A DNA stretch of 50,515 bases from Sphingobacteriaceae bacterium (lineage in GTDB: Bacteria > Bacteroidota > Bacteroidia > UBA7662): contig JAUXNJ010000043.1 of assembly GCA_030682795.1 (NCBI GenBank), forward strand, positions 1-50,515, in the 5' to 3' direction. A model generated the notes under the pieces. The model made no database searches and was not told the DNA's origin. It saw only the letters and a list, made by a program, of their open reading frames with translations. Of this stretch, positions 1 through 50,515 are shown one piece after another. The first letter of the stretch is position 1, and each line of letters begins with the position of its first letter. The position numbers were made by a program, and so were the translations under genes.

Positions 1-36
1 AAGGAACTTTTTCATATCTATAAGGTCGTTTATTGC

Positions 37-3000
37 TTAGAAAATAACTTTTACGGTTTTTACACTTGCGCCGCTCACCAACTGCACTACATAGGTGCCT
101 TTGGCCAGGTTCGGACGAAGGGCGTTGCCATCGAGGCTCAACTGCTGCTGCAGATACACGGTGCGACCGCTGATGTCGAGGATGCGGAGGCTTTGGGCTT
201 GCTCAATGCCACGGATGTATAAGGCACCTTCGTTGGTGTATATTTGGATGAGGTCGTTCTGCTGGTTGTTTACCGAAGTTGTTGCACCAGTACTGTTGAA
301 ATGCAAACGGAAGCGGTCTACAGCCTCGTTGCTACCAACGGTGATACTTACAACTTGGCCATCTACCAGGTCTGTAAAGCTACCAAATCTGCGGTCTTCA
401 AGCTGAACGCGGCTGGAAGTAAGCATGGCAGCAGCGTCGAAGGTAAAGTTGAAACTGCCTGCACCAAAGGTTTCGAGTTGCAAAGGCACCACTACTGCCG
501 CGGCGGTAAGTTCTGGCAATGAATTGATGCTGTATTTTACGCCATTGGCATCGCTGGTGTACAAATCGGGGGTGCCGTTGAAATAATCGGTTACAAACTC
601 AGCATCATAGGCCGCATCGTGGTTTTCGGTAGCGTTGGCACGGAAGCGGATCACGGTTTCAATCGCACTGTTGTTGGTGGTATTGGTGACTTTCACACGG
701 TAGATGTCGCCAGCTGCTTGTGTGCGCTGGTAGCTAGGCGTTTGACCGCTTACCCGAGCCGCAGCAGGGTAGGCCAAACTTGGCGTACCTGAAGCCAGTG
801 CCCGCACCATAAATCCTTGCATGGGAGCAATGTAGCGGCTACCGCCATTGGCAGCAACCCCATCGATGTACGATGCCCAAGCACCACCACCTACGGCTAC
901 ATCGTCTTTTACCCATACCCAAACTGCATTTTGCATATCGGTGCGGGTTACGGCATCCCAATCGAGTACACTGGCAAACGGATTACCAGCGAAATTCCAA
1001 CGTTGTGTGGCGTTGCCCATGCTGATGGCTGCAACATCGCTCAATTGCAAAGCACCGGTGAAGCTGATGGTGTTGGCAGCATTGTTCCACACGCCATAAC
1101 CAATGCCTTGCGGCCAAGTGCCAGCACGGTTGCTGATGCCTTCGTAGGCATTGCTGCCCTCGTTGTAGCCAATTACGGTGTTGGTAGCTGTTGGAAGATT
1201 GGTAACGGTGTTGATTACAGGATTGCTGGCCAAAGGATGGCTCACAAAACGGAAACCGCTGTTGTTGGCCGATGCCCATGGGAGGAAGCGCTCTACGGTT
1301 ACATTGCCGTTGATGCTGCTGTTGGTGCCATTGATAACGTTGGCACTTACATTGGCAGCTGTAGATTTAAGTGTAAGGTTACCCCCTGTGTTCAGCACGC
1401 CGCTCTTTAAATTTAAGGTGCCTGAAATAGAAGAGGCGGCTGATAGACTAACATTGCCATCAACCAATACGTTGTCGAAATTGCCAGAAGTAGCTAAAGT
1501 AGCCGTGCTGCGCTCTGCAATAAAGTTGATGTCGTCGATGGCAAATTCATCGCGGCTTCCTGTGCCACCATTGTCGGTGCCTGACCAGCGCAGGTACAAA
1601 AAGCCATCTGCAGCCACGTTTAAGCCACTTAAGCTTATTGAGAAGTATTGAGGAACCCAAAGTACGCTGCCTTGTGAAGCTAAAACAGAAGAATAGCTCG
1701 CATCAGTGGCTGAGGTGTAGGTGCTGTTGTCGGTAGAATGACTGAAAGCTATGGTGGTAGAACGTGCCTCGTTGTTGTTTACCCATAAAATGTAGGACAA
1801 CTGCGCGTTGTTTAAAGTTGCACCCGTTTTGTTTTGGATGCGGAGGGTGAAATTTCCACCAGTTGAAAACACAGTGCCAGTAGGTTGAATACCTAAAGCG
1901 ATATTTCCAGTGGCCACTTCGAAGGCAAAAGCCCCACTGCTAGTTACCCCACCTGTACTAATACCGAAACCTGATGAAAGATTCCCTCCAAAAGTAGCAG
2001 CTCCTGATGAGTTCGCTGAGTAGGCCCAAGCATTACTGTTTAACTGGCCCGCAGCGGGATTAGCAGCACCGAATGTGCTAGCTGCCGCAAAGCTGCCATT
2101 GTTTACATTGTCCACCGTTGCATCGAAGTTGATGCTAAATACCGTATTGGTAGCGTTGATTTGCCAGCCCAAGGGTACCGACAGGGTAGTGGCATTGGCG
2201 GTACCTGGGGTAGTTGGGTTGTAGTTGGTAGAGGCTGAAACACCGCCATCATTATAAGCAAAAATGGCAAAATGGTAAGTGGTAGCAGGATTAGGTACGG
2301 TAACGGTTACACTGGTGCCGTTACCTTTTAATACAACCCTGTTGTTGGTATTGATAATGGCGCCACTGCTAAAAGTTGCATTAGGTGTATAATCGGTGCC
2401 GTCGACTGGTTCGCCATCTACGGCTGAACCTTCTTTCGCCAAGATGATCCAATTGCTCAAGCCACCAGTATTGCCAACGGTGAGCTCAATGGTGCTGGCA
2501 GTGATGGCGCCAATACTTAAACTAGGTTGTGTACTGGGTTGCGTTGAGAGCACCACACCACTCAAGGCCACGTTCACCGCAGTAGCACCTGCCGAAGTAC
2601 AGCTGATGTTTCCAGACGAAGTACCTAAGGTAGCGCTGTTTTGACGTACGTGGATGGTTTGGGTAGGTACACTGTCAACCACAAAAGCAGTGTGTACCGT
2701 ATCTTGGAAAGTTACATTGTCTCTTGATACCTGAAAGCCCGCTGGAGCAGTTAAAACTACACGTTCGGTAACGTTGGTAGCGCGTACGGTGAAGTTTTGA
2801 GAGGCAGAGCTGGAGCCAGTGATAGCTGTAAAGCCTGATAAAGAGACTGTGTTAGTTATAATTGTTGGACTGGCTGAAGCAAGGCTTGTTACCGTTATGT
2901 CATCCAAACGTATTCTATCTCTACTATTTGCTGTTCCTGACGAAATATAATAAACCCAACGTAAATGAACAATGGGTTCATTATTACATGCACTCGGTAA

Positions 3001-3561
3001 TTCAATTTCAGTGAATGTTTGAGCTGCATTGAGGGAAGCCGTGCTTGTAGTAAGATATTCAGTATTTGCAACGTTGGTAAAGGAGCCAGAGGTGCCTATT
3101 CTATACTGTAACCGGACGCCATTAACTCTATCGGGTGAACCAGTACTGAAACCGGACGTTAATTGTTCTGCAGTAAAGGTAACTTTTAGCCCCGTTCTTC
3201 CAGAAGCATTAAGTGAAACTACAATTGCGCCTATGTTATTCGTGCCGCTATTTAGCAAACTAATTCCATTTGCAACTTCATTTCTAATAGAACCAGTTGT
3301 AATGGTAGTTGAATTTGCTACTAACACCCTATCGGCCGTTGCGTTATCTGTTAAATTCGATGATGTCCTCTCAGCACTAAAACTATGACCTTGAATTGAA
3401 GTCGGATAGGTTGTCGAAGTTCCATCTCCAAAGCCAGTAAAGGTGAAATTAGACGCACTTAAACTGTGTGCAGTTGGATTGGTTTGTCCAAAGCTGAAGA
3501 AACTTGTGATCCCCAAAAGGGATAAAAGTAGGCTTGCTCTTAGTAGTAAGCTTGGTTTCAT
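37..3561 (-). CDS. T9SS-sorted multidomain secreted surface protein
   Basis: This predicted secreted protein has 1174 residues. The ATG at 3561 is preferred over an upstream in-frame start because it begins a good signal peptide (residues 1-26, ending FSFGQ). The body is Ser/Thr/Asn-rich beta-sandwich sequence. Two copies of a module end in a similar motif (LRW followed by RDRIRLDDI at about residue 220, and LRW followed by RDEFAIDDI in the middle), a pattern common in adhesin-like T9SS cargo. The last ~75 residues form a type A sorting domain (LRILDISGRTVY, then KGTYVVQL, ending KTVKVIF), so export should be by the type IX system with anchoring or release at the surface. No enzymatic motif was recognised. 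The N-terminal ~240 codons are visibly more AT-rich than the rest. The family call is firm; the substrate or ligand is unknown. Confidence 0.85.
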   Translation of the reverse strand: MKPSLLLRASLLLSLLGITSFFSFGQTNPTAHSLSASNFTFTGFGDGTSTTYPTSIQGHSFSAERTSSNLTDNATADRVLVANSTTITTGSIRNEVANGISLLNSGTNNIGAIVVSLNASGRTGLKVTFTAEQLTSGFSTGSPDRVNGVRLQYRIGTSGSFTNVANTEYLTTSTASLNAAQTFTEIELPSACNNEPIVHLRWVYYISSGTANSRDRIRLDDITVTSLASASPTIITNTVSLSGFTAITGSSSASQNFTVRATNVTERVVLTAPAGFQVSRDNVTFQDTVHTAFVVDSVPTQTIHVRQNSATLGTSSGNISCTSAGATAVNVALSGVVLSTQPSTQPSLSIGAITASTIELTVGNTGGLSNWIILAKEGSAVDGEPVDGTDYTPNATFSSGAIINTNNRVVLKGNGTSVTVTVPNPATTYHFAIFAYNDGGVSASTNYNPTTPGTANATTLSVPLGWQINATNTVFSINFDATVDNVNNGSFAAASTFGAANPAAGQLNSNAWAYSANSSGAATFGGNLSSGFGISTGGVTSSGAFAFEVATGNIALGIQPTGTVFSTGGNFTLRIQNKTGATLNNAQLSYILWVNNNEARSTTIAFSHSTDNSTYTSATDASYSSVLASQGSVLWVPQYFSISLSGLNVAADGFLYLRWSGTDNGGTGSRDEFAIDDINFIAERSTATLATSGNFDNVLVDGNVSLSAASSISGTLNLKSGVLNTGGNLTLKSTAANVSANVINGTNSSINGNVTVERFLPWASANNSGFRFVSHPLASNPVINTVTNLPTATNTVIGYNEGSNAYEGISNRAGTWPQGIGYGVWNNAANTISFTGALQLSDVAAISMGNATQRWNFAGNPFASVLDWDAVTRTDMQNAVWVWVKDDVAVGGGAWASYIDGVAANGGSRYIAPMQGFMVRALASGTPSLAYPAAARVSGQTPSYQRTQAAGDIYRVKVTNTTNNSAIETVIRFRANATENHDAAYDAEFVTDYFNGTPDLYTSDANGVKYSINSLPELTAAAVVVPLQLETFGAGSFNFTFDAAAMLTSSRVQLEDRRFGSFTDLVDGQVVSITVGSNEAVDRFRLHFNSTGATTSVNNQQNDLIQIYTNEGALYIRGIEQAQSLRILDISGRTVYLQQQLSLDGNALRPNLAKGTYVVQLVSGASVKTVKVIF

Positions 3562-3846
3562 AATGTATTTTTTATTCAATTTAGTTTGCCTCAAATCTCC
3601 CGTTTAATCGAGCCTTCGCCAAGCTTTACAGGTTATCAAATCTTTAACTTATTGTTTTCAGTTTTAAGAAGTGCCAAAATAGGCAGATGCTACTAATTGA
3701 CCAGCATTTTGCCCCAATTGTGGAAAAAGTTGCGCAATACGCAATATTATTCCCAAAGAGAGAAAGGAAAAGGGCAAAAAAAAGAGGCTTAAAAAGCCTC
3801 TTTAAAATCCAAAATATTCAAATTTTAATCATGCATAAATAGCCTG
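3562..3846. other. Intergenic region between actin-like ATPase and T9SS protein
   Basis: These 285 bases are AT-rich and contain no convincing ORF. They hold the terminator of the upstream minus-strand gene (3781-3803) and presumably the promoter of the T9SS gene. A TATTTTGG sequence (minus strand, 3673-3680) is an imperfect candidate -7 box. Confidence 0.4.
3776..3803 (-). terminator. Intrinsic terminator of actin-like ATPase gene
   Basis: A perfect 10-bp stem (AAAGAGGCTT at 3781-3790 with AAGCCTCTTT at 3794-3803) closes a 3-nt loop. Read on the minus strand, it is followed by a run of eight T. It lies about 45 nt after the stop codon of the gene ending at 3847. Confidence 0.8.
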
Positions 3847-5142
3847 TTACCACATGCCTGTCTTCAAAAATTTGCCCAAACGGTCGGCACTTTTGGCGGG
3901 TGCAGTTTTGGGAGCAGGCTGGGGACGAGCAGCCGAGAGCGTGCTGATAACTTCTTCTGCTGCAGGCGCACTTTCAAGCGCCTCATCCACAATGTTTAAA
4001 ACCGGGGCAGGGGTAGGGCTCACCACAGGCGCAGCTTTTGCAACTGGCTGGCGAGGCACTACTTTTTCGATGGTGGCCGGCTCTGTTTTTTCTGAAAAGT
4101 CGTTGTCGGGCGTAGGCTTGGCGCTGCCCTTGGCAAAACTTACAATGGTGGTGGCATTGCCGAGGTCGATGCCCACAGCCGCCGAAGCATCCCCATTGTT
4201 AAGCTGTATGCTGTTGATGCAATAGCCGGTGGTGGCCATGCCGGCAGGGTTTTGCGGCACAATTACTTCTACCACATCCTGGAATTCGAGGTTAAACTGC
4301 GCCAATAAATCTTCATAATGGGCACCGCCCCCTACGAGGTAGAGTTTGTCGGCCCGCTGAAAGTCGCTGTCCTGGAAAGCCTTCCGCAAAGCCGGCGAAA
4401 TTACTTCTTGGTAATACTGCTGCAGCACCCTCTCGCGGGTTTCGCGCAGGTCTACCCGTTTGCGGTTGCTAAACAGAAAACCTTTTTGGAAGGCTTGGTC
4501 GAGCTGGTGCTCGTTCTGCAATTCGAGGTAGTATTTTTTGCCCAGCTCGTTCATCATCAAATTTACGGCATAACGCAGTCCGTTAGTCGAAATCGACGTA
4601 CGTTGCACGCTACCACTTTCGGTGCTCATCACCGCCTCGCAGGTGCCAAAGCCGAGCGACACCACAAAGAAGTTGCCTTTGGCTTGGGGGGCGCCGTGGC
4701 GCAAACCTAGGATGCAACCCTGAATTTCGGGCATCACCTGTACCTTATTAACGCTTACCGGGAAATTGCGGCGCACGGCATTTGAAAAGGTGGCTGGATC
4801 GTATTCGATCACATGCTCGCGCTCAATGATTTCAACGGCTTGCTCGCGGTACAACTGATAGGTAGAGGTAGGGAAGCCCGTGGTGACGGTGAGTTTGTTT
4901 TTGCCAAGTTCGGTGGAAGCGAGCAGCAAGGCCGACTTCAACAGCAATTGATATTCTAATTCGCCAGGGGCGGAGTTGATGTTTTTGTGTGGGGCCACGC
5001 CTTCGGTGAGGGCCAAATTACCAATCACATAGGCTCGGCGTTTTTCATGCAACTTCAAACCATTGATGAGGTCTGGAGCTACCTGGCGCAGCTCGGTGTT
5101 GTTGCCTTCGATGATACTGGGGAATTGTAATAATTCAAACAT
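3847..5142 (-). CDS. Actin-like (ParM/Alp-type) ATPase, apparently circularly permuted
   Basis: This 431-residue protein carries the actin-fold nucleotide-binding motifs in an unusual order. The N-terminus begins at the stretch that normally follows the first phosphate loop (QFPSI, residues 6-10). Next come TTGFPTSTY (87-95), the MPE-containing strand (137-139), the phosphate-2-like VSLGFGTCEA (161-170), the adenosine motif LVGGGA (269-274), and the NPAGMATTGY segment (298-307). Only then does a phosphate-1-like motif appear, VGIDLGNATTIVSF (323-336), which in ParM, actin and Hsp70 sits at the N-terminus. Residues 340-420 are a Pro/Ala-rich, probably disordered tail ending in a short basic/aromatic peptide (RLGKFLKTGMW). 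An in-frame TAG two codons before the ATG rules out a longer N-terminus. No ParR or parC-like partner is seen next to it. Membership of the actin superfamily is well supported; the cellular role (filament, segregation, scaffold) is unknown. Confidence 0.8.
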   Translation of the reverse strand: MFELLQFPSIIEGNNTELRQVAPDLINGLKLHEKRRAYVIGNLALTEGVAPHKNINSAPGELEYQLLLKSALLLASTELGKNKLTVTTGFPTSTYQLYREQAVEIIEREHVIEYDPATFSNAVRRNFPVSVNKVQVMPEIQGCILGLRHGAPQAKGNFFVVSLGFGTCEAVMSTESGSVQRTSISTNGLRYAVNLMMNELGKKYYLELQNEHQLDQAFQKGFLFSNRKRVDLRETRERVLQQYYQEVISPALRKAFQDSDFQRADKLYLVGGGAHYEDLLAQFNLEFQDVVEVIVPQNPAGMATTGYCINSIQLNNGDASAAVGIDLGNATTIVSFAKGSAKPTPDNDFSEKTEPATIEKVVPRQPVAKAAPVVSPTPAPVLNIVDEALESAPAAEEVISTLSAARPQPAPKTAPAKSADRLGKFLKTGMW

Positions 5143-5494
5143 CAGCTTCTAGGGTTGGTTGGTTAAATCCTCTTATTATACTGGGTTACATTCGTAAACT
5201 TTTGCAAAATATAAAATGCAAGGCAAATGGGAAAACATTTGGGATTATTTCTACATTATTATTTTGCGCGTTGATGAGGCGTTTTAGCGGTTGTTCTTAT
5301 AAGCTTCCCTAGGAGCTCCGTACACGCAAATATTTAATTTAAATACCAAGTATATATAGTGTATTTATTGATAGGAATTTTGTTAGGAGGGATTGGCTGG
5401 CGATACAACCATTGAACCACATTGCTAGCTGTTGCGCCTCCAAAAAAGGAAGCGAAGGTTCGTTGTTTAAAAAACTAATGGTTCGTGTGCGCTT
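5143..5494. other. 352-bp intergenic region
   Basis: This is AT-rich sequence between the actin-like gene and the 3' end of the dehydrogenase gene, both on the minus strand. It should contain the promoter of the actin-like gene; TATATTTTG on the minus strand near 5205-5213 is a loose match to the -7 box. No ORF, repeat or strong terminator was seen. Confidence 0.4.
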
Positions 5495-6709
5495 TTAGTC
5501 GGCGTGCCCGTAACCCGGACCGAGATACGTAAAAGCGGGCATCAAAGCGCCGTCGCGCGTAATGGTTGCTCGCTCAATCATGGGGTGCTGGTGCGGCGAT
5601 AGCAGCAGGTGCATGACGTGTTTTACCAGGTTGTAGCTAAACTCGCGCGAGGCATCCACCGGCAGTTCGCAGGGGAGGTTGTCGACCGCCATCACATCAA
5701 TGGAGCCAGGTGCAAAGGGCAGGGTTTCGGCTTCTTGCTGCGGATCGTAGCCATATACCGGGTCGGGAATGGTGCTGGCGCGCAGGGTAGAGGGGATGCT
5801 TCCTTCGATGTCGCAGGTAACGTCGGCAATGGTTTGAATGCTAAAATCGGGCGCTTTCATGTCTTCTTTGGTAAAAAAGACGGGCGCTTTGGGCGACCAA
5901 TATATGGTGTTGATCATGAGGTCGGCCACGCGGGTGTAAGGCTCAAAAATGGAGACATATTCGTCGGGATGGGCATGGAAATGGGCGCCGTCCCAAGCCG
6001 TATTGTTGCGGTGGCGGTACATATCCTTGCTCCGCAGCTCGCAATACACGGCTTCGTTGAAGTTTTCGGTGAGAAATTCTTGCGGACTCACCTTCCTCAA
6101 ACCGGCTGCGGCCAACAGCTCCACTGCGCCAGCGCCTACGCGGCCTGTGCCCGTAACCACCACCTTCATGGCAGGCAGGTTAAGACTGGTGTAGGTGGCC
6201 CGCATTTCGGCATAATCGCGAAACGAATGGGCGGGTTTGAGGTGGAATTTGCCGGAGCGCCGGCCGTAGGTGAGGAGTCCGTTGTGGGTACCCACCACGC
6301 CTGCAAAATGCCCGAAAGCCACCGCCCGTTTGCCGTTATCGAAGGTAATGAGCTCGTAATCGATCATCCGAATTTGCTTTTTGAGCAGCTCCTGCAGCAG
6401 TTTGCGGTTGTACGGTTGGCGTTTGATGGTGTGCGAAAAAAACAGATAGGTCTTTTGCGGCTGCAGCAAACTCACCGGCACCTCTTTTACCCCCATCAAA
6501 ATGTGGCACTGGCTGAGGTCTTCACTGATCACGCATCCCGCCCGTTGGTAGGCCGATTCGGGGAAGCAGCGGATGTCGGAGGGCTGCACATAAATCTCTA
6601 AATGGCCGTATTGCTGGAGGAGTTCCTGGCAATGCTCGGGAATGAGGGGAACGCGGTGATCGGGTGGCACTTTGCCTTCGCGGAGGATGCCGAGGCGGAT
6701 GGTTTGCAT
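5495..6709 (-). CDS. Saccharopine dehydrogenase / alanine dehydrogenase-like NAD-dependent oxidoreductase
   Basis: This 404-residue enzyme is of the AlaDH/PNT-LYS1 superfamily. The N-terminal catalytic domain starts with the family signature LGILREGKVPPDHRVPL (residues 6-22), then GVKEVP (73-78) and FFSHTIK (90-96). By analogy with fungal Lys1, K75 and H93 are the probable catalytic residues. A Rossmann segment follows, with VTGTGRVGAGA (185-195; GxGxxG). This points to an NAD(P)-dependent amino-acid dehydrogenase, either saccharopine-type or a close relative; I cannot tell which substrate. The start at 6709 is chosen because upstream in-frame codons run into the tmRNA gene and its terminator and have no family resemblance. 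The gene is monocistronic, downstream of ssrA on the same strand. Confidence 0.85.
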   Translation of the reverse strand: MQTIRLGILREGKVPPDHRVPLIPEHCQELLQQYGHLEIYVQPSDIRCFPESAYQRAGCVISEDLSQCHILMGVKEVPVSLLQPQKTYLFFSHTIKRQPYNRKLLQELLKKQIRMIDYELITFDNGKRAVAFGHFAGVVGTHNGLLTYGRRSGKFHLKPAHSFRDYAEMRATYTSLNLPAMKVVVTGTGRVGAGAVELLAAAGLRKVSPQEFLTENFNEAVYCELRSKDMYRHRNNTAWDGAHFHAHPDEYVSIFEPYTRVADLMINTIYWSPKAPVFFTKEDMKAPDFSIQTIADVTCDIEGSIPSTLRASTIPDPVYGYDPQQEAETLPFAPGSIDVMAVDNLPCELPVDASREFSYNLVKHVMHLLLSPHQHPMIERATITRDGALMPAFTYLGPGYGHAD

Positions 6710-6810
6710 GCTGCAAAAAAACGGCTGTTTGGCGTGAAAAGCAACGAAAAGCGGTTCTTTTTGTGGGATGAAGTTCGAATGTGCTTTTAAACAACGGCAG
6801 GGGAGAAATG

Positions 6811-6841
6811 AAAAAGGCAGTCCGTTGAAGAACTGCCTTTT
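6811..6841 (-). terminator. Intrinsic terminator of tmRNA
   Basis: A 9-bp stem (AAAGGCAGT at 6813-6821 with ACTGCCTTT at 6832-6840) has a 10-nt loop and a T-run on the minus strand. It begins 2-3 nt after the tmRNA discriminator base. Confidence 0.85.
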
Positions 6842-6842
6842 G

Positions 6843-7209
6843 TGGAGCTGCAGGGAGTCGAACCCTGGTCCAGACAAGCTGATCTGAAGCTTTCTACATG
6901 CTTAGCCGTCCGTTGATTTTCGAGTCACACCAGGTCGGGGGCTTACCACAGTGCTTCCTTAGTTGCTGTTGTTTCGCCCTTGGCACGCAACGGGCCGCAG
7001 ACTATTTTCTCATTGGTTATGCCTCCATATGCCAGGACTAAGAAACCCATCCCAACGGAGACAACTCATGCGTAATTCCTAGAATTAGGCAGCGAGTGCG
7101 TAATTGTTTTCGCCAGTTATGGCTCGAGTGTTCCGATTTACGAGGCCCCACACAAATCTCGGCATGCTTACAGCAGTATCATCGCGAGCTGTCGATTCCG
7201 GTCAGCCCC
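6843..7209 (-). ncRNA. ssrA: Transfer-messenger RNA (tmRNA)
   Basis: tmRNA rescues stalled ribosomes by acting as tRNA-Ala and then as mRNA for a degradation tag. The 5' end GGGGCTGACCGGAATCGAC and the 3' TPsiC arm with GGTTCGACTCCC are diagnostic. The acceptor stem GGGGCTG pairs with CAGCTCC (6844-6850), with discriminator A at 6843. The tag reading frame resumes at GGC (7112-7114) and encodes GENNYALAA followed by TAA (7085-7087), giving the tag AGENNYALAA with the tRNA-borne alanine. The next bases after the discriminator are CAA, so CCA is not encoded and must be added after transcription. The length of about 367 nt is normal for one-piece tmRNA. Confidence 0.97.
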
Positions 7210-7226
7210 AATTTCGAGTAAGAATA

Positions 7227-7234
7227 CAAAGATA
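7227..7234 (-). promoter_or_regulatory. Bacteroidota -7 box of the tmRNA promoter
   Basis: The minus strand reads TATCTTTG, an exact TAnnTTTG match, 17 nt before the mature tmRNA 5' end. This fits a short precursor leader trimmed by RNase P. No clear -33 TTTG was found. Confidence 0.65.
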
Positions 7235-7249
7235 CGGAATATTTTGTTC

Positions 7250-7627
7250 CTAGCGATCGGCGGCTTTTTTTCCAATCCAGCCCAAATGCGTGTTGTGAAA
7301 GCTGTCGTTGTACTTGAGGCCATAGCCAAATAAGCGGTCCATGGCGGCGTGCCCAAACAGTATGAGTCCTGCCAGCGCCAGCTCCGGCGCCTCCAGCCAC
7401 ATCCCCAACATCCAGCAAAGCATGCCCAGCAATTGGTGGTGGAAGAAGTTGTAGACATAGGCCCCCACTTTGGCATTGTACAGGTAACCCAGCATCGAGA
7501 GGTCGGGCAGTAGCAACAGCGACGGGTACACCCACCAGGCGAAGTCTAGCTGGTTGAACAAAAAAATGGATAAGAGGAAAGCGCCCAGGTCTTCAAGCCT
7601 CAACAGGCCTTGCATCGATTTGGTCAT
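7250..7627 (-). CDS. DUF4260 family membrane protein
   Basis: This small integral membrane protein of 125 residues resembles the DUF4260 family. It shows LRLEDLGAF near the N-terminus, a LLLLPDLSMLGYLYN motif, YNFFHHQLLG, and a C-terminal GHAAMDRLFGYGLKY...THLGWIG block with conserved His/Asp/Arg. Three or four hydrophobic helices are evident. An ATG at 7627 is preferred to an upstream TTG (7651); 7615 is also possible. Function is unknown. It lies between the Crp/Fnr gene and tmRNA on the same strand. Confidence 0.8.
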   Translation of the reverse strand: MTKSMQGLLRLEDLGAFLLSIFLFNQLDFAWWVYPSLLLLPDLSMLGYLYNAKVGAYVYNFFHHQLLGMLCWMLGMWLEAPELALAGLILFGHAAMDRLFGYGLKYNDSFHNTHLGWIGKKAADR

Positions 7628-7688
7628 AAAGCATTGATTTGATGCTTGCAAAGTTCAGCAAGCTACCGCCCTTGGCCCTTGATAAAAG

Positions 7689-8270
7689 TCAAGAATTATC
7701 GCGCTGCTTGTTGCGGATGCGGCTGATGGTTTCGGGACTCATGCCCAGCACCGAGGCGATGTATTGCAGCGGCACTTGCTGAAAAAGCGCTTTGTTGTGC
7801 TGCAGGTAGTGCTCATAGCGCTCTTCGGCGCTTTTCGACAAATGAGTAAAAACCCGGTTTTCGAGGGTGATGAAGCAGCTGGCGATGATTTTTTTTTCAA
7901 TGTCGTTCCACTTGGGGAAAGCTTCGCAAAGCCGGAGGTAGTCGCTTTTGTGCAAGCTCAGCAGCTCTACTTCAGTAAGGGCCTGAATAGACCAGCGGTT
8001 GTTTTGGTTGAAGAAGAAGCTGGCGATTTCGGTCACAAAGCTGTTGGGGGTAGACAGCCACTGGGTGATTTCACGGCCATCTTCATCGAGGGCAAAAACG
8101 CGTAGGATGCCAGTATGCACCAAACTGAGCCGCTCGCACTGCCGGCCAGCCTCAGTAAAGAAGTCGTTTTTAGCCAGTTTTTCTGTCTTAAAATACGACA
8201 TGAGCTCGGTGAGTTCTGTTTCGTTAAGCTCGCTAAAATAATTTGTGAACGAAGGAGCAGGGCTGTTCAT
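7689..8270 (-). CDS. Crp/Fnr family transcriptional regulator
   Basis: This 193-residue regulator has an N-terminal cyclic-nucleotide-binding-like beta-roll (about residues 10-120, including HTGILRVFALDEDGRE) and a C-terminal winged helix-turn-helix (about 160-190: VPLQYIASVLGMSPETISRI). It has no Fnr-type cysteine cluster, so it is probably not an Fe-S oxygen sensor. This is the common Bacteroidota short Crp-like subtype, whose effectors are mostly unknown. It may act on the neighbouring DUF4260 gene or elsewhere. Confidence 0.88.
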   Translation of the reverse strand: MNSPAPSFTNYFSELNETELTELMSYFKTEKLAKNDFFTEAGRQCERLSLVHTGILRVFALDEDGREITQWLSTPNSFVTEIASFFFNQNNRWSIQALTEVELLSLHKSDYLRLCEAFPKWNDIEKKIIASCFITLENRVFTHLSKSAEERYEHYLQHNKALFQQVPLQYIASVLGMSPETISRIRNKQRDNS

Positions 8271-8310
8271 GCTGGGAATGGCTATTTTCAGATGCGCTTA
8301 CAGAAGCCCG

Positions 8311-9222
8311 CTAAGGTGTGGGTTGCTGCTGGGTTGAATCCGTGGCATTTTTGCTTGGTTTCCGCAAGAAGCGGTCCCTTTCCCAATCGCCATCTAATAA
8401 AACCGAACCACCCGAATCGAGTAATTTACCTTTACCATCCCGCAAATCGTTTTTCCAATTTCCTACATAGCTCTCGCCGGTGGCAAAGGTGTAAACGCCA
8501 AAGCCATTGCGGGCGCCTTCCCTGAATTCTCCTTCGTAGGAATCGCCATTCGACCAGGTGTATTTACCAGCTCCATGGCGGGCATTGTCGAGCCATTGGC
8601 CCTCGTAGATGCCTTTTGATTCAAACAAGCCAATGCCAAATCCAGCGGCTTTGCCAGCTTCACAGCGACCAAAATAGCGTACGGTGAGACCTTCTGCATT
8701 TTTGAAAGTAAGTTGCTGGTAAGCATTTTTGGCCATGTTCAACTCTGTTTCTAGCTGTTGCTGGTTGAGCTGCAGACTGAGTTTGGCTTTTTCGGTGGCA
8801 AGCAAATAATTGTTGAGCGAATCGATGAAAAACTCTTTAATCACCACATCGCTTTGCAGCTGAGAAATGAGCTGAGAAAGTTTGTCTGTGGCATTTTGCA
8901 TGCGTTTGCTTAGTTGTTGTAAACTATCTCTTTTCATTCTGGCCACATTCAAATCGGCCAAAAATGATTGAAAAGAGGTTACCACCGCGGCATCTTGCTT
9001 GGCAGCAGCGGCTTGGGTGAAGTAGAAGGCAGCATTACTGGTGTCTCCGGCGAGGAAGGCTTGTAGGCCGGTATCTAACGGACTCAAGTACGACAAGGTG
9101 GTTAGGAGCTGTTGGTTTTCCTGCTCCAATTGGCGCTTGCTGCTATTTTCTAGGAAAAGCCAAATGCCCAGGGCAATTAAACCGACTGCTAATAAGTATG
9201 TGAGTCCTTTTTGTTGCATCAT
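8311..9222 (-). CDS. Membrane-anchored MORN-repeat protein
   Basis: This 303-residue protein has an N-terminal transmembrane anchor (about residues 8-24), a helical/coiled-coil region (25-165, rich in Gln, Leu and Lys), and three to four MORN repeats near residues 205-280 (for example IYEGQWLDNARHGAGKY, SYEGEFREGARNGFGVY, SYVGNWKNDLRDGKGK). MORN repeats commonly mediate membrane or protein binding. The ATG at 9222 shares one base with the TGA of the upstream DUF2490 gene (TGATG), so the two are translationally coupled and probably work together. Function is unknown. Confidence 0.82.
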   Translation of the reverse strand: MMQQKGLTYLLAVGLIALGIWLFLENSSKRQLEQENQQLLTTLSYLSPLDTGLQAFLAGDTSNAAFYFTQAAAAKQDAAVVTSFQSFLADLNVARMKRDSLQQLSKRMQNATDKLSQLISQLQSDVVIKEFFIDSLNNYLLATEKAKLSLQLNQQQLETELNMAKNAYQQLTFKNAEGLTVRYFGRCEAGKAAGFGIGLFESKGIYEGQWLDNARHGAGKYTWSNGDSYEGEFREGARNGFGVYTFATGESYVGNWKNDLRDGKGKLLDSGGSVLLDGDWERDRFLRKPSKNATDSTQQQPTP

Positions 9223-10058
9223 CAATAGCCAATGTTTATGGTTGGTAATCGGTTTTCAATTCTTCTACCATCTAATCCTACAAATACATTGAAGCGCAGG
9301 ATGTGGGAAGTTCGGTATTGAAATCCACTGGGTTCCTGGCCAACGGTCCACATATGCCCTGCGAAAAACGTAATGTTTTTATTCAGAATGTAGCCAAAGC
9401 CATTGTAGGTCCTAAAATCTTCGAAGGGATTGTACACAATGGATTTGCCAGCATGCATAAAAATCTCAAAAGAGGGTGAAAAGTAAAGGGTTTTGAGCCG
9501 GATGCTTTTTGAGTTCAGCGGCACATAGGCAAAAAGTTTGTAGCGGAAGCGGTCGGTGTACTCAAAGGCAGCATCCACGCGGTTATCGCGTTTCCAGCGG
9601 TGCTCGAATCGAAATTGGTGGTACATTTTAAGCCGGCCCATTTCGGGCATGATAAACAACCACTGGTGCCAGATACGGGGTTCGAGGGTGACCTTTTCGT
9701 AGAGGGGGTCACCAGGAACGGGGGTGTAGTTGAAAACGAGTGTTGGTCCTATTACCGCCTCAAAATATTTGTTGAAGTAGATGTTTAAGCCCGCGCGATT
9801 GTACACCTGCCGGGTTCGACCCACAAAGCTGGTGAGGTTCTCGGTGCTATTGCGTACCCGGTAGTGATGTTCGCCATAGTAGCCGAATCGGTCGTTTGCC
9901 CTAATTTTGAGATAAAGACCATTCCAAATGCCTGTTTCTTTGAGATTAATGCTCGCCTGATCGGCAACTTGGGCCTGCAGAGGATGTAGCTGAAACAGCA
10001 TCCACAAAAGGAGTAGCAGCGCTGTTGAAGTGGTTTTTCCAGAATGCAAAAAGCTCAT
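9222..10058 (-). CDS. DUF2490 outer-membrane beta-barrel-like protein
   Basis: This 278-residue secreted protein matches DUF2490, a Bacteroidota family with beta-barrel character. The start at 10058 gives a signal peptide (MSFLHSGK... ending PLQAQ). The mature part consists of alternating aromatic strands such as FGYYGEHHYRVRN, WHQWLFIMPEMG and YHQFRFEHRWKRD, ending with an aromatic residue (INIGY) as in outer-membrane barrels. It is coupled to the MORN protein gene. A second DUF2490 gene lies at 22873-23637. Confidence 0.82.
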   Translation of the reverse strand: MSFLHSGKTTSTALLLLLWMLFQLHPLQAQVADQASINLKETGIWNGLYLKIRANDRFGYYGEHHYRVRNSTENLTSFVGRTRQVYNRAGLNIYFNKYFEAVIGPTLVFNYTPVPGDPLYEKVTLEPRIWHQWLFIMPEMGRLKMYHQFRFEHRWKRDNRVDAAFEYTDRFRYKLFAYVPLNSKSIRLKTLYFSPSFEIFMHAGKSIVYNPFEDFRTYNGFGYILNKNITFFAGHMWTVGQEPSGFQYRTSHILRFNVFVGLDGRRIENRLPTINIGY

Positions 10059-10099
10059 GTAGCGAATGTTGGTGTGGTGTTTTGTAAATCTCAAAAACA

Positions 10100-10107
10100 C
10101 AAAAATA
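10100..10107 (-). promoter_or_regulatory. Candidate -7 box for DUF2490-MORN operon
   Basis: The minus strand reads TATTTTTG, an exact TAnnTTTG match, 41 nt before the ATG at 10058. No convincing -33 element was seen. Confidence 0.4.
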
Positions 10108-10257
10108 TCGAAAAAAATCTTTAAAATGAAGCTTAACAACACCAAATCGATAGGGTTGATGCGTTAAGGACCGAAGTCGAGAAGGCAAAATGCCCATAAA
10201 TCCCTTAAAATCTTGAGAATTGTAGCGTAAATTCACACGCTGCTATTTCAATGTAAA

Positions 10258-11016
10258 ATGATTGTGAAAAAATTAATCGCCTATTTCCTTACACCTTTTT
10301 ACCTGCTCAGTTTTGGACTGGTGCTGCTGATTTTTCAACCCTTGCAATGGCTGGCCTTTAACCTCCTTGGCTACCGCGCCCAGCAGTGGCTGGTGTACCG
10401 ACTCAATTGGGGACTCATGCGCTGCATCCATGTGATGGGCGGGCGGCTCGATTTTAGGCTCGACAAGGAGCGCATTCCTGCCAATAAACCACTCATTTTT
10501 GCGGCCAACCACCAGAGCATGAACGACATTCCGGCCATGATTTGGTTCTTGCGCCAATACCGTCCTCTTTTTATCGCCAAAAAAGAGTTGAGCAAGGGCA
10601 TTCCCAGCATCTCTTACAATTATAAATGTGGTGGAGCCATTGGCATCAATCGCAAAGACTCGGTACAGGCGCGCCAGGCCATTGAGGCGCTCGGTCAAAG
10701 GGTGGCGCATAGCGGCGAGTCGGTTTGCATCTTCCCCGAGGGTACCCGCTCGCGTGATGGGCAGCTCAAAGCTTTTCAGCCGGGTGGTATTAAAACCCTG
10801 CTGCAGGCCATTCCCAACGCGGTGATCATCCCCATCCACATTCAAAACAGTTGGAAATTGGTGCAAGATGGTTTTTGGCCAGTGCCCATCGGCATCCGCT
10901 TGCGCTGGCAAATGCTGGAGCCTATCGACTGCACAAGTTTAACGGGGGAGGAGGCTGTGGCTCAGCTAGAAAGCCAAATGCAGGCGGCTTCGGCCTTGGT
11001 AAACCACAACAATTGA
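10258..11016 (+). CDS. plsC: 1-acyl-sn-glycerol-3-phosphate acyltransferase
   Basis: This 252-residue membrane acyltransferase transfers an acyl chain to lysophosphatidic acid to make phosphatidic acid. The HX4D catalytic motif is NHQSMND (residues 84-90; H85, D90), and the glycerol-phosphate-binding motif is FPEGTRSRDG (159-168). An N-terminal hydrophobic helix (about 8-38) anchors it in the inner membrane. Another family member acting on ornithine lipids or other lyso-lipids cannot be excluded. It is apparently monocistronic. Confidence 0.9.
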   Translation: MIVKKLIAYFLTPFYLLSFGLVLLIFQPLQWLAFNLLGYRAQQWLVYRLNWGLMRCIHVMGGRLDFRLDKERIPANKPLIFAANHQSMNDIPAMIWFLRQYRPLFIAKKELSKGIPSISYNYKCGGAIGINRKDSVQARQAIEALGQRVAHSGESVCIFPEGTRSRDGQLKAFQPGGIKTLLQAIPNAVIIPIHIQNSWKLVQDGFWPVPIGIRLRWQMLEPIDCTSLTGEEAVAQLESQMQAASALVNHNN

Positions 11017-11029
11017 GCACTTTTATTGT

Positions 11030-11037
11030 TAACTTTG
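11030..11037 (+). promoter_or_regulatory. Candidate -7 box for DUF2911/PIG-L/symporter operon
   Basis: TAACTTTG exactly matches TAnnTTTG and lies 25 nt before the ATG at 11063, just after the plsC stop. No well-spaced -33 TTTG is present. Confidence 0.45.
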
Positions 11038-11062
11038 GGAATTCACCTCAAAACCAATTCTT

Positions 11063-11941
11063 ATGCGAAAGATCGCTTTATCTACACTTTTGATCATTAT
11101 TTCGGCCTCTATGGTCACTTTGGCGCAGTTGGCGCTCCCACAACCAAGTCCCAAAGCCAGTGTGATGTACACTGTTGGCTTAACAGAAGTTGCAGTGACT
11201 TACAGCTCACCAGCCGTGAACGGTCGCGAGGTTTTTGGTAAGTTGGTGCCATATGGTGAAGTGTGGCGCACAGGTGCCAATACTGCTACCGAAATCAGCT
11301 TCAGCACCGACGTAATGGTGGCTGGCAAAGCGGTGAAAGCGGGCAAATATGCCTTGTTTACCATTCCTGCCGAAAACAGCTGGACCGTGATTTTAAACAG
11401 CAATGCGGGTCAGTGGGGTTCAACCAATTATAAAAAAGATTTAGATGTGCTTCGTTTTGAAGTAACGCCAGAAAAAGTAACCGAAGCCAAAGAGCGTTTG
11501 GGCTTTTACATCAACCACGTAAGTGCCGACGAGGCGCATGTGGTGATGAAGTGGGACCGCATCAAAATTAAGTTCCCTGTGAGCGTAGACAGCAAGGCGC
11601 AGGCTTTTGCGAGCATCAACAAGCAATTTGAAAACACCCCAGCCGATTGGTATCCTTTGGCCAATGCCGCCAACTACCTTACTGCCAATGGCGGCAATGC
11701 CAACGATGCTTTGATGTATGCCAACCGTGCAGTGGCCTTAAATGGCAAGCATTTTATGACCCATTGGGCCAAGGCCAAGGCGCACGAAGCGCTAGGACAG
11801 GTGCCAGAAGCCATAGCAGCAGCCCAAGCAGCTCACAAGGCAGGTGCTGAAACACCAAGCAGCTGGTACGACATGACCAAGCCAGAAATTGATGAGAAAA
11901 TTGCGGCCTGGAGCAAAGTGAAGCCGGCCAAGAAAAAATAA
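11063..11941 (+). CDS. DUF2911 domain secreted protein
   Basis: This 292-residue exported protein has a signal peptide at residues 1-21 and a DUF2911 domain (about 25-170) with the family blocks PSPKASVMYTVG, EVWRTGANTATEISF and AGKYALFTIPAENSWTVI. The C-terminal third is helical and TPR-like (YPLANAANYL, ALMYANRAVALNGKHFMTHWAKA), followed by a Lys-rich tail. Function is unknown; it is common in Bacteroidota. The gene sits 3 nt before the PIG-L gene, with which it is probably cotranscribed. Confidence 0.85.
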   Translation: MRKIALSTLLIIISASMVTLAQLALPQPSPKASVMYTVGLTEVAVTYSSPAVNGREVFGKLVPYGEVWRTGANTATEISFSTDVMVAGKAVKAGKYALFTIPAENSWTVILNSNAGQWGSTNYKKDLDVLRFEVTPEKVTEAKERLGFYINHVSADEAHVVMKWDRIKIKFPVSVDSKAQAFASINKQFENTPADWYPLANAANYLTANGGNANDALMYANRAVALNGKHFMTHWAKAKAHEALGQVPEAIAAAQAAHKAGAETPSSWYDMTKPEIDEKIAAWSKVKPAKKK

Positions 11942-11944
11942 AGG

Positions 11945-14503
11945 ATGTTTTTAAAAAGTCTGATCAAAGAGACGCGTTTCGGCGCGTCTCTTTTGTTTCT
12001 GCTGCTGCTCAGTATGGGCTTGCAAGCGCAACCGGGCTATGGTCCGGGTAGCAGCCCGAGCTCCGGCGAAATGCTCGAACAACTGCGCAAGCTGCAGGTG
12101 TTGGGCAAGGTACTGTATGTGGCGGCGCATCCCGACGATGAAAATACCCGCATGCTGGCGTGGTTGGCACGGGAAAAGAAGGTGGAAACGGCTTATTTGT
12201 CGCTCACCCGTGGCGACGGCGGTCAGAATTTAATAGGCAAAGAAGTGCGGGAGGGCCTCGGCCTGATTCGCACCCAGGAGCTGCTTGCCGCCCGCCGTTT
12301 GGACGGTGCTCAGCAGTTTTTTACCAGGGCCAACGACTTCGGCTTTTCTAAAAACCCAGAAGAGACCTTCACCAAATGGGACCGCGATTCGTTGCTGGCC
12401 GATGTGGTGTGGGTGATTCGCAAGTTTCAGCCCGATGTAATCATTACCCGTTTTACGCCCGAGCCTTCGCCCACGCACGGGCATCATACAGCATCGGCAC
12501 AATTGGCCGTGGAGGCTTTTGCGGCAGCCGCCGATCCCAAACGTTTTCCCGAGCAATTGGCTTATTTGCAAACTTGGCAGGCCCGCAGCATTTACTGGAA
12601 CACCAGCTGGTGGTTTTACGGTCGCGAGGACTTCGACAAAACCGGCTTTTTACCCGTAGATGTGGGCAGTTACAATGCAGTTTTGGGCACAGGCTATGGC
12701 GAAATTGCCTCGGCCAGTCGCTCGATGCACAAAAGTCAAGGTTTTGGTGCCGCCCGGCAAAGAGGAGAAGAGGTAGAATATTTGCAGCCTTTGGCCGGTG
12801 AAACGAGTGTGGTTGATTTATTCGACGGCCTTACTTTGAGTTGGAAGCGGGTGGCTGGCGGCGCTGCGGTGCAAAAGGCCCTGCAAGCCGCTGAAAAAGC
12901 TTACGATGCTTCCGCCCCTTGGAAAAGCCTGCCCGCCCTGCTCAAAGCGCGCGCAGCCATGGAGGCCTTGCCTGATGGTCCCTGGAAAGCCCTCAAATTG
13001 CAACAGCTATCGGCTTTATTGCTCGATGCGGCCGGCGTTTGGCACGAATGGGCGGCCGATAAATACAGCTATGTGGCTGGCGATTCGATGCTGCTGAACT
13101 TCAGGAGCATTGTAAGGCATCCGGTAGAGGTGCAGTTAGCAGCACTCGAGATGCAGTCGCTGAGCATGTACCTCAGCAGCGATGTTGCACCTTATGGCTA
13201 TGCCAGCATGGCGATGCAGCAGGAGGTGCTGAGCCTACCTTTCAATCGTTTGTTGGAAGTGAAACGGCGCTTGGCAGTGCCCAACTCCGTGCCCGAATCT
13301 ACCCCATTTTGGTTGCAAGAACCTGGGAACGGCTTTTTTGATTTGCCAGACCAGCGTTGGGTGGGTTATGCCGAAAATCCTGCGGCTTTTAGCGCCTTGG
13401 CCAGTTACCGCATCCAGGTTGGCAAGCAATGGCACATGGTGCAGGCGGTGGTGCCGGCTTATTACCGCTGGACCGATCCTGCCGACAGTGAGCGTTATCG
13501 TCCTGTTGAGATTTTGCACCCTGCCTATCTCAAAATCGAAAAAGACAATTACCTGAGTGCCGGTGAAGCGGTAGAAGTGCGGGTGCTGGTGAGCGCCATG
13601 AGCGATGTAGCCGCAGCGGAAGTGCGCTTGGAGCTGCCCACTGGCTGGTTTGCCGAGCCCGAGCAACATGCCATAAAGCAACTCAAGGCGGGCGGCGAGC
13701 AAATGCTATCGTTTTGGGTGCAACCCGGCAAAGCCACGGGCAGCGGTACGGTAAAAGCATCCATCCAAATAAACGGCAGCCGCTACGAGCGCAGTTTGCA
13801 GCGCATTACTTACCCGCATTTGCCCATCTCCCTGATAACGCCACTGGCCGAAGCCAAGTTGTTGAACCTCGACAGGCGGCGTGAGAAAAAGCGCATCGGC
13901 TATTTGCCTGGCGCTGGCGACGATATTCCCGCTGCACTGCAAGCTTTGGGCTATGTGGTAGAAGAAATTTTGCCGGAAAATTGTCACCTCGACCACCTCA
14001 AACGCTACGAAAGCATTGTGGCGGGGGTGCGGATTGCGAATATTGAAGGCCGTATTGAAAGTAAAATGCCGGTTTTGATGGCCTATGTGGAGCAGGGCGG
14101 GACCTTGATTTTTCAGTACAACACCAGTCAGTCCTTAAAAACCACCGATTTAGGCCCGTATCCCTTTAAATTAGGACGTGAGCGGGTAACGGTGGAAGAG
14201 GCTCCAGTAAGCATGCTGCAGCCGGCGCATCCGCTGCTCAACCATCCTTATAAAATCACCCAAAGCGACTTTGACGGCTGGGTGCAGGAGCGCGGCTTGT
14301 ACTTTCCGGCCAGCTGGGACAGCGCCTATACGCCTTTGTTGCGCATGAACGATCCGGGCGAGAAGCCTTTGGATGGTGCGCTGCTGTATGCCCGCTATGG
14401 CAAAGGGGTGTATATTTATTCGGGTTTGAGCTGGTTCAGGCAGTTGCCGGCTGGGGTACCAGGCGCCTACCGCTTGTTTGTAAATTTAATTGAAGCCAAA
14501 TAA
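11945..14503 (+). CDS. PIG-L family zinc-dependent deacetylase (secreted, multidomain)
   Basis: This 852-residue exported enzyme has a signal peptide (about residues 1-28) and then a LmbE/PIG-L de-N-acetylase domain. That domain shows the metal motif AHPDDE (61-66) and a second ligand cluster HGHH (178-181). PIG-L enzymes remove acetyl groups from N-acetylglucosamine-type amides. The remaining ~600 residues are beta-rich accessory domains, including a NEW3/Ig-like stretch around 540-625, and a C-terminal glutamine-amidotransferase-like alpha/beta segment (roughly 640-850). The substrate is unknown; the downstream symporter suggests a sugar or amino sugar taken up after hydrolysis. The first codons are covered by a terminator-like hairpin. 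Confidence 0.85.
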   Translation: MFLKSLIKETRFGASLLFLLLLSMGLQAQPGYGPGSSPSSGEMLEQLRKLQVLGKVLYVAAHPDDENTRMLAWLAREKKVETAYLSLTRGDGGQNLIGKEVREGLGLIRTQELLAARRLDGAQQFFTRANDFGFSKNPEETFTKWDRDSLLADVVWVIRKFQPDVIITRFTPEPSPTHGHHTASAQLAVEAFAAAADPKRFPEQLAYLQTWQARSIYWNTSWWFYGREDFDKTGFLPVDVGSYNAVLGTGYGEIASASRSMHKSQGFGAARQRGEEVEYLQPLAGETSVVDLFDGLTLSWKRVAGGAAVQKALQAAEKAYDASAPWKSLPALLKARAAMEALPDGPWKALKLQQLSALLLDAAGVWHEWAADKYSYVAGDSMLLNFRSIVRHPVEVQLAALEMQSLSMYLSSDVAPYGYASMAMQQEVLSLPFNRLLEVKRRLAVPNSVPESTPFWLQEPGNGFFDLPDQRWVGYAENPAAFSALASYRIQVGKQWHMVQAVVPAYYRWTDPADSERYRPVEILHPAYLKIEKDNYLSAGEAVEVRVLVSAMSDVAAAEVRLELPTGWFAEPEQHAIKQLKAGGEQMLSFWVQPGKATGSGTVKASIQINGSRYERSLQRITYPHLPISLITPLAEAKLLNLDRRREKKRIGYLPGAGDDIPAALQALGYVVEEILPENCHLDHLKRYESIVAGVRIANIEGRIESKMPVLMAYVEQGGTLIFQYNTSQSLKTTDLGPYPFKLGRERVTVEEAPVSMLQPAHPLLNHPYKITQSDFDGWVQERGLYFPASWDSAYTPLLRMNDPGEKPLDGALLYARYGKGVYIYSGLSWFRQLPAGVPGAYRLFVNLIEAK
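11966..11999 (+). terminator. Terminator-like hairpin inside PIG-L signal-peptide codons
   Basis: AAAGAGACGCG (11966-11976) pairs perfectly over 11 bp with CGCGTCTCTTT (11983-11993) around loop TTTCGG, followed by TGTTT. It lies 25 nt after the DUF2911 stop codon but within codons 8-17 of the PIG-L gene. It could terminate DUF2911 transcripts and act as an attenuator. Confidence 0.65.
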
Positions 14504-14504
14504 G

Positions 14505-14672
14505 ATGGCCGAGCAGGACCTTCCTAAAAAGCAAGTGGAGCTGGTTGACGAAGAGTCGCTGGTGGGCATGCCCAAGTTTATTAAAAGCTGGCGGCAGGCT
14601 TACGGGCTGTTGTTGGCTTGGCTGGTGCTGCTGGTGGTATTGCTGTATTGGTTTTCGGAGGTGTGGGGATGA
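14505..14672 (+). CDS. Small single-pass membrane protein, possible symporter subunit
   Basis: This 55-residue protein has an acidic/polar N-terminus (MAEQDLPKKQ...) and one transmembrane helix (about residues 33-50, AYGLLLAWLVLLVVLLYWF). The ATG at 14505 lies one base after the PIG-L stop, and the gene's stop overlaps the ATG of the sodium:solute symporter (ATGA). By analogy with small partners of this transporter family (YhdT, DUF485, DUF4212), it may be an accessory subunit, but I do not recognise a family. Confidence 0.7.
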   Translation: MAEQDLPKKQVELVDEESLVGMPKFIKSWRQAYGLLLAWLVLLVVLLYWFSEVWG

Positions 14673-16342
14673 GTTGGCTCGACTGGACCGTATTGGCGCT
14701 TTCGCAGCTGCTGATTGTGGTGTATGGGGTGTGGAAAAGCCGTCAGGACCGCGATATGCAGTCGTTTTTACGCGGCCGTAGCATGAGTTGGTTTACGGTG
14801 GGACTGAGCATTATGGCCACGCAGGCCAGCGCCATTACTTTTTTGTCGGCGCCCGGCTTGGCCTATACCGATGGCATGCAATTCATCCAGTTTTACTTTG
14901 GCTTGCCCATTGCGATGGTGATTTTATCGGCTTTTGCCGTGCCTTTGTACTACCGGCTCAATGTGTACACGGCTTATGAATTTTTAGAAGCGCGTTTCGA
15001 TTTGCGCACGCGCACCTTGGCGGCTTTTTTGTTTTTGACGCAGCGGGGATTGGCGGCTGGGTTTACCATTTTTGCGCCTTCCTTAATTTTGAGCAGTTTG
15101 TTGGGCTGGAACATCTATTACACCAACCTCGTGATAGGTTTGATTGTAATTGTGTACACCGTAAGCGGGGGCACCAATGCCGTGGCCCGCACCCAAAAAA
15201 CGCAGATGGCCATTATTTTGGCGGGGATGGGATTGGCTGGTTACTACGTTTTTACCTCCCTACCAACGGGCGTAGGCATGGGCGAAACCCTCACCTTGGC
15301 CGGAAAGCTGGGCAAGCTCAATGCCATTGACTTTGATTTTGACCTGAGCAGTCGCTACAACATATGGAGCGGCTTGATTGGCGGTACCTTTTTAATGCTG
15401 TCGTATTTTGGCACCGACCAAAGTCAGGTGCAGCGGTATTTAGGCGGCCAATCGATTGCCCAGAGCCGAATGGGTTTGATTTTTAACGGACTGTTGAAAA
15501 TTCCGATGCAGTTTGCCATCCTTTTTGTGGGGGCTTTGGTGTTTGTGTTCTATATTTTTCAGGCGCCACCGGTGTTTTTTAACCGCGTTTTGCTTGAAGA
15601 AACCCGGCAGAGCGCTGTTTCGGCCGATTTAGCCCGGGTAGAAGCCGATTTTTCGACGGCCGCAGCCGAGCGCCGTGCCGCTGCCTTTGAGCTGCTCGAG
15701 GCAGGAGCCGATGATGCTGCCGGCTTGGCCAAATTGCAAGCCGCCCAAGCCTCGCTCGATGAACTGCGTGCCGAGGCCAAAACAGTGATTGCGCAAGGCA
15801 ACCCCAAAGCCGATACCAACGATACCAATTACATCTTCCTCAATTATGTGTTCGACTTTTTGCCGGCGGGCTTGATTGGCTTGATCATTTCGGTGATTTT
15901 TTCAGCCAGCATGTCGAGCACCAGCAGCGAGCTCAATGCCTTGGCCAGCACCACGGTGGTAGATGTGTACAAACGCCTAATCAAAACCGATGGCGACGAT
16001 GTACATTATTTCAAAGTAAGTCGCTGGAGCACTGTAGCGTGGGGCGGCTACGCCATTGTGTTTGCGATGTTCGCCAACCGATTGGGCACCCTGATTGAAG
16101 CGGTGAATATTTTAGGATCCTTGGTGTATGGCACCATCTTGGGCATTTTTATGGTGGCGTTCTTCTTTAAAAAAGTAGGCGCGAAGGCGGTTTTTTACAG
16201 TGCCCTAGGGGCTGAATTGCTCATTTTAGGCCTTTTCTTTTTTACGGATGTGCCTTTTTTGTGGTACAATGTAATTGGTTGTATGGCGGTGGTGTTACCA
16301 TCGCTTCTGCTTGAAACCGGACTTTCATCGAAAAAAAGCTGA
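14669..16342 (+). CDS. Sodium:solute symporter family transporter
   Basis: This 557-residue inner-membrane transporter has about 13 hydrophobic helices. It carries SSS-family features such as LSIMATQASAITFLSAPGLAY near residues 48-68, a tract around ISVIFSASMSSTSSELNALASTTVVDVYK, and a DQSQVQRYLGG loop. A ~75-residue soluble, Ala/Glu-rich helical insertion (about 307-385) separates two membrane segments. It should use the sodium gradient to import a small solute; the substrate cannot be read from sequence. It is the last gene of the operon with DUF2911, PIG-L and the 55-aa protein. Confidence 0.9.
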   Translation: MSWLDWTVLALSQLLIVVYGVWKSRQDRDMQSFLRGRSMSWFTVGLSIMATQASAITFLSAPGLAYTDGMQFIQFYFGLPIAMVILSAFAVPLYYRLNVYTAYEFLEARFDLRTRTLAAFLFLTQRGLAAGFTIFAPSLILSSLLGWNIYYTNLVIGLIVIVYTVSGGTNAVARTQKTQMAIILAGMGLAGYYVFTSLPTGVGMGETLTLAGKLGKLNAIDFDFDLSSRYNIWSGLIGGTFLMLSYFGTDQSQVQRYLGGQSIAQSRMGLIFNGLLKIPMQFAILFVGALVFVFYIFQAPPVFFNRVLLEETRQSAVSADLARVEADFSTAAAERRAAAFELLEAGADDAAGLAKLQAAQASLDELRAEAKTVIAQGNPKADTNDTNYIFLNYVFDFLPAGLIGLIISVIFSASMSSTSSELNALASTTVVDVYKRLIKTDGDDVHYFKVSRWSTVAWGGYAIVFAMFANRLGTLIEAVNILGSLVYGTILGIFMVAFFFKKVGAKAVFYSALGAELLILGLFFFTDVPFLWYNVIGCMAVVLPSLLLETGLSSKKS

Positions 16343-16387
16343 GGGCATCGTATTTAATTTTCTAATTTCAGGTCCAAATACACTCAA

Positions 16388-16849
16388 ATGAAAAAGGCAG
16401 GAGTATTCGTGGTATTGCTATTGATGACCAGTGGATGGTCTTTAAAAGCCCAAAATGCAGTACAGTTTTTTAATTCTGAGTTAGATTATTTTGGCACCAT
16501 TGAGGTGTTGAAGCAAGAGATGGATCAATTGGGTCTCACCGTCTTTGCAGAGTTTAACCATTACGAAAATGCACTCAATGTAGGCCTAGACGTTAGGCCT
16601 GTGCATGTGATTGTGTTTGGCAATCCTTTGGTGGGCAGTAAATTGATACAATTAAATCCGGAAGTAGCTTTTGAACTGCCGCTAAAATTATTGGTGTACG
16701 AAGGCGAGCAAGGGGTGAAGGTAGGGTATTTGCCTCCGAGTGTAATAAAAGCTCGTTATGAAATTAAGGGCAACGATGAGTTGTTTTCTGGCATGCACCT
16801 CATGTATAATCGCTTGGCTGGTGCGGTGATGCCTTCGGGGGCGAGGTGA
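16388..16849 (+). CDS. DUF302 family exported protein
   Basis: This 153-residue protein has a signal peptide (1-21) and a DUF302 domain. Recognisable blocks are FAEFNHYENALNVGL, VIVFGNPLVGSKLIQLNP and ELPLKLLVYEGEQGVKVGY. DUF302 has a small alpha/beta fold of unknown biochemical role. It follows the symporter by 45 nt on the same strand and may be cotranscribed. Confidence 0.83.
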   Translation: MKKAGVFVVLLLMTSGWSLKAQNAVQFFNSELDYFGTIEVLKQEMDQLGLTVFAEFNHYENALNVGLDVRPVHVIVFGNPLVGSKLIQLNPEVAFELPLKLLVYEGEQGVKVGYLPPSVIKARYEIKGNDELFSGMHLMYNRLAGAVMPSGAR

Positions 16850-16899
16850 ATATAAAATGCAATGGCGTTACCTGAAGGAGTATTTCGGCATATTGGATT

Positions 16900-17166
16900 T
16901 TAAGAATAATGTCCCTTTACTGAAAGTATGACAACCCTACTTTCTTTTACTTCGTAAACCAATCGGTGTTCGCGATTAATGCGCCTCGACCAACACCCAT
17001 TGAGTGAATATTTGAGGGGTTCTGGTTTTCCTGTGCCCTCAAAGGGATGTTCCGAAATCTCCTCCAACAATTTAAGCAGTTTCTTCAGTACGGCTTTGTC
17101 ACCGGCTTTTTTGTGAAATTCTATTTCTTCCTTGGCTTGGAAGGTAAAGTCTAAATCAAAGGCCAT
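16900..17166 (-). CDS. Txe/YoeB family mRNA interferase toxin
   Basis: This 88-residue ribosome-dependent endoribonuclease has the family signature HPFEGTGKPEPLK and WSRRINREHRLVYEV. The residues equivalent to the E. coli YoeB catalytic set are all present: E49 (KPEP), R68 (EHR), H86 and Y87 near the C-terminus. It starts one base after the antitoxin stop codon, so expression is coupled. The toxin should be active if freed from its antitoxin. Confidence 0.92.
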   Translation of the reverse strand: MAFDLDFTFQAKEEIEFHKKAGDKAVLKKLLKLLEEISEHPFEGTGKPEPLKYSLNGCWSRRINREHRLVYEVKESRVVILSVKGHYS

Positions 17167-17167
17167 G

Positions 17168-17389
17168 TCACAAGCCCAAAAAAGCCGATAATTGCTCTTT
17201 TTTCACACGGGTTACTTCCCCGTTTTCAGCCTGTTTCCGACTAGCATTTATTTTTTCTACGAAGTCCGGCTCGTAGTCAGCACCTTCGCGCACAACAAAT
17301 TCAATTTTAAATGCTTCCATAAAAGCCTTGAGCGCTTCAAGTTGAGCGCTGTTTTTAGGTTGAACCACAAGGACTTCGTTTGCTTTCAT
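17168..17389 (-). CDS. Antitoxin of the YoeB pair (DUF2683-like, not YefM)
   Basis: This 73-residue protein is directly upstream of yoeB. It begins with a short beta segment (NEVLVVQPKNSAQLEALKAF) and then helices, with a basic C-terminal segment. It does not resemble the YefM/Phd fold usually paired with YoeB; similar short proteins occur beside YoeB in Bacteroidota. The antitoxin role is inferred from position and size. It probably binds the toxin through the C-terminal half. Confidence 0.75.
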   Translation of the reverse strand: MKANEVLVVQPKNSAQLEALKAFMEAFKIEFVVREGADYEPDFVEKINASRKQAENGEVTRVKKEQLSAFLGL

Positions 17390-17406
17390 GGTGATTATTT
17401 GTATTT

Positions 17407-17414
17407 CAAAGTTA
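17407..17414 (-). promoter_or_regulatory. Candidate -7 box for the toxin-antitoxin operon
   Basis: TAACTTTG on the minus strand exactly matches TAnnTTTG, 17 nt before the antitoxin ATG at 17389. Confidence 0.45.
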
Positions 17415-17510
17415 AAAAATATCGGTTGTAATTAAAAACTCGGTTTGCCCAAAGAGCAGCTGCCGATGAAACAATAATCACAATGGATGTTAAGAAACTT
17501 ATTACTGAAC

Positions 17511-19235
<1,725 letters not shown>

Positions 19236-19334
19236 CTAAAATCGGGTGTTTAGCCTCTTTTTCGAACCAATCACAAGAAAATATCACAGTAAACCGCATA
19301 CATTGTTTCGGCTTTGCCTTATATTCGCCCTCTG

Positions 19335-19676
19335 ATGTTGCGCAAGCTATTGATTTTGGTATTGGCCCTGAGTTTGGGCACGGCGGCTACCGCCTCCGAC
19401 TGGCTTTTGCCAGCTCAGGTGGCAGTGGAGCAAGGTGCACAGCCGTCTGATGCCACCGATGCACCAGCGCCCCAACATTTTTTCGAGAGTTTTCAAATTT
19501 TACCTACGCCCTCCAGTGGCTTGTATTGGCAGCAGGCTTTGCCCGATGCCTTGCATAGCGGGGACTATTTTTTAACTCAATCAGCTCATATTACGGTTGG
19601 TCAGCTCTTGCCAGATGCTGTTATTCAACTCAACAGGGTGCTTTTTACGCACATCATGCCAGCTTTGGCACCTTAA
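19335..19676 (+). CDS. Hypothetical small exported protein
   Basis: This 113-residue ORF starts at the ATG at 19335, with a clear signal peptide (residues 1-20, ending ATA-SDW). The rest has low complexity (Ala/Pro/Asp-rich) and no recognised domain. It precedes secDF by 80 nt on the same strand. Coding status is supported mainly by the signal peptide and codon composition. Confidence 0.5.
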   Translation: MLRKLLILVLALSLGTAATASDWLLPAQVAVEQGAQPSDATDAPAPQHFFESFQILPTPSSGLYWQQALPDALHSGDYFLTQSAHITVGQLLPDAVIQLNRVLFTHIMPALAP

Positions 19677-19756
19677 GCATCGGCTTTTTAGCAACACAGC
19701 CCGACAATGCTGCAAATTGTCAATCCCCAAAAATTTAACAACCAAAAATTAATACA

Positions 19757-22700
19757 ATGAAAAGTAAAGGACTGGTTCGGTCGTTAGTGATTGCTTTTGC
19801 CTTGGTATGTATTTACCAATTGAGCTTCACTTTTGTATCTAGCCGCGTAGAAAGCAAAGCCGAAAAATTCGCCAATGGCGATCCGGTAGCGAAAAAGGCA
19901 TACCTCGACAGTATTGCCGATACCAAGGTGTACAACCTCTTGGTGCGCTCATTCACTTACCAGCAGGTAAAAGAGCAACAGTTAAACCTCGGTCTCGATT
20001 TGCAAGGTGGTATGAACGTGGTGATGGAAGTATCGGTAGCCGATGTGGTGAAAGCCCTTAGCAACTACAGCAAAGATGCCTCCTTTGTACGTGCCATGGA
20101 ACTGGCTACAGAGCGTCAGGCCAATAGTCAGCTCGATTACGTTACCCTCTTCGAACAAGCCTACAAAGAGGTAGATCCGAATGGTAAACTGGCAGCGATT
20201 TTCGCAACCCGGGAAAATCAGGGCAAAATCGACTACAACAGCACCAACGCCCAGGTAATGGAAGTGGTACGTGCCGAAACGGAAGATGCGATCGATCGCT
20301 CGTTCAACATCTTACGTACACGTATCGATAAATTCGGCGTGACTTCTCCCAACATCCAGCGTCAGCAGGGTACAGGTCGTATCATTATTGAATTACCAGG
20401 TGTAGACAATCCTGATCGGGTACGCAAGCTTTTGCAAGGAACGGCGAAGTTGGAGTTCTGGGAGACATTTGAGTCTGGTGAGGTGCTCGAGCGCATTTTC
20501 GAAGTAAACAAGTTCTTGGCCGACAAGCAGAAGTTGGAAAAAGGAGATGCTGACAAATCAGCTGGTACTACCAGTGTAAACGACACGAGCAAAGTTGCTG
20601 AAGAAGCTGCTGAAAACGACTTGCTCAAGCAATTAGCGGCTGCTGATACGGCTGCTGCTACCGATACAGGTGAGTTGAGCATGGACCAGGCGCGTCGTGA
20701 AAATCCGCTTTTCAACGTATTGATGCCAGCCATTTTCCAGGGAGAAGACGGTTCAACGCGTGCTATGCAGGGTCCAGTAGTTGGTACCTCTAACGTACGT
20801 GACACTGCCAAAGTAAATGCCATTTTTGCCAGCGACGAGGTACGTGCCATGTTGCCGCGCAATTTGAAGTTGATGTGGACGGTAAAAGGTCGCGGTGAAG
20901 GCAACAAATTCCTGGACCTGGTAGCCATCAAAGCCCGCAGCAACGACGAGCGCGCGCCTTTAGAAGGGGATGTGATTACTGATGCGCGTGAATCGCTCGA
21001 TAATTTTGGTCAGGTAGAAGTAAGTATGACCATGAATGCTGAGGGTGCTAAAACATGGCGTCGTTTAACAGCTGATAATTTGGAGAAAAGCATTGCGATT
21101 GTGCTCGATAACTATGTGTATTCATATCCTAATGTAAAGTCAGAAATCAGTGGCGGCATGTCGTCAATCAGCGGTAACTTCACCCCTGAAGAGGCGAAAG
21201 ACTTAGCCAACATCCTCAAGGCGGGTAAATTGCCAGCGCCAGCGCGCATTGTAGAAGAAGCCATTGTGGGACCAAGCTTAGGTGCCGAAGCCATTCAAGC
21301 CGGTTTGATTTCGATCATTGGTGGTTTGTTGCTTGTATTGGTGTTCATGGTTGTGTATTACGCCAAGGCGGGTATTGTAGCCAACGTAGCCTTGTTTGCC
21401 AACATCTTCTTCATCTTTGGTGTATTGGCTTCTTTGCAAGCGGTATTGACCTTACCTGGTATCGCTGGTATCGTGCTTACCATTGGTATGGCCGTGGATG
21501 CGAACGTACTAATTTTCGAACGTATTCGGGAAGAGCTCGATAAAGGCAAGGCGCTGCGCTTGGGCATCATTGACGGTTTTAAGAACGCCTATTCTTCAAT
21601 CATTGATGCCAACGTAACGACCTTGTTAACTGGTATCATTCTCTACTCTTTTGGTACAGGTCCGATTCGTGGTTTTGCCACCACCTTGATTGTAGGTATC
21701 CTCACCTCATTGTTCTGTGCCTTGTTCATCACCCGTTTGATCATCGACTGGTATGTGAATAAGGAGAAGCCGATGACTTTTGGTACACCTGCTACCTTGA
21801 GCGTATTCAAGAATTTGAACATCGATTTCTTGAGTCGCCGCAAAATGTGGTATGCCATTTCAGGAGTAGTAATTGCTGCTGGTTTGGTGAGCATGTTTAC
21901 GCAGGGCTTTAACTTGGGTGTAGACTTTAAAGGAGGGCGTTCTTACGTGGTTGAGTTTGCCGATGGTAAAACTTCTACACAGTTACGTTCCGCTTTAACA
22001 GGTCCTTTTGAAGGCGCGCCTGAAGTAAAAACCTTTGGTTCGAACACTAAATTCAAAATCACTACCTCTTACAGAATTGCTGAAAATGCCGAGGAAGTTG
22101 ATAATGAAGTGGCTATGAAGCTGTATGAAGGCTTGAGCAGTATCATGACCAACAAAATCGACTTTGAAACCTTTAAGGCAGAGCGCATTTTGAGTTCGCA
22201 GAAGGTGGGTCCAACCATTGCCGACGACATCAAAGCCTCGGCCATCATGTCGATCATCTTCTCCTTGGTCATCATTTTCGTTTACATCCTCATTCGATTC
22301 CGTAAGTGGAACTATGCCTTGGGTGCCTCTTTGGCCTTGTTGCACGATATTTTGTTTGTGCTTGCCATTTTCTCGCTCCTTTGGCCAATCATGCCGTTCA
22401 GCATGGAAATCGACCAGGCCTTTATTGCTGCCTTGTTAACCATTGTGGGTTATTCGATCAACGATACCGTGGTTGTGTACGACCGTTTGCGTGAAGAGTT
22501 GGCGTTGCACCATGGTGGCGACGATGAGAAGGTAATTAACGGAGCCGTAAACAGTACCTTCAGCCGTACCATCATTACAGCCGTTACTACCATTTTGGTA
22601 GTGTTTGTGCTCTTCTTATTCGGTGGTGAAGTAATCAAAGGCTTTACGTTTGCCTTGTTGATTGGTTTGTTCGTGGGTACTTACTCGTCGATCTTTATCG

Positions 22701-22759
22701 CCTCAGCCGTGGTACTCGATACTGCTAAATTTGTTGAGAAGAAGAAGCTGAAGAAGTAA
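19757..22759 (+). CDS. secDF: SecDF fusion, protein translocase accessory subunit
   Basis: This 1000-residue fusion of SecD (about 1-670) and SecF (about 690-1000) uses the proton gradient to pull proteins through SecYEG. It shows NLGLDLQGGMNVVMEV near residue 77, a large periplasmic P1 domain with an Asp/Ala-rich insertion (about 250-310), IVLTIGMAVDANVLIFERIREE in SecD, and NLGVDFKGGRSYVV and YSINDTVVVYDRLREEL in SecF, with about 12 helices in all. The fusion arrangement and ~1000-residue length are typical of Bacteroidota. A strong terminator follows. Confidence 0.97.
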   Translation: MKSKGLVRSLVIAFALVCIYQLSFTFVSSRVESKAEKFANGDPVAKKAYLDSIADTKVYNLLVRSFTYQQVKEQQLNLGLDLQGGMNVVMEVSVADVVKALSNYSKDASFVRAMELATERQANSQLDYVTLFEQAYKEVDPNGKLAAIFATRENQGKIDYNSTNAQVMEVVRAETEDAIDRSFNILRTRIDKFGVTSPNIQRQQGTGRIIIELPGVDNPDRVRKLLQGTAKLEFWETFESGEVLERIFEVNKFLADKQKLEKGDADKSAGTTSVNDTSKVAEEAAENDLLKQLAAADTAAATDTGELSMDQARRENPLFNVLMPAIFQGEDGSTRAMQGPVVGTSNVRDTAKVNAIFASDEVRAMLPRNLKLMWTVKGRGEGNKFLDLVAIKARSNDERAPLEGDVITDARESLDNFGQVEVSMTMNAEGAKTWRRLTADNLEKSIAIVLDNYVYSYPNVKSEISGGMSSISGNFTPEEAKDLANILKAGKLPAPARIVEEAIVGPSLGAEAIQAGLISIIGGLLLVLVFMVVYYAKAGIVANVALFANIFFIFGVLASLQAVLTLPGIAGIVLTIGMAVDANVLIFERIREELDKGKALRLGIIDGFKNAYSSIIDANVTTLLTGIILYSFGTGPIRGFATTLIVGILTSLFCALFITRLIIDWYVNKEKPMTFGTPATLSVFKNLNIDFLSRRKMWYAISGVVIAAGLVSMFTQGFNLGVDFKGGRSYVVEFADGKTSTQLRSALTGPFEGAPEVKTFGSNTKFKITTSYRIAENAEEVDNEVAMKLYEGLSSIMTNKIDFETFKAERILSSQKVGPTIADDIKASAIMSIIFSLVIIFVYILIRFRKWNYALGASLALLHDILFVLAIFSLLWPIMPFSMEIDQAFIAALLTIVGYSINDTVVVYDRLREELALHHGGDDEKVINGAVNSTFSRTIITAVTTILVVFVLFLFGGEVIKGFTFALLIGLFVGTYSSIFIASAVVLDTAKFVEKKKLKK

Positions 22760-22782
22760 GAGCTCAGTCTTTTAATCAAGCC

Positions 22783-22824
22783 AAAAGGGCTGCCGCAGCA
22801 ATGTGAGCAGCCCTTTTGCTTTTG
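22783..22824 (+). terminator. Intrinsic terminator after secDF
   Basis: AAAAGGGCTGC (22783-22793) pairs over 11 bp with GCAGCCCTTTT (22807-22817), followed by GCTTTTG. It begins 24 nt after the secDF stop. Confidence 0.85.
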
Positions 22825-22859
22825 TAACGAAAGTAACAACATCCCCATTTTAAAAGCCT

Positions 22860-22867
22860 TATTTTTG
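22860..22867 (+). promoter_or_regulatory. -7 box abutting the DUF2490 gene start
   Basis: TATTTTTG exactly matches TAnnTTTG and ends only 5 nt before the ATG at 22873, so the transcript would start at or next to the start codon. Confidence 0.5.
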
Positions 22868-22872
22868 CGGGA

Positions 22873-23637
22873 ATGAGGTGTTTTAAACGGATTGCATTAA
22901 GTGCTTGGAGCGTGTTTTTGCTGCTCACGACCGTAAGTGAGGCGCAAAATCAGGTGCGCCCGCAGTCTTTTGGCCATTGGTTTTCGTATAGCGGTGATCA
23001 TAAAATCAACAGTCGCTTTGGTGTACACTCAGACTTCTCGCTGCGGAACTACTTTTTGACCAATTCGGTGGAGCAGTCGCTGGTGCGGGTGGGTATCAAC
23101 CACTATTTGGGTAAGCTCAGTATGGTTACCGCGGGCTATGCTTATGCCATTACCTTGCCATCGGACGATAATGTGGCGGGATTTGTGGTGAGTGAAAACC
23201 GCCTATGGCAGCAGCTCATTTTGCGGCATCGCACCTACCAGCTTTTTATTGAGCACCGCTATCGGTTGGAGCAGCGCTTCCTCGAAAATCGCGATACAGG
23301 CGTCAATACCTTTGACAACCGCATTCGCTACCGATTTAATGCCCTTTTTCCGTTCTACAACCTTTCGCCGAGTTTGCGGCATTACTTTTTGGCGATGAAC
23401 AATGAGCTGTTTATGAATTTGGGGAGGAGCGTGTCGGGACAATTTTTTGACCGTAACCGACTGTTTATGGCCGTGGGTTATCAGTGGAGCCCCAAATTTA
23501 ATGTGCAACTGGGCTATATGAACCAGGTGGTGGCGGTGTCGAACATGCTCACCCCCGATGTAAATCACTTGGTGCAGGTAAATGTGTCGTTTAACATGGA
23601 TGAATTGGGCAGTTTGTTTAATACTGCAAAACCCTAA
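22873..23637 (+). CDS. DUF2490 beta-barrel-like protein (second copy)
   Basis: This 254-residue exported protein has a signal peptide (1-24, ending SEAQ). It shows DUF2490-type strands (FGHWFSYSGDHKINSRFGVHSDFSLR, LWQQLILRHRTYQLFIEHRYRLEQRF, NRIRYRFNALFPF). It is a diverged paralogue of the gene at 9222-10058. It ends 3 nt before an unknown secreted protein gene, suggesting an operon. Outer-membrane location is inferred from beta-strand periodicity. Confidence 0.83.
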   Translation: MRCFKRIALSAWSVFLLLTTVSEAQNQVRPQSFGHWFSYSGDHKINSRFGVHSDFSLRNYFLTNSVEQSLVRVGINHYLGKLSMVTAGYAYAITLPSDDNVAGFVVSENRLWQQLILRHRTYQLFIEHRYRLEQRFLENRDTGVNTFDNRIRYRFNALFPFYNLSPSLRHYFLAMNNELFMNLGRSVSGQFFDRNRLFMAVGYQWSPKFNVQLGYMNQVVAVSNMLTPDVNHLVQVNVSFNMDELGSLFNTAKP

Positions 23638-23640
23638 GTT

Positions 23641-25497
23641 ATGGCTCGATTGATACTGATAACTACGTTTGTATTGGGAATGGCATTTTCGGCAACAGCC
23701 CAGCAGGTTTGGTATGAGGGTCCAGCCGTTTGGATACCCGTGACTGGTGCGGTGGAAAAGTTTCAGCATGCGCGCCGTGATACCAATTTGCAGCTTACCG
23801 GCAAATATTTTTGGCAATTACGCGAGGAGCTGCCGGGTGGGGCGCTTCGACTGGTTCGCATAGCTGCGCAGTTTAAAAACGGGCGCATCGACGGTCACTT
23901 GCTTTATACCCAACACGATTTACAGTTGGAAGTAGGGGATATAGCCGCCGATTCGTTGCTGGTGCAGGCCAAAGGCGATGTAGTGCAGCTGCAAGCGCAT
24001 TTTCAGCTAGGCAAAGCGAGTGGGCAGTGGCTGTTGGAGCAAGGGACTTACCCTCGGATAGGGCAGCCTACTGCAAAAATTACCTTTTCTCCCGCTAGCC
24101 AGCAGTTTAGTTATGCGGGTGTGGCAGGACAACTCTCTGGTAAAATTAACCCAACAGGGGCCGTACAAGGGCCCTGGAAGTGGCAGCAGGATTCGCTGGT
24201 GTACGAATATCAGTACGATTCGGGCCGGCTTACCGCCATCCGCCAGCAGGAGCAGCTCATGGCCACCGCGGCATTTCGGCAATTAGAGCAGCTGCTTCGT
24301 GCCGAGCACAACTTGCGCTGGGAGCGGGATAGCAGCAGTCGGTTTGATCCGGGTTTGGCCAGCAACGACAGCATTTTGATACTGCAACAGCCTTGGTCAG
24401 TCGCTTTTTCAGGTCTAAGGACGCTATTAGACGGTCCTTGGAGCTGGTTACAGCGCCATCCGCTCATTCAATTGCCTTTGTTGCCAGCCATCAACGGCAT
24501 TTTTATCCCGCTCGATACTGCCAATCTCCCGCAAGCAACCTTTGCGGAACTCGAACACTATCGCGACAGCACCCAAAAATGTTTGCAAGCACCTTCGTTG
24601 CAATTGCGTATTGGACAAGATACCGCCCTCGATCAATTGTATGCCGAGGCACAATTAGCACAGCAGCAGGCCGACAGTCTCTTGGAAGTCTATCGTGCTT
24701 ACCTTGCGCCTGCCAGTCGCCGCCAACTTTTCCTTAGCCAGTCTTCCCAGGCAAACTACCTTCCACAAGCAGCAGTACTTACTTCTTTAAAAACTGCTGC
24801 GGAGCAAGCCATTGGGTTACTTGAAGCGTATGCCGGACAATTGTTTGAATTCAGGCTACAATTCAGAGAGGAAGCTGCCTTAACTGCTTTAGAGTCTGCT
24901 TGGCTAAGCACACTCAATCGCATAGTTGAGTTAAAACCAGACTCCGCCTATGCGGTAGGCTTGCAGCTGTGGACGAATTTGCAGCAAGGCCATCTGCAAG
25001 CGCAAAAAGAAGCCTATACGGCCCTGCAAAATTTGGAGCAACGCCGGCAGTTTTTAAGAGGAGCTTTAGACGAGGCGGAGGGACTTTTGCGCTACTTTGA
25101 ATTGCGGGCTTATCCGTTTTTAACCACGGCACCTGCCGATTTTCAAAAGGCTTATACGCAAATGTTGTACAATCCTTATATGGGCGTAAACAACATCGAG
25201 CAAGTAAACCGGCGGCGTTTGCTGACGTATTTTAAGGTCGATTTTTGGCCATGGTGGTGCGGGCAGCTGCAGCAGGTAGCGCGACCGCAGCAATTGTTTG
25301 AAGCGCAAGAAACCGCCAAATTATTGTACGAGGCCATCATGGCTTTGGGTACCGACAGCTCGCGCGAAGCCAACCGACTAGAAAAGCGCATCCGGCGTGA
25401 AAAGTCGCCAGAGCGGGTAGTGCGGCTGCTACTCGACTACCAACGCCGGCAAGAGGGTCGGGCGCAGGCTGCCAACCGCCTTATTTCCGGAAGATAA
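23641..25497 (+). CDS. Unknown exported 618-residue protein
   Basis: A signal peptide (1-20, ending SATAQ) is followed by a beta-rich N-terminal half. Residues 45-190 look like stacked short repeats with Gly/Trp/Tyr and resemble degenerate MORN or toxin-repeat sheets. A long helical C-terminal half (about 330-610) is rich in Gln, Leu and Ala. I recognise no family. It is coupled by position to the upstream DUF2490 gene. Its stop overlaps the 3' end of the convergent DUF486 gene by 17 nt. Confidence 0.7.
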   Translation: MARLILITTFVLGMAFSATAQQVWYEGPAVWIPVTGAVEKFQHARRDTNLQLTGKYFWQLREELPGGALRLVRIAAQFKNGRIDGHLLYTQHDLQLEVGDIAADSLLVQAKGDVVQLQAHFQLGKASGQWLLEQGTYPRIGQPTAKITFSPASQQFSYAGVAGQLSGKINPTGAVQGPWKWQQDSLVYEYQYDSGRLTAIRQQEQLMATAAFRQLEQLLRAEHNLRWERDSSSRFDPGLASNDSILILQQPWSVAFSGLRTLLDGPWSWLQRHPLIQLPLLPAINGIFIPLDTANLPQATFAELEHYRDSTQKCLQAPSLQLRIGQDTALDQLYAEAQLAQQQADSLLEVYRAYLAPASRRQLFLSQSSQANYLPQAAVLTSLKTAAEQAIGLLEAYAGQLFEFRLQFREEAALTALESAWLSTLNRIVELKPDSAYAVGLQLWTNLQQGHLQAQKEAYTALQNLEQRRQFLRGALDEAEGLLRYFELRAYPFLTTAPADFQKAYTQMLYNPYMGVNNIEQVNRRRLLTYFKVDFWPWWCGQLQQVARPQQLFEAQETAKLLYEAIMALGTDSSREANRLEKRIRREKSPERVVRLLLDYQRRQEGRAQAANRLISGR

Positions 25498-25849
25498 AAT
25501 ACACGGCCAGCACCAAAAAGCAGAAGCCTACCAAGTGATTCCAGCGGAGGGCTTCGTTTTTAAAGAGCACGGTGGTAAAAATGGTGAATACCACCAAGGT
25601 AATCACCTCCTGAATTACCTTAAGTTCGACCAAGGAAAAAGGCCCGCCGTTTTCCTTAAAACCAATGCGGTTAGCGGGCACTTGGAAGAAGTATTCGAAC
25701 AACGCAATGCCCCAGCTGATAAGCACAATGGCTATGAAGCCCAGGTTTTTGAACCAGCTCATTTCATTGAATTTGAGGTGGCCATACCAGGCGAAGGTCA
25801 TGAAGATGTTCGACAAAATGAGCAAGCCGATGGTGTAAAATGCCTTCAT
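25481..25849 (-). CDS. DUF486 (DMT-type) small membrane protein
   Basis: This 122-residue protein has four hydrophobic helices. It matches the DUF486 family: WYGHLKFNE, SWGIALFEYFFQVPANRIGF, FSLVELKVIQEVITLVVF and LRWNHLVGFCFLVLAVYFIF. It is related to small multidrug transporters, but the substrate is unknown. It lies 7 nt downstream of the RlmI-like gene and is probably cotranscribed with it. Confidence 0.88.
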   Translation of the reverse strand: MKAFYTIGLLILSNIFMTFAWYGHLKFNEMSWFKNLGFIAIVLISWGIALFEYFFQVPANRIGFKENGGPFSLVELKVIQEVITLVVFTIFTTVLFKNEALRWNHLVGFCFLVLAVYFIFRK

Positions 25850-25856
25850 ATGCAGA

Positions 25857-27032
25857 TTAAATAATGTGCAGCAGCAAGCCTTTCAAGTATTCGCCTTCGG
25901 GGTGGTAGATGTTGATGGGGTGGTCGTCGGCCTGCGACAGTAGCCTCAGAATGCGCACCTCGCGACCGGCATCCACCGCGGCGCCGAACACAATTTTGCG
26001 GAACAAATCGGCCGTAATGTGCTGCGAGCAGCTGTAGGTGAAGAGCAAACCGTTGGGTGCGATCTTTTTCATGGCCACCATGTTGAGCTCTTTGTAGCCG
26101 CGAGCGGCATTGTTCACGGCCTTGGCGCTTTTTGCAAAGGCGGGCGGGTCGAGTACAATGAGGTCGTACTTTTCTTCGGTTTGGCGGATGTAATCGAAGC
26201 AATCGGCGGCAATGCCCTGGTGCTTGGCTTCGGGGAAATTGAGGGTAGCAAGGGCCTCGGCACGGGCCACGGCATCTTTGGAGATGTCAACAGAATGTAC
26301 TTCGCGGGCACCGCCGGCTAGGGCGTACAGACTAAATCCACCGGTATAACTGAAGGCATTGAGCACTTTTTTACCTGCACTGTGCTGCTGGGTGAGGGCC
26401 CGGTTGTCGCGCTGATCGATGAAAAAGCCGGTTTTTTGTCCGTTTTCAACGTCTACCAAAAATTGAATGCCGTTTTCGAGCACGGCTATGGGCTGTGCGG
26501 CGGGTTCGGTGCGCCAGCCTTTGAGCAGCGAAACGCCTTCTTGGAAGGACGGATTGTCTTTTTGCTTGAGGTAAATGTGTTTGAACCCCAATGCCAGTAT
26601 GCTCTGTTCAATGTCTGCGTAAATGTGCTCGATGCCTTTGATAAGCACCTGCATCACCACGGTTTCGCCGTACACATCGGCAATTACGCCTGGGAGGAAA
26701 TCGCCCTCAGCGTGCAGCAAACGGTAGCAAGTAGTGGTTTGGGGGTTGATGATTTGCTGGCGCAGTTGGAAGGCATTTTGCACCTTGGCTTGCCAATAGG
26801 CGGCATCGAAGCTAGGGACTTGACTTTTGTTGAAGTCGAAAATGCGGCAGCTGATTTGGCTCTCAGGCGAATAAAAGCCATGGCCCAACAGCTCACCTTG
26901 CTGGTTGCATACGGCAACAATTTCCCCATTGCTGGCCTTGGGATGCGTTTTGATGGCGCCACTAAACACCCAAGGGTGGCGGTTGAGGATGGAGCGGTCG
27001 CGCCCGCTTTTAAGGAGAAGTTGTGCGTACAT
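25857..27032 (-). CDS. rlmI: Class I SAM-dependent rRNA m5C methyltransferase, RlmI-like
   Basis: This 391-residue enzyme has an N-terminal PUA domain (about 1-75, HPWVFSGAI at 19-27) and a Rossmann methyltransferase domain: KTGFFIDQR (200-208), LNAFSYTGGFSLYA (224-237), LDPPAFAKS (294-302), and TYSCSQH with the likely catalytic Cys at 335. The family methylates C5 of a 23S rRNA cytidine (C1962 in E. coli RlmI). The exact target here is inferred. The ATG at 27032 is confirmed by the conserved N-terminus. Confidence 0.9.
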   Translation of the reverse strand: MYAQLLLKSGRDRSILNRHPWVFSGAIKTHPKASNGEIVAVCNQQGELLGHGFYSPESQISCRIFDFNKSQVPSFDAAYWQAKVQNAFQLRQQIINPQTTTCYRLLHAEGDFLPGVIADVYGETVVMQVLIKGIEHIYADIEQSILALGFKHIYLKQKDNPSFQEGVSLLKGWRTEPAAQPIAVLENGIQFLVDVENGQKTGFFIDQRDNRALTQQHSAGKKVLNAFSYTGGFSLYALAGGAREVHSVDISKDAVARAEALATLNFPEAKHQGIAADCFDYIRQTEEKYDLIVLDPPAFAKSAKAVNNAARGYKELNMVAMKKIAPNGLLFTYSCSQHITADLFRKIVFGAAVDAGREVRILRLLSQADDHPINIYHPEGEYLKGLLLHII

Positions 27033-27087
27033 GCTGCGAAATTACAAAAAGGAGCAAACCAGCGCCGTAAAAGATTGTTGTTTTGGC

Positions 27088-27366
27088 ATGTTACCCACAC
27101 TGAGCGAGCGCGATGTAGACCGCATCATTGAAATGGCTTGGGAGGACCGCACCTCCTTTGATTCCATCTTCCGGCAATTTGGCCTGAGCGAGCAAGAGGT
27201 GATTGCCCTCATGCGACGCGAGCTCAAGCCTTCGAGCTGGCGGCTGTGGCGCGAAAGGGCCAAAAAAGTATCAAATAAGCACGAGGCGAAGCGGTCGGGG
27301 GAAATCGACCGTTTTAAGTGCAGCCGACAGCGCAGCATCAGTTTTAACAAGGTTTCGAAGCGGTAG
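27088..27366 (+). CDS. DUF2805 / TIGR03643 family small protein
   Basis: This 92-residue protein has the family core SERDVDRIIEMAWEDRTSFDSIFRQFGLSEQEVIALMRRELKPSSWRLWRER (about residues 5-56), a helix-turn-helix-like helical domain, followed by a Lys/Arg-rich tail. ATG 27088 is chosen; an in-frame ATG at 27031 would overlap the start of the divergent methyltransferase gene. Function is unknown; nucleic-acid binding is plausible from its basic charge. Confidence 0.83.
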   Translation: MLPTLSERDVDRIIEMAWEDRTSFDSIFRQFGLSEQEVIALMRRELKPSSWRLWRERAKKVSNKHEAKRSGEIDRFKCSRQRSISFNKVSKR

Positions 27367-27416
27367 GTTTTAATGGAAATGGCTCACACGAAGCTAATTT
27401 TTGCTAATTTGGCTTC

Positions 27417-28916
27417 ATGCGATTCGTGTGTTTTTTCATTTTTCTTTTTGGATGTAGTGAATCGTTCGCACAAACCAGTATGAAAGTTGGTGTAAACACT
27501 AACATCAGGGCTTTAGCGGTAAACGATTCCTTGAACTGGTGGTTTGGCGGCAGCGGCGGCTGGCTGGGGCACACCGCCGATGGTGGCAAAAGTTGGGAAT
27601 TGCATCAGCCAGCGGGTTCGGCGGTAGACTTTAGAAGCATCCATGCCTTCAATCAGCAAGAGGCAGTAGCAGCCATTGCAGGTCAACCCGCCAAAATTTA
27701 CCGCACCCAAAATGGGGGCAAAGCTTGGGAGCTGGTGCACTGGCTCAAAGACACTTCCGCTTTTATAGATGCCATTGGTTTTTGGAATGCGCAAGACGGC
27801 TTACTCTTTGGCGATCCGCTTGGCGATGGGAGGATGTTGCTCCTGCGCACCAGCGATGGTGGCCGAAGCTGGGAGGCCTTGCCCGACAGCAGCCGGCCGC
27901 AACTTTATCCCGGCGAAGCAGCCTTTGCAGCCAGTGGTACCGCCATGCAGTGTGTGGGCGACAGCACGGTGGCCATTGTGAGTGGTGGAAGTCGCTCGCG
28001 TTTGTTTGTGAGCCACAATCGGGGGCGGACTTGGGAAGTGGTGGCGGCAGATCGTTGGCAACCTGGGCCTAACGTATGGGACAAGCAGGCGCAAACCGAA
28101 TTTGGCTTGATGCAACATGGAAGCGCCAGCAAGGGGGCATTTTCGGTGGGATTTAGTCCCGACAGCCAATGGGTGCTCACCGGTGGCGATTATTTGCAGG
28201 ATACTTCGGCATCAGGCAATTTTTTAATACGAGGGCGCGACTTTTGGTGGCGGGCAAGGCAAGCACCGCGTGGTTATCGCGAATGCGTGGCCTTTATAGC
28301 TGAGCATATTTGGGTGGTTACTGGTCCTGCTGGCAGCGACATAAGTTGGAACGGAGGGCTGGATTGGCAGCAATTGAATGATTTTGACGGCATGCATGTG
28401 GTCAAAAAGCTGGGAAATGGCTTGTTATTGGCGGGAAAAGGAGGGGTGCTATTGCACTATGAAGGCTTTATTTCTCCTCTCGTTCCTGATAAGGTTGGAA
28501 GGGGAACCATGACTATCGTCCGAAAAAACATTTTGAATGAAGTACATAAACGCCGAAAGCCAAAATTGAATTCAAGCGGAGTTTATTCATTTGATGAAAC
28601 CTACAGGGAGTTGGATACTATAATCAGCTGTATGCCTGGAGTTGTGAGTTGGAAGGAACTTCCAACACCAAAACCATCTTTCGCTTGTCACGATCTCCCT
28701 GCAAAGAATTATGCATTAGTGCTCAATACCTCTGAAGGAGAGCATTCCATATTAGTGACATTTTTGGAGGGCCACATGCGGAATGGTTTGATAAAAGGGT
28801 ATCATTTTCACCTTAAGTTAACCCTTGATAAGTTTGAGTCCTCAGCAACTTTAGAAAGAGACTGGCAACGACAGCATGCCAAGAGGCTACAATTAGCATG
28901 GAAATTAGCTGAATAA
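27417..28916 (+). CDS. Ycf48-like beta-propeller exported protein with extra C-terminal region
   Basis: This 499-residue protein has a signal peptide (about 1-19). Its propeller is built of BNR/Asp-box-like repeats: ADGGKSWE near 54, QNGGKAWE near 98, SDGGRSWE near 146, HNRGRTWE near 205 and WNGGLDWQQ near 308. Relatives include the Ycf48/HCF136 photosystem-assembly fold, used widely in secreted Bacteroidota proteins. Residues after about 358 are not propeller-like and are encoded by clearly more AT-rich DNA. Function is unknown. Confidence 0.82.
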   Translation: MRFVCFFIFLFGCSESFAQTSMKVGVNTNIRALAVNDSLNWWFGGSGGWLGHTADGGKSWELHQPAGSAVDFRSIHAFNQQEAVAAIAGQPAKIYRTQNGGKAWELVHWLKDTSAFIDAIGFWNAQDGLLFGDPLGDGRMLLLRTSDGGRSWEALPDSSRPQLYPGEAAFAASGTAMQCVGDSTVAIVSGGSRSRLFVSHNRGRTWEVVAADRWQPGPNVWDKQAQTEFGLMQHGSASKGAFSVGFSPDSQWVLTGGDYLQDTSASGNFLIRGRDFWWRARQAPRGYRECVAFIAEHIWVVTGPAGSDISWNGGLDWQQLNDFDGMHVVKKLGNGLLLAGKGGVLLHYEGFISPLVPDKVGRGTMTIVRKNILNEVHKRRKPKLNSSGVYSFDETYRELDTIISCMPGVVSWKELPTPKPSFACHDLPAKNYALVLNTSEGEHSILVTFLEGHMRNGLIKGYHFHLKLTLDKFESSATLERDWQRQHAKRLQLAWKLAE

Positions 28917-28960
28917 CCATCCCAGCGCTGCAATCGTTTGGTTTTTTACTAATTTCGGGC

Positions 28961-29872
28961 ATGGCAGAACAACTCTCGCTCGAACAATTGGCAACTTTTG
29001 ATAACCTCGAATTTTTGGCCAGTCAAGTGGTCGAAGGATTCATCACAGGTTTGCACAAAAGTCCCTACCACGGCTTTTCGGTAGAGTTTAGCGAGCACCG
29101 CTTGTACAATACGGGCGAGTCGACCCGCAACATCGACTGGAAACTCTACGCCCGTACCGACAAATATTTCGTGAAGCGCTACGAGGAGGAGACCAATCTG
29201 CGTTGCCAATTGGTGATCGATACTTCGGGCTCGATGTATTTCCCCGAAGACAAAGCCAGCAAATTGCGTTTTTCGGTCTATGCCGCCGCTGCCCTGCTGC
29301 AGCTCTTCAAGCGCCAGCGCGATGCCGTTGGCCTCACCACTTTTAGCGAGCAGGTAGACCTCAGTTTAAAAGCCCGTAGCAATCCTGCCCACCACAAACT
29401 GCTGCTTTCGGAGCTCGAAAAGCTGCTCAACAGTCAACGCAACCAAAGCGGCACCCGCGCCATTACCGCCTTGCACGAAATTGCCGAAACCACCCACAAC
29501 CGCTCCCTGGTGGTTATTTTTAGTGATATGTTTGAGCCTGGTTCACATGCCGACGCCCTTTTTGCCGCCCTGCAGCACCTGCGCTACAACAAACACGAGG
29601 TATTGCTATTTCACGTACTCGACGCCCCGCACGAACTGGCGTTTGAATACGACAACCGGCCGCATGTGTTTATTGACATGGAAAGCGGGGAGGAGCTCAA
29701 GCTCAATCCTGTAGCTATCCAGCAAGCTTATCGTGAAAAAGCGGCTGCCTTTAAGCAGGAGTTGCTGCTAAAATGTGGTCAGTTTAAAATTGATTTTGTG
29801 GAGGCAGATATTAGTCAAGGCCTCAACCAAATCCTGCTGCCTTACCTGCTCAAGCGCAGTAAGATGTATTAA
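28961..29872 (+). CDS. DUF58 / von Willebrand factor A-like protein
   Basis: This 303-residue cytoplasmic protein has a DUF58 N-terminus (GESTRNIDWKLYARTDKYFVKRYEEETN) followed by a vWA fold with a MIDAS motif DTSGS (87-91). DUF58 proteins are usually encoded next to MoxR AAA+ ATPases and act with them as metal-dependent chaperone-like systems. No MoxR gene is present in this window, so the partner must be elsewhere. TAATTTCG lies 3 nt before the ATG. Confidence 0.9.
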   Translation: MAEQLSLEQLATFDNLEFLASQVVEGFITGLHKSPYHGFSVEFSEHRLYNTGESTRNIDWKLYARTDKYFVKRYEEETNLRCQLVIDTSGSMYFPEDKASKLRFSVYAAAALLQLFKRQRDAVGLTTFSEQVDLSLKARSNPAHHKLLLSELEKLLNSQRNQSGTRAITALHEIAETTHNRSLVVIFSDMFEPGSHADALFAALQHLRYNKHEVLLFHVLDAPHELAFEYDNRPHVFIDMESGEELKLNPVAIQQAYREKAAAFKQELLLKCGQFKIDFVEADISQGLNQILLPYLLKRSKMY

Positions 29873-30294
29873 ATTTGGTGAATAGGACGGGTTTCGGGCA
29901 ATTCCAGTTCTATTACTTCCTCCTCTTCATCGGCTTCTCGGCATTTTTTCCAACGGTTTTTGATGTTGATGCCTTGAATACCCAGCACCTTGGTTTGTGC
30001 CTTGAGCTTCACCGTAAGCTGTTTGAGTGCCCGAGTTTCGAATTTCACTCGGCTGCCATCATTCCCAATAATTTCGCCTCGCAAAATGCGCAATTGCCCG
30101 TTGCAATAGCCCGTTTCGGTAAAAACAAGCTGAACCCCACGCTTATTGAGTTTCTGAATGAGGGCGTCGAGTTCTTCTGGGCTGTAGAACGAGTTAATCT
30201 GAAACTCAATGATATCGTCTTTGGGTGCGTTTTTTGGCTGGGCCAGGGCAAAGACTGGCAAACAAAGCAGGCAAAAGACCCAAAAAGCTTTCAT
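29869..30294 (-). CDS. Hypothetical exported protein
   Basis: This 141-residue protein has a signal peptide (1-18, FALAQ). The mature part starts with a strand and helix (IIEFQINSFYSPEELDALIQKLNKRGVQLVF), a single Cys (C63), and an acidic C-terminal patch (EADEEEEV). The N-terminal pattern resembles small ferredoxin-fold domains seen in some Bacteroidota envelope proteins, but I make no family call. Its stop codon shares TTAA with the convergent DUF58 gene. Confidence 0.65.
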   Translation of the reverse strand: MKAFWVFCLLCLPVFALAQPKNAPKDDIIEFQINSFYSPEELDALIQKLNKRGVQLVFTETGYCNGQLRILRGEIIGNDGSRVKFETRALKQLTVKLKAQTKVLGIQGINIKNRWKKCREADEEEEVIELELPETRPIHQI

Positions 30295-30307
30295 GTTACG
30301 AATTTAA

Positions 30308-30970
30308 TCAATCTTTGAACAAGCCAGCATGCACTTCTGTTTTTAATTGCTGTAGGGCCTCAGGATGGAGGTCATGTCCTCCCGAAAAGGCCAAATACCG
30401 CAGCTGTGGATGCATGGCACGATAACGCTGCAAATGGCTTTCCAATTGTTCACCCGATAAAAAAGGATCGGCATCCCCATAAACCAACCAGCTAGGCAGT
30501 TCTTTGGCAGGCAATTCCGCCTTTAAATCGGGTGGGAAAATGGCCGACCACAGCACCAAAGCTGCTAATGATTGTGGCTGTTCAACGGCAAATCGGGCTG
30601 CAGTAGCGCCTCCCTGCGAAAACCCCAGCAGTACAATGCGTGCTTGCGGCAGCTCGTGTTGAATTTTAGCTACCACTTGCCCGATGTAGGCGAGGTAGTC
30701 TTGTATTTCATCTTCCCGCTGGTCCTTGGTCATCCAGCTGGCGCCTACGCGACCGCTGTTGCCTTGCAGGTAGAAGCGAGAGAGGCCTTCTGGTGCCATG
30801 ATGAGGGTTTCGGCATCTACCAAAGACTCAAATTTGCGCACCCAAAAGGCCGGATGCTGTCCATAGCCATGCAAAACCAACCAAACCAAGCGGGTGCTGG
30901 AGGCAGCTTCCCCCAATTGGTAGAGATGAGCGGTGCGTTTTACCTCAAGGCTGTGCAGCGAAGGTTCCAA
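30308..30970 (-). CDS. Alpha/beta hydrolase (phospholipase/carboxylesterase type)
   Basis: This protein of about 220 residues has a carboxylesterase/phospholipase fold. It shows WLVLHGYGQHP (oxyanion region), nucleophile elbow GFSQGG, an acid in YGDADPF and His in SGGHDLHP. The TTG at 30970 is chosen because it overlaps the upstream EamA gene by only 26 nt; an ATG at 31051 would overlap by more than 100 nt. It probably cleaves carboxylic esters; the natural substrate is unknown. Confidence 0.82.
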   Translation of the reverse strand: MEPSLHSLEVKRTAHLYQLGEAASSTRLVWLVLHGYGQHPAFWVRKFESLVDAETLIMAPEGLSRFYLQGNSGRVGASWMTKDQREDEIQDYLAYIGQVVAKIQHELPQARIVLLGFSQGGATAARFAVEQPQSLAALVLWSAIFPPDLKAELPAKELPSWLVYGDADPFLSGEQLESHLQRYRAMHPQLRYLAFSGGHDLHPEALQQLKTEVHAGLFKD

Positions 30971-31862
30971 TTTTTTCAGCTTTTTTGCGGTAATAGTGCT
31001 TGAGAATGGCGTTGGCGAAGAGGGTACCCAGAATGACGGCCGTGCCCACATAAAACTGCGAGGTCATTTTTTCGCTTTCTCCAAAAATAAAATAAGCGAG
31101 GATGATGCCGTAAATGGGCTCCATATTCACCGATAATACAAAGGTGTAGGGCGTAATTTTACGCATGAGCCGGATGCTAGCGATAAAAGGGTAGGCGGTG
31201 CAAACGATGGCCAAAATGCTGAGGTAGCTGAGGTCACTACCGCTGAGCGCATAGCTGCCGCTGGCATAACCAGTGCCAAGCAGCATGAGGATCGAAAGTC
31301 CGAGCACTCCGCCCGCCATTTCATATACCGACACCACGGAGGCATTGTACTTTTGGGCGTATTGACCGTTAATGACGGCAAAAAGAGCTGATAAAGCCGC
31401 AGAAAAGATGGCGGTGAGCATGCCGGCGAGGTAGGTCGATTCGAAGCTAAAAATGAGGTAGAGTCCCACAATAGCCACCACGCCCAGCAGCAATTCGTAC
31501 CAAATTACCCGGCGTTTGTACAGCAGCGGTTCAAAGATGGAGGCGAAAAAGGCGCCCGACGAAAAGCAAGCCAGGGTTACCGATACATTGGAGATTTTAA
31601 TAGCGTGGTAAAAGGTTACCCAGTGCGCCGCAATGATGAGTCCGGTGCCTGCCAGTTGCCATTGCGTTTTGCGCGGAAGTGTGAGCACTGCCTTGCTGTA
31701 GCGCGCAAAAATGTACACTCCTACCAAGGCGAGGATCATGCGGTACCACACCAATTGCAAGGCCTCAAGCGTGATGAGCTTGCCGAGTATGGCGGTAAAT
31801 CCCCAAATAAAGACTACAAAATGCAGCTCGATGAGAGCCGACTGGTTATTTTGGCGCAACAC
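30945..31862 (-). CDS. EamA (DMT superfamily) membrane transporter
   Basis: This 305-residue protein has ten predicted helices in two EamA repeats (FIWGFTAILGKLITL near residue 18; YPFIASIRLMRKITPYTFVLSVNMEPIYGIILAYFIFGE near 224-262). DMT exporters move amino acids, nucleotides or other metabolites; the substrate is unassigned. The start is GTG at 31862 (TTG at 31859 is an alternative). It overlaps the LptF/G gene by 17 nt and the hydrolase gene by 26 nt, forming an operon. Confidence 0.88.
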   Translation of the reverse strand: MLRQNNQSALIELHFVVFIWGFTAILGKLITLEALQLVWYRMILALVGVYIFARYSKAVLTLPRKTQWQLAGTGLIIAAHWVTFYHAIKISNVSVTLACFSSGAFFASIFEPLLYKRRVIWYELLLGVVAIVGLYLIFSFESTYLAGMLTAIFSAALSALFAVINGQYAQKYNASVVSVYEMAGGVLGLSILMLLGTGYASGSYALSGSDLSYLSILAIVCTAYPFIASIRLMRKITPYTFVLSVNMEPIYGIILAYFIFGESEKMTSQFYVGTAVILGTLFANAILKHYYRKKAEKIGTFAAQP

Positions 31863-32928
31863 GGTAGAGGTAAAGGGCTAGGAGTCCGAAAATAAAGTTG
31901 GGGGTCCACGAAGCCAACAGCGGCGGCAGGTTCCCTTTGATGGCAAATGTAAGCGAAAATCGGATCATCATGATGTAGATGAAACAAAGCCCCACCCCAA
32001 TACCCAGCTGCACGCCGATGCCTCCGCGAACCTTGCGCGAGGAGAGGCTTACACCCATGAGGGTGAGGATGAAGGCGGCGAAGGGAATGGATACGCGGTT
32101 GTGTTTTTCGATGAGGTAGGGCTCAATGCCGGCGTTGCCTTTGAGTTCCTCGCGGGCAATGAGTTCGTCGAGTTCGCGGTTGTTGAGCAAGGCGGCATCC
32201 TCTACCAGGGGCCGACTAAAATCTTGCGGGGTAAAGCCCATTGCCGAGTCTATGCTGGCCAAATAAGTGATGCTTTCTTCCTTATCGGAGGGCATGGTGC
32301 GGAGCATGCAGCCTTCCATATGCCATTTTTGGGTGGCGCTGCGCCAAACAATGCGATCGCACATGAGCTTGGAGCTGAGGCGACCACTGCGCAAATCTTC
32401 GAGCGTGAACCGAAAGCCAGCACTGTCGGGCGACGAATAGGTTTCGAGGTAGGCGAGTTCGCCGGGACGAATTTGAAAATGGATGTTGCGCTTGTTGTAG
32501 TAATAAGTATCCCTGATATACTTATTCTCAAATTCGATTCTCGTTTTGTTGGCGGGTGGTAAAATCCAACTGGCCAAAAACCAATTGGTAAGTCCAATGA
32601 AGCCCGCCGCCACCATATACGGCAACAAAATTCTTCTAAACTCCACACCGCTGCTTAAAATGGCCACAAACTCGCTTTTAGCCGCCAGCTTGGAGGTGAA
32701 AAAGATAACCGTGATGAAGGTGAAAAGGGGACTGAATAGGTTTGAATAATAGGGGATGAAATTCAGGTAGTAGTCAAGGAGGATCTCCTTCATGGGGGCA
32801 TGCCTGCTCAACATTCCATCAATCTTCTCGGTCAAGTCAAAAACCACCGCAATGGCCACAAAAATGCCAATGGCGAAGATGTAGCTGCCGATGAATTTTT
32901 TAATGATGTACCAATCAAGTATCTTCAT
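31846..32928 (-). CDS. LptF/LptG (YjgP/YjgQ) family permease
   Basis: This 360-residue inner-membrane permease belongs to the lipopolysaccharide exporter LptB2FG. The N-terminus MKILDWYIIKKFIGSYIFAI is typical, followed by two helices with FTSKLAAKSEFVAILSSGVEFRRILLPY, a periplasmic jellyroll-like domain (about 130-260), and three C-terminal helices. Which of LptF or LptG it represents is not clear; Bacteroidota keep the two genes apart. ATG 32928 is chosen on family alignment. Confidence 0.92.
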   Translation of the reverse strand: MKILDWYIIKKFIGSYIFAIGIFVAIAVVFDLTEKIDGMLSRHAPMKEILLDYYLNFIPYYSNLFSPLFTFITVIFFTSKLAAKSEFVAILSSGVEFRRILLPYMVAAGFIGLTNWFLASWILPPANKTRIEFENKYIRDTYYYNKRNIHFQIRPGELAYLETYSSPDSAGFRFTLEDLRSGRLSSKLMCDRIVWRSATQKWHMEGCMLRTMPSDKEESITYLASIDSAMGFTPQDFSRPLVEDAALLNNRELDELIAREELKGNAGIEPYLIEKHNRVSIPFAAFILTLMGVSLSSRKVRGGIGVQLGIGVGLCFIYIMMIRFSLTFAIKGNLPPLLASWTPNFIFGLLALYLYRVAPK

Positions 32929-32935
32929 GCTCGGG

Positions 32936-32943
32936 CAAAGATA
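32936..32943 (-). promoter_or_regulatory. -7 box close to the LptF/G start
   Basis: TATCTTTG on the minus strand ends 7 nt before the ATG at 32928 and exactly matches TAnnTTTG. It is predicted to give a leaderless or nearly leaderless mRNA. Confidence 0.5.
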
Positions 32944-33012
32944 AGGGTCTGTTGCGGTTGAATAGCTTTTTACGCGCAAAGGCCAGAAGAATTGCCTTCG
33001 ACACTATTTTTT

Positions 33013-34422
33013 ATGAGAAAAACAGCTTTTTTAGGTGCTTTGGCCTTGCTTTTAGGGGGGATGGCACCTGTGCAATTGCAGACACAGCTTACTTTTATTG
33101 TGAATCAAGTGCCGGCCTATACCCCGGCCAATGCGCCAATTTACCTGGCTGGCACCATAAACAATTGGAACCCAGCCAGCAGTGCGCACCAATTGAATAG
33201 GCTGCCCGACAGCAGCTGGGCCATTACTTTGCCAACACCTACCAGTAACCTGCAGTTTAAGTTTACCCGCGGGAGCTGGGCAAGCGTTGAGGGCAATGCG
33301 ACGGGTGGACCGCGACCGAACCGCTCGTATGCTGTTGGTGGTCCAGACACGGTTTACATCAGCATTTTGAGCTGGGAAGACTTGCATGGAGGTGGGGGCG
33401 GCGGGCAAAGTACGGCCAATGCACAGGTGCAAGTGCTCACAGATAGTTTTTTTATGCCCCAGTTGAACCGCTACCGGCGCATTTGGGCTTATTTACCGCC
33501 CGATTACGACAGCTTGACAAGCAAACGCTACCCGGTAATTTACATGCACGATGCCCAAAACTTATTCGATAACCTTACAGCCTTTGCAGGCGAATGGGAG
33601 GTGGATGAGAGCATGAATGCGCTGTTCCAACAAGGTGACCCAGGCGCCATCGTCATCGGTATCAACAACGGTGGCAGCCAACGAATTAATGAATACAGTC
33701 CTTGGGTGAATGCCCAATATGGAGGAGGACAAGGAGCTGATTATGTGAATTTTATTGTTCAAACGCTCAAGCCTTACATTGATCAACGTTTTCGTACTGA
33801 TAGTACCCGATTGGGTACTGCCATTTGGGGGAGCAGCATGGGAGGGCTTATTTCGCAATATGCGGCCATGCAACACCAGTCGGTTTTTAGCAAAGTGGGC
33901 GTGTTTTCGCCTTCATTGTGGTTCAGCAGCGCCGTATACAGCCAGGTAAGCAGCATTGGCAAGCAGTTTCCCATGAAGTTTTACATTTTAGCCGGGGCGC
34001 AGGAAAGCGCCAATATGGTGAATCAGGTAACGCAGCTTAAAAACGACCTGCTCGCAAACGGATTTACAGCCCCGGAAGTAGAACTGGTGGTTAAAGCGGA
34101 TGGTCAGCACAGCGAGTGGTTTTGGCGGCGTGAGTTTAAGCCGGCTTACCAATGGTTGTTTGGCAGTGCCAGCACAACTTTTGAGCAAAGTCTAGCGAGT
34201 ATTCAAGTGTATCCCAATCCTGCTACCGATCGGGTATACGTAGCCTGGGGAGACGAAAAAGCCGCTTTTTATCAGCTTTTAGATGTACAAGGCCGGATTG
34301 TGTTAGACGGGAGCGTTCAGGCCGGCGACAGCATTTCTTTGGCAGGATTAAGTGCGGGCATGTATCAGCTGCGTTTGAGCAGTGGCAGCGCACTGTATCA
34401 TGCGAAATTGCTGATGCGTTAA
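33013..34422 (+). CDS. T9SS-secreted esterase with starch-binding-like N-terminal domain
   Basis: This 469-residue exported enzyme has a signal peptide (1-24). A CBM20/CBM48-like sandwich (about 25-122, [14 protein letters not shown]) precedes an esterase D-type alpha/beta hydrolase domain (about 140-385), with nucleophile S275 in GSSMG and H366 in [10 protein letters not shown] type A T9SS sorting domain (about 395-469; [23 protein letters not shown]) ends the protein. It is a probable surface or secreted carbohydrate esterase or siderophore-esterase-like enzyme. The substrate is inferred only from domain company. Confidence 0.88.
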
Positions 34423-35108
34423 GGTTGCGGGTAGAAGTCTTTCGGCAATTTATACATCATGCCTTGAATGCGTGCCGCCCGGAAGGCCACATAACCTGAG
34501 GGGCGAGCAGGATTGCGTCGGCGTGGATCGGGAAGGCAGGCAGCAATGCGGGCCGCTTCGTTGGCAGTGAGTTTAGATGCTGGTTTGCCGAACCAAGCCT
34601 GTGCAGCAGCTTCGGCGCCGTAAATGCCAGGCCCCATTTCTATAACGTTCAAATACACCTCAAGGATCCGTTTTTTACTCCATAACACTTCTATAAGCAC
34701 CGTAAAATAGGCTTCAAAAGCCTTTCTTACCCAAGTGCGGCCCGGCCAGAGGTACACATTTTTGGCGGTTTGCATGCTGATGGTGCTGCCGCCTAACTTG
34801 CGCTTTTTGCCTTTTTGATTGCGTTTATAAGCTTTTTCAAGGGCTTCGATGTCAAAGCCCCAATGGGTCATGAACTTTTGGTCTTCACTGGCAATCACGG
34901 CTTTGGCCAGTTGGGGTGAAATTTGGTCAAACGGCACCCAATCTTTGTACAAACGATGTTTTTGTCCTGGCTTGGCTTCTTCAAAAAGCCTGATAATCAT
35001 CAAAGGCGTACCAGGTACCGGCACAAAGCGGTAAAAGAGGGTAAGGCCAATGGTGATGCCGAACCACCACAACAACACTTTGCCGATAAATCGAAATACG
35101 CCCTTCAT
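34419..35108 (-). CDS. mtgA: Monofunctional biosynthetic peptidoglycan transglycosylase
   Basis: This 229-residue inner-membrane glycosyltransferase (GT51) polymerises lipid II. It has an N-terminal anchor (about 5-28), the catalytic motif [33 protein letters not shown], then [20 protein letters not shown]. No transpeptidase domain follows. Start ATG 35108 is preferred to a TTG at 35123. The stop shares TTAA with the convergent esterase gene. Confidence 0.93.
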
Positions 35109-35184
35109 GTCGCAAAAATGCAAATCAAACCGTTAATAATTACGTTCTACACGAACTTTTGAGCTAGCTATTGGTTATATAATT

Positions 35185-35751
35185 ATGCTTCGCGCCTTTT
35201 TTTTATTCCTTTTCGCCACTGTCTTGGCAGGATGTGGCGTACAAACTCCTTCCAATCAGCCAATGTCCATGTCAATCAAGCCCGATTTTTACAGTCTCAA
35301 AGCCAACACCCTCGAAGGAAAAGAGGTAGATTTTAGTCAGTTTAAAGGAAAAAAAGTACTTGTGGTAAATACCGCCACTGAATGCGGCTTAACCCCACAG
35401 CTCGAAGGTTTGCAAAAGCTACATGAACAATATAAAGGTGAGTTGGTAATTGTGGGTATTCCTACCAACGATTTTCAAGGCCAGGAACCACGCGCCAATG
35501 ATGAAATTGGGGCATTTTGTCAGCGTAACTACGGTGTTGAATTTATCATGCTCGAAAAAGGTACCACCAAGGGCAGCGACAAGCACCCCGTTTTTAAGTG
35601 GTTAACCGAAAAAGAGTACAATGGCAAGTCCTCTTCCCGCATCTGGTGGAATTTCCAGAAATATTTGGTGGATGAACAGGGCAATTTTGTAGACTACTTT
35701 TTGCCCATTACCAAGCCAGAAAGCAAGCGCATTACTTCGAAGCTGAAGTGA
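35185..35751 (+). CDS. Glutathione peroxidase-family lipoprotein
   Basis: This 188-residue thiol peroxidase has a lipobox (LAGC, lipidated C17), so it is probably anchored in the envelope facing the periplasm. The catalytic Cys is C67 in NTATECGLTPQ (Cys, not selenocysteine). The family Gln region FQGQEP and the Trp/Asn motif WWNFQKYLVD are present. Such bacterial enzymes normally use thioredoxin rather than glutathione. Its proximity to a carotenoid ketolase gene could suggest oxidative-stress protection, but that is an inference. Confidence 0.9.
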   Translation: MLRAFFLFLFATVLAGCGVQTPSNQPMSMSIKPDFYSLKANTLEGKEVDFSQFKGKKVLVVNTATECGLTPQLEGLQKLHEQYKGELVIVGIPTNDFQGQEPRANDEIGAFCQRNYGVEFIMLEKGTTKGSDKHPVFKWLTEKEYNGKSSSRIWWNFQKYLVDEQGNFVDYFLPITKPESKRITSKLK

Positions 35752-35817
35752 TATGATACATATTTAAATATTTTTGTTGCGTTTAGAACAAACTATAGGG
35801 AAGTCTGTTACATCATG

Positions 35818-35825
35818 TAGCTTTG
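35818..35825 (+). promoter_or_regulatory. -7 box abutting the crtW-like gene
   Basis: TAGCTTTG exactly matches TAnnTTTG and ends 3 nt before the ATG at 35829, predicting a leaderless transcript. Confidence 0.5.
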
Positions 35826-35828
35826 AAT

Positions 35829-36542
35829 ATGCAAACCAGCGGTAGTCTTTCTTTCACCTTCATCCGTGCGCAAGTTGCCTCTGGCAAAGGAGTGCTGATT
35901 GCTTTAAGCATTTTAGGACTCTGGTTTGCCTTGCTAGCATACAACTTACAATACGAGGTGAATGGACTCGAGCCAGTGTTGCTGCTCTTGATACTGTTGC
36001 AAACACATTTATTTACGGGCCTTTTCATTACGGCGCATGACGCCATGCACGGCACAGTTTCATCGAATAAGAAGCTTAATAAATTTATTGGTGCGCTTTG
36101 TTTGTTGCTCTTTGCGCTCAATAGCTGGAAACGCATGTTACCCAAGCACCACGAGCATCACCGATTTGCAGGTACCGACGAAGATCCCGATTATGGTCCA
36201 CCACCCTTTTGGCTGTGGTTTTTTAAGTTTGTAAAGACCTACGTACGCTGGTACCAAATTGTAGGCATGGCCATTTTGCACAACATTGCAAAAATTTGGA
36301 TTCCAGAAATCAACTTGGTGCTGTTTTACATTGTGCCCTCTATTTTAAGCATGCTGCAGTTGTTTTACTTTGGCACCTATTTGCCGCATCGTGGGGAGCA
36401 TGCTCCTGACAACAAACACAAAGCCCGTTCGCAGTCTAAAAACCACCTCTGGGCCTTCATTAGCTGTTACTTTTTTGGATACCATTATGAACATCACGAC
36501 GCGCCGGGCACCCCTTGGTGGCTCCTTTATGCACGTAAGTAG
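35829..36542 (+). CDS. crtW: CrtW-type beta-carotene ketolase (membrane di-iron desaturase fold)
   Basis: This 237-residue integral membrane di-iron oxygenase has histidine boxes HDAMH (70-74), HHEHH (107-111) and HYEHH (219-223). FGTYLPHR (181-188) and the terminal APGTPWW (225-231) are typical of CrtW carotenoid ketolases rather than ordinary acyl desaturases. CrtW adds the 4-keto group to carotenoids such as zeaxanthin. No other carotenoid gene is in the window. A general fatty-acid desaturase remains the alternative. Its 3' end overlaps the TonB receptor gene by 14 nt. Confidence 0.75.
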   Translation: MQTSGSLSFTFIRAQVASGKGVLIALSILGLWFALLAYNLQYEVNGLEPVLLLLILLQTHLFTGLFITAHDAMHGTVSSNKKLNKFIGALCLLLFALNSWKRMLPKHHEHHRFAGTDEDPDYGPPPFWLWFFKFVKTYVRWYQIVGMAILHNIAKIWIPEINLVLFYIVPSILSMLQLFYFGTYLPHRGEHAPDNKHKARSQSKNHLWAFISCYFFGYHYEHHDAPGTPWWLLYARK

Positions 36543-38952
36543 ACTGCTGCTTCTGCTGCTTTTTCCTGTGATTGCTGCCGCCCAAACAGGAGAAATACGG
36601 GGCATCGTTAAGAACAAAAACACGAACGAAAGTATCCCTTTCGCCAACGTAATCATTCAAAATACCACCATTGGTACGACCACCGACATCGATGGTAAAT
36701 ACAGCATTGGCAGCCTCAAGCCAGGTTTTTATAATGTGCAGGTGAGTTATTTGGGTTTCAAAACCAAAACCATTTTCGAAATTCAGGTGGTAAATTCCCG
36801 TCCCGCCATTGTAAACATCGAAATGGAGGAAGATGCGCGTAGTTTGCAGGCTGTGGAAGTGCAGGCTTCGGCTTTTACCCGCACCGAGGAGAGTCCCGTT
36901 TCATTGCGCACCATTGGTGCTGCCGAAATCCAGCGGAATCCGGGCGGTAACCGCGACATCTCCCGTGCCATTCAAAGTTTGCCAGGGGTATCGAGCGGTG
37001 CCAGTTTCCGCAACGACATCATCATCCGCGGTGGCGCGCCCAATGAGAACCGTTTTTATTTAGATGGGGTGGAGGTGCCAACGATTAACCACTTTGCTAC
37101 ACAGGGCAGCTCGGGTGGACCGGTGGGCATAATCAACGTAGACATGATTCGGGAAGTGGATTTTTACTCTGGCGCCTTCCCGTCGAACCGCGGCAATACC
37201 TTGAGTTCGGTGTTTGAGTTCAAGCAAAAAGACCCGCGTACCGATAAAGCTGCTTTCCGGGGCATTGTTGGGGCCAGCGACATCGGTTTGATTGCCGAAG
37301 GTCCAATCAATGAGAAGATATCGTACGTCGTTTCAGCGCGCCGCAGTTATTTGCAGTTTTTGTTCAACGCCATTGGCCTTCCTTTTTTACCCACTTTCAA
37401 TGGTTTTCAGGGCAAGGTGAAGTATAAAATCGACAATCAAAACGAAATTTACTTCGTGGGTTTGGGCGCCATCGATCAGTTTGCGTTGAATACCGGCCTC
37501 AATTTGAGCTACGACCCGGCCATCAATCCAGGTGTAGACAGCCAATTAGTGAAGCAGCAGCGCTACATCCTGGGCAATTTGCCAGTCAATACCCAGTGGA
37601 ACTACACCAATGGTTTGGTGTACAAGCGCTATCGGAAAAACGGCTACCATACCTTTGTGCTGAGTCGCAATATGCTTAACAATGTGAGCTATAAGTACCA
37701 AGACAATGACGAAAGCAAGCTCAAGCTGCAAGATTTCAAGAGTCAAGAAAGTGAAAACCGCTTCCGTTACGAAAACAACATCCGTACCCCGGAAGGCTGG
37801 AAAATCAATTACGGGGTGAACATCGACCGGGCCCGCTATTTTGTAGAAAACAACACCAACGATTTGGTGGGCAGCACCATTGTAAATCGCAACTTCAGTA
37901 ACGAAATCTTTTTAACCCGTTACGGCTTTTTTGGACAAGTATCGAAAGGCTTATTTGGGGAGATATTGGTGTTGAGCGCCGGCTTGCGGATAGATGGAAA
38001 CAACTTTGCCGAGAGCATGGAAAATCCGCTAGATCAGTTCTCGCCTCGCTTTTCGCTCTCTTACAATTTCGCACCTAAACTCAGCTTTAATGCCAACGTA
38101 GGGCGCTACTACCAATTGCCGGCTTATACGGTTTTGGGCTTCCGCGACAATGTGGGTAATTTGGTGAACCGCGACAATGGGGTTAAGTACATTGGCGTAG
38201 ACCATTACGTGGCAGGCTTTGAGTATTTTGGGAAGAAGAACTTCAGGAGTACCCTGGAAGGTTTCTACAAAAACTACTTTCAGTACCCCTTTTTGCTTGA
38301 CCAAGGCGTGAGTTTGGCTAATTTGGGAAGCGATTTTGGGGTCATTGGCAATGCGCCGGTAACCAGCACCAACAATGGCCGGTCGTATGGCATCGAATAT
38401 TTGGCGCAACAAAAACTCAGCAAAGGCTTTTACGGCATTTTCTCCTACACTTGGGTGCGTTCGGAGTTCCAAAACGCCACAGGTGAGTTTATTCCCTCGG
38501 CCTGGGACAACCGCAACATCTTTACCCTCACCGGCGGCAAAATCTTCAAGAAAAACTGGGAACTGGGTGTGCGCTACCGCTACGTAGGTGGCGCGCCTGT
38601 TACGCCCTTCGATCCAGCCTTAACCCTAACGCGCTCAGTTTGGGATGTGCAACAACGCCCTGTATTGGATTTTGCCAATCTCAATACCCAGCGAGGTGGT
38701 CCAACCCAGCAACTCGATATTCGCATCGACAAAAAATGGAATTTTGAGAAGTGGGCCTTCAACTTTTATGTGGATGTGCAGAATTTGCTCAACCAACAAA
38801 CGGTGCTCAATTCATTCATTGTGGCTCAAATTGACCCAGCTACAGGTGCACCCGTAGTGGATCCAAACGATCCTACCCGCTATTTGGCCGATCAAATCCC
38901 GAATACGGCTGGAACACGCTTGCCTACTATCGGCATCATTATAGATTTTTAA
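36529..38952 (+). CDS. TonB-dependent outer-membrane receptor
   Basis: This 807-residue receptor has a signal peptide (about 1-18), a CarboxypepD_reg-like beta-sandwich (about 20-110: GEIRGIVKNKNTNESIPFANV, DIDGKYSIGSLKPG), a plug domain (about 118-225, with NDIIIRGGAPNENRFYLDGVEVP), and a 22-strand barrel to the C-terminal IGIIIDF. It imports a large ligand using TonB energy. No SusD partner follows, which argues against a glycan SusCD pair and leaves metal chelate, vitamin or peptide as possibilities. The ATG at 36529 overlaps crtW by 14 nt. Confidence 0.92.
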   Translation: MHVSRLLLLLLFPVIAAAQTGEIRGIVKNKNTNESIPFANVIIQNTTIGTTTDIDGKYSIGSLKPGFYNVQVSYLGFKTKTIFEIQVVNSRPAIVNIEMEEDARSLQAVEVQASAFTRTEESPVSLRTIGAAEIQRNPGGNRDISRAIQSLPGVSSGASFRNDIIIRGGAPNENRFYLDGVEVPTINHFATQGSSGGPVGIINVDMIREVDFYSGAFPSNRGNTLSSVFEFKQKDPRTDKAAFRGIVGASDIGLIAEGPINEKISYVVSARRSYLQFLFNAIGLPFLPTFNGFQGKVKYKIDNQNEIYFVGLGAIDQFALNTGLNLSYDPAINPGVDSQLVKQQRYILGNLPVNTQWNYTNGLVYKRYRKNGYHTFVLSRNMLNNVSYKYQDNDESKLKLQDFKSQESENRFRYENNIRTPEGWKINYGVNIDRARYFVENNTNDLVGSTIVNRNFSNEIFLTRYGFFGQVSKGLFGEILVLSAGLRIDGNNFAESMENPLDQFSPRFSLSYNFAPKLSFNANVGRYYQLPAYTVLGFRDNVGNLVNRDNGVKYIGVDHYVAGFEYFGKKNFRSTLEGFYKNYFQYPFLLDQGVSLANLGSDFGVIGNAPVTSTNNGRSYGIEYLAQQKLSKGFYGIFSYTWVRSEFQNATGEFIPSAWDNRNIFTLTGGKIFKKNWELGVRYRYVGGAPVTPFDPALTLTRSVWDVQQRPVLDFANLNTQRGGPTQQLDIRIDKKWNFEKWAFNFYVDVQNLLNQQTVLNSFIVAQIDPATGAPVVDPNDPTRYLADQIPNTAGTRLPTIGIIIDF

Positions 38953-38959
38953 AATCCTG

Positions 38960-38976
38960 ATGCCTAGCGTAGGCAT
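38960..38976 (+). terminator. Hairpin after the TonB receptor gene
   Basis: ATGCCTA and TAGGCAT form a perfect 7-bp stem with a 3-nt loop, 7 nt after the stop codon. There is no T-run directly after it, so it may only protect the 3' end. Confidence 0.35.
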
Positions 38977-39052
38977 GGCAACGCCGGTTTGTTTTGTCAT
39001 GTCCTATTTTATTGCTATATTAAGGCTTGCATTTTCAATTTAAACCTTCGAT

Positions 39053-40702
39053 ATGGCGCATTCCTTCTTTCGTTACCTTTTGTTTTTATTCTGTTTTTCG
39101 CTCTTTTCTTGCACCGAATATAAATACCGAAAAGAAGTAGATGCGCAATTACAAGCCCAGCTCGATTCGTTGTCGGGACAAAGTGCCGCCATTCAAGACG
39201 AAGCGGTTCACCAGCTTGATTTAATCAGCGAAATGTACCGCAAGGGGGGCACTTATTTGTCGGCCAAGTGGCAGCACGAAGAAAACATCCGGCAATTGAT
39301 AGAGGCCATCCGCAACAGCAAATCCGAAGGCTTGCATCCTGAGGATTACCATTTGCAGGCCATCGAAAGCATGTTGGAGCGCGTAAATACCGATGATTTA
39401 GCCACTGCCGTTGAAATGGCGCAGCTCGAATTGCTGCTCACCGACGCCTTTTTAACCCTCAGTTCGCACTTGGCCGCTGGAAAAACCGATGCCGTAAGTG
39501 CCGATCCGCAGTGGAATGCCGCCAAACGCAATTTGCCCATTCAGTGGGATACCTACATCGACTCGGTGCTCGCCGCCAAAGCGGTGGCCAGCAGTTTAGC
39601 CGCGCTCACACCCCGTCACCGTCAGTACAACAATCTCCGCAAAGCCCTCCGGTACTATCAAGAATTAGCCGCGGTAGGTGGCTGGGAAGCTTTTAGTACC
39701 ACCGAAAAGAAACTCCAAAAGGGCATGCAGAGCGCCGACGTGGTGGCATTGCGCAAGCGTCTGGTAGCTAGTCAGGGCGCTTTTCCCATAGATACCGAAG
39801 ATTCGACTCTTTTTGATGAAAGTCTGCATCAACAGGTAGTGATTTTTCAAACCCGCCATGGGCTGCCGAATGATGGGGTTTTAGGTCCACGGACCATACA
39901 AGCACTCAACACCACCGTGGAAGACCGCATTGCTACCATTGAAGCTAATCTCGAAAGATGGCGTTGGGTGGATGAAGAGCTGGGAGCTAAGCATGTTTTG
40001 GTAAACATTGCCAATTTTACGATACAGCTGTATGAGAACGATTCGGTAGTGTTTGAAACCGAGGCCATTGTAGGCAAGACTTATCGCAAAACCCCTGTTT
40101 TTAGTGGGATGATGAATCATTTGGTGTTTAATCCCGATTGGACCGTGCCACCCGGCATCATGCGCAACGATGTGATTCCTGCAGTGCTTAAAAATCGCAG
40201 CTATTTGGCCCAAAAGAACATGGTGCTATTGACCCGCGATGGCAAAGAGGTGAGTCCTTCACAGGTAGACTGGAAACAGGTAACGGCCTCTAATTTTCCG
40301 TACATGGTGAGGCAGCGGCCAGGCAAGGACAACGCCTTGGGCAAGGTGAAGTTTATGTTCCCCAACACCCACAATGTGTACATCCACGACACGCCAACGC
40401 GGAATTTATTCACCCAAACCGACCGCAGCTTTAGTTCTGGTTGCATCCGCATTAACCAGCCCATTGTCTTCGCCAAGCTGTTGCTTGAGGCCGATAGTTC
40501 GGCTACGGCTGCGCAAATCGATCAAATACTGGCAAAGCCAGCCACCCGTACCATCCGCTTAAAAAAGCATATTCCTGTGCATATTTTGTACTTAACTGCC
40601 TGGGCAGATGAAAACGGCACGGTGTATTTTCGGCCCGATTTGTATGAAAGAGATGTGACCTTGCTGCGTGCACTCAAACGCAGCTACGCTCCTGTGGCTT
40701 AA
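39053..40702 (+). CDS. YcbB/LdtD-like L,D-transpeptidase lipoprotein
   Basis: This 549-residue envelope enzyme has a lipoprotein-type N-terminus (C20 in LFSC). It follows the YcbB layout: a helical N-terminal region (about 40-220), a peptidoglycan-binding domain (about 225-290, LPNDGVLGPRTIQALN), and a YkuD catalytic domain (about 310-480) with HDTPT and the catalytic SSGCIRI motif. It forms 3-3 cross-links in peptidoglycan or attaches proteins to it. The convergent neighbour is a second, unrelated-subfamily L,D-transpeptidase. Confidence 0.92.
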   Translation: MAHSFFRYLLFLFCFSLFSCTEYKYRKEVDAQLQAQLDSLSGQSAAIQDEAVHQLDLISEMYRKGGTYLSAKWQHEENIRQLIEAIRNSKSEGLHPEDYHLQAIESMLERVNTDDLATAVEMAQLELLLTDAFLTLSSHLAAGKTDAVSADPQWNAAKRNLPIQWDTYIDSVLAAKAVASSLAALTPRHRQYNNLRKALRYYQELAAVGGWEAFSTTEKKLQKGMQSADVVALRKRLVASQGAFPIDTEDSTLFDESLHQQVVIFQTRHGLPNDGVLGPRTIQALNTTVEDRIATIEANLERWRWVDEELGAKHVLVNIANFTIQLYENDSVVFETEAIVGKTYRKTPVFSGMMNHLVFNPDWTVPPGIMRNDVIPAVLKNRSYLAQKNMVLLTRDGKEVSPSQVDWKQVTASNFPYMVRQRPGKDNALGKVKFMFPNTHNVYIHDTPTRNLFTQTDRSFSSGCIRINQPIVFAKLLLEADSSATAAQIDQILAKPATRTIRLKKHIPVHILYLTAWADENGTVYFRPDLYERDVTLLRALKRSYAPVA

Positions 40703-41487
40703 GGAGCCAGCTGCACCAGGGCAGTGGCATCAGGCAGGGAAGGGGCGTCGCTTCCGAGCCAGGCCCAAATTTGATGTGGGCTTAGGGATTGCTCCAGAAG
40801 TGTACTACTACTGTGCTGCGGATGATAAATGAACAAGCAGGATTTACCTGCGAGCAGGTTGATCAGACGCTCATGATCGGCCATGGGAATGGCAGGGCAA
40901 CCCAAACTGCGACCTAGTCGACCATGTTGGGCCACAAACTCCTGACTTACATATTCAGCGCCGTGCATCACAATGTAGCGTTCGCGGGCCTTTTCGTTGA
41001 TACCGGCTTCTTGTCCATCGAGGTAAAGGCTCAAGCCGTGCTTGCCGATGTAGGTATCACCTGTAACATAAAAACCGAGACTGCTTTGAAAGGAGGAAGC
41101 CTTGTTGGAAAAGTTTTCAGCGAATAACTCTCCGGAATTACGACCGTGTGCCACCAGACTGCTGTGCAGCAAACGGCGGTTTTTGAGGTCGAACACCCAC
41201 AGTCTTTCCTGACTAGATGGCAGTGAAAAATCGATGATGCTGAGGTAGGGTTTGGCAACAGCCCCGCTTGCTTGCAAGGCAAAATACCCGCGAACAGCCT
41301 TTTCAAAAAGAGGGAAGCTGAGCTGCTTTGCGGCCATTTCTGGCTGCGCATACAACCATTGGCTCATCAATTGCAAGGAGTCAGCACTTTGCTCGCTGCG
41401 CACAGTTTCGCTGGCCGGTACACCTCTAAAACCGAGGGATACCAACAATACGGTACATAAGCTCGCGATACTGATTTTTAAATACAT
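40699..41487 (-). CDS. YkuD_2-type murein L,D-transpeptidase catalytic domain protein
   Basis: This 262-residue exported protein has a signal segment (about 1-25). Its catalytic block has VMHGAEYV (H175) and LGRSLGCPAIP (S194, C197), the signature of the murein L,D-transpeptidase catalytic domain family. It lacks a peptidoglycan-binding domain. Its stop shares TTAA with the convergent YcbB-like gene. A role in cell-wall cross-linking or stress is inferred. Confidence 0.88.
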   Translation of the reverse strand: MYLKISIASLCTVLLVSLGFRGVPASETVRSEQSADSLQLMSQWLYAQPEMAAKQLSFPLFEKAVRGYFALQASGAVAKPYLSIIDFSLPSSQERLWVFDLKNRRLLHSSLVAHGRNSGELFAENFSNKASSFQSSLGFYVTGDTYIGKHGLSLYLDGQEAGINEKARERYIVMHGAEYVSQEFVAQHGRLGRSLGCPAIPMADHERLINLLAGKSCLFIYHPQHSSSTLLEQSLSPHQIWAWLGSDAPSLPDATALVQLAP

Positions 41488-41532
41488 GCTGACTGCCTGA
41501 TTGTAAATGTTTTACAAAGGTCAGCTTTGTGT

Positions 41533-41697
41533 ATGAGAAAACAAGGTCAAGCCGCTTTTATTTTGAAAAGAAGCCTTTTAGGCTACCAATTATTGTTTAT
41601 GGTTGAATCGATTGAAGTAGGGTATCCGAGTTTGATTGGAAGGCATTTGGCCAAGTACAGCATGATTGATGAAATGTTTAGATACTATCGAATTTGA
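41533..41697 (+). CDS. Possible 54-residue small protein
   Basis: An ATG ORF encodes MRKQGQAAFILKRSLLGYQL followed by a mixed C-terminus ending RYYRI. It sits in an otherwise empty gap. CAGCTTTG, one mismatch from the -7 consensus, ends 3 nt before the ATG, the same geometry as other genes here. It overlaps the 3' end of the convergent lipoprotein gene by 13 nt. No homologue is recognised, and it may be spurious. Confidence 0.3.
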   Translation: MRKQGQAAFILKRSLLGYQLLFMVESIEVGYPSLIGRHLAKYSMIDEMFRYYRI

Positions 41698-42488
41698 ATG
41701 TTGTGCTCAAATGTTGACTCGAATTCAAAGTAAAAACCAAGTTGCGTATTGATTAAATCACCTTGAAATCTGCTAAAAGTGATGATTAAGTACTCAGCTG
41801 AAGTAGTGTCGAGTAGTGGTTTTATGTCAAAAAAACCGTTGTCCGGAATCAGCTGAAATTGTAGGGGGTATCCCATGCCTTGGTTCAAGAAATGTAACTT
41901 GACTAATAGTTGCCGAGTTGCATTATTTGGGTCAGTTTCCCAGGTGTAAGTCAAATTTAAATTATTTTCGAAGGGTGAAGGTTCCACAGGAGGATTGTGA
42001 TGAACTTCCATCTCAAGCCGTTTAGGAATACGACCCATAAATTGACCAATTTCAATTCCGTCTAAGATAAAGCGGATAGAAGCATTTTGGCCAGTTTGTA
42101 GTCCGTTTCTAGTCCATCCTATCGTAAAACCATCTTCGCTTTTCAGTTGAAGAGGTTGTTGATTATTTATGCTAAATAGCAAATCATAATATTCTTTGTT
42201 CGCATAAAATCGATATTGCATTGATTCCCAGCGTCCACTGCTCGTGGAAGTATGATACTGCATGCGTAGTAGGTTTCGAGCTAACAAGGTTTTGCGATAG
42301 AGCGCCAAAGTAGCCCGACTCATACTGCTTTGTGGCACATAGTCGAGCGGATGCCAGACTTTATTGAAGCTTTGCCGTTGTTCTTGTAGTCGGTCTTCGA
42401 GCTTTTCTTTGCTACAAGCTCCAAACAAGAGAAGGAGCGCAGCAAGTAAAAAACCGAGCAGCCAAAAACAAAAGCTAGGGTAACGCAT
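41685..42488 (-). CDS. Hypothetical lipoprotein
   Basis: This 267-residue protein has a strong hydrophobic leader and lipobox (LFGAC, lipidated C25). The mature region is mainly beta (YRFYANKEYYDLLFSINNQQP, NNLNLTYTWETD, QLLVKLHFLNQG). The gene is more AT-rich than its flanks. No family is recognised; surface or periplasmic location is likely. Confidence 0.7.
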   Translation of the reverse strand: MRYPSFCFWLLGFLLAALLLLFGACSKEKLEDRLQEQRQSFNKVWHPLDYVPQSSMSRATLALYRKTLLARNLLRMQYHTSTSSGRWESMQYRFYANKEYYDLLFSINNQQPLQLKSEDGFTIGWTRNGLQTGQNASIRFILDGIEIGQFMGRIPKRLEMEVHHNPPVEPSPFENNLNLTYTWETDPNNATRQLLVKLHFLNQGMGYPLQFQLIPDNGFFDIKPLLDTTSAEYLIITFSRFQGDLINTQLGFYFEFESTFEHNIQIR

Positions 42489-42575
42489 CTTATTACAGCG
42501 ATAACGCTAGCCATTTATTGTGTTGGCTTGTGTAATTTACATCAAATATAGTCGCGATCCCCGCCTAGTTACATT

Positions 42576-42746
42576 TTATTGTGCTTGCAATTTCGCAATT
42601 TCATCGGCTACAGCAGCTGCGGAAGCCGTCTTCTGGTCTGAAGCTTTGCGATTGGTTTTGCTTAAATCGAAAGCTTCTTTAAGGAGTTTTGCGTGTTGCT
42701 CTTGCAAAAGCTCGAGTTTTGTTTTTTTCTTGAATAGTCCGAACAT
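42576..42746 (-). CDS. Lacal_2735-type (DUF6435) small protein
   Basis: This 56-residue charged helical protein starts MFGLFKKKTKLELLQEQ, with LSKTNRKASDQKTA near residue 30. The pattern matches a small Bacteroidota-conserved family of unknown role. ATG 42746 is chosen because the conserved N-terminus begins there. Confidence 0.75.
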   Translation of the reverse strand: MFGLFKKKTKLELLQEQHAKLLKEAFDLSKTNRKASDQKTASAAAVADEIAKLQAQ

Positions 42747-42801
42747 GCTTTTATAACAAGTGGCTAAGATTTTAGTTTGATGCATGCTTGATTAATTGCC
42801 T

Positions 42802-43086
42802 TCATCGAATCATCCAGCCGATCAATCCCAACAAAAGGAGCAAGGCAAGTATGGAAAAAAGCAGGAGCTTTTGATTAGATTTTCGACGGTCTTCGGCCAC
42901 AGTTGCCATAAACGCTTCCCGTGCCACCACTGATTTGAATTTGCCGCCTTGAGTGCCGCGCTTGCCTTTGCCGCTGCCTCGCATCAGAATGTCGCCATTT
43001 AACGTTTTGCGATTGGCTGAGCGCAGCATGGCTGTGTTTTGCCGAATGCTGGCAATCATACCTTGTATGGAACCACCTAAACTCAT
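42802..43086 (-). CDS. Small tail-anchored membrane protein
   Basis: This 94-residue protein has a basic N-terminal half (MRGSGKGKRGTQGGKFK at about 35-51) and one C-terminal transmembrane helix (about 74-92, LLLFSILALLLLLGLIGWMI). No enzymatic motif is seen. It may be cotranscribed with the small gene at 42576-42746, 55 nt downstream. Function is unknown. Confidence 0.65.
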   Translation of the reverse strand: MSLGGSIQGMIASIRQNTAMLRSANRKTLNGDILMRGSGKGKRGTQGGKFKSVVAREAFMATVAEDRRKSNQKLLLFSILALLLLLGLIGWMIR

Positions 43087-43255
43087 CTTTTCACAAAATA
43101 ATGAAAAAAAGAGGAAGGTGGTTTTGGCCTAATTAGGGGGGAGGTGTTTAACATGATCTTTTGTCCTGCACCGTACCACGTTGTTGTTCCAAGGCCCAAC
43201 TGCGCTGTTTTTTGTGTTCCTAAACATGCATGCCGTTCTAAATGCTAATTTTCGC

Positions 43256-43263
43256 TATTTTTG
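43256..43263 (+). promoter_or_regulatory. -7 box abutting the hepT start
   Basis: TATTTTTG exactly matches TAnnTTTG and ends 4 nt before the ATG at 43268. Confidence 0.5.
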
Positions 43264-43267
43264 AATA

Positions 43268-43675
43268 ATGGAAGGCCACGACATCAGATGGAAACAGCGC
43301 TTCGAGCATTTTAACAGGGCTTTTTTACGCTTGCAGGAAGCGCTGCAATTGCCTGAACTGAATGAGCTGGAGCGCAACGGCTTGATGCAAAGGTTTGAAT
43401 TTACCTTGGAATTGGCTTGGAAAACGCTGAAAGACTACCTCGAATACCAAGGTTTTGCGTTCAGACCTTCTCCGAAAGAAACCCTCCGGCAAGCTTTTGA
43501 AGCTGGCTACCTCGAAAATGTGCAGGCACTTATTGATGGTTATGACATGCGAAACCAACTTTCGCACGATTACAGCGACGAAAAATTCAGGCATGCCGAA
43601 AAGCTGTTTAGAGAAGAAACCAATGCGGCCTTGGTGGCACTGCACGACTTCTTAAAGCAAAACCTCGGCACATGA
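43268..43675 (+). CDS. hepT: HEPN-domain toxin, HepT/HI0074 family
   Basis: This 135-residue all-helical protein is of the nucleotidyltransferase-substrate-binding (HI0074) family. RNQLSHDY (95-102) supplies the HEPN RNase motif RX4H (R95, H100) and the following Tyr (Y102), which in characterised HepT proteins is the residue AMPylated by the partner. It overlaps mntA by 4 nt (ATGA). It is probably the RNase toxin of a HEPN/MNT toxin-antitoxin module. Confidence 0.87.
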   Translation: MEGHDIRWKQRFEHFNRAFLRLQEALQLPELNELERNGLMQRFEFTLELAWKTLKDYLEYQGFAFRPSPKETLRQAFEAGYLENVQALIDGYDMRNQLSHDYSDEKFRHAEKLFREETNAALVALHDFLKQNLGT

Positions 43676-44013
43676 GTTCGGCTCCTACATTAGCATTGCA
43701 AGCAGCAGATTTCGGCTTAAGTGAGCGTGAATTGAAAACTGTGCAAGGTGTTTTTAGTAATTTTCCAGAGGTAAAGCTGGTGTACGTTTACGGCAGCAGG
43801 GCCAAAGGGAATTTTAAGTCGGGCAGCGATATCGATTTGGCCATCTTAGAACCTGCCACCGATTTGCGCTTGCGGAGTAAACTTCAAAGCTTGTTCGACG
43901 ATAGTCATCTACCCATGCGGGTTGATTTGGTTGATTTCCAAAGTTTGGAGAGCGATTCGCTCAAATCACACATCATGCGTGTAGGGCGCTGCATTTATCA
44001 GGCGGACCGTTGA
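43672..44013 (+). CDS. mntA: MNT-type nucleotidyltransferase antitoxin
   Basis: This 113-residue minimal nucleotidyltransferase has the GSX10DXD motif GSRAKGNFKSGSDID (G41, S42, D53, D55) and a third Asp in VDLVD (D85). Characterised homologues inactivate HepT by transferring AMP to its conserved Tyr. The motif is complete, so the enzyme is probably active. It is translationally coupled to the upstream HEPN gene. Confidence 0.88.
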   Translation: MSSAPTLALQAADFGLSERELKTVQGVFSNFPEVKLVYVYGSRAKGNFKSGSDIDLAILEPATDLRLRSKLQSLFDDSHLPMRVDLVDFQSLESDSLKSHIMRVGRCIYQADR

Positions 44014-44021
44014 TGTTAGCG

Positions 44022-44047
44022 AAACCGCGGATGAACAGCGGTTTTGT
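44022..44047 (+). terminator. Weak terminator-like hairpin after hepT-mntA
   Basis: AAACCGC (44022-44028) pairs with GCGGTTT (44038-44044) over 7 bp, followed by TGTTG. The T-run is poor. Confidence 0.4.
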
Positions 44048-44145
44048 TGGCCGATGAATAGCGAGCTTGGATAGAAAAGCCTAAGGCATCGAAAATGGCT
44101 ATTAAGAATCCTCCAAACGCATCTTCCAAAAAAAGAAAAAGATGA

Positions 44146-44178
44146 AAGTTGAAAAAGGAGCGGCTGCGATTTCAACTT
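44146..44178 (-). terminator. Possible terminator of the LolA/FtsX/barrel operon
   Basis: AAGTTGAAA (44146-44154) pairs with TTTCAACTT (44170-44178) around a 15-nt loop overlapping the barrel stop codon. The minus strand then has T-rich sequence beginning about 5 nt later. Confidence 0.4.
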
Positions 44179-45418
44179 AAAACGACCACTTCAACAAAAC
44201 CGCAACGGTGCTGCCGGCGTTGGCAAAAAGACTGTTCTGGGACGCAAAAAAGAGCTGACTCAACAGGGTAAAGTCGAGGTTCTGGGCCAGCGAATAGCTA
44301 TAATTGGGCGAAATAAAGACGGCTTGTTCGCTGGGGTAGTAAAATCCCGCCACACTCAAGCTGTGGCGCATCCCAATCGGGTATTGCACCGTACTGAGCA
44401 CGCTCCAATCGCTGAAACTGAGGTTATCGGCGCGCAATGGACGGATGAGCAGCAAAGGCTGGATGCCGCCGCCACGCTGTTGGTTGTACACCAGCTCATT
44501 GATCCAAAACAGTCCGTTGTTGAATCGATAATCGGCCGAAACTGCTACCACAACATTGCCACGTTCGAGGCCAGGAACAGCTTCCAAATCATAAAAATAG
44601 CTGAGTTCGCCTTTGAAACCGAGTCCTCGCACACTCCCGGCCCAACCTCCACCCACAGCAAAACGGTTGTGGAAATAGCCGCTCACCAGTTGAATGTCGT
44701 AGCCTTTGTGGTTGAAGGCATACAGCAAAGCCGCAACGGAATTTTGCAGCCGGATGTCGCTGCCAGGCTGCATTACATCCCTTCCAGGAGCGATGGCCAG
44801 CTCGAGCCGCGACAAAGAGCTGCGGTACCAGTTTACCCGCAGGGCATCCACCCCAGGTCGTTCTTCGTAGTCGAAGTCGAAAAAGCTGTAGTTGTTAAAC
44901 AAATCGTTGGGATTGCTCACGGTGTTGATGCCCCAATTAATGCGCTGCCGACCCGCACGAACCTGCCATTTGCCCTTGCTGTAGTTCACAAAGGCGCGGT
45001 CGGTAATGGTGTGCAACAATACATTACCGCTGCTCAGCACCACATGGCTCAGGTCGATCGGACCGTTCAGGTCGGTTTCGAGGAAGTCGCGGAAGAAGCC
45101 ATTGGTAGCGGTTTGGCCCCAAAATATGCGAGTACGCTGCGCAGCTTCGATTTCCCAATGGGGTGCAATGGCCCAGCGGAAGTTGAGGCGGTTGTGGAGG
45201 ATGTTGTCGGCTTGCTGGATGCTACGGCCATCGGGTGCCACCACCACCATGGGAAAGGTTTTGAGGTAGCCGTGCAGACTGGGTTTCGGTCGCACCCAAG
45301 TTGCGGTCGAATCCTGGGCCTTGGCCGCTCCGCCCAAAAGCCATCCAGCCAAAAACATCCCCAAAAGGGCGAGAAAGACTGGTGAAGCTTGCTTTTTCGA
45401 GGCCTTAGCGTCGTTCAT
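44177..45418 (-). CDS. Outer-membrane beta-barrel protein of the export operon
   Basis: This 413-residue protein has an exported N-terminus (hydrophobic about 15-33, ending AKAQ). It then shows barrel-like alternating strands with porin-type features (RQRINWGINTVSNPNDLFN near 164-182, many aromatic/Gly turns) and a C-terminal LLKWSF. It loosely resembles DUF1302-like barrels encoded beside other LolA/transporter clusters. ATG 45418 is chosen, overlapping the ATPase gene by 14 nt. As last gene of the operon, it probably provides the outer-membrane step. Confidence 0.78.
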   Translation of the reverse strand: MNDAKASKKQASPVFLALLGMFLAGWLLGGAAKAQDSTATWVRPKPSLHGYLKTFPMVVVAPDGRSIQQADNILHNRLNFRWAIAPHWEIEAAQRTRIFWGQTATNGFFRDFLETDLNGPIDLSHVVLSSGNVLLHTITDRAFVNYSKGKWQVRAGRQRINWGINTVSNPNDLFNNYSFFDFDYEERPGVDALRVNWYRSSLSRLELAIAPGRDVMQPGSDIRLQNSVAALLYAFNHKGYDIQLVSGYFHNRFAVGGGWAGSVRGLGFKGELSYFYDLEAVPGLERGNVVVAVSADYRFNNGLFWINELVYNQQRGGGIQPLLLIRPLRADNLSFSDWSVLSTVQYPIGMRHSLSVAGFYYPSEQAVFISPNYSYSLAQNLDFTLLSQLFFASQNSLFANAGSTVAVLLKWSF

Positions 45419-46091
45419 CGGAGGCAATTTCGCCATCTACCAGCGTAATGACCCTGGTGGCACGGTCGATGACGCGTTGGTCGTGGGTAGAAAAAAGGAA
45501 GGTCATTTTTTCGTCTTCGTTGAGTCGCTTCATAGTGTCGAGCAGGTTGAAGGCGGTTTGAGAGTCGAGGTTGGCGGTGGGTTCGTCGGCGAGCACGTAT
45601 TGCGGACGGGAAGCCAAAGCGCGGGCCACGGCTACACGCTGCTGCTGACCGCCTGAGAGTTCTGCCGGGCGGTTTTTGCCTCGGTCGGCGAGGCCAACTT
45701 CTGCCAACACTTCGGCAGCACGGGCTTTGATTTCGGCAGCGGGACGGCCTTGGAGGTCCATGATAAAGGATACATTTTCTTCGGCCGTGAGCACGGGAAT
45801 GAGGTTGTAGGCCTGGAAAACGAAGCCAATGTGGTGGAGGCGGAAGTCGATGAGCTGGTTTTCGTTGAGCTCACTGATGTCGGTGCCAGCCACCCACACT
45901 TTGCCGGTGCTGGGGGTGTCGAGGCCGCCGAGCATGTTGAGTAAGGTGGTTTTGCCGGAGCCCGAAGGCCCCACGATCACGGTGAATTCACCAGGGTGGA
46001 TTTCGAGGTTGATGTTGCGCAAGGCATGCACGGCCACAGGACCTTCGGAATAGGTTTTGTGGAGGTTTTGGGTTTGGAGGACGGGGGTCAT
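45405..46091 (-). CDS. ABC transporter ATP-binding protein (LolD/MacB type)
   Basis: This 228-residue ATPase has Walker A GPSGSGKTT (about 41-49), signature LSGGQQQRVA (about 144-153), Walker B VLADEPTANLD and switch His in STHDQRV. It is of the LolD/MacB subfamily that pairs with FtsX-type permeases. It is separated from the permease gene upstream by a 192-bp gap filled with tandem repeats. Confidence 0.93.
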   Translation of the reverse strand: MTPVLQTQNLHKTYSEGPVAVHALRNINLEIHPGEFTVIVGPSGSGKTTLLNMLGGLDTPSTGKVWVAGTDISELNENQLIDFRLHHIGFVFQAYNLIPVLTAEENVSFIMDLQGRPAAEIKARAAEVLAEVGLADRGKNRPAELSGGQQQRVAVARALASRPQYVLADEPTANLDSQTAFNLLDTMKRLNEDEKMTFLFSTHDQRVIDRATRVITLVDGEIASDERR

Positions 46092-46104
46092 GAGATTTTT
46101 TTTT

Positions 46105-46276
46105 AAAACACGGAGGTCACGGAGGACACGGAGATTTGTTACTATTTTTTTAAAACACGGAGGTCACGGAGGACACGGAGATTTGTTACTGTTTTTTAAA
46201 ACACGGAGGTCACGGAGGACACGGAGATTTGGTACTATTTTTTTAAAACACGGAGGTCACGGAGGACGCGGAGATT
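46105..46276. repeat. Four tandem 46-47 bp repeats, each with three CACGGAG subrepeats
   Basis: Units starting AAAACACGG occur at 46105, 46152, 46198 and 46245 (spacing 47, 46, 47). Each contains three 9-bp CACGGAGG-like subunits and an AT-rich linker (ATTTGTTACTATTTTTTT or near variants). The copies are almost identical, differing at a few positions such as GACACGG/GACGCGG in the last. They fill the gap between the permease stop and the ATPase start. Confidence 0.95.
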
Positions 46277-46283
46277 TTTATTC

Positions 46284-47534
46284 TTATGAACGGATTGCAT
46301 CGGCGGCGTTGAGCTTGAGGGCTTTGAGTGCAGGGTAGAGGGCAGCGAGCAGGGAGAGGACTATCACCAAAAGGGTGATGTTGAGGGCATAGCTGGCTGA
46401 AAGTTCGGGGTAGAGCTCGGCATCGTAGCCAAACTCCGCCAAAGCATCGGCATAAGCGCCTAAATTGATGCCCGTGCGGGAGGTAATGGCCACTAAAACA
46501 CCGCCAGCTGCGAGCCCGGCCAGGGCAGCTAGCAGTGCCATGCACAGAGTTTCGACCATGATCATGATAAAAATGCGGCTTTTGGTCATGCCTAAGGCTT
46601 TCAGCATCCCGATTTCGCGCATACGCTCGTAAACGGCCATGAGCATGCTGTTGAGGATGCCAAACGACAAGCCGAGCAGGATGATGAACACAAAAATGTA
46701 GCTCACCACCGAGCCGCTATCTTGCATATAGGCCAATTCAGGCGCCAATTCGCGCCAGCTGCGCACACTGAGTTGCGGGTAAGCCGCTTGAAGCTGGGCG
46801 GTAAATGCAGGCACGCTGTCGAGCTCGTGCAAACGGATGGCGAGTTCATAAACGGGTTGGGCTTCTCTTAAAAGGGCATCGAGCTGGTGCTTTTGCACAT
46901 ACACCGTGCTTTGGTCGAAGCCCGCATTGGCGGTACGGAAGAGTCCTTGCACCCGAAACGCCGCCGACACTATTTCTTGCTCGGCATTTGGGAAGGAGAG
47001 TACCAGCCGCGAACCAACCTCCAGCTTGAGCTTTTTGGCTAGTTTGGCGCCCAAAAGCAATTGATTTTCGGCGGAATCGCTAAAATAGTGGCCGGCAATG
47101 AGCTGCTGGGATAAAGCGACGAGTTGGTTTTCCGCCTCAGGATTTACCCCGCGCACTTCTGCGCCTTGGGTAAGGGTGGGCGAGGCCACGAGGCCTTGGG
47201 CCAGACTGCGGGCCGAAAGCAGCTTCACCGCTGGCAATTGCCGCAGGGAATCTTCCAACTGCGTTCCATGGGGCAACATCATACCTGCCTGACCTTCGTC
47301 GAGCCAAGTTTTGCTGTGCAGTTGCAAATGACTGTATTGCTTTTCTATGGCGTTGTAAAAACGCTGGCCCATAAAACCGGTGATCATGGCCATGGCGAAG
47401 GTGCCGCCTACTAATCCCAAAAAGATGGCGGTCATGAGGCTGAGCGAGCGACCGCGGTTTCTCCAAATGTTGCGCCAGCTGAGTCGCAGGATGAAGCCGA
47501 GGCCTGCGGTGCGCTTATTCGCTTGCTTGTTCAT
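46284..47534 (-). CDS. FtsX/MacB-type ABC transporter permease
   Basis: This 416-residue permease has an N-terminal helix (about 30-55, LSLMTAIFLGLVGGTFAMAMITGF), a MacB-like periplasmic domain (about 60-260), and three C-terminal helices (with VYERMREIGMLKALGMTKSRIF near 309, the family coupling motif). It pairs with the permease encoded by the upstream gene, whose TGA overlaps its ATG. It probably forms a Lol-like complex extracting lipid or lipoprotein from the inner membrane. Confidence 0.9.
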   Translation of the reverse strand: MNKQANKRTAGLGFILRLSWRNIWRNRGRSLSLMTAIFLGLVGGTFAMAMITGFMGQRFYNAIEKQYSHLQLHSKTWLDEGQAGMMLPHGTQLEDSLRQLPAVKLLSARSLAQGLVASPTLTQGAEVRGVNPEAENQLVALSQQLIAGHYFSDSAENQLLLGAKLAKKLKLEVGSRLVLSFPNAEQEIVSAAFRVQGLFRTANAGFDQSTVYVQKHQLDALLREAQPVYELAIRLHELDSVPAFTAQLQAAYPQLSVRSWRELAPELAYMQDSGSVVSYIFVFIILLGLSFGILNSMLMAVYERMREIGMLKALGMTKSRIFIMIMVETLCMALLAALAGLAAGGVLVAITSRTGINLGAYADALAEFGYDAELYPELSASYALNITLLVIVLSLLAALYPALKALKLNAADAIRS

Positions 47535-48739
47535 GAGCGAGAGGCTTTAAGTACGTCTAATTTGCTGATGTAATAGCCCGGATAGAGGGCCACGAGCAGA
47601 CACATGCCCAATACCACCAGGGCTTGTGAAGAGAAGATGCTTGGGTCGGCGGAAAAGAAAATCAGTGGTTCTACCCCGAATTCCTCCGAAATGGCCTGCA
47701 ATTCTTCTCCCATGGGGATGGGATGGTAGTAAAACCAGGCCACCAAGGGCACGCTGGCTGCCATTCCCGCCAAAATACCGATGCAGCCCATGAGCAAGCT
47801 TTCATACAAGGCCATCCAACCGAGTCTTCGCCTGCGCATGCCCACGCTGATGAGCACGCCAAATTCTTTGCGGCGCTCGAGGGTCATGGTGAGCACCGTG
47901 CCAAAAATACCGAAGCCAATCACGAGGTAGAGGATAAAAAGGATGATGCGGTTGCTGGCATTGTCAAATTCAATGGCTGCGAGCAACTCAGGGAGCAGTT
48001 CGCGCCAGTTGCGGACCACCACAAAGCCGTCGGCTGGCAGTAAATCGGACATTTGCTGCTGCAATTTGTCGGTGGCATTGGGCTGATTGGGCATTACCAG
48101 CACCGAACTCACCATGTCGTAGGCGCCAAACAGGCTTTGGGCATCGGCCAAGGTTAAATAGGCAATTTGCTTGCGCAATTCGGGGGAGGTAGGTTTCACC
48201 AGACCGCTGATGCGGTAAATGCCGGCCGCCTGTTGGCCCTGGTAGCCTTGTCCGAGCAGTACCAGACTGTCGCCAATACCGAGTTGCAGGCGTTCGGCCA
48301 GCCGGTCACCGAGTACCACACCGCCGGGTTCGAAGTCGCCGGCCAGCAGTTGGTCTTGTAGTCCGTTGAGCTGCTGTTCTTTTTCGGGCTCAATGCCGAG
48401 CACCAAAGCAGCTCGGGTGCGGTCACCGCCTGCTGCCAGCACAAAGCCTTGTAAACGGGGAATGAGACTTTGCACGCCGGGCAAGGAAAAGCGTTCGGCC
48501 TCGGCTTCGTTCCAGCTGAAGCAATAATCGAGGGAGGGTTCTTCAAAATAGGCCGAGTCTTGCAGCTGCAAATAGCCCGTAAAATAGCTCACGCTGTTGC
48601 GAATCATCGATTCGTGGGAGCCGCGGTTCACGCTTTCGGCCATCACCGCCAGCAGCACCGCAAAAAATACGGAGCTTACGGTGATGAGGGTGCGCTTGCG
48701 CGACCGCCATAAATTTCTCCAAGCAAGTTTGAGTAACAT
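47531..48739 (-). CDS. FtsX/MacB-type ABC transporter permease
   Basis: This 402-residue permease has the same architecture: WRNLWRSRKRTLITVSSVFFAVLLAVMAESV at the N-terminus, a periplasmic domain, and FGTVLTMTLERRKEFGVLISVGMRRRRLGWMALYESLLMG in the C-terminal part. It is diverged from its neighbour, consistent with a LolC/LolE-like heterodimer. It overlaps the next permease by 4 nt (ATGA) and follows the LolA-like gene by 10 nt. Confidence 0.9.
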   Translation of the reverse strand: MLLKLAWRNLWRSRKRTLITVSSVFFAVLLAVMAESVNRGSHESMIRNSVSYFTGYLQLQDSAYFEEPSLDYCFSWNEAEAERFSLPGVQSLIPRLQGFVLAAGGDRTRAALVLGIEPEKEQQLNGLQDQLLAGDFEPGGVVLGDRLAERLQLGIGDSLVLLGQGYQGQQAAGIYRISGLVKPTSPELRKQIAYLTLADAQSLFGAYDMVSSVLVMPNQPNATDKLQQQMSDLLPADGFVVVRNWRELLPELLAAIEFDNASNRIILFILYLVIGFGIFGTVLTMTLERRKEFGVLISVGMRRRRLGWMALYESLLMGCIGILAGMAASVPLVAWFYYHPIPMGEELQAISEEFGVEPLIFFSADPSIFSSQALVVLGMCLLVALYPGYYISKLDVLKASRS

Positions 48740-48749
48740 AGGCGAGGGG

Positions 48750-49490
48750 TTATCGTACCGATTTTAAATTTTGTACCGAAAAGAAACTTTCGTTAATAGG
48801 TGCGTTAAACACGGCTTCCTCGTAAACAATGATGGTTTTGTGACCGGCTTTGTCGAGGGGCGTGAGCTCCATGCGCACAGGCAAGCTGCGGTTGCCCATT
48901 TTTCGGATGTCGCTCATGGCGACGGTATTAACCTTTTCGCCTTTGTCGCCATAATTTTCGGTGCGCAGGTGGTAGTAGTTTTCTTTGCTCACCCAAATCA
49001 CCACTTTGCTGTACACCACCGAGGAGCTGGGTAGGGGCGTCATTTCAATTACCCAGCAGTCTAAGCCCTCATAGATTTCTGAACGCAGTATTTTATGCTT
49101 GAAGTCTTTGAGGGTGGAGCTTTCGCGCACCAAATCGTCGTTGCTGAAATCGCTGCCCATCCAGCTTTGCGACATCATACTGGGGGGGAGTTTGATCATG
49201 CGGTCGACCGAAGGCACGTAGTTCCAGATTTCTTTTTTACGCTTGAGGAAGGCGGTACCGCGGTCGCGCACAGGCTCCTGCAGCAGAATCAGTGAGTAGT
49301 CCTGCCCCTTGCTCCAGCTTTTGAACTTCATTTCGCGGGTGAAGCGGGGCCGCACCACGGTCATTTTCATGGTGATTTCGGCCGTTTCCCCGCGCATTTG
49401 GTCTTCCATTTTTTGGATGATGGTAGCAGGGTCGGGGTTTTGGGCGAAGGCGGCCAAGGGGAGGAGCAGCCAAAGGAAAAGGGTTTTCAT
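48750..49490 (-). CDS. LolA-like outer-membrane lipoprotein-sorting protein
   Basis: This 246-residue periplasmic protein has a signal peptide (1-16, AFAQ) and the LolA-like fold of the sorting-protein family: RGETAEITMKMTVVRPRFTREMKFKSW, KEIWNYVPSVDRMIKLPPSMMSQSWMGSDFSNDDLVRES. This subfamily typically accompanies FtsX-type permeases rather than acting as the housekeeping LolA. It would bind a lipid or lipid-modified cargo in transit. Confidence 0.9.
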   Translation of the reverse strand: MKTLFLWLLLPLAAFAQNPDPATIIQKMEDQMRGETAEITMKMTVVRPRFTREMKFKSWSKGQDYSLILLQEPVRDRGTAFLKRKKEIWNYVPSVDRMIKLPPSMMSQSWMGSDFSNDDLVRESSTLKDFKHKILRSEIYEGLDCWVIEMTPLPSSSVVYSKVVIWVSKENYYHLRTENYGDKGEKVNTVAMSDIRKMGNRSLPVRMELTPLDKAGHKTIIVYEEAVFNAPINESFFSVQNLKSVR

Positions 49491-49500
49491 TTGTTGTGAT

Positions 49501-50004
49501 TTAAGGTTGTATGTGGTATTGATCGCGTTCCTGCTCCCATTCTTGAAGCAGTTGACTCATTTTGCCATGGAGCCAGCTGTAAAAGCCAGCAGTATCGCGC
49601 AAAAAGTAAGCGGCTTCGTCTTGTTTGTTGAGCTTGAGGTCGTGACCCCGCTGCATTAGCGCTACAAAATGGATGGTCATGCCCATGCGTTTCACAGTCA
49701 TTTCGCCCATATCGCGGGCACCAATGCGGTAATAGGTATTGCGGTCGTCTTTAAAACGTAAGCTTTTAATAAAGCCGGTTTGCTCGAGGGTTTTGACCTG
49801 GTTGTGCACCGAAGCTTTGCTCACGCCCAAGGCGCCTACCAATTCGGTAAACGATACTTCTGGGCGGTCGCTGATGAGGATGTAGCCTAGGATGAGCCCG
49901 GAAATACGCCCTGTTCCTAGTTTTTCAAAGAATAAACCAAACTCCTCTAAGTAGGACTGTTTTTCGGGGGATAAGGCCTCGTTGAGCTTTATTTGATCTT
50001 TCAT
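49501..50004 (-). CDS. GbsR/MarR-family winged-helix regulator
   Basis: This 167-residue regulator has a MarR-like winged HTH (about residues 37-80, VSFTELVGALGVSKASVHNQVKTLEQTGFI) and a helical C-terminus of the GbsR type. ATG 50004 is preferred because a good promoter ends 4 nt upstream; the upstream in-frame extension would cover that promoter. It is the first gene of the LolA/FtsX/ATPase/barrel operon and probably represses it in response to a small ligand. Confidence 0.88.
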   Translation of the reverse strand: MKDQIKLNEALSPEKQSYLEEFGLFFEKLGTGRISGLILGYILISDRPEVSFTELVGALGVSKASVHNQVKTLEQTGFIKSLRFKDDRNTYYRIGARDMGEMTVKRMGMTIHFVALMQRGHDLKLNKQDEAAYFLRDTAGFYSWLHGKMSQLLQEWEQERDQYHIQP

Positions 50005-50008
50005 ACCA

Positions 50009-50040
50009 CAAAGGTAAAGCATAATTAAGTTTAGTTCAAA
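50009..50040 (-). promoter_or_regulatory. Full Bacteroidota promoter of the gbsR-lolA-ABC operon
   Basis: On the minus strand, TTTG (50037-50040) is followed by a 20-nt spacer and TACCTTTG (50009-50016), matching TTTG-N20-TAnnTTTG. The -7 box ends 4 nt before the ATG at 50004. Confidence 0.75.
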
Positions 50041-50054
50041 ATAAACTGAACTGA
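50031..50054. promoter_or_regulatory. Candidate operator for the GbsR/MarR regulator
   Basis: TTAGTTCA (50031-50038) and TGAACTGA (50047-50054) form an inverted repeat matching at 7 of 8 positions with an 8-bp spacer. It overlaps the -33 element. Position suggests autoregulation. Confidence 0.5.
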
Positions 50055-50188
50055 ATTTTATTTTTTTTGATATGCTCACAATCAAAATGCAAGTTTTCCA
50101 TAAGCAAAGCGTAGGCGATAGGTGTGGTTATACTTTAGTTTACGTTTATCTACTTGTCAAATTCAATAGAAATTAATACACTTGCGGT

Positions 50189-50383
50189 ATGTCCATCACC
50201 AAAGAATCAGAGCTCCTCGGCATGAAAAAAGTAAGCGAAGCAGTGGCTTACACGTTAAAGGAAATGATCCGGTATGCACAGCCGGGCATAACCACCAAGC
50301 AGCTCGACGACTATGGCGCTAGCATTTTACAAGCCTATGGCGCCCGTTCAGCCCCCTACGAGACCGCCAGTAACACAATTTAA
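50189..50383 (+). pseudogene. map: Truncated type I methionine aminopeptidase (N-terminal fragment)
   Basis: The 64-residue ORF matches the N-terminus of bacterial methionine aminopeptidase (SITKESELLGMKKVSEAVAY, then GITTKQLDDYGASILQAYGA, RSAPYET). It stops where the family continues into the Gly/Pro turn and catalytic domain, so all metal ligands are missing. A terminator-like hairpin overlaps its stop. It is probably a non-functional remnant, or a gene interrupted just here; the rest could lie beyond the window. Confidence 0.8.
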
Positions 50384-50418
50384 GCCCCCAAGGAGCCCAA
50401 AAGCCCCTTGGGGGCTTT
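50383..50418 (+). terminator. Strong hairpin terminator after the map fragment
   Basis: AGCCCCCAAGG (50383-50393) pairs with CCTTGGGGGCT (50406-50416), an 11-bp perfect stem with a 12-nt loop, followed by TTGT. The stem starts on the last base of the stop codon. Confidence 0.8.
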
Positions 50419-50439
50419 GTATTTTAAGGTTTTTAAGAT

Positions 50440-50515
50440 ATGAAAAAGCGCATTCGTTGGACCAAAGTTGGACCAAGCCTAAAAAGGGAGCGGGGAGAGG
50501 TGTTTAGTTCATCCA
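50440..50515 (+). CDS. Partial ORF running off the window end
   Basis: ATG at 50440 opens a frame beginning MKKRIRWTKVGPSLKRERGE that continues to the end of the window. It is too short to identify. Confidence 0.25.
   Translation, partial: MKKRIRWTKVGPSLKRERGEVFSSS

Follow-up and report, generated by a model that had tools for sequence, protein, structure and literature searches.

An actin-like gene and the order of its motifs

The stretch of DNA analyzed here (the window, 50,515 nucleotides) contains on its minus strand, from position 5142 down to 3847, an open reading frame encoding a 431-residue, apparently permuted actin-like protein, P0001. This assignment draws on the reading frame and on full-length homologues at 44 loci, that of the window included. 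An in-frame TAG (5149..5151, minus strand) lies two codons (K, L) 5' of the ATG and therefore excludes an N-terminal extension bearing phosphate 1; the first-pass annotation of the window had held that this stop closes the N-terminus, and it does. Just 3' of the stop codon lies a terminator-like stem-loop with a T run (3781..3803, minus strand), which is suggestive at most; in the stem-loop scan, shuffled sequence yielded equally many terminator-like sites.

The phosphate 1, phosphate 2, adenosine and connect motifs of the ASKHA proteins are all present and conserved in this family, with a substitution of the phosphate-2 aspartate. Their order, read along the minus strand, is unusual. Near the N-terminus of P0001 is an FPS stretch (residues 7-9, 5116..5124; all 43 aligned cores have P8 and S9), which in ALP_N/ParM-type proteins is the stretch that comes after phosphate 1. 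It is followed by a V/I-P-E motif with the putative catalytic glutamate, E139 (4726..4728), the phosphate-2 loop VVSLGFGTCE (residues 160-169, 4636..4665), in which Ser162 replaces the canonical aspartate, the adenosine motif LVGGGA (residues 269-274, 4321..4338), and a connect-2-like segment, NPAGMATTGY (residues 298-307, 4222..4251), with an invariant G306 and a tyrosine or phenylalanine at 307. The sole phosphate-1 motif of the protein, VGIDLGNATTIVSF (residues 323-336), comes after all of these, within a putatively relocated hairpin, AVGIDLGNATTIVSF (residues 322-336, 4135..4179). The FPS stretch, LVGGGA, NPAGMATTGY and VGIDLGNATTIVSF lie where the first-pass annotation had placed them. 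The protein continues with a low-complexity, poorly conserved Pro/Ala-rich linker (residues 341-419, 3886..4122) and terminates in the peptide DRLGKFLKTGMW (residues 420-431, 3850..3885), which has a tryptophan at its end.

The gene surroundings vary within the window's own family (f1). Directly downstream of the actin gene is a 1185-codon open reading frame (37-3594, minus strand) that is not found beside the actin in related f1 loci. In two of these, L016 (7915-9123) and L017 (3661-4875), the gene directly upstream of the actin has the same orientation and encodes a lysine/alanine-dehydrogenase-like protein of 402-404 residues, and both loci have an acyltransferase-like gene farther from the actin; the window's open reading frame at 5495-6877 (minus strand) matches the dehydrogenase-like gene by place.

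Motif order and profile matches argue for a circular permutation

The first-pass annotation had proposed that the first beta-hairpin of an actin was moved to the C-terminus. In a blind scan of the 44 homologous open reading frames, each protein contained exactly one GxDxG, always near the C-terminus. The canonical ASKHA order, with phosphate 1 N-terminal, was thus found in none of the 44, and rotation of the sequence restores it. Homologues lacking the C-terminal motif had been named beforehand as evidence against the proposal; the survey found the motif conserved throughout. Within the motif, none of the 43 aligned cores departs from G324, D326, G328, N329 and T332; this set of cores was extracted by means of a motif pattern and so leans towards the motif. 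E139, G164, G166, E169 and G271-G273 are likewise invariant in all 43. The 44th member, which falls outside the pattern-cut set, reads GLDVGNAHT.

Rotation experiments with sequence profiles point in the same direction. Placing the hairpin at the front of the sequence increased the score against the Pfam profile ALP_N by 8.5-10.3 bits in four of four relatives and moved the start of the match from profile position 17-21 to position 1, producing the continuous, higher-scoring match that the proposal had predicted. All four exceed the curated cut-off of 26.3 bits, both in native form (34.1-53.6 bits) and when rotated (42.6-63.9 bits). P0001 itself has no ALP_N match. Against the phage family phrog_691 it scored 63.9 bits in native form, 65.5 bits when rotated (+1.6) and 64.2 bits with a shuffled hairpin (+0.3), and the L015 protein rose from 70.4 to 72.5 bits on rotation, with the match start moving from 44 to 6. 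Because the gain is small for P0001, support for the permutation comes from its relatives and from the profiles. The rotated family profile matches the ParM hybrid structures 4xhp and 4xe8 across the new junction (GFDTGN...FAIPTVI), aligning the FPS stretch to FAIPTVIAE of 4xhp; neither structure is listed among the matches of the native family profile. The native profile instead aligns to an Hsp70 structure, BiP, in three non-collinear pieces (315-338 to 17-40, 97-179 to 146-236, and 249-287 to 334-373), each of them weak alone, and such out-of-order pieces are the pattern expected of a circular permutant. AlphaFold2, run on two sequences (the window protein and one relative), gave a mean pLDDT of 35.

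One could suppose that the C-terminal GxDxG owes its presence to chance or to faulty annotation, and that the real phosphate 1 is missing or lies upstream. The slight response of P0001 to rotation, set beside that obtained with a shuffled hairpin, would suit such a reading. We nevertheless regard it as exceedingly improbable given the in-frame stop upstream, the invariance of GxDxG across 44 homologues, and the far larger rotation gain in the relatives. A missed N-terminal phosphate 1 in particular is ruled out by the TAG together with the lack of any other GxDxG in the 44 homologues. Judged from motif order and profile matches, P0001 is almost certainly a permuted actin, and the proposed relocation of the hairpin is upheld by the order in 44 of 44 members, the ALP_N rotation, and the match of the rotated profile to ParM.

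The nucleotide-binding site

The position of the phosphate-2 aspartate is occupied by serine in 38, glycine in four, asparagine in one and aspartate in none of the 43 aligned cores. In the native profile the family's SLGYGT aligns with DLGGGT of BiP, so that VVSLGFGTCE of P0001 stands against FDLGGGTFD. In the superfamily this aspartate helps to coordinate Mg2+, and its loss from all members leads us to expect a slow ATPase, or possibly one that does not hydrolyze ATP at all. The phosphate-1 aspartate and the catalytic-type glutamate are retained. The invariance of the remaining pocket makes continued selection for nucleotide binding likely.

These substitutions raise the question of whether the permuted fold has given up hydrolysis entirely and serves as a static scaffold or adaptor, with or without bound nucleotide, rather than as a dynamic filament. 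A phosphate-2 aspartate absent from 43 of 43 cores is in keeping with this, as is a permutation that puts free chain ends beside phosphate 1. On the other hand, deep divergence has left D326 and E139 invariant, along with the GGG of the adenosine motif and the glycine-rich phosphate-2 loop. Selection thus seems still to act at least on nucleotide binding, and we consider a static scaffold unlikely.

Distribution and relation to known actins

A protein search identified two relatives in the window's own family, with 74% (the L001 sequence) and 60% identity. Profile searches then took in the order to which a second family, f17, belongs, and after it the phylum as a whole. A profile search of a class of 245 genomes gave a match in 31; in the window's own class, queried with a single protein, 4 of 395 genomes had a match, and in a sample of the phylum the figure was 27 of 395 at a loose E-value limit, a few of these matches being very weak. 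We examined 44 members from ten families, including that of the window, with their neighbourhoods. The distribution of the permuted actin is patchy over at least ten families of the phylum, and the family is, by the conservation of its sequences, an old one.

The best sequence matches of these proteins are to ParM/Alp7A-type actins (PF17989, 8x1i, 4xhp/4xe8), with which they have motifs in common, including GxDxGN...FPS after rotation. PF17989 (ALP_N) matches 18 of 25 members. They differ from this type in their C-terminal phosphate 1, replaced phosphate-2 aspartate and chromosomal location, and in being paired with a bactofilin rather than with a DNA-binding adaptor. PF21522 (MreB-like_C), the profile of archaeal actin homologues, matches the C-terminal half of 24 of 25 members; P0001 scores 25.8 bits against it, below the curated cut-off of 27.8. 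Many members match PF06723 and the NCBIfam MreB model weakly; the actin fold is common to MreB and the permuted actins, which differ in motif order and partner. A separate full-length MreB is present in eight of eight carrier genomes tested.

The profile matches could be taken to mean that P0001 is a segregation actin of plasmid origin that still partitions a replicon: the closest profiles are of the ParM type, namely ALP_N, phrog_691 ('partition protein') for P0001 and Dh-cParM1 (8x1i) for the native family profile. ParM and Alp actins are recognized by a plasmid or phage location and an adjacent adaptor gene; here the linked gene encodes a bactofilin. No relatives were found in viral contigs or in 50,697 phage records, and 72,556 plasmids yielded none beyond one weak ParM match at 21% identity, whose own relatives were likewise absent from the viral contigs. 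A mobile or viral origin was rejected on these grounds. Moreover, members occur on contigs of up to 3.6 Mb, and the gene conserved next to the actin is one for a bactofilin, not for a small DNA-binding partner. A continuing role in replicon partitioning is therefore very unlikely.

FcmB/FcmC of filamentous cyanobacteria, a chromosomal actin-like family, is said to derive from plasmid partitioning and acts with a gene partner in cell shape (PMC12645912); that paper mentions neither permutation nor bactofilin. The NCBIfam FcmB model gives weak matches to five of 25 permuted actins, the best with an E of 2e-4. Membership of FcmB (NF052678) was rejected, as the family falls far short of the 300-bit curated cut-off, which no match in 13 carrier genomes exceeded. 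The first-pass annotation knew of no bacterial actin with the permuted order, and our search of open-licence papers likewise found neither permuted actins nor actin-bactofilin operons described.

A bactofilin with an aromatic C-terminus lies beside most of the actin genes

At 30 of the 44 actin loci, the next gene downstream on the same strand encodes a bactofilin. Of these loci, 26 have a gap of 0 to 144 bases between the two genes and four a gap of 252 to 1,013 bases, and the adjacency spans eight families (f17, f102, f107, f109, f120, f121, f130 and f152). Some of these bactofilins exceed the PF04519 curated cut-off of 27.9 bits, and the others were scored with a custom bactofilin profile only. 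All 30 terminate in an aromatic residue (27 in tryptophan, three in phenylalanine), compared with a background of five tryptophan-ended proteins among 257 other open reading frames. Among 33 non-adjacent bactofilins examined, none ended in tryptophan and one in phenylalanine. First seen in an initial set of loci, the rule then held at 13 of 13 newly examined loci with an adjacent bactofilin; the loci are mutually related and the counts not phylogenetically independent, so that Fisher values for the aromatic ends overstate the evidence. The permuted actin and the bactofilin probably form a functional module.

We found no third gene conserved in the actin neighbourhoods, and for this reason favor the actin itself as the receptor of the tryptophan peptide. 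From these sequence patterns we put the chances that the peptide docks on the actin at a little short of even; the receptor may instead be encoded elsewhere in the genome. Docking would not be universal, since 11 of the 14 loci that lack an immediately adjacent bactofilin also lack a tryptophan tail on the actin. A precedent for flexible bactofilin tails that bind a soluble client is BacP of M. xanthus, whose long unstructured tail recruits PadC (PMC12448750). As described there, that interaction involves a KKKVVVKK motif and PadC, whereas here a terminal tryptophan or phenylalanine and an adjacent actin are concerned.

The tryptophan-ended tails could also be tags for another protein, such as a targeting receptor, chaperone or protease, with the actin and bactofilin merely co-regulated. 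Several observations are in line with tags: conservation lies in the terminal residue rather than in a long motif, three families have loci where neither protein has a tail, and the tail of the f1 actins has been kept although no bactofilin is adjacent. A general tag would not readily account for tryptophan ends that occur only on the actin-adjacent bactofilins and not on other bactofilins of the same genomes, and the neighbourhoods hold no conserved third gene that might encode its reader. We regard tagging as a serious but somewhat doubtful alternative.

The tailed lineage of the window

The long Pro/Ala tail is limited to the window's own family (three genomes) and is absent in other families; most relatives outside this lineage end about 5-30 residues past the hairpin. 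In the tree, the tailed actins (the window, L016 and L017) form a clade within the bactofilin-linked f17 sequences (support 99/97 and 96/91). Their Pro/Ala linkers terminate in DRLGKFLKTGMW or KRIHKFLISGTW. A comparison of the window with L001 shows purifying selection on the core (dN 0.10, dS 1.08). Linker residues 341-419 are 38% identical to L001 and 23% to L004. The last 12 residues, in which the window reads ..GKFLKTGMW with the conserved tryptophan, are identical at 12 of 12 positions in L001 despite seven synonymous changes, and at six of 12 in L004, including KFL..G.W. The first-pass annotation had described a Pro/Ala-rich tail with a conserved-looking end; the end peptide is indeed conserved, but the long tail is a property of one lineage and not of the family.

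Each of the three tailed-actin genomes has one bactofilin, which is encoded elsewhere, is not adjacent to the actin and lacks a tryptophan end. A hidden bactofilin remnant beside the actin was sought and rejected: no open reading frame of at least 60 residues matched in the window, L016 or L017. The simplest reading of these sequences is that the bactofilin gene was lost from the locus and a tryptophan-ended tail was gained on the actin, the likeness of this tail to the bactofilin tails being limited to low complexity and the terminal tryptophan.

A proposed role for the permuted actin

The explanation that we favor, and consider reasonably probable as a whole, is that of a permuted ParM/Alp-type actin that forms ATP filaments with slow or no hydrolysis, is captured by a tryptophan peptide, and has a role in shape or the envelope. 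A chromosomal actin of this type would have been permuted by one beta-hairpin: S3 would now be the first strand of the chain, and S1-S2, which carry phosphate 1, would come after the connect-2 helix at the C-terminus. This protein is predicted to bind ATP and to form filaments that turn over their nucleotide slowly or not at all. A bactofilin polymer associated with the membrane or wall would capture it, in most lineages, by means of a long flexible tail. The C-terminal peptide of ParR docks on ParM, and the terminal tryptophan peptide of the bactofilin tail might dock on the permuted actin in a comparable manner. In the window's lineage, where the partner gene appears to have been lost from the locus, the tryptophan-ended linker would extend from the new C-terminus of the actin, beside phosphate 1, and could dock either from one actin subunit to another or on a shared partner that remains. 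The role is likely to lie in cell shape or envelope organization, not in plasmid segregation.

More tentatively, the two proteins could constitute a new two-component cytoskeleton, in which the tryptophan tail of a bactofilin polymer captures the permuted actin and one lineage, with the tail moved onto the actin and the bactofilin gene lost from the locus, has become self-docking. For such self-docking the permutation would provide a C-terminal end next to the nucleotide pocket.

Natural circular permutants of actin are apparently undescribed in the open-licence literature. Both ends of the actin chain are in subdomain 1, and a viable permutant therefore tells which filament edges tolerate free ends; tags and fusions could also be attached at a site that already exists. 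Through their gene link, actin and bactofilin would directly connect two cytoskeletal systems that are usually regarded as separate, in bacteria that also bear MreB. The aromatic-terminus rule, with its 30 of 30 cases, is a sharp and cheaply testable prediction.

Other genes at the actin loci

The permuted actin at L152 (2931-4316, minus strand) has 461 residues, of which about 80 make up an additional N-terminal region; its C-terminal tail is rich in Gln and Ala, and the bactofilin beside it ends in RPRFW. Near the third bactofilin-like gene of genome G340 there is an open reading frame of long near-identical repeats (LRPGITFFSFVTF and similar; L032, 215-937), which could be the antisense reading of a different repeat protein's gene. 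In three f102 loci (L069, 265-8407; L072, 4977-12993; L073, 4950-12942) the actin gene is flanked by genes for an M23-type peptidase and a TPR protein, named from their translations, in what looks like an operon; further on are ATP-synthase-like genes and a canonical bactofilin with no terminal tryptophan. Three loci of family f104, which have no adjacent bactofilin, encode immediately upstream of the actin a pentapeptide-repeat protein of about 1,240 residues (L062, 2308-6027; L063, 7549-11298; L064, 2555-6256), for which a beta-helix is expected, as it is for bactofilin.
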